32,139 nt of DNA, from positions 1 to 32,139 of the forward strand of contig JAQXGO010000107.1 of assembly GCA_029006755.1 (NCBI GenBank), read 5' to 3'. Numbering within the stretch: position 1 is the stretch's first letter; each line of letters starts with the position of its first letter. The DNA is from Clostridia bacterium. Its GTDB lineage: Bacteria; Bacillota; Clostridia; UMGS1883; UMGS1540. A program made the translations under genes and the position numbers. Below, in pieces: positions 1 to 32,139 of this stretch. The notes below the pieces were generated by a model. The model ran no database searches. It was not told the origin of the DNA and saw only the letters and a list, made by a program, of their open reading frames with translations.

Positions 1-564
1 CAAGTTGAGTATTCCTTTGACGGCAATAAAATCCTGTTTTATTTTACTGCAAACGGACGTGTTGATTTCCGTGAGCTTGTGAAGGATCTTGCATCTGTCT
101 TCCGCACACGAATTGAACTTCGCCAGGTTGGTGTACGTGACGAAGCGAAACTTATGGGAGGCCTTTGCGTTTGCGGCCGTCCCTTGTGTTGCAGTACATT
201 TTTAAGTGATTTTCAACCTGTTTCTATAAAAATGGCAAAAGAACAAAATCTTTCACTGAATCCGACAAAAATCTCAGGCACATGCGGTCGTCTTATGTGC
301 TGCCTTAAATATGAGCAGGATGCATACGAAGCGATGAATAAGATTACCCCGCCCGTTGGTGCACTGGTTAAAACACCACGCGGAAACGGCATCGTAATGA
401 GTTCTTCCCTTTTGCAAGGGCTGGTAAAAATCCGATTAAACGGCGATGACGAGGACACGCTGGTAACCTACGCAGTGGATGAGGTGAAACTTTTAAAAAA
501 GCCGCGGCGTGCAGATAAAGCAGATGAAATAGAACTTGAAGAATTGAAGAATCTCGAAGGTTAA
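1..564 (+). CDS. ricT: RicT/YaaT-like PSP1-domain protein (5' end cut off by window)
   Basis: The frame is open from base 1, so the N-terminus lies outside the window; 187 residues remain. It matches the PSP1 domain of RicT (YaaT). Two cysteine clusters are visible, GGLCVCGRPLCC and SGTCGRLMCCLKYE, the cysteine-rich pattern of this family. In Bacillus, RicT works with RicA and RicF in a cytoplasmic complex that carries Fe-S clusters and promotes mRNA maturation by RNase Y, with effects on sporulation and biofilm formation. That role is family knowledge and has not been shown for this organism. The C-terminus is an acidic/lysine-rich tail. A degV-family gene follows 26 bp downstream with no promoter or terminator seen between, so the two are probably co-transcribed. 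Confidence 0.88.
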   Translation, partial: QVEYSFDGNKILFYFTANGRVDFRELVKDLASVFRTRIELRQVGVRDEAKLMGGLCVCGRPLCCSTFLSDFQPVSIKMAKEQNLSLNPTKISGTCGRLMCCLKYEQDAYEAMNKITPPVGALVKTPRGNGIVMSSSLLQGLVKIRLNGDDEDTLVTYAVDEVKLLKKPRRADKADEIELEELKNLEG

Positions 565-590
565 ATTTATATTTGAAAGGATGCATCAGT

Positions 591-1433
591 ATGAATAAAG
601 TAATTATTACGGCAGACAGTTCTTGTGATATGCCTCCAGCTTTACTTCAAAAATATGGCATACCAATCATTCCCTTTTATGTTAATTTCGATAACGAATC
701 TTTTCGGGATAATATTGATATTGACAGGGATACGTTATTTCAACGGGTGAAAGAAACGGGGGTTCTACCTAAAACTGCTTCTATTGCTCCTGCAGATTTT
801 TCTGCTTTCTTTGCAGAACATCTAAAAAATAGTGGCGGCATAGTGCATATTTCTATTGGGTCGCATCTTTCCTCTGCATTCCAAAATGCTACGATTGCCG
901 CAACTGAGTTTGATAACGTTTTTGTGGTCGACAGCCAGGCACTTTCCTCTGCAGAATCATTGATTATTTTGTATGCCGCATCGCTGGCAGAGGCTGGTCA
1001 TGATGCAAAATTGATTGCCGAGGAGGCTACCTCCTATGCTAAGCGGTGTGACATTAGCTTTGTACTCGACACGCTTACTTACATGAGTAAAAGCGGGCGT
1101 TGTAGCAGTATTACATCTTTGGGTGCAAATCTTTTAGGGATTAAACCTGCACTATCCATGAAAGATGGTGATTTAGGCGTTGGAAAAAAGTATCGCGGTA
1201 AAATGAAAATGGTGTTACCAAAATACATAAAAGAGAGACTCGCAGATGCATCTGTCGATTCAACCCGTGCATTTATCACCCACACGGGCGTTGACAACGA
1301 AACAATGGCGCTCGTCATGCAAGCCGTGGAGGAAACTGGCATGTTTAAAGAGATTATTGTCTCTGAGGCTGGTTGTGTAATTGCTTCCCACTGTGGGCCT
1401 GGAACACTTGGTGTTTTATTTGTAAGAGAATAG
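591..1433 (+). CDS. DegV family fatty-acid-binding protein
   Basis: This is a 280-residue DegV-family protein, the usual length. Family members such as FakB bind a fatty acid and present it to the kinase FakA for phosphorylation and phospholipid synthesis. Visible motifs are the N-terminal ITADSSCD, KTASIAP (Thr62) and SIGSHLSSAFQNA (Ser94), where the lipid carboxylate is normally held, and LDTLTYMSKSGRCS. The start was set at ATG 591 because GAAAGGA at 575-581 is well placed for it; an in-frame TTG at 573 would begin before that site. No fakA-like gene is nearby, so the partner and lipid cannot be named. A hairpin terminator follows directly. Confidence 0.92.
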   Translation: MNKVIITADSSCDMPPALLQKYGIPIIPFYVNFDNESFRDNIDIDRDTLFQRVKETGVLPKTASIAPADFSAFFAEHLKNSGGIVHISIGSHLSSAFQNATIAATEFDNVFVVDSQALSSAESLIILYAASLAEAGHDAKLIAEEATSYAKRCDISFVLDTLTYMSKSGRCSSITSLGANLLGIKPALSMKDGDLGVGKKYRGKMKMVLPKYIKERLADASVDSTRAFITHTGVDNETMALVMQAVEETGMFKEIIVSEAGCVIASHCGPGTLGVLFVRE

Positions 1434-1437
1434 TTTT

Positions 1438-1475
1438 GGCGGGCAAAATGCCCGCCCTTCTATATTATTTTTAGC
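1438..1475 (+). terminator. Rho-independent terminator after degV gene
   Basis: A perfect 8-bp stem, GGCGGGCA (1438-1445) with TGCCCGCC (1449-1456), has a 3-nt loop and is followed by a T-rich but interrupted tract. It sits 5 bp after the degV stop and before smc. The broken T-run suggests that some transcription may read through into smc, for which no separate promoter was seen. Confidence 0.75.
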
Positions 1476-1492
1476 AGAAAGGTGGATTGCAT

Positions 1493-4400
1493 GTGTATTT
1501 AAAGAAACTTGATATGGTTGGCTTCAAGTCCTTTAAGGACAAGATTTCCATCTCATTTGACAGTAATATAACAGCAATTGTCGGGCCCAACGGCAGCGGC
1601 AAGAGCAATATCACAGATGCAATTCGCTGGGTACTCGGTGAGCAAAGCGTAAAATCTCTTCGCGGCAGTCGAATGGAAGACGTCATTTTTGCCGGAACAG
1701 CGAAACATAAACCGCTTGGTTTTGCAGAAGTATCCCTTACATTAGATAATTCTACCGGTCTTTTCCCTAGCGACTATACAGAGCTTTGCGTCACAAGGCG
1801 TGTATATAGAAGCGGCGAAAGCGAATATATGCTGAACAAAGTCCCTTGCCGTCTTAAAGATATTCAGGAGATTTTTATGGATACCGGTCTTGGAAGGGAT
1901 GGGTACTCCATTATTGGGCAAGGTAAAATTGATGCAATTCTTTCTGCAAAAGCAGAAGATAGGCGGCAGATTTTTGAAGAGGCTGCCGGCATATCGAAAT
2001 ATAAATATAGAAAAAATGAAGCAAGCCGCAAGTTAGTCGCAACAGAAGAAAATCTAGTTCGTTTGCGTGATATCTCTTCTGAACTATCTGCACGTATCGG
2101 TCCTTTAGAAGCGCAGGCGCGAAAAGCACGAACCTACTTGGATTTGTATGAAAAGTTAAAACGGCTTGAGATCAATCTTTCTCTGCTTGATATCCGCAAT
2201 TTGCAAGAGCAGAAAAAGATATCCTCTGCCCTGTTTGCTGATTCTGAACAAACGTATATAGAAAAAAGCGCATTTTTACATGCATTGCAAGAAAAAGAAC
2301 AATCTTTGTTTTCTAAAATGAAGGACCGCGATATCGAGATGGAGAAATCACGTTCTCTATTGCATGGCACAGCACTTTCTATTAAAGAATGGGAAGGCGA
2401 ATGTGCACTTTGGAAGCAACGCATTGCGGACCTAAACGACAGAGAAAAACGTATTTTAGATGATATTGCACAGAAAGAAGATGACTTAACTTTACTGAAA
2501 GACGAAATACAGCATGCAAAAGATGACATCCAAACAAACACAGAATCCTTATCACAAGCAGAGACAGAGGTTATGAATGCAGAACATGATGTAGAGGCTG
2601 CGGGTGTCACTATCACCACCCAGAGCATGCTTACTGATAGTTTGCATACAAATGCATCTCGCATTTTATTGCAGGCAGAAGACACGAAGCGACGCATTGA
2701 AACGCTTTTAAATGGTGATGCCGCAGAACGACTAAAAGCGCTTACAGCGGAATATGAAGCAACACAGAACAAACTATCTGAGAATAAAAAAGCAAAGGAA
2801 TCCTATGCCGAAAAAAAACACCAATTAGAACAATCTGCCGCAAAGCTTTCAGATGAATTTAATACTCTTGTTAGCCTTAAACCTAAACTTACAACTAAAC
2901 TGCAATCTTTAAAAAATACCTATAACCAAACGCTTCGTGACTTAAATATCCGGCTATCCCGCCAGGCGGCATTATCCGATATGGAACAAAACATGGAGGG
3001 CTACGGCAAAGGCGTACGAGCCATTGTAAACGCACATTTACCGGCACAAATCCATGGCGTTTTATCAAAGCTAATTCACGTGCAGCCAAACTATGTAACA
3101 GCGGTTGAAACGGCCTTAGGCGGCGCACTGCAAAATATTGTTGTAGGGACGGAAGAAGATGCTAAATTGGCTATTGAATACTTAAAGAAAACCCACAACG
3201 GCAGGGCGACTTTTCTCCCTATTTCTGCTATTCACGGCAGAAGATTGGAACAAGAATCCTCTGTTTCACGTATGCCCGGATTTGTAGGTCTTGCCTGTGA
3301 TCTTGTGGACTGTGATGCGATATATAACCAAATTATTTTACACCTTTTAGGCAATGTTGTTGTGGTGAAAACGATTGACAATGCTATTGTAATGACCCGG
3401 AAATTTTCACATCAATTTAAAATTGTTACAATAGAAGGAGAACTATTTCTGCGTGGAGGTTCTATCTCCGGTGGTAGTCGTGGTGGTCAAACCGGTCTTT
3501 TAGGCCGAAGCGATGAAATTGAGAGGCTATGTGAAGAATGTGATACATTGCAGCAGAGTCTTGATGAAACCGAAGAACAGATTGATGCTACTGAGGATAA
3601 AATAGAGGATCTTATACGAAAGATAGAGGATCTACGCACCGAAGCCAGAGATTTAGAAAGCGAAAAACTGAACCTTGCCGGTTCTATACAACTTTGTGAC
3701 ACTCTCATAGAAAATGAAGAAAAACAAAAAGCACGCCTGCAATCTGATATGGACAGCACGCGCGCACAAATATTAAATGCTGACAGCGAGCGTGTAAGAC
3801 TGACAGAGGAGTACAATCAATTAACAGCCCAGCATGAAGCTGCGCTTCAAAACGTTTCTGATGCAAGAACTCTTTTGCAGACCAAAATGCAAGAAAGGGA
3901 TACATTGCGTGACATATTGACCCAAAGACGTGTAGCTGTCAACTCTATCGAAAAAGATTTGGAAGCTAATCAAGCACAGCTCCTTCTTATAGAGAATAAC
4001 ATGCAAAAATTACAGGAAACTATTTTACACTGTCATGCAGAAATTGAATCCATCACTTCTACCCGAAAGGAAATACAGCTTCGTCTTAATAATCGACAAA
4101 TCGATATCGAAAACGCAAAGACACAAGTATTGTCTATGCAGGCAAATTTAGATAAAATGCTGGATGAAAAGGGTGATGCAGATCGGCAAGCCGCAAAGCT
4201 CCGAACGGATATTCAAACTCAAAACGAGTATCTATCTGCTATGCTGGGCGAAAAAGCCAGGCTTGAAGCCAAAATGGAAAAGGTTCAGGAGCATCTCGAT
4301 TCCACAATTAATCATTTATGGGATGCATATGAGCTTACTTATTCTGCTGCCGAAGCTTATCGCGAGGATATTGGCGATCCCAAAGAAGCAAGAAATCAAG

Positions 4401-5053
4401 CTGCCGATTTACGCCGTAGTGTCCGTGCTCTTGGTAGCGTAAATGTTGATGCGATTGAGGAATATGCTGCTGTCAAAGAACGCTACGACTTCATGGAAAC
4501 ACAAATTAATGACCTCGAAAAGGCACGCGGAGAATTGCAAAAAATAATAATAGATATGACCCAAGTAATGACAGAAACCTTCGCAACGCAATTTGCACAA
4601 ATTGCCGCATGCTTTAAAGAAACCTTTGCTGCATTATTTGGCGGAGGCACCGGCAAACTAATCCTTTCAGACCCTTCGCATGTTCTTGAAAGCGGAATCG
4701 AAATTGATATCCAGCCACCCGGAAAAAAACTGCAAAGTCTTTCCCTTTTGTCCGGCGGTGAAAAAGCTTTGACTGCAATCGCCATTTTATTTGCAGTAAT
4801 GCGCGTTAAACCTGCTCCTTTTTGTATTTTGGACGAAATCGAATCTGCCTTGGATGATCATAATATTGCTCGATTTTCCTCATACTTAAGAGATTACGAG
4901 CAAACCCAATTTATCATTGTAACCCATAGACGTGGTACAATGGAAGCCGCAGATATTTTATATGGCGTCACAATGCAAGAAAAAGGAATTTCAAAAATAT
5001 TAACCATGCGACTTGATCGCACGGTGGACGGGAGTGAATATGACATTAGTTGA
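1493..5053 (+). CDS. smc: Chromosome segregation ATPase SMC
   Basis: This is full-length bacterial SMC (1186 aa), the ATPase core of condensin with ScpA/ScpB, which compacts and segregates the chromosome. Walker A GPNGSGKSN is at residues 31-39. Long coiled coils (about 170-490 and 670-1000) flank a hinge at about 500-665 (YGKGVRAIVNAHLP... onwards). The C-terminal head has the ABC signature LLSGGEKAL (about 1085-1093) and Walker B CILDEIESALDD (D1114, E1115). The start is taken as GTG 1493, giving MYLKKLDMVGFKSF like other SMC proteins; AGAAAGGTGG ends at 1484, 8 nt upstream. A TTG at 1487 is only 2 nt from that site. The gene end overlaps the following CARF gene. No ftsY follows, although the two are adjacent in many Firmicutes. 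Confidence 0.97.
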   Translation: MYLKKLDMVGFKSFKDKISISFDSNITAIVGPNGSGKSNITDAIRWVLGEQSVKSLRGSRMEDVIFAGTAKHKPLGFAEVSLTLDNSTGLFPSDYTELCVTRRVYRSGESEYMLNKVPCRLKDIQEIFMDTGLGRDGYSIIGQGKIDAILSAKAEDRRQIFEEAAGISKYKYRKNEASRKLVATEENLVRLRDISSELSARIGPLEAQARKARTYLDLYEKLKRLEINLSLLDIRNLQEQKKISSALFADSEQTYIEKSAFLHALQEKEQSLFSKMKDRDIEMEKSRSLLHGTALSIKEWEGECALWKQRIADLNDREKRILDDIAQKEDDLTLLKDEIQHAKDDIQTNTESLSQAETEVMNAEHDVEAAGVTITTQSMLTDSLHTNASRILLQAEDTKRRIETLLNGDAAERLKALTAEYEATQNKLSENKKAKESYAEKKHQLEQSAAKLSDEFNTLVSLKPKLTTKLQSLKNTYNQTLRDLNIRLSRQAALSDMEQNMEGYGKGVRAIVNAHLPAQIHGVLSKLIHVQPNYVTAVETALGGALQNIVVGTEEDAKLAIEYLKKTHNGRATFLPISAIHGRRLEQESSVSRMPGFVGLACDLVDCDAIYNQIILHLLGNVVVVKTIDNAIVMTRKFSHQFKIVTIEGELFLRGGSISGGSRGGQTGLLGRSDEIERLCEECDTLQQSLDETEEQIDATEDKIEDLIRKIEDLRTEARDLESEKLNLAGSIQLCDTLIENEEKQKARLQSDMDSTRAQILNADSERVRLTEEYNQLTAQHEAALQNVSDARTLLQTKMQERDTLRDILTQRRVAVNSIEKDLEANQAQLLLIENNMQKLQETILHCHAEIESITSTRKEIQLRLNNRQIDIENAKTQVLSMQANLDKMLDEKGDADRQAAKLRTDIQTQNEYLSAMLGEKARLEAKMEKVQEHLDSTINHLWDAYELTYSAAEAYREDIGDPKEARNQAADLRRSVRALGSVNVDAIEEYAAVKERYDFMETQINDLEKARGELQKIIIDMTQVMTETFATQFAQIAACFKETFAALFGGGTGKLILSDPSHVLESGIEIDIQPPGKKLQSLSLLSGGEKALTAIAILFAVMRVKPAPFCILDEIESALDDHNIARFSSYLRDYEQTQFIIVTHRRGTMEAADILYGVTMQEKGISKILTMRLDRTVDGSEYDIS

Positions 5054-6203
5054 GTTTTTTGATGATATTGCCATTCATAATGCTTTCAGTAGTCTGCTCT
5101 TTCATCCGGATCGACTGATTTTGGTCGGTAAGGATAAAAGGAAAATGGATGCCTTTCGCCTGCGCCTCCAATCTGTTTTCTTGTTGCGCGGCCTTCGAAC
5201 TAAAATTGAAATTCTTGTTATCAATAGCAAGAATTATCAAGAGGTACTGCATCAATTTGAAAAGCTATTACAAGTGTACACAGACTGTTATTTTGACATT
5301 ACAGACGGAGAAGAATCTATGCTGGTTGCCGTAGGTGCATTATCCGCTAAACATACAATTCCTATGCATACAGTACATCCAATTCATGGGAGCTTTTCAC
5401 CTATAAATGGGTTTTCTTATCCAACCGCACATTCTATTCAGCTTAGAATTTCAGAATTGATTGCCCTATATGGCGGAAAAATGACTGAAAGCTTTGCACC
5501 AAATCCGCAGGATAATTTCACGCGGCAAGCCTGTATGGACGCATGGGATATATGTAAACAGAATTGTTCCGCATGGAATAGTGCGATTAGCACAATACGA
5601 GCCGCACGCGCTTTTGAAGATGATTTAAATATTTCAATTCGGAAATCTGCCATATCCTCCGCTACAAACCGCAGCAATATGCAAAAATTTCTTGACAGTC
5701 TTGCTGCAAAAAAACTAATCGAAAACTATCGTTCAACCAATTTGACAATTTCCTTTTCCTATCCAAACGAAATCATTCGTCATATGCTCACAAAAGAAGG
5801 TTCCGTTTTGGAACTATACACGTATTATGCAGCTTATGGAAATACCTACACTGCTCCCTTTGACATTAAAACCGGTGTTGTGATTGACTGGCAAACAAAT
5901 CATACACCGGATCATAAAGATGATGTGCTAAATGAAATTGATGTGCTTCTAACGGAAAATGCGGCCCCCGTTTTTATCTCTTGCAAAAACGGCATGACCG
6001 ATACGAATGAGTTATATAAACTTTTTGTTGTTGCCGAACGATTCGGTGGTATGTATGCGAAAAAGATGATTGTGTTGACACACTTTAAGCCAGATGCTGC
6101 TTTTAAGGAACGAGCCCGCAGTCTTGGTATTGCAGTGTTGGAAAATGTGCATCGATTATCCTTTGATACATTCCAAAAAACCCTGACGGACTTTATTCAC
6201 TAA
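5040..6203 (+). CDS. CARF-domain protein of the DUF1887 / Card1-like nuclease family
   Basis: This 387-residue protein starts MTLVEFFDDIAIHNAF, like DUF1887 proteins. It is read as an N-terminal Rossmann-like CARF domain (about 1-150), a middle helical/winged-helix region, and a C-terminal PD-(D/E)XK nuclease fold (about 290-370). The CARF loop expected to hold the nucleotide reads FDITDGEESMLVAVGA (from D86). The nuclease-like segment is LNEIDVLL followed by PVFISCKNG (D301, S314, K316). In type III CRISPR, relatives Card1/Can2 cut nucleic acid when bound by cyclic oligoadenylate. Here there is no CRISPR locus, and the ATG at 5040 overlaps smc by 14 bp with GGACGGGAG upstream, suggesting translational coupling. 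Family assignment is from memory of motifs; the ligand, substrate and activity are unknown. Confidence 0.8.
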   Translation: MTLVEFFDDIAIHNAFSSLLFHPDRLILVGKDKRKMDAFRLRLQSVFLLRGLRTKIEILVINSKNYQEVLHQFEKLLQVYTDCYFDITDGEESMLVAVGALSAKHTIPMHTVHPIHGSFSPINGFSYPTAHSIQLRISELIALYGGKMTESFAPNPQDNFTRQACMDAWDICKQNCSAWNSAISTIRAARAFEDDLNISIRKSAISSATNRSNMQKFLDSLAAKKLIENYRSTNLTISFSYPNEIIRHMLTKEGSVLELYTYYAAYGNTYTAPFDIKTGVVIDWQTNHTPDHKDDVLNEIDVLLTENAAPVFISCKNGMTDTNELYKLFVVAERFGGMYAKKMIVLTHFKPDAAFKERARSLGIAVLENVHRLSFDTFQKTLTDFIH

Positions 6204-6204
6204 A

Positions 6205-6260
6205 CAAAAAGGAGCCGTAGCAAAAATGTTTTGAATCATCATTTTGCTACGGCCCTTTCT
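6205..6260. terminator. Bidirectional terminator between CARF gene and fba
   Basis: A 12-bp perfect stem, GCCGTAGCAAAA (6214-6225) with TTTTGCTACGGC (6242-6253), has T-rich sequence on the plus-strand 3' side and a run of A (T on the minus strand) at 6205-6210. It lies between converging genes and can stop transcription from either side. Confidence 0.88.
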
Positions 6261-6270
6261 ATTTTCTACA

Positions 6271-7218
6271 TTAGCTTAAATCAGCAGCTTTGCCATTGCA
6301 ACCTAAAACTTCAACTAATTTGTGCTTTACAAGACCCTTAATTGCTTCACGAGCAGGCTTTAAATACTGTCTGGGATCAAAGTGATCCGGATGCTCTGCA
6401 AAATGCTTGCGGATGCTACCTGTCATTGCCAGGCGAAGATCAGAGTCAATGTTAATTTTGCAAACACTCATGGAAGCAGCCTTGCGGAGCATATCTTCCG
6501 GAATGCCGATTGCATCAGGCATCTGTCCACCGTTTGCATTGATCATTTCAACAAACTCAGGAATAACAGAGGAAGCACCGTGCAATACGATCGGGAAACC
6601 GGGAAGCTTTTCGCTTACTTTCTCCAAAATATCAAAACGAAGCTGCGGCTTCTGACCGGGCTTAAATTTATAAGCACCATGGCTTGTGCCAATTGCAATT
6701 GCCAACGAGTCAACCCCTGTACGCTCAACGAACTCAATTACCTGTGCAGGATCTGTGTAGGAAGCATCTTCAGCAGAAACATTCACTGCATCTTCAATCC
6801 CTGCTAAACGGCCAAGTTCACCTTCAACTACAACACCCTTATCATGGGCATATTCAACAACCTGCTTGGTCAGTTTAATATTATCTTCAAAGCTATGGTG
6901 AGATCCATCAATCATAACAGAGGTAAAACCACCATCAATGCAGGATTTGCAAAGCTCAAAAGTATCACCATGATCAAGGTGAACACAAATCGGCAGATTG
7001 GTTTCTATAATGGCAGCTACAATCAGCTTCATTAAATAGGTGTGGTTTGCATACTTACGTGCGCCCGCGGAAACCTGCAAAATAAGAGGAGCATTTTCTT
7101 CTTTTGCAGCTTCTGTAATACCCTGAATAATTTCCATGTTGTTCACGTTGAATGCGCCGATTGCGTAGCCGCCTTCATACGCCTTCTTGAACATTTCCGT
7201 AGATGTAACAAGTGCCAT
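6271..7218 (-). CDS. fba: Class II fructose-1,6-bisphosphate aldolase
   Basis: This 315-residue zinc-dependent aldolase is the glycolysis/gluconeogenesis enzyme that interconverts fructose-1,6-bisphosphate with dihydroxyacetone phosphate and glyceraldehyde-3-phosphate in the cytoplasm. Family landmarks are VHLDHGD (D82 catalytic, H83 zinc ligand), VEGELGRLAG (E132/E134), AIGTSHGAYK (H180) and VLHGASS (H213). The close relatives tagatose-bisphosphate and ketose-bisphosphate aldolases share these motifs, but the length and the N-terminus MALVTSTEMFKKAYEGGYAIGAFN are those of the FbaA group common in Clostridia. AAGGAGAG lies just upstream of the ATG. The gene is monocistronic, with its own promoter and a shared terminator. 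Confidence 0.94.
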   Translation of the reverse strand: MALVTSTEMFKKAYEGGYAIGAFNVNNMEIIQGITEAAKEENAPLILQVSAGARKYANHTYLMKLIVAAIIETNLPICVHLDHGDTFELCKSCIDGGFTSVMIDGSHHSFEDNIKLTKQVVEYAHDKGVVVEGELGRLAGIEDAVNVSAEDASYTDPAQVIEFVERTGVDSLAIAIGTSHGAYKFKPGQKPQLRFDILEKVSEKLPGFPIVLHGASSVIPEFVEMINANGGQMPDAIGIPEDMLRKAASMSVCKINIDSDLRLAMTGSIRKHFAEHPDHFDPRQYLKPAREAIKGLVKHKLVEVLGCNGKAADLS

Positions 7219-7256
7219 TACTATCTCTCCTTTTATTTCTTTTCATTTTAAATGAT

Positions 7257-7285
7257 ATAATATCACACCCTTGGAAGGAAGTCAA
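7257..7285 (-). promoter_or_regulatory. Promoter of fba
   Basis: On the minus strand TTGACT (7280-7285) and TATTAT (7257-7262) are separated by exactly 17 bp. The -10 element is 38 bp from the fba ATG. Confidence 0.75.
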
Positions 7286-7333
7286 GACATATTTAAATTT
7301 TTTTAAAATTACTTTTATTTTTTAATAAATCCC

Positions 7334-7362
7334 TTGATTATTTTATTTTCAAGGAGTATAAT
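7334..7362 (+). promoter_or_regulatory. Promoter of the ATP synthase operon
   Basis: TTGATT (7334-7339) and TATAAT (7357-7362) are separated by 17 bp and preceded by a very AT-rich tract (7287-7330) that could act as an UP element. It is divergent from the fba promoter, with 48 bp between the two -35 boxes, so a shared regulator is possible but none is visible. Confidence 0.8.
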
Positions 7363-7422
7363 GGAAAAATAATTGGCAGAGAATGAATAGAAACTTGAAG
7401 GTGCAAAAGGAGAATGTAAAAA

Positions 7423-7695
7423 ATGATCGCTTTATTTTGTGGATTGGGATGTGGACTCTTATCGTTCTTTCTGCTCCGCATATTTGTCAGGTTGTTACTA
7501 AAAGGTGATATGCTGAAAACCTTTTGCGTGTTATTTGCAAAAATGTTGCTGATTGTCACCGTCTTTATTCTCTCTGCAATTTTATGGCACGACGAATTAT
7601 GGGTTACGGGAGCAGGTTTTGCAGGAGTATTGATTCTCTGTGCACTCGTGAATTTTTTTGTTTCATTGAGAAAGAAGGACAAAAAGGATGCGTAA
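7423..7695 (+). CDS. atpI: ATP synthase I-like small membrane protein
   Basis: This 90-residue, very hydrophobic protein has about three membrane-spanning segments (about 1-25, 33-55, 60-83) and a lysine-rich C-terminal tail. It is the first gene of the ATP synthase operon and overlaps atpB by 8 bp. AtpI proteins sit in this position and are thought to help assemble the c-ring, but they diverge strongly in sequence. The assignment therefore rests on position, size and topology more than on residues. AAGGAG precedes the ATG at a good distance. Confidence 0.7.
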   Translation: MIALFCGLGCGLLSFFLLRIFVRLLLKGDMLKTFCVLFAKMLLIVTVFILSAILWHDELWVTGAGFAGVLILCALVNFFVSLRKKDKKDA

Positions 7696-8479
7696 AAACA
7701 AAGAAGCCCGCAAAAAGATGTGGAAAAGAATTTTTTTGGTTTTAGCAATTTATGCTGTAATTACGACTCTGTTATCTATTCTATATAAAGGACATAAAAA
7801 AGAAGCCTTACAAGTTGAAGTGTTTGCCCCCAAAACGGAGATTTTCGGCATCAGCATCAGTCAGTCGATTGTTGTATTTTGGGTGATTATGGCTGTAGTA
7901 ATTGCTTTAGCTATTCTATTTCGGCTTTTTGCAGTTCCAAAGTTTAAGGATGTTCCCCACGGGCTCCAGAATGCAATAGAAGCCAGCATTGAGTATATCG
8001 ACATATTCTCTAAAGGAAAAATCCATGATTGCAGTGACGCTTTAGCCTCTTACATGTTCACTTTAGCCATTGTCCTCATGGGAAGTGAAGCAGCAGAGCT
8101 TTTTGCGGTACGTCCACCCACAGTAGACCTTATATTAACATTTTCCCTGTCGCTTATTACGTTTTTCTTAATCAACTACTATGGAATAAAAAAGAAAGGG
8201 ATTAAAGGGCGTATTAAAGCCATGTCAAGCCCTACCCCATTTATCTTACCTATGAAAATCCTTAGCGACGTTTCAATCCCGGTTTCTCTTGCCTGCCGGC
8301 TTTTCGGCAATATGCTCGGTGGCATGATTGTTATGGATCTTCTTCGTATGGCACTTGGGAGTGCCGGTGTTGGTTTACCTGCTGTAGTAGGGTTATACTT
8401 TAATCTGTTCCACCCTGCAATACAGACATATATATTTATTACATTATCGCTCACTTTTATCAGTGAAGCTACAGAGTAA
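7688..8479 (+). CDS. atpB: F-type ATP synthase subunit a
   Basis: This 263-residue membrane subunit of F0 forms the ion half-channels against the c-ring. Several hydrophobic segments are visible. The essential arginine is in the segment SLACRLFGNMLGGMIV (R204), the most conserved part of the family. The C-terminal helix, IFITLSLTFISEATE, is typical. The N-terminus is basic and overlaps the preceding gene by 8 bp, so translation is probably coupled. It is normal in length for a clostridial a subunit. Confidence 0.95.
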   Translation: MRKNKEARKKMWKRIFLVLAIYAVITTLLSILYKGHKKEALQVEVFAPKTEIFGISISQSIVVFWVIMAVVIALAILFRLFAVPKFKDVPHGLQNAIEASIEYIDIFSKGKIHDCSDALASYMFTLAIVLMGSEAAELFAVRPPTVDLILTFSLSLITFFLINYYGIKKKGIKGRIKAMSSPTPFILPMKILSDVSIPVSLACRLFGNMLGGMIVMDLLRMALGSAGVGLPAVVGLYFNLFHPAIQTYIFITLSLTFISEATE

Positions 8480-8496
8480 GAAAGGATGAATGAAAA

Positions 8497-8706
8497 ATGA
8501 ACGGAATGGCAGCAGCATTGGCACTTCTCCCTACTTTTGGCGCAGCGATTGGTATGGGATTTGCCACCTCAAAGGCAGTGGAGGCCACTGCAAGACAGCC
8601 GGAAGCATCTGGCAAAATTAATTCCATACTACTTTTAGGTCTTGCATTGACAGAGTCTACTGCAATTTATGGCTTTGTTACGGCACTCCTTTTGATCTTC
8701 GTATAG
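8497..8706 (+). CDS. atpE: F-type ATP synthase subunit c
   Basis: This 69-residue hairpin of two membrane helices is the rotor ring proteolipid. The polar loop ARQPEASGK (32-40) contains the invariant RQP. The ion-binding carboxylate is E53 in the second helix, [11 protein letters not shown]. Ser54 next to it resembles sodium-binding c subunits such as Propionigenium. The first-helix position that is Gln in those proteins is Met20 here ([12 protein letters not shown]), so coupling-ion preference cannot be read safely. GAAAGGA lies about 10 nt before the ATG. Confidence 0.96.
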
Positions 8707-8722
8707 AAAGGAGTGTGCAAAA

Positions 8723-9217
8723 ATGGGGATTGATTTTCGTACTGTCCCTATGGAGTTAGTAATCAACATATTAAATATTGTTGTGCTTTATCTCCTCGTA
8801 CGGCTTTTGGTTTATAAACCTGTCAAGAATTTTATGCAAAATCGGCAGGACAGAATTCAAAATGATTTGGAAAGTGCTGCATCAAACCGAAAAACATCGG
8901 AAGATGCTTTGCATGGTTTACAAGATGAACTCGATGCAAATCGTAAGAAAGCAGCATTGGAAGCACAAGAGGTCACCAAATCCGCCGCGTTAGAAGCGGA
9001 AAAAATAATTTCTGCTGCTCGTGCAGAGGCTGATAAAATCATTACATCCGCGCGTTGTGAAGCCGAAGAAGAAAAAAAGGAAATGGTTCGAAAATCGCAA
9101 GACGAAATTGTTTCTATTGCCTGTAGCATGGCTGAAAAGCTTCTTGGCCGGGAAGTTAAACCGCAGGATAATGATGCAATTATTCAAAGCTTTTTAAAGG
9201 ACGGGAAGGTTCTATGA
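8723..9217 (+). CDS. atpF: F-type ATP synthase subunit b
   Basis: This 164-residue subunit is the peripheral stalk. It has one N-terminal membrane helix (about 11-30) followed by a long charged, alanine-rich amphipathic helix (about 35-145) expected to dimerise as a coiled coil. The C-terminus (MAEKLLGREV onwards) is the part that contacts delta. The length is normal, so it does not carry the delta N-terminal domain that is missing from the next gene. The stop overlaps the atpH start by 4 bp (ATGA). AAAGGAG precedes the start. Confidence 0.93.
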   Translation: MGIDFRTVPMELVINILNIVVLYLLVRLLVYKPVKNFMQNRQDRIQNDLESAASNRKTSEDALHGLQDELDANRKKAALEAQEVTKSAALEAEKIISAARAEADKIITSARCEAEEEKKEMVRKSQDEIVSIACSMAEKLLGREVKPQDNDAIIQSFLKDGKVL

Positions 9218-9450
9218 TCGCAAAACTAACCGTAACAAAGCAAATCACAAACACACAAATGGAAGCAATCCGTCAGAAGCTTTCGGATATCGCCCAAGAA
9301 AATGTAACGTTACAAACTGTCATTGATGATGCAATCATCGGTGGATTTGTTGCTGAATTAAACGGTAAAATTTACGATTGTTCGCTTAAAACGAGACTAA
9401 AGGAGCTGCAATCATACCTGAAGGTGGCTGAAAATGACAACAAATATTGA
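9214..9450 (+). CDS. atpH: F-type ATP synthase delta subunit, C-terminal domain only
   Basis: This protein has 78 residues, against about 175-185 for a normal delta subunit. The whole sequence aligns to the C-terminal domain: TVTKQITNTQMEAIRQKL, then TVIDDAIIGGFVAEL, then a SLKTRLKELQSYL helix. The six-helix N-terminal bundle that clamps delta onto the alpha-subunit tips is absent. The upstream bases all belong to an intact atpF, and overlaps on both sides (4 bp with atpF, 17 bp with atpA) argue against a recent frameshift or assembly break. It probably still joins the b stalk to F1, but how it holds alpha is unclear. Confidence 0.85.
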   Translation: MIAKLTVTKQITNTQMEAIRQKLSDIAQENVTLQTVIDDAIIGGFVAELNGKIYDCSLKTRLKELQSYLKVAENDNKY

Positions 9451-10939
9451 AACGATCAGCGCATATATTAAAAAAAGATTAGATAGCTTTTCTGTTGCCC
9501 CCAGTGTTTATGAAGTAGGCACTGTGACAGCATGCGCAGATGGCGTTATTCGTGTGAAAGGTCTGCCCGGCAGAAGGTATGACGAACTGTTGCAATTTGA
9601 TTGTGGTGCGTATGGCCTTGCATTTCAGTTGGAAGAGGACTTTATCAGTGTAGTAATGCTTTCTGATGCAGATCGAGTGACTGTGGGTTCTGCTGTTTAT
9701 GGTACCGGTCGAGTAATAGAAGTGCCGATTGGTGATGTATTAACAGGAAGAATTGTTGATCCTTTAGGCCGTCCACTGGATGGTCGTCCCTTAGAAGCAA
9801 ACGCTTTTCGTCCGGCAGAACGTCCGGCTCCCTCTATTATTGATAGACAAAAAGTCAATCGCTCCCTCCCTACCGGTATTCTATCTATTGATTCTATGAC
9901 GCCTATCGGGAAAGGACAGCGCGAGCTGATTATTGGTGACAGACAAACCGGCAAAACTACAATTGCGATTGACACGATTTTAAATCAAGCCGGCAACAAT
10001 GTGCATTGTTTTTATTGCGCCATTGCACAGAAGGCGTCCACAATAGCTTCTATTATTGAAGAACTTACAGCCGCTGGAGCTATGGAATATACAACAGTAG
10101 TTGCAACCACATCTGCTGATAGTCCAACGTTGCAGTATCTTGCTCCTTATGCCGCTTGTGCAATGGCAGAAGGCTTTATGTATGCAGGAGAGGATGCACT
10201 TGTGGTATACGATGATCTTAGCAAGCATGCTGTCGCCTATCGTACTATGTCACTTTTACTTCATAGGCCTGCCGGCCGTGAAGCATATCCGGGTGATGTT
10301 TTCTATCTGCACAGCCGTCTTTTAGAGCGTGCCGCACAGCTTTCCCCTGAATTGGGTGGCGGTTCTATGACTGCACTGCCTATAATCGAAACACTAAACG
10401 GAGATATATCTGCATATATTCCGACAAATGTTATATCCATTACAGATGGGCAAATCTTTTTAGACACAGACTTGTTTAACAATGGGATGCGTCCTGCAAT
10501 CAATGTTGGATTATCTGTTTCTCGTGTTGGTCGAAATGCTCAGCGTCCCGCTATGCGCCAAGTTTCCGGCGGGTTACGCATTGAGCTTTCACAGTATCGT
10601 GAATTGGTTTCTTTCACTCCATTTGGGACAGACATTGATCCGGCTACACATAAAATGTTAACCAGCGGTGCTGCTCTTACAGAGATATTAAAACAAAAGA
10701 AACACGTTCCTTATTCCCTGTCTACATTGGTTTCCTTGCTTCTGGCGCATAAAGAAGGTGTTTATATCTCTGTACCCATACAAGAGATAAGCGCTTTTAA
10801 TCATGGGCTTTGTGCATATCTTGCAGCCCAATGCATGAACACGCTGAATCATATTGATGTGACAGGTGAAATGACGGATACAGAACAGCAAATTTTGGTG
10901 GAGGCAATCAAAGCATATGCAGAATCTAAGCGAAATTAA
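9434..10939 (+). CDS. atpA: F-type ATP synthase subunit alpha
   Basis: This 501-residue non-catalytic nucleotide-binding subunit of F1 has a beta-barrel N-terminal domain, P-loop GDRQTGKTT (about 175-183), VVYDDLSKHAVAYR, and the conserved SVSRVGRNAQRPAMRQVSGGLRI segment further on. The N-terminal helix ISAYIKKRLDSF, which in other bacteria docks onto the delta N-terminal bundle, is present although that bundle is missing here. It overlaps atpH and atpG, so the operon is tightly packed. Confidence 0.97.
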   Translation: MTTNIETISAYIKKRLDSFSVAPSVYEVGTVTACADGVIRVKGLPGRRYDELLQFDCGAYGLAFQLEEDFISVVMLSDADRVTVGSAVYGTGRVIEVPIGDVLTGRIVDPLGRPLDGRPLEANAFRPAERPAPSIIDRQKVNRSLPTGILSIDSMTPIGKGQRELIIGDRQTGKTTIAIDTILNQAGNNVHCFYCAIAQKASTIASIIEELTAAGAMEYTTVVATTSADSPTLQYLAPYAACAMAEGFMYAGEDALVVYDDLSKHAVAYRTMSLLLHRPAGREAYPGDVFYLHSRLLERAAQLSPELGGGSMTALPIIETLNGDISAYIPTNVISITDGQIFLDTDLFNNGMRPAINVGLSVSRVGRNAQRPAMRQVSGGLRIELSQYRELVSFTPFGTDIDPATHKMLTSGAALTEILKQKKHVPYSLSTLVSLLLAHKEGVYISVPIQEISAFNHGLCAYLAAQCMNTLNHIDVTGEMTDTEQQILVEAIKAYAESKRN

Positions 10940-11783
10940 AACGCATTTGCGTGCTGCAGAGCAAACCAGGAAGATGACAAATGCCCTTTCTCTTCTTTCT
11001 ACGGCTCGAATGAAAAAATCCATGCAAAAAGCGCAGTATTATGATGAATATTATACACGAGTTCGTTCTGCGGTAAAAGGTCTTCTTGAAAAGGCACCTA
11101 ATATGTCACATCCCTTTTTAGAAAAACGGCCTATTCAGCGAGCAGCCTTTGTGATGATTTCCGGTGAAAAAGGCATGTGTGGCAGTTATAATCAAAATAT
11201 ACTGCATTATGCGGAACAGATTATCAGTTCCTACAGCTGTGATAAGTATTTGGTTACAATAGGTAGAACGGCGGAAGAGCATTTCCGCCATCTGGGTCTT
11301 CGCCCTAAGATTTCTGTTTCCGGCTTTTCCGGAACGCCAAGCATTAAGGACACTATGTCGATTGTGAAGGCATTATTATACGGATATACACATGGCCGTA
11401 TTGATAATATTACACTCATTTTCACAGATTACCAATCTGCTGCACGACAAACACCTGCACATGTGCATCTTTTGCCGTTGGATATAGCAGATTTTGTTGA
11501 TGTTGAGCCTGAGGATCATTATAAATCTGACATTTTATTTACACCTTCTCCGGCACAAGTGTTGTCCACCCTTGTTACCCATTATGCAGTGGGACTTATT
11601 TTTAATGTGATTGCCCAGTCCTTAGCTGCTGAGTATAGTGCACGCATGCGTGCTATGCAAGATGCAACGAATAATGCTGATGAAATTATTGCTGATCTCA
11701 AGATGCGCTATAACACAGCAAGACAGTTTAGTATTACCAACCAGATTATGGAAATTGTTTCCGGCTCGGAAACGCAGAAGTAG
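10917..11783 (+). CDS. atpG: F-type ATP synthase subunit gamma
   Basis: This 288-residue central rotor shaft has the long N-terminal helix (IKTHLRAAEQTRKMTNALSL) and the long C-terminal helix (SARMRAMQDATNNADEIIAD ending in ITNQIMEIVSG), which form the coiled coil inside the alpha3beta3 ring. Between them is the Rossmann-like domain (VMISGEKGMCGSYNQNI). The length is normal and no regulatory insertion is seen. The ATG at 10917 lies inside the end of atpA (23 bp overlap). Confidence 0.96.
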   Translation: MQNLSEIKTHLRAAEQTRKMTNALSLLSTARMKKSMQKAQYYDEYYTRVRSAVKGLLEKAPNMSHPFLEKRPIQRAAFVMISGEKGMCGSYNQNILHYAEQIISSYSCDKYLVTIGRTAEEHFRHLGLRPKISVSGFSGTPSIKDTMSIVKALLYGYTHGRIDNITLIFTDYQSAARQTPAHVHLLPLDIADFVDVEPEDHYKSDILFTPSPAQVLSTLVTHYAVGLIFNVIAQSLAAEYSARMRAMQDATNNADEIIADLKMRYNTARQFSITNQIMEIVSGSETQK

Positions 11784-13441
<1,658 letters not shown>

Positions 13442-13450
13442 AACATTGGG

Positions 13451-13505
13451 TGGAAAACATGCAGTACATTCTGGGTGATTTTTCACCCTTTTTGTATGTT
13501 TTCCA
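13451..13505 (+). terminator. Terminator of ATP synthase operon, nested in a longer inverted repeat
   Basis: The inner stem GGGTGA (13473-13478) with TCACCC (13483-13488), 4-nt loop, is followed by TTTTT and is a standard intrinsic terminator. It is enclosed by a second perfect 10-bp inverted repeat, TGGAAAACAT (13451-13460) with ATGTTTTCCA (13496-13505). Confidence 0.82.
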
Positions 13506-13555
13506 ATGTATCGGTTAAACTATAACGTACTACATGAAATCAATCTGGAGGCGTT

Positions 13556-16500
13556 ATGAAGAAAACTGTTAAAAAGGATTTTTCACGTATTTACTTAACC
13601 TACAAGGCATGCAAAAAAAACAAAATCGGGTTAAAGTCCGGTTCTGTCGCTGAATGGCTCTGTGATAACTTTTATATTTTTGAAGAAGAATATGCCGCGA
13701 TTCAATCTCTGCGTCTTACACGGCGTTCCTCCAAACAATCCGCCCAAAAAGCTTACGACTGGGCAGTAGATTTTCTTACGCAGCACCAATATGTGATTGA
13801 AGAACAAACACTCTTTGCAGCAATGCAGCGTGCACAGACTTCCGCACCATTTTCCATTGGAGAGTTGCGTTTCCTTCCGTATGCCTTGCGTTGCGGATTA
13901 TTGTCACGTGCAGCAAAAGATTGTCAATCGACTGATGATGAGGGCGTTATGGGTAATATTGTCCGTTCCTTGATTGCGCTAAGAGATTTGGACTATGATG
14001 TTTTATTTGAAACTTACTCTATGATAGACAAGATTTTATCTAAGGACAAAATCTATCCGGAAATGAACGCTTCATCGAAGGATGTCTATCGTCGTGCCGT
14101 AAGCAAAATGGCATACTCCAGCCGAAAAAGTGAGTCAGAAGTTTGTGAAAAAGCATACATGCTTGTAAAGCAAAAAAAGGGAAAACAAAGCCATGTAGGC
14201 TATTACTTAATTGGTGAAGGCGAAAATCTTTTAAGAAAAGAACTGGGATTGCCTCCGCACAAAGAGGTCAATAAGCCTGTCATTTACATTGGCTGCATTT
14301 TATTCTTTTCTCTTGCCTTCGCTTATGGTTTGGCTGTTTCCACTCACAAAGTATTCTGGTCAATCTTGTCTATCATCCCACTGATGGATGCGATTATTAC
14401 CCTGTTACAATATCTTTTATTAAAGACCACCCCTGTACGTCCATTGCCGGCTTTAAAGCTTTCGAATGGCATCCCGGAATCCGTTCTGATCGTATATCCT
14501 ACTTTGCTTTCCTCTGTAAAAAAAGGTGAGGAAATGGCAAAAAAATTAGAAATATGTTATCTCGCGAACCGAGATAAAAATCTGCATTTTGCTGTTTTAG
14601 GTGATTTCAAAGATAGTGTCACGCATACAGAGGATGCTTCTATTCCTGCTGCTTGTCAAAAAGCTATTTCTGCACTGAATGAAAAATATGGCAACCATTT
14701 TTACCTTCTGCATAGAGGACAAACCTATTGTGAACGGCAGAATAAATGGATGGGATTAGAACGAAAGCGTGGGGCAATTTCGGATTTGAACGCTTTTTTA
14801 CGCAATCAATATGATTTTGCCTATACCGCCGGTCAAATTGAAAACCTACGCGGTATTCGTTATGTGTTAACTTTGGATGATGATACCCTATTGCCTCCTG
14901 GAGCGGCTGTACGAATGGTTGGTACAGCTCTGCATCCCCTCAACAAGCCCACAATAGAAAACGGCATAGTAACAAGCGGTTACGGCATTATTGAGCCTCG
15001 CGTCAGCGTTCGTCTCGAAAGTGCAGGAAAGACGTTTTTCTCAAGAATATTTGCAGGACAGGGCGGTATTGATACCTACCATAGTGCTGTTTCTGAATTC
15101 TATATGGATGTTTTTGGAGAGACGGTTTTTACCGGAAAAGGTCTTTACAATGTAGATACCTTTTCCGCCTGTATGTCTATTCCACCCGACACTGTACTCA
15201 GCCATGATCTTTTAGAGGGAAGTTATGTACGCTGTGCGCTTGCCTCTGACGTTCAGGTTTTCGATGGTTTTCCGGGGCGTTTTCTTGCTTTTTCATTACG
15301 TCAACATCGCTGGACACGCGGTGATTGGCAGCTTCTCCCATGGCTTTCAAACCATATACGGAACGAAAATGGACAAAAGATTAAAAATCCGCTAACGCTT
15401 TTGTCAAAATGGAAAATATTTGACAATCTGCGGCGTAGCATTACACCGATTTTTCAGCTAATCCTAATACTCAGTGGCTGTCGTTCTGCTATCCTTGTTG
15501 CACTGATTTCCTTGCTTTTACCGATGCTTTTATATCTCATTGATGCACTATTGCAAAAAAGTTATATTTTTATTGGTGAAAAAACAAACACAGGCATTGT
15601 CTACGGATTCAAAGCGATCTTATACCAAATGACGTTATCGTTTGCTTTTCTTGCGCATACTGCATATACTTCTTTTGACGCAGTATGCCTTGGAATATAT
15701 CGTGCTTGCACCCATCGCCGCACATTAGAATGGGTCACAGCCTCCGATGCTGAAACAGGCAGTGTAAACACATTGCTTGGCCACTACCGTGCAATGCTTT
15801 TCTCATTTGTAATTGGTATTCTATCCGTTTTATCTGTAATAACGGGTTTTGTGTACGAATCCAGTATTCCGCTTATTTTTGGCATTGTTTGGATTTTTTC
15901 TCCGGCCATAGCTTATATTACCGGTCAGGAAAGAGAACCAGTCAGTTACGGATTAACGTCGCAAAAAGAAAAGCTTCTGTTGGATTGTGCAACACGCATC
16001 TGGCACTTTTTTGCCGATTATATGACGGAAGCAGATCATTATCTTCCCCCAGACAATGTGCAAATAAAGCCTTATAAAGGCGTGGCTCACCGTACGAGTC
16101 CGACCAATATCGGGCTTGGTATGGTCGCCTGTCTTTGCGCTTGTAAATTAGGCTTAATTACGCCGGAAGAAATGCAAAACCGTATATCCAAAACCATGGA
16201 CACAGTCGAAAAATTAGAAACATGGAAAGGACATCTTTATAACTGGTATGATACTATAACCTGCAAACCCCTTTCCCCCAGATATGTATCGACTGTAGAC
16301 AGCGGAAATTTTCTCTGTTATTTAGTGGTAGCAGCTATGGGTATATCTACGTATACAGGTGAAAACCACCCACTTGTAAAAAGACTCTTACGTTTTGTTT
16401 GGAATGTGGATTTTAAGCCACTTTATAATGAAAAGAAAAAGCTTTTATCCATCGGATTTTCTGTGGAGGAAAACAGACTGACCAATTCTTACTATGACCT

Positions 16501-19500
16501 TCTTGCCAGTGAAGCAAGACAAGCCGGTTTTCTTGCCATTGCATTAGGGCAATTACCGCCGGAGCATTGGTTTAGTCTTGGGCGTGGGTTAACTTCTTCC
16601 GAGGGCTTTAAGGGACTGATCTCATGGTCAGGCACAATGTTTGAGTATTTAATGCCCCTTCTTATCATGAAATCTTATCGCGGAACGCTGCTCGATGAAA
16701 CCTATCGTTTTGCAGTAGGCTGTCAAAAGCGGTACGGCAGACGCAGGCACGTTCCATGGGGTGTATCAGAATCCGGTTTTTACGCTTTTGATACTGAAGG
16801 AAATTACCAGTATAAAGCATTTGGTGTACCGGAATTAGGACTTGTCCGTCATTTGGCCGATGATATTGTGATTGCTCCCTATGCAACCATACTGGCACTT
16901 ATGATCGACTCACGAAGTGCAATTGCAAACATGCAGCTTTTAAAGCGAGAGGGATTATATGGTGAATATGGTTTTTTTGAGGCTGCAGACTTTACAGAAG
17001 AAAGATTATCCGGTACAATGCGCCGCGGCGTAATAAAAAGCTACATGGCACATCATCAAGGCATGTCTCTTGCAGCGATTACAAACGTTTTATGTGACAA
17101 TTTTTTGCAACAAAAATTCCATGCCTATCCACCTATCCAAGCAATTGAACCACTCCTGAAGGAGCGTATTCCCCTTCGTGTGCCGGCCATCAGGGACCGA
17201 CAAGAACGCGTGCCGCCGGTACGCTACAAACGCACGTATGATGCAGAATGTGTGCGCCGCTTTAAAAATGTTGAAACGATGCCCCGCCCGGTACAACTAT
17301 TGTCAAACGGAAGTTATCATCTTTGTATCGATAGTGCAGGCCATGGATACAGTACTCTTGATGGGATCTATCTGCATAAAGTAAATGTGCCGTATTATAA
17401 TGGACAGGCAGTTTATATCGTGAATACTAACAGCGGGCAAGTGATGGACGGCTACGGAAACGATTGCACATTTTTCGGACACATGGCTATCTATCACGGC
17501 GAACAAAACAAACTAACCACCACTCTTCAAGTGAATGTAGATCCTGAAGACAACTGTGAAGTGCGACGCATTACAGTATGTAATACAGCCGGAAAGCCCC
17601 GAACTGTGGAAATTTACTATTATGCGGAGCCCTCCCTAACTACGCCTATGGCAAGCGAAGCGCATAATGCATTTTCCAATCTGTTTGTGCAAACGGAAGA
17701 ACAAAATGGCGTTTTGTATGCTGTGCGCCGAAAACGTACAGAAAATGAAAAAACATTCATTGGATTTGCTGCTGCAATCGAAGAAGGAAACAAAGAAGGC
17801 GCGTTACAGTATGATACGGATAGAATGTCTTTTTGGGGACGTGGCACAGAGTTTCCTGTTGCTGTCAAAAGCGGTAGCATTCTTGCCGGAAAAACCGGTA
17901 CAGTTCTCGATCCTGCTTTTGCTTTAAAAATAAGGCTCGAAATTAAAGACGGCGAGAGCGGTTCTGTAACTTTTCTATCGGGCCTTGTCGATACTAAGGA
18001 ACGAGCAACACAGATTGTAAATAAGTATAAAACACATCAGAAAAATGTGTCAAATGATGCCTATCAATATAAAAAGAATAACTCCCCGATTGCTTTTCAA
18101 GAAGGCGAAGAAGCAACATTCCTTCATGCCGCCGGATATTTGCTGTATGGTTTCGCGCCAACTCCTGCTATTCTAACAGCAAAGGAAAAAAATATGCGGC
18201 CTCGAAGCGATCTTTGGAAGTTCGGCATTTCCGGTGATAATCCTATATTATTTCTCGTATTGACAGACAGCGCAGATTTATCCTTGTTAGAAAGCTTTTT
18301 AAAAGCGCATCGTTACTTTAGAGAATACGGTATTCCAACAGACTTGGTTGTGTATTGTGATGAAAGCGGCGGTTACACCAAGCCTCTATTTGACACAGTT
18401 GTAAAAAAACGAGTGCCTAACGAATTTATTTTTGGAAGAAGCGATATTGACGAAGGTGATAAGCGTCTTTTAATTGCTTCGGCAAGTATCTATGCAGATA
18501 AGAGCACAGGCGGATTCTCTGCCCTGCCCCCTTATCCTGTACAGAATACAAAAAATGTGCACATTCAAGAAGGGCAACAAGACGAGGCGATCACACTGCC
18601 GAATCTGTTATATGCAAACGGATTTGGTGGATTTGATGCGCAAACAGGTGAATATGTTATACTACAGACTAAACGCTGTCAAACACCTTTGCCTTGGAGC
18701 CACATTGTAGCCAATCCGCATTTTGGGTTTATTGCAACTGAGAGCGGCGGCGGAAACACATGGAGCAATAACAGTCAAAGCTTTCGTATTTCTCCTTGGT
18801 ATAATGATGCTACCATTGACCCTTGCGGAGAACGCTTGATATTAAAAGATGGTGAGGATGTATGGTCCCCTATGGCCGGAATCTTTCCGGAAGAAGGTCA
18901 ATTCGTTACAAGATATGGGTTTGGTTACGTTTCCTACTATCGGAAAACGCGGAATATTTCTCATACCGCCACGTTATTCACGCCGCCGCAAGGCGAAAAA
19001 AAGGCTATTTTACTTTCACTGACGAATCACGAAAAAGAATCACGTACTCTTACAGTTGAATATGCCTTTACGCCTGTTCTCGGCACACAACCAAAGCCAA
19101 AGGATATTATTATTCTTGAAACCGGTAAACTGGTTCGTATGCGAAATGCGTTTCATGATACTATGAAGACGGTTTGTCTTTCTGCAGGTGAAGGCGGCCA
19201 ATGCGGCGGTGACTGCACGAATGTTTGGGCAAGACAATCCATTACACTTGTTCCTAATGAAACGCATAATATTTGTTTTACGATTTATACAGACGATGCA
19301 CCGATCACAGATGCTGCATCTGCCTTAAAAGAAACGAAAGCGTACTGGCAAAGCTGCCTTTCAGAGATAACCGTAGAAACTGCCGATGCATCTTTCAATC
19401 TATTACTCTCTGGCTGGCTTTTATACCAAGCACTATGCTGTCGGCTTTTTGCACGCAGTGCATTTTATCAATCCGGAGGTGCAACCGGCTTCCGCGATCA

Positions 19501-20797
19501 ATTGCAAGATGCATTAGCACTTCTATATACAAAGCCCGAGCTTGTACGAAAGCAGATATTATACCATGCATCTTACCAATTTACAGAAGGAGATGTTTTC
19601 CACTGGTGGCACGAAGACGAGAAAGGGGTTCGTACCAGAATTTCTGACGACCGATTATGGTTACCTTATGCAGCCTGCCGGTACTACGCTGTAACAAAAG
19701 ACGCCTCCATTTGGGAAGAAAAGACAAGCTTCGTATTGGAACCGCCACTTTCCCCCGGTGAAGATGAACGGTACACTTTTGTAAAGGAGCGCAGTGCGCC
19801 CGATACCCTTTATGAACATTGTCGCCGCGCTATTGAAATCTCGCTTGCAAAGGGTAATCATGGATTACCGCTTATGGGCGGCGGCGATTGGAATGATGGG
19901 ATGAACCGCGTTGGTATTGAAGGAAACGGAGAAAGCGTTTGGTTATGTTTCTTTCTAAAGCATGTTCTTGATTTATTTATTCCTATTGCTGCAGAAAGAG
20001 GCGACGATGCACTTGTAAAGCGATATAGCCATGAAAAAAGTCTTTTAATCGAAGCTGTTGATAGTTCCGCATGGGATAAAACACATTATGCACGTGCTTT
20101 TTTCGACAATGGCAATCCGTTAGGTACTTCTGCCTCTCCCGAGTGTGCAATGGATGCCATCAGCCAATCCTGGTCCGTTATTGCAAACTGCGGAAGCTCT
20201 GTTCACCAAAAGACGGCTATGGATTCTCTATATGATACATTGGTTGACCGGGAGCATAGACTGATCCGTCTTCTTACCCCTGCATTCGAAAAAACAAACC
20301 CCTCCCCCGGTTATATTCAAAGCTATCCGGCCGGAATACGAGAAAACGGGGGGCAATACACGCATGGTGCAATCTGGGCGGCCATTGCCTTTGCAATTTT
20401 AGGCGATTCAACAAGAGCTTACGAACTCTTTTCCATGTTGAATCCAATTTTGCGTAGCGATACTCCCGCTTCTGCGAACCTATATAAAACAGAGCCTTAT
20501 GTGATGACTGCAGATATCTATACCGCACCTACACACATTGGGCGAGGCGGATGGAGCTGGTATACCGGTGCTGCGTCTTGGATGTATCAACTTGGACTGG
20601 ATTATTTATTAGGATTTGAGAAAAAAGGGGATTCTGTCACGTTCCACCCTTGTCTTCCTGCGGACAAACTTGGTTTTACTCTCCGTATGCGTTTTGGCAA
20701 CACACAATATGTTTTTCATGTTTATGGTCCATCAGAAGTCATTCAGCTGATAGATGATGGAGAAACACATGAATTAACAGTTGGAAAGAATATTTAG
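13556..20797 (+). CDS. Cyclic beta-1,2-glucan synthase-like protein (GT84 + glycoamylase-like + GH94)
   Basis: This 2413-residue membrane enzyme resembles NdvB/ChvB. An N-terminal cytosolic region is followed by two membrane helices (about 241-290). A processive glycosyltransferase domain has D441-D443 (LTLDDDTLLPPGA), SHDLLEG (549-555) and QHRW (583-586). A second membrane block lies at about 629-790. A glycoamylase-like domain (about 810-1240, with GVSESGFYAFD and FGVPELGL) corresponds to the cyclising domain of known synthases. The C-terminus (about 1250-2413) is GH94-like, with LMGGGDWNDGMN (D2111, the likely general acid) and TAPTHIGRGGWSWYTG. Known synthases make beta-1,2-glucan from UDP-glucose, then cyclise it and trim its length. 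It is shorter than proteobacterial forms (about 2800 aa). GGAGG precedes the ATG. The product here is inferred. Confidence 0.85.
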   Translation: MKKTVKKDFSRIYLTYKACKKNKIGLKSGSVAEWLCDNFYIFEEEYAAIQSLRLTRRSSKQSAQKAYDWAVDFLTQHQYVIEEQTLFAAMQRAQTSAPFSIGELRFLPYALRCGLLSRAAKDCQSTDDEGVMGNIVRSLIALRDLDYDVLFETYSMIDKILSKDKIYPEMNASSKDVYRRAVSKMAYSSRKSESEVCEKAYMLVKQKKGKQSHVGYYLIGEGENLLRKELGLPPHKEVNKPVIYIGCILFFSLAFAYGLAVSTHKVFWSILSIIPLMDAIITLLQYLLLKTTPVRPLPALKLSNGIPESVLIVYPTLLSSVKKGEEMAKKLEICYLANRDKNLHFAVLGDFKDSVTHTEDASIPAACQKAISALNEKYGNHFYLLHRGQTYCERQNKWMGLERKRGAISDLNAFLRNQYDFAYTAGQIENLRGIRYVLTLDDDTLLPPGAAVRMVGTALHPLNKPTIENGIVTSGYGIIEPRVSVRLESAGKTFFSRIFAGQGGIDTYHSAVSEFYMDVFGETVFTGKGLYNVDTFSACMSIPPDTVLSHDLLEGSYVRCALASDVQVFDGFPGRFLAFSLRQHRWTRGDWQLLPWLSNHIRNENGQKIKNPLTLLSKWKIFDNLRRSITPIFQLILILSGCRSAILVALISLLLPMLLYLIDALLQKSYIFIGEKTNTGIVYGFKAILYQMTLSFAFLAHTAYTSFDAVCLGIYRACTHRRTLEWVTASDAETGSVNTLLGHYRAMLFSFVIGILSVLSVITGFVYESSIPLIFGIVWIFSPAIAYITGQEREPVSYGLTSQKEKLLLDCATRIWHFFADYMTEADHYLPPDNVQIKPYKGVAHRTSPTNIGLGMVACLCACKLGLITPEEMQNRISKTMDTVEKLETWKGHLYNWYDTITCKPLSPRYVSTVDSGNFLCYLVVAAMGISTYTGENHPLVKRLLRFVWNVDFKPLYNEKKKLLSIGFSVEENRLTNSYYDLLASEARQAGFLAIALGQLPPEHWFSLGRGLTSSEGFKGLISWSGTMFEYLMPLLIMKSYRGTLLDETYRFAVGCQKRYGRRRHVPWGVSESGFYAFDTEGNYQYKAFGVPELGLVRHLADDIVIAPYATILALMIDSRSAIANMQLLKREGLYGEYGFFEAADFTEERLSGTMRRGVIKSYMAHHQGMSLAAITNVLCDNFLQQKFHAYPPIQAIEPLLKERIPLRVPAIRDRQERVPPVRYKRTYDAECVRRFKNVETMPRPVQLLSNGSYHLCIDSAGHGYSTLDGIYLHKVNVPYYNGQAVYIVNTNSGQVMDGYGNDCTFFGHMAIYHGEQNKLTTTLQVNVDPEDNCEVRRITVCNTAGKPRTVEIYYYAEPSLTTPMASEAHNAFSNLFVQTEEQNGVLYAVRRKRTENEKTFIGFAAAIEEGNKEGALQYDTDRMSFWGRGTEFPVAVKSGSILAGKTGTVLDPAFALKIRLEIKDGESGSVTFLSGLVDTKERATQIVNKYKTHQKNVSNDAYQYKKNNSPIAFQEGEEATFLHAAGYLLYGFAPTPAILTAKEKNMRPRSDLWKFGISGDNPILFLVLTDSADLSLLESFLKAHRYFREYGIPTDLVVYCDESGGYTKPLFDTVVKKRVPNEFIFGRSDIDEGDKRLLIASASIYADKSTGGFSALPPYPVQNTKNVHIQEGQQDEAITLPNLLYANGFGGFDAQTGEYVILQTKRCQTPLPWSHIVANPHFGFIATESGGGNTWSNNSQSFRISPWYNDATIDPCGERLILKDGEDVWSPMAGIFPEEGQFVTRYGFGYVSYYRKTRNISHTATLFTPPQGEKKAILLSLTNHEKESRTLTVEYAFTPVLGTQPKPKDIIILETGKLVRMRNAFHDTMKTVCLSAGEGGQCGGDCTNVWARQSITLVPNETHNICFTIYTDDAPITDAASALKETKAYWQSCLSEITVETADASFNLLLSGWLLYQALCCRLFARSAFYQSGGATGFRDQLQDALALLYTKPELVRKQILYHASYQFTEGDVFHWWHEDEKGVRTRISDDRLWLPYAACRYYAVTKDASIWEEKTSFVLEPPLSPGEDERYTFVKERSAPDTLYEHCRRAIEISLAKGNHGLPLMGGGDWNDGMNRVGIEGNGESVWLCFFLKHVLDLFIPIAAERGDDALVKRYSHEKSLLIEAVDSSAWDKTHYARAFFDNGNPLGTSASPECAMDAISQSWSVIANCGSSVHQKTAMDSLYDTLVDREHRLIRLLTPAFEKTNPSPGYIQSYPAGIRENGGQYTHGAIWAAIAFAILGDSTRAYELFSMLNPILRSDTPASANLYKTEPYVMTADIYTAPTHIGRGGWSWYTGAASWMYQLGLDYLLGFEKKGDSVTFHPCLPADKLGFTLRMRFGNTQYVFHVYGPSEVIQLIDDGETHELTVGKNI

Positions 20798-20818
20798 ACA
20801 AATTTCGTCTTTTTTCTA
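20796..20818 (+). terminator. Weak possible terminator after the glucan synthase gene
   Basis: AGAC/GTCT arms around AAATTTC at the gene end are followed by TTTTTT. The stem is only 4 bp plus a mismatch, so termination here is doubtful. Confidence 0.35.
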
Positions 20819-20825
20819 AAAAAGC

Positions 20826-20854
20826 TTGACAAATTGCTTATGGAGGTCTATAAT
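20826..20854 (+). promoter_or_regulatory. Promoter of the lysine-riboswitch transporter operon
   Basis: The consensus pair TTGACA (20826-20831) and TATAAT (20849-20854) has a 17-bp spacer. Transcription would begin near 20861, just ahead of the riboswitch. Confidence 0.9.
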
Positions 20855-20885
20855 GACAATATCATTTAACTTGTTGATATACTTG

Positions 20886-21059
20886 ATATGGTAGAGGTGC
20901 GAAATCTATCAGTAGCATGTTACAGTCGTCGGTAAACGCACATGTGAAAGGAGCTTTCGCCGAAGCGTAATGGATGTTACCGCATCCGGCACGTTGGGGT
21001 CTTGCAAAATATGTAAGGCACTGTCATTTAGGTGCAGCCTAAGTGGAGAGCTATCATGG
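20886..21059 (+). ncRNA. Lysine riboswitch (L-box) aptamer
   Basis: The conserved L-box core is present in order: AGAGGTGCGAA (20893-20903), AGTAGC, GTGAAAGGAGCTTTCGCCGAAGCG as a split core block, GGCACTGTCA, and TGGAGAGCTATC near 21044-21055. The closing P1 helix pairs ATGGTAG (20888-20894) with CTATCAT (21051-21057), with one G-U pair. L-box RNAs bind free lysine and switch off downstream biosynthesis or uptake genes. Here the aptamer precedes an intrinsic terminator and an amino acid ABC transporter, so lysine should repress the transporter by premature termination. Confidence 0.95.
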
Positions 21060-21092
21060 ATTTTGAATACGGTCCATTGTACCATGTTTTTT

Positions 21093-21133
21093 AAACCCGT
21101 GATGCTTCATTGATAGTATCACGGGTTTTTGAA
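21093..21133 (+). terminator. Riboswitch expression-platform terminator
   Basis: An 11-bp stem, AAACCCGTGAT (21093-21103) with ATCACGGGTTT (21118-21128), has a 14-nt loop and a following T-run, and ends before the ribosome binding site. The loop holds TGATAG (21111-21116), complementary to the P1 3' arm CTATCA (21051-21056). Pairing of these two would open both P1 and the terminator, a plausible antiterminator (inference). Confidence 0.88.
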
Positions 21134-21155
21134 AAAAATTATAAGGAGAATCCCC

Positions 21156-22001
21156 ATGAAAAAAAGAACACTTTTATTGTCCCTATTCCTCTGCCTTAGC
21201 CTGGCGCTTGGCGGCTGCGGTGCAAAGGACGCAGAAACGACGAACGATGCAAAGGACACTTTGACAGTTGCAATGGAGTGCAGCTATGCTCCTTACAACT
21301 GGACACAGAAAGATGCATCAAATGGTGCTGTACCTATTAAAGACAGCTCCGATTTCGCATTCGGCTATGATGTAATGATGGCAAAGCACATTGCAGAAAA
21401 GATTGGCATGAATCTTGAAATCGTTAAATCCGATTGGGATTCTTTAGTACCTGCTGTGCAATCCGGCATTGTAGACTGTGTTATTGCCGGTCAGTCTATT
21501 ACCTCAGAAAGAATGCAGTCTGTTGACTTTACAAAACCTTACTATTACGCATCCATTGTAGCACTTGTAAAGAGCGATGGCAAGTATGCAAATGCAGCCG
21601 GCGTTTCTGATCTTGCAGGTGCAACCTGTACTTCTCAGCTGAATACAGTGTGGTATGATGTATGCTTACCACAGATTAAAGATGCAAATATTCTTGCTGC
21701 ACAGGATACAGCACCGGCTATGCTTGTTGCATTAAAGGCTGGCACTTGTGATTTAATTGTTACAGATATGCCTACCGCAATGGCAGCATGTGCTACTGAC
21801 CCCAGCTTAAAATTATTAGATTTTACCGGTTCTGACGATAATTTTGAAGTTTCTGATGAAGAAATCAATATCGGTATTTCTCTCCAGAAGGGCAACACTG
21901 AACTTGCAGATAAAATTAATGGAGTCTTATCCGAAATGACTGAAGATGATTTCAAAAAGATGATGAGCGATGCAATCGCCGTGCAACCCCTCAGCAACTA
22001 A
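21156..22001 (+). CDS. Amino acid ABC transporter substrate-binding lipoprotein (probably lysine)
   Basis: This 281-residue solute-binding protein belongs to the polar amino acid family (SBP_bac_3). A signal peptide with lipobox LALGGC gives Cys21 as the lipid-modified first residue, so the mature protein is anchored on the outer face of the membrane. The ligand-binding fold is seen in MECSYAPYNWTQ, FGYDVMMAKHIAEKIG, VPAVQSGIVDCVIAGQSIT and SVDFTKPYYYA. AAGGAG precedes ATG 21156; longer in-frame starts would begin in the terminator stem. The lysine riboswitch upstream is the reason for naming lysine as substrate; the sequence alone would allow other cationic or polar amino acids. Confidence 0.9.
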   Translation: MKKRTLLLSLFLCLSLALGGCGAKDAETTNDAKDTLTVAMECSYAPYNWTQKDASNGAVPIKDSSDFAFGYDVMMAKHIAEKIGMNLEIVKSDWDSLVPAVQSGIVDCVIAGQSITSERMQSVDFTKPYYYASIVALVKSDGKYANAAGVSDLAGATCTSQLNTVWYDVCLPQIKDANILAAQDTAPAMLVALKAGTCDLIVTDMPTAMAACATDPSLKLLDFTGSDDNFEVSDEEINIGISLQKGNTELADKINGVLSEMTEDDFKKMMSDAIAVQPLSN

Positions 22002-22022
22002 TTTTTAATGATGTTTTTGTAG

Positions 22023-22050
22023 GCCGGCAGTTCCTTTTTGAATTGTCGGC
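22023..22050 (+). promoter_or_regulatory. Intercistronic stem-loop between lipoprotein and permease genes
   Basis: GCCGGCAGTTC (22023-22033) pairs with GAATTGTCGGC (22040-22050) through 11 pairs, two of them G-U. No T-run follows, so it is more likely an mRNA-stabilising or attenuating element that lets the binding protein be made in excess over the permease. Confidence 0.6.
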
Positions 22051-22074
22051 TTATATACAAAGGAGATACTATCT

Positions 22075-22884
22075 ATGCCGCAAGATTTTGGTGGCAGAAT
22101 TGTTTTTATTCTGCAAAACTACTGGACTTCCTTCCTAAAAGGTGCCGGCACAACGATGGCAATCGCAATCATCTCAACCTTAATTGGCTGTCTTATTGGA
22201 TTTGCAATCGGAATCATTCAAACCATTCCCCTATCTAAAGGGGACAACCTTCTTAAAAAGATTTTTTTACGGATCGTCTGGTTTTTCGTGGGTGTTTATG
22301 TTGAAGTTTTCCGCGGTACGCCTATGATGGTACAGGCAATGTTTATTTTCTACGGCATGCCGCTTGTTTTCGGCATTAAACTTGCCATGTGGCCCGCAGC
22401 CATCCTAATTGTTTCTATAAACACTGGTGCATATATGGCTGAAACTGTTCGCGGTGGCATCCTGTCCATTGATAATGGGCAAACCGAAGGTGCGCTCGCG
22501 ATTGGTATGACCCATTGGCAAACTATGACGAATGTAATATTGCCACAGGCACTTAGAAACACAATTCCTCAAATTGGTAATAACCTTATTATTAATATAA
22601 AGGATACATGTGTTTTGTCTGTAATCGGTACTGTTGAATTGTTCTATACTACAAAAGGCATTGCCGGTTCTTATTACACCTATTTTGAAGCATTTACAAT
22701 CACTATGGTAATGTACTTTATTCTCACCTTCATTTGTTCTCGTGTATTACGTTTGTGGGAGAGCAAGCTGGATGGACCGCAAAACTATGATTTAGCAACA
22801 ACAGACACTCTGGCGCATACAAGTGGTTTAAACACTTTCCCGAAATCACGTCGTCCTAAAGACGGCACCCGTGATTCGCTGTAA
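22075..22884 (+). CDS. Amino acid ABC transporter permease
   Basis: This 269-residue inner-membrane permease belongs to the HisM/GlnP family. It has about five membrane segments and the EAA-type cytoplasmic loop that docks on the ATPase ([15 protein letters not shown] followed by [15 protein letters not shown]). A single permease gene is present, so it probably works as a homodimer with the lipoprotein and the ATPase. The C-terminus has a polar tail of about 35 residues ([13 protein letters not shown] onwards) beyond the last helix. AAAGGAG precedes the ATG. Confidence 0.93.
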
Positions 22885-22904
22885 GAAAGGACGGCATAGA
22901 TAAA

Positions 22905-23651
22905 ATGAATGAACAAAATCCCATCCTTGAAATTCGTCACTTATCTAAAAATTTTGGGAAAAATATTGTACTCAAGGATATTGATTTCTCCGTTAAAAAA
23001 GGGGATGCAACTTGTGTGATTGGTGCATCCGGCTCCGGCAAATCCACCCTGCTTCGATGCCTAAATCTTTTAGAAACACCTTCCTCCGGTGAAATTTTAT
23101 TTCATGGAAAGAATATTCTATCACAAACCGTAAAGCCGGCTGCCTATCGGGCAAAAACCGGTATGGTTTTTCAAAGCTTTAATCTTTTCAATAATATGAA
23201 TGTGCTAAAAAACTGTTCTGTTGGACCGATCAAGGTTTTAAAGCTTTCCCGCAATGAAGCAGAAGAACGCGCTATGAAGTATTTAACAAAAGTTGGCATG
23301 GCTCCCTATATAAATGCAAAGCCCAGTCAGCTTTCCGGCGGACAAAAACAACGTGTTGCCATCGCTAAGGCGCTTGCCATGGAACCGGAGGTACTTCTAT
23401 TTGATGAACCCACCAGTGCACTAGACCCACAAATGGTTGGTGAAGTTTTAAGTGTTATGCGTACGCTGGCTTCTGAGGGAATGACAATGATTGTTGTTAC
23501 GCATGAAATGGCTTTTGCACGGGATGTATCAACAAGAGTTGTATTTATGGCAGATGGCGTAATTGATTGTTCCGGCACGCCACAGGAAATCTTTGGTGAC
23601 ATACAAAACGAAAAGTTAAAGGATTTTCTCTCACGATTTAATAATCAGTAA
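22905..23651 (+). CDS. Amino acid ABC transporter ATP-binding protein
   Basis: This 248-residue ATPase belongs to the GlnQ/HisP group and energises uptake by the permease upstream. Walker A is GASGSGKST (40-48), the Q-loop lies in [10 protein letters not shown], the signature LSGGQKQR starts at 143, Walker [13 protein letters not shown] has D167/E168, and the switch histidine is in [11 protein letters not shown]. It starts 20 bp after the permease gene, with GAAAGGA upstream, and ends the riboswitch-controlled operon. Confidence 0.96.
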
Positions 23652-23659
23652 GTCTTATT

Positions 23660-23696
23660 AAAGGGTGTACCTGCAAACAGGCACACCCTTTTTTCA
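23660..23696. terminator. Terminator between ABC transporter operon and glycerate kinase
   Basis: AAGGGTGT-A-CCTG (23661-23673) pairs with CAGG-C-ACACCCTT (23678-23690) with one A/C mismatch and a 4-nt loop, followed by a T-run on the plus strand. Genes converge here, and it may also serve the minus-strand operon, though with a weaker T-run on that side. Confidence 0.88.
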
Positions 23697-23713
23697 TCCA
23701 CAATGCGAAACCA

Positions 23714-24838
23714 TTATTTGTTATTCACTTGAATTTTTAAAAGACGAAACATCCTGTCTGCCGCATTCTTTAGCATTAGTTCTGCATTTTTCATTGCTTC
23801 TGTAAGGGGCATGGCTGTATGAAACACAGAATAAACCGCACGAATACCGGCTTGATATACAGCCTCAAAACCTTCCCCTATTCCTCCAACAAGAGCAATA
23901 CAAGGCTTATCCCCACATCTTGCAGCAACGCCTACTGCCGCTTTTCCAAACGCTGATTGTGCATCCATCTTTCCTTCGCCTGTAATAATCAAATCCGCAT
24001 CTGAAATAGTCTTGTTGAAATCCAAAATATCCAAAACTGTTTCAATCCCGGAGCAGAATTGACCGCCTAAGAATGCCATCAGTGCTGCGCCAACGCCGCC
24101 TGCTGCTCCGCCACCGATTGCAGAACTCCATGTTCCCGGAATTGTTTTTTCTAACACAGCGGCGTAATTCTGCATGCCGGCCTCCAGTTGAATCAGTTCC
24201 TCCTGACTTGCACCTTTTTGCGCTCCATACATCATCGTCGCACCTGTTTTACCGACAAGCGGATTTTTAACATCGCAAATGATTTTACATTTGATTTCTC
24301 GAATCCGCGGATGCATACCGCTTAAATCAATTGCACAAATTTTAGAAAGGTTATCGCCAATGCCGCACAAAGCTTCACCATTCTCATCTAAAAATCGGAC
24401 GCCCAGTGCACGCATCATTCCAATGCCACCATCATTCGTTGCACTGCCGCCAATGGCAATATAAAGCATTTTTGCACCGGCATCCAGCGCGTGCGCAATC
24501 GCCTCTCCAAGACCTTGAGAGGTCGTTTTGCGCGCCGAAGGCTCTTGTACCATACCAAGGCCACTGGTGAGTGCCATTTCAATATAGGCCGCTTCCCCAT
24601 CTCTTAAATAGTAGCTTGGGGAAGGCCGAAAATCAGGGCCGGTAACTGTACACTCTATTTTTTCAAAATCCTTTCCACTCAGAAGTGCTTCTAACGTTCC
24701 TTCTCCACCATCTGCAATTGGTATTGAAACAACTTTTGCATTTGGAAAATGCTCCTTCGCTTTTTCTGCAATGGAATGTGCCACTTCCGCTGCGGAAAGA
24801 CTCCCTTTAAATGAATCCGGCGCAACAACAATTTTCAT
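23714..24838 (-). CDS. Glycerate kinase (GarK/GlxK family)
   Basis: This 374-residue cytoplasmic kinase phosphorylates D-glycerate with ATP, most members yielding 2-phosphoglycerate that enters lower glycolysis. Family hallmarks are the N-terminal VVAPDSFKGSLSA (K11), IADGGEGTLEALL (about 41-53), AIGGSATNDGGIGMMRALG and ITGEGKMDAQSAFGKA. It lies 11 bp downstream of the two ThrE-like genes, and AAGGAG precedes its ATG, so the three genes form one operon. That pairing suggests a link with serine or glycerate metabolism, but this is inference. Confidence 0.93.
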   Translation of the reverse strand: MKIVVAPDSFKGSLSAAEVAHSIAEKAKEHFPNAKVVSIPIADGGEGTLEALLSGKDFEKIECTVTGPDFRPSPSYYLRDGEAAYIEMALTSGLGMVQEPSARKTTSQGLGEAIAHALDAGAKMLYIAIGGSATNDGGIGMMRALGVRFLDENGEALCGIGDNLSKICAIDLSGMHPRIREIKCKIICDVKNPLVGKTGATMMYGAQKGASQEELIQLEAGMQNYAAVLEKTIPGTWSSAIGGGAAGGVGAALMAFLGGQFCSGIETVLDILDFNKTISDADLIITGEGKMDAQSAFGKAAVGVAARCGDKPCIALVGGIGEGFEAVYQAGIRAVYSVFHTAMPLTEAMKNAELMLKNAADRMFRLLKIQVNNK

Positions 24839-24849
24839 AATGTGCTCCT

Positions 24850-25302
24850 TTACGATTTAATACTTTGTACTTTTTTGTCAGAATAATTGTTGATTAATTT
24901 AAAAACTAATGAAACAATTGCAAATCCAATAGACATTGCAAAAATGACTTCAGCCGTTAATAGCGCATATTTTTTAAACTCTACCATATTGCCACTGATT
25001 ATATACGTCATTGTATAATACAAACTTCCGCCGGGAATCATCGGTACTGTTGCCGATATTAAAAGACAAGTTGTTGGTGCTTTCAGTATTTTAGATGAAA
25101 TATGTGCAAATAAACTGCAAAAGGCGGCTGAGAAGAAATACGATATAAAGTCGTTGGCCACAATACGAAATAACAAATACACACCCCATGACAGCATGCC
25201 GTTTATTGCAATGATTAACCAGTATTTCTTTTTTACATTAAAAACCATGGAGAAACCTAAGCTGCCGATAAAGGCGAGTATTAACTGTATAAAAGGATTC
25301 AT
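24850..25302 (-). CDS. Threonine/serine exporter family small subunit (YjjB/ThrE_2-like)
   Basis: This 150-residue membrane protein has about four to five hydrophobic segments and the motif VPMIPGGSLYYTM, typical of the ThrE C-terminal half and of E. coli YjjB. In Corynebacterium, ThrE is a single protein that exports threonine and serine; in many bacteria it is split in two, as here. In E. coli, YjjP/YjjB has been described as a succinate exporter, so the substrate is uncertain. It overlaps the upstream large-half gene by 4 bp, pointing to coupled translation and a shared complex. Confidence 0.88.
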   Translation of the reverse strand: MNPFIQLILAFIGSLGFSMVFNVKKKYWLIIAINGMLSWGVYLLFRIVANDFISYFFSAAFCSLFAHISSKILKAPTTCLLISATVPMIPGGSLYYTMTYIISGNMVEFKKYALLTAEVIFAMSIGFAIVSLVFKLINNYSDKKVQSIKS

Positions 25303-26060
25303 ACGCTTAACCCTCCAAAAACAAATGATATCAAGATAAATCCGCTAGCAATGCTCGCAGCAGTAAAGAGGGATTCTGTAAAACGTAAAAGACCCGTGAT
25401 GGTTTCACCAAGTAACATATCACGAACGGAATGGGTAATGGCAATACCCGGAATAGAAAGCATAATACAGCCAATCAATATCTTATCAAGATTCAAGCCA
25501 AGATGTAGTCTGTTTCCCAAAAGTACCAAGATGTTACCCACAAAACCGGTCATGACAGAGATAATAAAATCTCCTAAAAGAACATTCTCATTTATCAAGA
25601 GGTTGAATCGCTTGAAAAATGTAATGATTACTGCGAGAACCGCCGTAATCAGAGCATCTGCAATGCTTCCGCCAAAAAACATTGTAAATCCGCCGGCTGC
25701 TAAGATTGCGCCAATGTATGTCTTATATTTCCGTGCTTGTGTTTCTTTTTTTTCAAGTACAAAATCCTCAATCAAATCAGCTTTTCCATCACATACATCT
25801 CGAGAAAATTGATTTAATTCTTCTAACCTTTCTAAATCTGTACCCCATCTGTCAATCCTGCGAAACTGACTGTATACCTTCCCATTATTATCTTCTGCTG
25901 TAATTTGAATCTGTGAAGTGATTGTAAAGACATTGACTTTTTTAAAATCATAACGAAATAACAAACGAGCAATTGTATCCTCCACACGGCTTACTTCCCC
26001 GCCCGTTCTAAGCATTTGTTCTCCGATATCCAAAGCTTTGCCAATATAAATTTCATTCAC
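25299..26060 (-). CDS. Threonine/serine exporter family large subunit (YjjP/ThrE_1, DUF1212)
   Basis: This protein of about 253 residues has a soluble N-terminal part (GEQMLRTGGEVSRVEDTI, then VFTITSQIQITAED) and about five membrane segments after residue 115. The TGGEVSRVEDT motif is the signature of the DUF1212/YjjP half of split ThrE exporters. The start is taken as GTG 26060 because GAGGGA lies 6 nt upstream and because the likely promoter puts the transcription start near 26086, downstream of an in-frame ATG at 26090. The ATG cannot be fully excluded. It is the first gene of a three-gene operon with the small half and glycerate kinase. Confidence 0.88.
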   Translation of the reverse strand: MNEIYIGKALDIGEQMLRTGGEVSRVEDTIARLLFRYDFKKVNVFTITSQIQITAEDNNGKVYSQFRRIDRWGTDLERLEELNQFSRDVCDGKADLIEDFVLEKKETQARKYKTYIGAILAAGGFTMFFGGSIADALITAVLAVIITFFKRFNLLINENVLLGDFIISVMTGFVGNILVLLGNRLHLGLNLDKILIGCIMLSIPGIAITHSVRDMLLGETITGLLRFTESLFTAASIASGFILISFVFGGLSV

Positions 26061-26092
26061 TGCAAATCCCTCATAAACGAAAATTTGCATTT

Positions 26093-26121
26093 ATTTTATC
26101 ATAAATTCTCCAAAAAATCAA
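26093..26121 (-). promoter_or_regulatory. Promoter of the thrE-like/glycerate kinase operon
   Basis: On the minus strand TTGATT (26116-26121) and TAAAAT (26093-26098) have a 17-bp spacer. The position supports the downstream GTG start of the first gene. Confidence 0.6.
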
Positions 26122-26164
26122 CAAATTTCTTTGAGATTTGACGCATCCTTCAAATATTCATACA

Positions 26165-27199
26165 TCAAAACCACATCGCTTTATTTTGATGTATGACCTC
26201 TCTTAGTTCTTTTTTTACATCATCACTTGCAAAAGAAAAGTTTACGGCATTCATAAGCAGTTGATTGATTTCATCATCTGTGATTTGAAGACGTTCTTTG
26301 GCTAAGTACATCTCTTTGCGTACATTCGTGCCACAAACTGTAGGATCATCGCTGTTTAAAGTAACAACCAACCCTTCATGAATGAGTTTTTTCAAGGGGT
26401 AGTTTTCAATACAATCCACGGCGTGTGTTTGTAAATTACTGGTAATGCAAAGTTCAAGCGGAATACGTTTTTCTTTAAGTTCATTCATAAGGGTTGCATC
26501 TTCAAGTACATGAATACCATGTCCGATTCGTTTTGCCCCAAAGGCTACAGCACTGCGAATACTTTCTGCACCATCAGCCTCGCCGGCATGCATGGTGATG
26601 TTAAGTCCGAGTTTGTTCGCATATGCAAAAATATCTTGATACTCTTTAGTCGGATACAAGGCTTCAGCACCGGCCAGATCCACAGCTACAACGCCCCTAT
26701 CTTTATATTGACCTGCAAGCCGCACTGTTTCCATATTCAGGGTTGTGAGGTCATCCCCTCGCATGCAACATAAAATCAAGTTAGCTTTTAGTTTCGAACG
26801 TTTCAGGCCATCAAGGGCAGCAAGAACAACCTCTTGCTGAGAAAGATCACGATTCACATGCAGCTGTGGCGCAAAACGAAGTTCCGCATAGAGAACGCCG
26901 ATCGCCATCATTTCCTCCTGCACGCGATATACGGCGTGAGAAATTGCCTCTTTCGTCTGTAGCAGAGAGCAAGGGAGCGCAAAGCATTGTAAAAATTCAT
27001 TTAAATCCTGACAATCCGATGATACAGATAAAAGCTTGGATAGCTGTTTTCTGTCTGTCGTTGGGAGTGCAATGGATTGCATTTCTGCAAGTTCTATTGC
27101 TGTGTCCACAGATATTGCGCCATCAATATGCAGGTGTAAATCTATAAAACATGGTGAGGGACTTTTATTTGCAGAAAAAACAGTGTTTTCTTTTTTCAT
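26165..27199 (-). CDS. add: Adenosine deaminase
   Basis: This 344-residue zinc-dependent deaminase converts adenosine or deoxyadenosine to inosine or deoxyinosine. Metal and catalytic motifs are IDLHLHIDGA (H22, H24), TMHAGEADG, KRIGHGIHV and LNSDDPTVCG. The first motif reads HLHIDG where many adenosine deaminases have HLDLDG/HLHLDG, a common variant that leaves some room for other nucleoside or adenine deaminase specificities. It is 81 bp downstream of the pyrimidine-nucleoside phosphorylase gene on the same strand, with GGGAGA upstream, and no promoter was seen between, so the two probably form a nucleoside salvage unit. Confidence 0.9.
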   Translation of the reverse strand: MKKENTVFSANKSPSPCFIDLHLHIDGAISVDTAIELAEMQSIALPTTDRKQLSKLLSVSSDCQDLNEFLQCFALPCSLLQTKEAISHAVYRVQEEMMAIGVLYAELRFAPQLHVNRDLSQQEVVLAALDGLKRSKLKANLILCCMRGDDLTTLNMETVRLAGQYKDRGVVAVDLAGAEALYPTKEYQDIFAYANKLGLNITMHAGEADGAESIRSAVAFGAKRIGHGIHVLEDATLMNELKEKRIPLELCITSNLQTHAVDCIENYPLKKLIHEGLVVTLNSDDPTVCGTNVRKEMYLAKERLQITDDEINQLLMNAVNFSFASDDVKKELREVIHQNKAMWF

Positions 27200-27280
27200 T
27201 CATTCAAATCTCCCATTGATAGTTTTTATTTTTCCATTTTATCATATTCCTTTATCATGACCCTATTACTACTTCATAAG

Positions 27281-28588
27281 TTATGCAATTGTTTCATAAA
27301 TAAACGGCAACTTGAAAGGCACAGTTTCAGAAAACTCAAATGCCTTTTCAGCCCATTGAAATGCATCATCGGCACATTTATTGCTATACACTGTGCATAA
27401 ACAGTCCCCCTTCTTTACATAATCGCCTGGTTTTACATTTAATACGATGCCTGCACCATGGTCAATCTTGTCCGTCAATTCAAGCCTCCCTGCCCCGACA
27501 AGCAATGCGGCATGCCCGATATTCTCAGCATTTACCGCAGAAATAAATCCTGTATTGGATGACAGAATATCAGTTTTAATCGAAGAAATCGGTAAAAGCG
27601 ATGTATCGCTAAGGCATCGGATATCGCCGCCTTGTGCTTGAATCCATTCCTGCATTTTTGAAAATGCACTTCCGTTTTCAAGTACCATATTTGCTTGTAG
27701 GCGTGCTGTATCTATAGATATATCTAATGCTGCAACCGCCATATGGGCTGCAAGTTCAATGCACAATTCACGCAAAGATGCATGCATGCCATCTTTTGCC
27801 GTCCCTTTTAAAATATCAATTGCTTCAATCACTTCAAGTGTGTTGCCCACATTTCTTCCTAAAGGTTGATTCATGTCAGAAATAATTGCAATTGTCCTTC
27901 TTCCGCATTGACGTCCTATTTCCACCATCGCTTCAGCGAGCTTCTTTCCTTCAGCATAGTCTTTCATAAACGCACCATTTCCTACTTTAACATCTAACAC
28001 AATATTTGGTGCACCGGCAGCAATTTTCTTGCTCATGATTGAAGATGCAATAAGTGGAATACTATCGACTGTTCCCGTAACATCTCTTAGGGCATACAGC
28101 TTTTTATCCGCTGGTGTCATTTTCCCGCTTTGTGATACAACAGACAATCCAATCTGTGATACAATCTCCATCATCTCATTTTGTTCCAGATTTGTGCAGA
28201 AACCCGGTATTGACTCCAGTTTATCCGCTGTTCCGCCAGTAAAGCCCAATCCTCGGCCAGACATTTTTGCAACCTTAATACCCATTGCCGCCGCCATAGG
28301 GCCGACAATCATCGTAGTTTTATCTCCTACACCGCCTGTACTATGTTTATCGGCACACCTATTGCCAAAGCAAGATAAATCGAGCATATCACCAGACTTT
28401 GCCATGCACCTGGTTAACATTGCTGTTTCCCTCTCGTTCATGGAACGGAAGAAGATTGCCATAGCCAATGCAGAAATCTGATAGTCCGGAATTGTTCCTT
28501 GTGTTAGGCCATCAACAAAAAACGCAATTTCCTCGTCAGCCAATGCCTGCCCTCTCTTTTTCTTTTCTATCATCTCTACCATATTCAT
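27281..28588 (-). CDS. pdp: Pyrimidine-nucleoside phosphorylase
   Basis: This 435-residue enzyme splits uridine, thymidine and deoxyuridine with phosphate to the free base and (deoxy)ribose-1-phosphate. Signatures are the phosphate-binding KHSTGGVGDK (81-90) and SGRGLGFTGGTADKLESIPG (110-129), which define the thymidine/pyrimidine-nucleoside phosphorylase family. Start ATG 28588 gives MNMVEMIEKKKRGQALADEEI, as in relatives, with GGGAG about 10 nt upstream; the longer open frame to 28645 lacks family similarity. Gene order places it 49 bp after the YeiH-like gene. Strict thymidine phosphorylase (DeoA) is possible, but Firmicutes usually carry the broader enzyme. Confidence 0.94.
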   Translation of the reverse strand: MNMVEMIEKKKRGQALADEEIAFFVDGLTQGTIPDYQISALAMAIFFRSMNERETAMLTRCMAKSGDMLDLSCFGNRCADKHSTGGVGDKTTMIVGPMAAAMGIKVAKMSGRGLGFTGGTADKLESIPGFCTNLEQNEMMEIVSQIGLSVVSQSGKMTPADKKLYALRDVTGTVDSIPLIASSIMSKKIAAGAPNIVLDVKVGNGAFMKDYAEGKKLAEAMVEIGRQCGRRTIAIISDMNQPLGRNVGNTLEVIEAIDILKGTAKDGMHASLRELCIELAAHMAVAALDISIDTARLQANMVLENGSAFSKMQEWIQAQGGDIRCLSDTSLLPISSIKTDILSSNTGFISAVNAENIGHAALLVGAGRLELTDKIDHGAGIVLNVKPGDYVKKGDCLCTVYSNKCADDAFQWAEKAFEFSETVPFKLPFIYETIA

Positions 28589-28637
28589 ACACTTGTGTCT
28601 CCCAACAAATATATAAAAACAAATATGTACTATGCGA

Positions 28638-29651
28638 TCATACAATTCCTATAAAATACTCCACAGCAATTGCAACAAGTACCACTAGTGCCGATATGAT
28701 AAAACCATGAAGCATTGGTCTTGCACCGGACTTTGCCATTTTCTTGAAATCTGTATTCAGACCTATGGCTGCTAAAGCAGATACCATAAGGAATTTGCTG
28801 ATATCCTTAGCTACTATCGATACGGTATCAGGTACAATGCCAATACTATTTATAACCGTCATAGCTAAAAACCCAGCAATAAACCATGGAAATAGTTTTG
28901 TAAATTTTACTTTGTGCTTTTCTTGCCCGACACCTGACTGTTTGCGTTTTAAATTCGCATTGATGAAGGCGAAAATCAGCACAACCGGTATAATAGATAG
29001 CGTGCGAGTTAGTTTTACCATAGTAGCAAAATCGCCTGCTGCTTCACTATAGGCAAAGCCTGCAGCGACAACACTGGAGGTATCATTTACCGCCGTCCCT
29101 GCCCATAGCCCGTATGCCATATCTGATAAACCCAACCACCTTCCCATAATGGGAAATAACAATATCATTATCATATCGAATATAAAGGTAGCGGACATGG
29201 CATAAGCGATATCCATGTCATCAGCATCAATTACGGGTGCCAATGCTGCAATAGCTGAGCCTCCACATATACCTGTTCCGGCAGAAATAAGATTACTTGT
29301 CTTCCAGTTTAATTTAAGAGCCTTCCCTACAAAATATCCAACGCCAAAGCAGGTCAAAAGGGTAAATATCATAACACAAATGGAAAGCTTGCCTACTTCA
29401 AGCACAGTATCAATGCTTAACGATAGCCCTAATAAAATGATGGCAAACTTTAGGACTTTCTTAGAAGTAAATGCTAACCCTGCCCTAAAGCAATCTGTAT
29501 GCAAAAAATGATTGATAAACATACCAATAAACAAAGCAATGACAGATGCTCCTATCAAGTGAATAGGCAGCAAGCTCTCAATCCACTTAGACAGAACTGC
29601 AATGATTAGTGAGGCAACGATTCCCGGTGCATATTTTTTGATCACGTTCAT
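28638..29651 (-). CDS. YeiH family putative sulfate exporter/membrane protein
   Basis: This 337-residue polytopic membrane protein (about ten hydrophobic segments) belongs to the YeiH/UPF0324 family. Conserved features are IIAVLSKWIESLLPIHLIGA near the start, the SAGTGICGGSAIAALAPVI segment, and LWAGTAVNDTSSVVAAG. The 'sulfate exporter' label comes from the general family description; function here is unproven. Start ATG 29651 is preceded by GGAG at 9 nt; the longer frame to 29699 adds residues lying in the tRNA terminator region. No clear promoter was seen, so partial read-through from tRNA-Thr is possible. Confidence 0.88.
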   Translation of the reverse strand: MNVIKKYAPGIVASLIIAVLSKWIESLLPIHLIGASVIALFIGMFINHFLHTDCFRAGLAFTSKKVLKFAIILLGLSLSIDTVLEVGKLSICVMIFTLLTCFGVGYFVGKALKLNWKTSNLISAGTGICGGSAIAALAPVIDADDMDIAYAMSATFIFDMIMILLFPIMGRWLGLSDMAYGLWAGTAVNDTSSVVAAGFAYSEAAGDFATMVKLTRTLSIIPVVLIFAFINANLKRKQSGVGQEKHKVKFTKLFPWFIAGFLAMTVINSIGIVPDTVSIVAKDISKFLMVSALAAIGLNTDFKKMAKSGARPMLHGFIISALVVLVAIAVEYFIGIV

Positions 29652-29695
29652 ACTCTTCAACTCCGTACATAATAAATTAAAAGAAATAAAAAAGA

Positions 29696-29724
29696 ACAAA
29701 AAATCCCATCTTGCGATAGGATTT
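29696..29724 (-). terminator. Terminator of tRNA-Thr
   Basis: On the minus strand AAATCC-T-ATC pairs with GAT-G-GGATTT (plus coordinates 29715-29724 and 29701-29710), with one mismatch and a GCAA tetraloop, followed by TTT. It lies between the tRNA and the yeiH-like gene. Confidence 0.75.
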
Positions 29725-29729
29725 TATTA

Positions 29730-29805
29730 TGGAGCTGGTGACGGGACTTGAACCTGCGACCTGCGCATTACGAATGCGCTGCTCTACCAACTGAGCTACA
29801 CCAGC
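29730..29805 (-). tRNA. tRNA-Thr (anticodon CGT)
   Basis: A full cloverleaf is readable on the minus strand: acceptor GCTGGTG/CACCAGC, D-arm GCTCAGTTGGTAGAGC, anticodon stem GCGCA/TGCGC with loop TTCGTAA (anticodon CGT, reads ACG), T-loop TTCAAGT, discriminator T and an encoded CCA. Confidence 0.96.
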
Positions 29806-29852
29806 AAAAACACATTCTATATTTGCAAGTGAAGAGCAATGAAACAAATAAT

Positions 29853-29881
29853 ATTATAATGCAAAAGATAAATCTTGTCAA
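29853..29881 (-). promoter_or_regulatory. Promoter of tRNA-Thr
   Basis: On the minus strand TTGACA (29876-29881) and TATAAT (29853-29858) have a 17-bp spacer, leaving a leader of about 40 nt before the tRNA. Confidence 0.88.
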
Positions 29882-29916
29882 GTTTTTTTACGAAATCTAT
29901 GTAAAAATATAAATAC

Positions 29917-30726
29917 TTAATATTTTTCTATTTCTATTCTCTCCACTCGGCCGCAAATGTTTCGTTGCAGAAATTGTGAGCCAAGGCTTTCAAACCCATC
30001 CGCTGCATCACTCACAAAAAAGCGATATTGCTCCTTAGCAGTATAATCCGCCAGCATATCCTTTTCCTGTAAAACAGCTTGTAGATTGTGTGCAATTTCC
30101 ACCCCGGGATCAATTAATTGAACCTGAGAACCCATAACCTTAGAAATGATTCCTTTTAAGTGCGGATAGTGGGTACAACCTAAAATCAGCGTATCTACAC
30201 ATGCCTCGCGAATCTCCGCAAGATACTCCTCTGCTACAAGTTTAGAAACTTCCGATTCTGTATGCCCGTTTTCCACCAACGGAACAAATAGCGGACAAGC
30301 CTTTGAAACAGCCGTGACAGAAGAATCCAATACCCGAAGTGCTTTTTCATATGCGCCACTATTGATGGTTCCAGCTGTACCGATAACCCCTATTTTCCCC
30401 GTCTTTGTAGCCTGTATTGCAGCCTTTGCTGTTGCATCTACAACACCAATTAAAGGCAATGCTGTTGACTCTTCTAAAAAAGGCAACGCCACTGTGCTAA
30501 CTGTGCCGCAGGCAATAACGATCATTTTTACATCATAACTTTCTAAAAAACGCACATCTTGTTTGGCATATTTAATAATTGTGTCTTTTCCTCGAGAACC
30601 ATAAGGTACACGTCCGGTATCTCCAAAATAAACAATATTCTCATTTGGCAAAGTTCGTATAATCTCGCGGACGGCAGTAAGACCGCCAAGGCCGGAGTCA
30701 AAGACACCTATATAACGATTGTCCAT
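29917..30726 (-). CDS. murI: Glutamate racemase
   Basis: This 269-residue cofactor-independent racemase makes D-glutamate for peptidoglycan. Catalytic residues are C73 in VIACGTVST and C184 in LGCTHYPHL, with the substrate-binding FDSGLGGLTAVREI (from residue 9) and YFGDTGRVPYGSR. The first cysteine motif is ACGT rather than the textbook ACNT. It starts 15 bp after ddl on the same strand, with AAGGATAGGA upstream, so both are one cell-wall precursor operon. No hairpin terminator is visible after the stop, so transcripts may run into the tRNA-Thr gene. Confidence 0.95.
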   Translation of the reverse strand: MDNRYIGVFDSGLGGLTAVREIIRTLPNENIVYFGDTGRVPYGSRGKDTIIKYAKQDVRFLESYDVKMIVIACGTVSTVALPFLEESTALPLIGVVDATAKAAIQATKTGKIGVIGTAGTINSGAYEKALRVLDSSVTAVSKACPLFVPLVENGHTESEVSKLVAEEYLAEIREACVDTLILGCTHYPHLKGIISKVMGSQVQLIDPGVEIAHNLQAVLQEKDMLADYTAKEQYRFFVSDAADGFESLGSQFLQRNICGRVERIEIEKY

Positions 30727-30741
30727 TTTCCTATCCTTCCA

Positions 30742-31821
30742 TCACTGTTTGTTGCCTTCTAAAGCAAGTAAAATAAGTTGATCCAATAAGTCAGCATATT
30801 TTAATCCTACTGCTTCCCAAAGCTTCGGATACATGCTGATATTTGTAAAGCCCGGCATTGTGTTGATCTCATTAATCACAACGGTTCCATCACTGTTTCG
30901 TATAAAAAAGTCCACACGCGAAAGACCGGAGCCATCTACTGCAACAAATGCATCCAACGCATATTGACGGATTTGTTCACGAATCTCTTCCGGGATTTGC
31001 GCCGGAATCTGTAATTTTGTGGTATTGTCATTATACTTTGCATCGAAATCATAAAAATCAACTGTAGGCATAATCTCCCCCACTTCACCAGCAACAGGTT
31101 GTTGATTTCCCAAAACGGAGCATTCCACTTCACGCCCGTCTATATGCTCTTCAACTAATATTTTTCTGGCGTAAGCAGCCGCTTCTTTGATTGCACTTTC
31201 AAGTTGCTCCCGATTATATGCTTTTCCAACACCAACAGAGGATCCGGTTGTTGCAGGCTTAACAAAGCATGGATATCCAAGCTTGGATTCAATCTCTGCA
31301 ACCTTCTCTGCAAGCCTATCCATTGCATTTGTATGTATAGTAACCCACTCTGCCTGCGGAATGCCGGCATCCTTTAATAAAATTTTTGTAAATGTTTTAT
31401 CCATACAGTTTGCCGAAGCCGGAACACCTGTTCCCACATATTTAAGATTTGCAAGTTCTAAAAGTCCTTGCATTGTACCGTCTTCTCCATGCTCTCCATG
31501 TAAAACCGGGAATACAACATCCGGATAAATCTTTGTATAGGCACCGCTTTCCTCAAAAACATATATTGCCTTTTCGCATGCATCCGGAGAAATAAATGCT
31601 CTTTTTAGATTCTGTGTATCCTCTTCCCAGCTATCCTCTGCAATATTTTCCACATCCCCGGTATACAGATACCACGCGCCTTCTTTCGTGATACCAATTG
31701 TCTGCAGATTATAGCGATCTATATGTAAATTATGAATGACTGATGCCGCTGATTTACAGGAAATTTTATGTTCCGGTGATTGTCCCCCGAACAAAACACA
31801 TAAGTTTATTTTCCCATTCAT
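30742..31821 (-). CDS. ddl: D-alanine--D-alanine ligase
   Basis: This 359-residue ATP-grasp ligase joins two D-alanines for the peptidoglycan stem peptide. It shows the N-terminal LCVLFGGQSPEHKISCKSA, HGEHGEDGTMQGLLE, ATP-binding FVKPATTGSSVGVGKA, and EINTMPGFTNISMYP near the C-terminus. The loop reads DFDAKYND, keeping the tyrosine found in D-Ala-D-Ala enzymes rather than the residues of VanA-type or D-Ala-D-Lac ligases, so ordinary vancomycin-sensitive precursors are expected (inference). ATG 31821 is preceded by AGGAG at 8 nt; the longer frame to 31878 lacks similarity. It is the first gene of the ddl-murI operon. Confidence 0.95.
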   Translation of the reverse strand: MNGKINLCVLFGGQSPEHKISCKSAASVIHNLHIDRYNLQTIGITKEGAWYLYTGDVENIAEDSWEEDTQNLKRAFISPDACEKAIYVFEESGAYTKIYPDVVFPVLHGEHGEDGTMQGLLELANLKYVGTGVPASANCMDKTFTKILLKDAGIPQAEWVTIHTNAMDRLAEKVAEIESKLGYPCFVKPATTGSSVGVGKAYNREQLESAIKEAAAYARKILVEEHIDGREVECSVLGNQQPVAGEVGEIMPTVDFYDFDAKYNDNTTKLQIPAQIPEEIREQIRQYALDAFVAVDGSGLSRVDFFIRNSDGTVVINEINTMPGFTNISMYPKLWEAVGLKYADLLDQLILLALEGNKQ

Positions 31822-31896
31822 GATGCTCGCTCCTGTTTTTTGTTTCATTTTTATGTTAAATGCTTTCCAAACATGCATATATTTTCCACGCTTCTT

Positions 31897-31925
31897 ATTA
31901 TATGAGTTAATATGCTAAATGTCAA
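31897..31925 (-). promoter_or_regulatory. Promoter of ddl-murI
   Basis: On the minus strand the consensus boxes TTGACA (31920-31925) and TATAAT (31897-31902) have a 17-bp spacer, giving a 5' leader of about 70 nt before the ddl ATG. Confidence 0.9.
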
Positions 31926-31965
31926 GCCAATCTTTTATAAAAAAATAATAAAATTAAAAAAACTC

Positions 31966-31995
31966 TTGACAAAGAATTATGTCTTGTAGTATAAT
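31966..31995 (+). promoter_or_regulatory. Promoter of tRNA-Gln
   Basis: TTGACA (31966-31971) and TATAAT (31990-31995) have an 18-bp spacer, 18 bp before the tRNA. It is divergent from the ddl promoter, with 40 very AT-rich bp between the -35 boxes. Confidence 0.85.
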
Positions 31996-32013
31996 ACAAA
32001 ATGTTGTCAGTGA

Positions 32014-32087
32014 TGCGGGATTGTGTAAAGGTAGCACGAGTGACTCTGACTCACTTTGTATGGGTTCGAATCCTATTCCCGCAGCCA
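32014..32087 (+). tRNA. tRNA-Gln (anticodon CTG)
   Basis: Acceptor TGCGGGA/TCCCGCA, D-arm GTGTAAAGGTAGCAC, anticodon stem AGTGA/TCACT with loop CTCTGAC (anticodon CTG, reads CAG), T-loop TTCGAAT, discriminator G and encoded CCA. Confidence 0.95.
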
Positions 32088-32095
32088 AATAGTGA

Positions 32096-32125
32096 AATAA
32101 CCGCTTAAATAGCGGTTATTTTTTT
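32096..32125 (+). terminator. Terminator of tRNA-Gln
   Basis: A perfect 10-bp stem, AATAACCGCT (32096-32105) with AGCGGTTATT (32111-32120), has a 5-nt loop and a T-run. Confidence 0.92.
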
Positions 32126-32139
32126 GCAATCCCCGATTT

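Follow-up and report, generated by a model that had tools for sequence, protein, structure and literature searches.

The closest described systems are the cyclic beta-1,2-glucan synthases (CGS) of Agrobacterium tumefaciens (Cgs/ChvB; PDB 8rf9, 8rf0) and T. italicus (PDB 8wy1). For the Agrobacterium enzyme, the structure paper reports that function is lost or reduced when glycosyltransferase, primer or cyclization residues are changed, the effect at D2528 being only minor, that a TPR-like motif in the N-terminal domain touches the primer, and that a stretch of ~120 residues in the cyclization domain forms a four-helix motif which is part of a back-to-back dimer (PMC10901819). The T. italicus enzyme provided the founding GH189 domain, which is also the best studied; its cyclization domain has been demonstrated to form rings, changes at E1442 and E1356 abolish or reduce function, and extra mid-region helices are described as unique to CGS, being absent from related beta-1,2-glucanases with the same barrel (PMC10834661). 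T. italicus is classified in Clostridia, and a review calls it Gram-negative. The alphaproteobacterial Cgs-Cgt-Cgm system has a dedicated ABC exporter (ChvA/NdvA/Cgt) and a glucan modifier (Cgm). E. coli provided with the Brucella Cgs alone is reported to make ring glucan and to retain it in the cell (PMC11071196). Here we compare with these systems a CGS-like gene in the window, which is the whole stretch of 32,139 nucleotides analysed (GCA_029006755.1, contig JAQXGO010000107.1, a Clostridia bacterium from the gut).

Enzyme identity and the origin of its short length

The first-pass annotation had proposed a synthase with a GT84 membrane part, a glycoamylase-like part and a GH94 part, several hundred residues shorter than the proteobacterial enzymes. 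Both the open reading frame and this three-part architecture were confirmed (Table 1), and the length difference is real (2413 versus 2818 aa in 8rf0_A). Pfam recognizes the glycoamylase domain PF10091 at residues 979-1191 (2.7e-22) and the GH94 parts but leaves the glycosyltransferase PF13632 below its cut-off (21.8 versus 27 bits); comparison with the solved structures settles the predicted identity of the enzyme. Agrobacterium Cgs matches with E = 0 in several blocks across residues 130-2380, which excludes chance resemblance; 457 bits fall on residues 130-927, including the glycosyltransferase domain, and that stretch alone matches at 1e-57. The T. italicus cyclization domain matches at 2.2e-138. 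Hydropathy indicates two membrane segments ahead of the glycosyltransferase domain and three or more behind it, a pattern that would fit the six-helix membrane domain described for Agrobacterium Cgs, with which the window enzyme also shares the domain order.

Table 1. Features of the CGS gene and its flanks, in window coordinates
Feature	Position	Strand	Basis or remark
Terminator-like hairpin with T-run, between atpC and CGS gene	13473..13488	+	z -4.35 for 13441-13520
Ribosome-binding site GGAGG of CGS gene	13547..13551	+	Read directly from sequence
CGS open reading frame	13556..20797	+	2413 aa, ATG start, no internal stops
Reduced N-terminal domain, residues 1-237 (limits approximate)	13556..14266	+	132 residues ahead of GNIV motif
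First two membrane segments, residues 241-289	14276..14422	+	Hydropathy
GT84 catalytic domain, residues about 303-625 (limits approximate)	14462..15430	+	Structure comparison, residue mapping
Y508, counterpart of primer-carrying Y694 in Agrobacterium Cgs	15077..15079	+	Alignment; tyrosine in 53/53
Membrane segments behind GT domain, residues 629-790	15440..15925	+	Hydropathy
GH189 cyclization domain, residues about 805-1235	15968..17260	+	Alignment, mapped residues
Place of missing four-helix motif, residues 928-944	16337..16387	+	Faces about 142 Agrobacterium Cgs residues
E986, putative GH189 acid/base	16511-16513	+	Role transferred from T. italicus
E1072, putative GH189 nucleophile	16769-16771	+	Role transferred from T. 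italicus
GH94 supersandwich, first stretch, residues 1246-1476	17291..17983	+	Pfam PF06165, plus second stretch (8.6e-74)
Second beta-rich stretch of GH94 part, residues 1684-1838	18605..19069	+	Comparison with solved structures
GH94 catalytic domain, residues 1930-2353	19343..20614	+	Pfam PF17167, 1.8e-109
D2114, putative GH94 general acid	19895-19897	+	Alignment
-35/-10 site TTGACA-17-TATAAT, perfect	20826-20854	+	Downstream of CGS gene
Lysine riboswitch	20884-21061	+	102.9 bits; precedes amino-acid ABC importer

Eighteen residues of known or proposed importance were placed using the numbering of the structure papers and alignments to the solved enzymes. Across 34 near-full-length homologues, seventeen of these positions never vary, and at the remaining one, D350, 33 of the sequences agree (alignment drawn from 41 sequences, with the fragments or split genes L013, L062, L064, L066, L067, L070 and L071 omitted). 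A larger set comprises 53 of the 54 sequences beyond those seven, L103 (three reading frames) being excluded; ten examined positions, including Y508 and the GH189 glutamates, are invariant in 53/53. The GT84 residues of the window enzyme are D350, R403, D441, D443, D551, R585, W586 and R588. An absent GT84 similarity or a dead glycosyltransferase had been named as grounds for abandoning the assignment; the similarity is present and all tested glycosyltransferase residues map and are conserved, as are the tested primer, cyclization and GH94 residues of Agrobacterium Cgs. The T. italicus alignment gives 141 and 324 bits on the two sides of a gap, with the same catalytic residues. The counterparts of E1400, H1536, H1537, W1394 and D1104 are identical in 34/34, and that of W1109 in 53/53. 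We infer from these alignments that the barrel of the cyclization domain is intact; an AlphaFold2 model of this domain, built from three sequences (window, L001 and L002), has a mean pLDDT of 39.1, too low to bear on this point.

The length deficit has two main sources, about 125 residues falling in the four-helix motif and about 150 at the N-terminus, with the remainder distributed across the glycosyltransferase and GH94 parts. Opposite 17 window residues, Agrobacterium Cgs has about 142 (about 1117-1258), while T. italicus CGS, which keeps the inserted helices, has ~164 residues opposite four (941-944), its chain residues 148-311 being without a window counterpart. Judged from its domain and length, this gap most probably corresponds to the four-helix motif, and the motif was accordingly scored as absent from the window enzyme. 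Because related glucanases share the barrel without extra helices, the missing piece appears to be an addition to the barrel rather than part of it; with catalysis assigned to the barrel, we have not counted this piece as CGS-defining. At the N-terminus, window residue 131 aligns with Agrobacterium residue 284, and the GNIV motif is preceded by 132 residues compared with 229-311 in most long forms, a shortening of roughly 100-160 residues. The open frame extends only six codons upstream of the ATG (2419 aa in total) and a GGAGG sequence precedes this start, so the short N-terminus is not an error of start calling. At the level of sequence, then, shortness is the absence of an accessory motif together with a reduced N-terminal domain and not active-site decay. 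As the four-helix dimer contact is absent, the enzyme would be monomeric or would dimerize by another route.

Distribution and phylogeny of forms with and without the motif

A whole-protein query matched 53 of 98 related genomes, many at the GH94 part only. Searching 293 Clostridia genomes for the cyclization domain gave matches at 1e-40 or better in 112. The first-pass annotation had implied that an enzyme known from proteobacteria is odd in a cell of Gram-positive type; this part of its interpretation does not stand given this distribution and the founding of GH189 on a Clostridia enzyme, leaving the interpretation as a whole partly supported. Matches running unbroken across the place of the motif (a single match with query start <= 23 and end >= 422, judged from match rows) were found in 24 of the 112 genomes, which is an undercount because G166, with 97 residues between anchors, was scored as broken. 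Four of the five genomes of the window's family retain the gene with its frame intact, and it occurs in one (G005) of the 16 other genomes of the order.

A quick LG+G4 tree of 53 sequences left out the N-terminus and the insert; 24 of its sequences are short, and at least eight changes of state are needed. We defined short as 100 residues or fewer between anchors, a threshold set in this analysis and straddled by the spacings within one genus (g95; 77, 77, 80, 97 and 137). Short forms are thus scattered over the tree, with active sites that are intact as far as aligned residues can indicate. The AU test rejected both a common origin for every short form (p 7.8e-92) and a grouping of the window clade with three f21-family short forms (p 0.006); the groups were defined after inspection of the tree, which has long branches, and letter composition is uneven. 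The change counts give no direction, but the short forms of G223, G068 and G038 sit within groups of long ones, and loss is likely there. The CGS-like protein on plasmid 2 of Gemmatirosa kalamazoonensis (L078), from a different phylum, likewise lacks the four-helix stretch (80 residues between anchors), while its N-terminal domain is full-size and it groups with proteobacterial sequences; it and the f21 forms nest among long forms, and the motif has probably been lost in these. The window clade consists of five sequences, all short (71-72 residues between anchors), and is compatible with both gain and loss.

CGS-like genes also occur on plasmids of enterobacteria and other bacteria, where 174 records match, 126 of them with one place spanning at least 80% of the query; enterobacterial examples are NZ_CP102245.1 (E. 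coli), NZ_CP042531.1 (Klebsiella aerogenes) and NZ_CP090208.1 (Pantoea agglomerans). In seven Clostridia genomes (L100, L104, L110, L111, L062, L064 and L103) the gene is in two parts near window residues 1600-1690, and L064 has an extra break near residues 640-690, giving three reading frames. The second frame can start -16 to +6 bases from the end of the first stop, mostly after a GGAGG-like sequence. This arrangement is suggestive of a translationally coupled enzyme of two subunits, with sequencing errors as an alternative.

Genomic context of the synthase gene

A terminator-like hairpin parts the CGS gene from the ATP synthase operon, so that it probably forms its own transcription unit, although such sites were about as frequent in the scan (9) as in shuffled sequence (8.3). 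The ATP synthase was rejected as an operon partner. The amino-acid ABC importer on the other side was likewise rejected because it has its own lysine riboswitch and a perfect TTGACA-17-TATAAT site; the riboswitch indicates that the importer is probably for lysine, and a link of these three elements to glucan synthesis is not evident. GC content (0.429) and GC3 (0.364) of the CGS gene lie inside the range of eight neighbour genes tested (0.405-0.456 and 0.325-0.377) and give no sign of recent import.

The 23 other genes of the window were compared with stretches around five homologues (L001 and L074 being one contig). A glycerate kinase gene recurs (60% identity), converging with the CGS gene in L001/L074; it directly follows the CGS gene in L001, whereas amino-acid ABC genes intervene in the window. 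The only other recurring window gene encodes SMC, at the far edge of L073, and none recurs in L002 or L072. No glucan gene was found among the recurring neighbours, and ten reading frames near the relatives' CGS genes share no common family, at least one of them (L001:17219-18457) being spurious, opposite the glycerate kinase gene. The surroundings are thus loosely conserved. The annotation's statement that no exporter or glucan-modifying gene adjoins the CGS gene was borne out, and no counterpart of Cgm lies next to it.

Three further observations concern other genes of the window. The ATP synthase delta gene (9214-9450, +) encodes 78 aa, which match the OSCP model (172 positions) at 105-172 only, and overlaps its neighbours atpF and atpA; 15 of the 16 genomes of the order with a match span nearly the whole model, the window genome alone being cut, and five of the 21 genomes of the order, including all three of one genus (g3), have no match. 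The epsilon gene (13178-13441, +; 87 aa) encodes the beta-sandwich PF02823 (4.8e-15) with no room for the C-terminal helical domain; together these look like a pared-down F1Fo ATP synthase. After the SMC gene, a reading frame of 396 aa (5013-6203, +) has a weak match to a Card1-like endonuclease domain (25.5 bits versus a cut-off of 26.4).

Proposed mechanism, alternatives and implications

The window genome (1.78 Mb, 98.25% complete) is divided into 118 contigs, and absences of genes from it are therefore not absolute. GalU is present (395.6 bits, cut-off 326.8), and neither a second PF10091 (GH144/GH189-type) domain nor another GH94 gene was found in the genome. The description of a Gram-positive-type genome is supported by the finding of neither Omp85 nor LpxC and by nearest named relatives that are Clostridia/Oscillospiraceae MAGs; sortase was not found either. 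None of the five ABC_membrane proteins (ABC exporters) reaches a curated cut-off for a dedicated ChvA/NdvA/Cgt exporter, in contrast to Agrobacterium and the alphaproteobacterial system, so the annotation's local statement extends to the genome at these cut-offs.

We consider it very probable that, taken as a whole, the gene encodes a compact CGS of known mechanism that lacks the four-helix motif and whose rings most likely stay in the cytoplasm. GalU would supply UDP-glucose, with which the GT84 domain would glucosylate Tyr508 and lengthen a beta-1,2-glucan attached to that residue, at the cytoplasmic face of the membrane. GH94 would shorten the chain with phosphate, giving glucose 1-phosphate, and GH189, in which Glu1072 would be the nucleophile and Glu986 the acid/base, would join the chain to its own end and release a ring. 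A point against this reading is the reduction of the N-terminal domain, the part that in Agrobacterium Cgs carries the primer-touching TPR-like motif. The Brucella experiment in E. coli indicates that an exporter is unnecessary for synthesis and, by analogy, the product of a lone CGS would be expected to remain in the cell; the rings are thus probably retained in the cytoplasm, where they may serve as an osmolyte or reserve.

An alternative is that the same synthesis feeds a surface or secreted glucan because a general ABC exporter carries the rings out. The five ABC exporters make this conceivable, the best reaching 307 bits on the chvA model and 391 on the glucan exporter model NF010178, but all lie far below the cut-offs (585.4 and 733), score higher on MsbA-type or other general models, and are encoded away from the CGS gene. 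These cut-offs presumably rest on proteobacterial proteins, which weakens this evidence; we regard export as the less likely course. It is improbable that the enzyme makes a linear beta-1,2-glucan, with motif loss marking a cyclization domain whose function is lost or changed. The missing stretch does sit within that domain, and in titles and abstracts of open-licence papers we found neither a paper nor activity data on a CGS lacking the motif, and none on Gram-positive ring glucans; against this, both catalytic glutamates and the six further counterparts listed above are invariant, and the motif-free barrels of the glucanases indicate that the barrel does not need the extra helices. Least probable of all is a mainly degradative role in which GH94 obtains energy by phosphorolysis of beta-1,2-glucans and the other domains are vestiges. 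This would suit a genome in which no other GH94 gene was found, but conserved GT84 residues and primer tyrosine are unexpected in a vestige, there is no other PF10091-type domain in the genome, and no glucan importer adjoins the gene, the neighbouring ABC importer lying behind a lysine riboswitch.

Returning to the compact, ring-forming CGS, its architecture is already ordinary in Clostridia; what is new is a compact variant of a known enzyme, and it is the recurrent absence of the dimer motif that deserves further attention. More tentatively, and with less than even confidence, we suggest that the Agrobacterium dimer is not basic to the mechanism and that its four-helix contact was shed, or never had, many times. 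This would have given compact, probably monomeric synthases, in some relatives divided into two translationally coupled genes, whose cytoplasmic rings may act as osmolyte or reserve in single-membrane gut Clostridia, in place of a glucan in the periplasm. The exact role of the Agrobacterium dimer is stated to be unclear in the structure paper (PMC10901819), and natural motif-free enzymes with their catalytic residues in place make that role directly testable; their smaller size also makes them convenient for structural and synthetic studies of ring glucans. Finally, CGS in 112 of 293 Clostridia genomes raises the question of how ring glucans are used in cells that lack an outer membrane, those living in the gut among them. 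The annotation's point that such a cell would need a non-periplasmic use for the product stands as a question for much of the class Clostridia, beyond the window genome alone.
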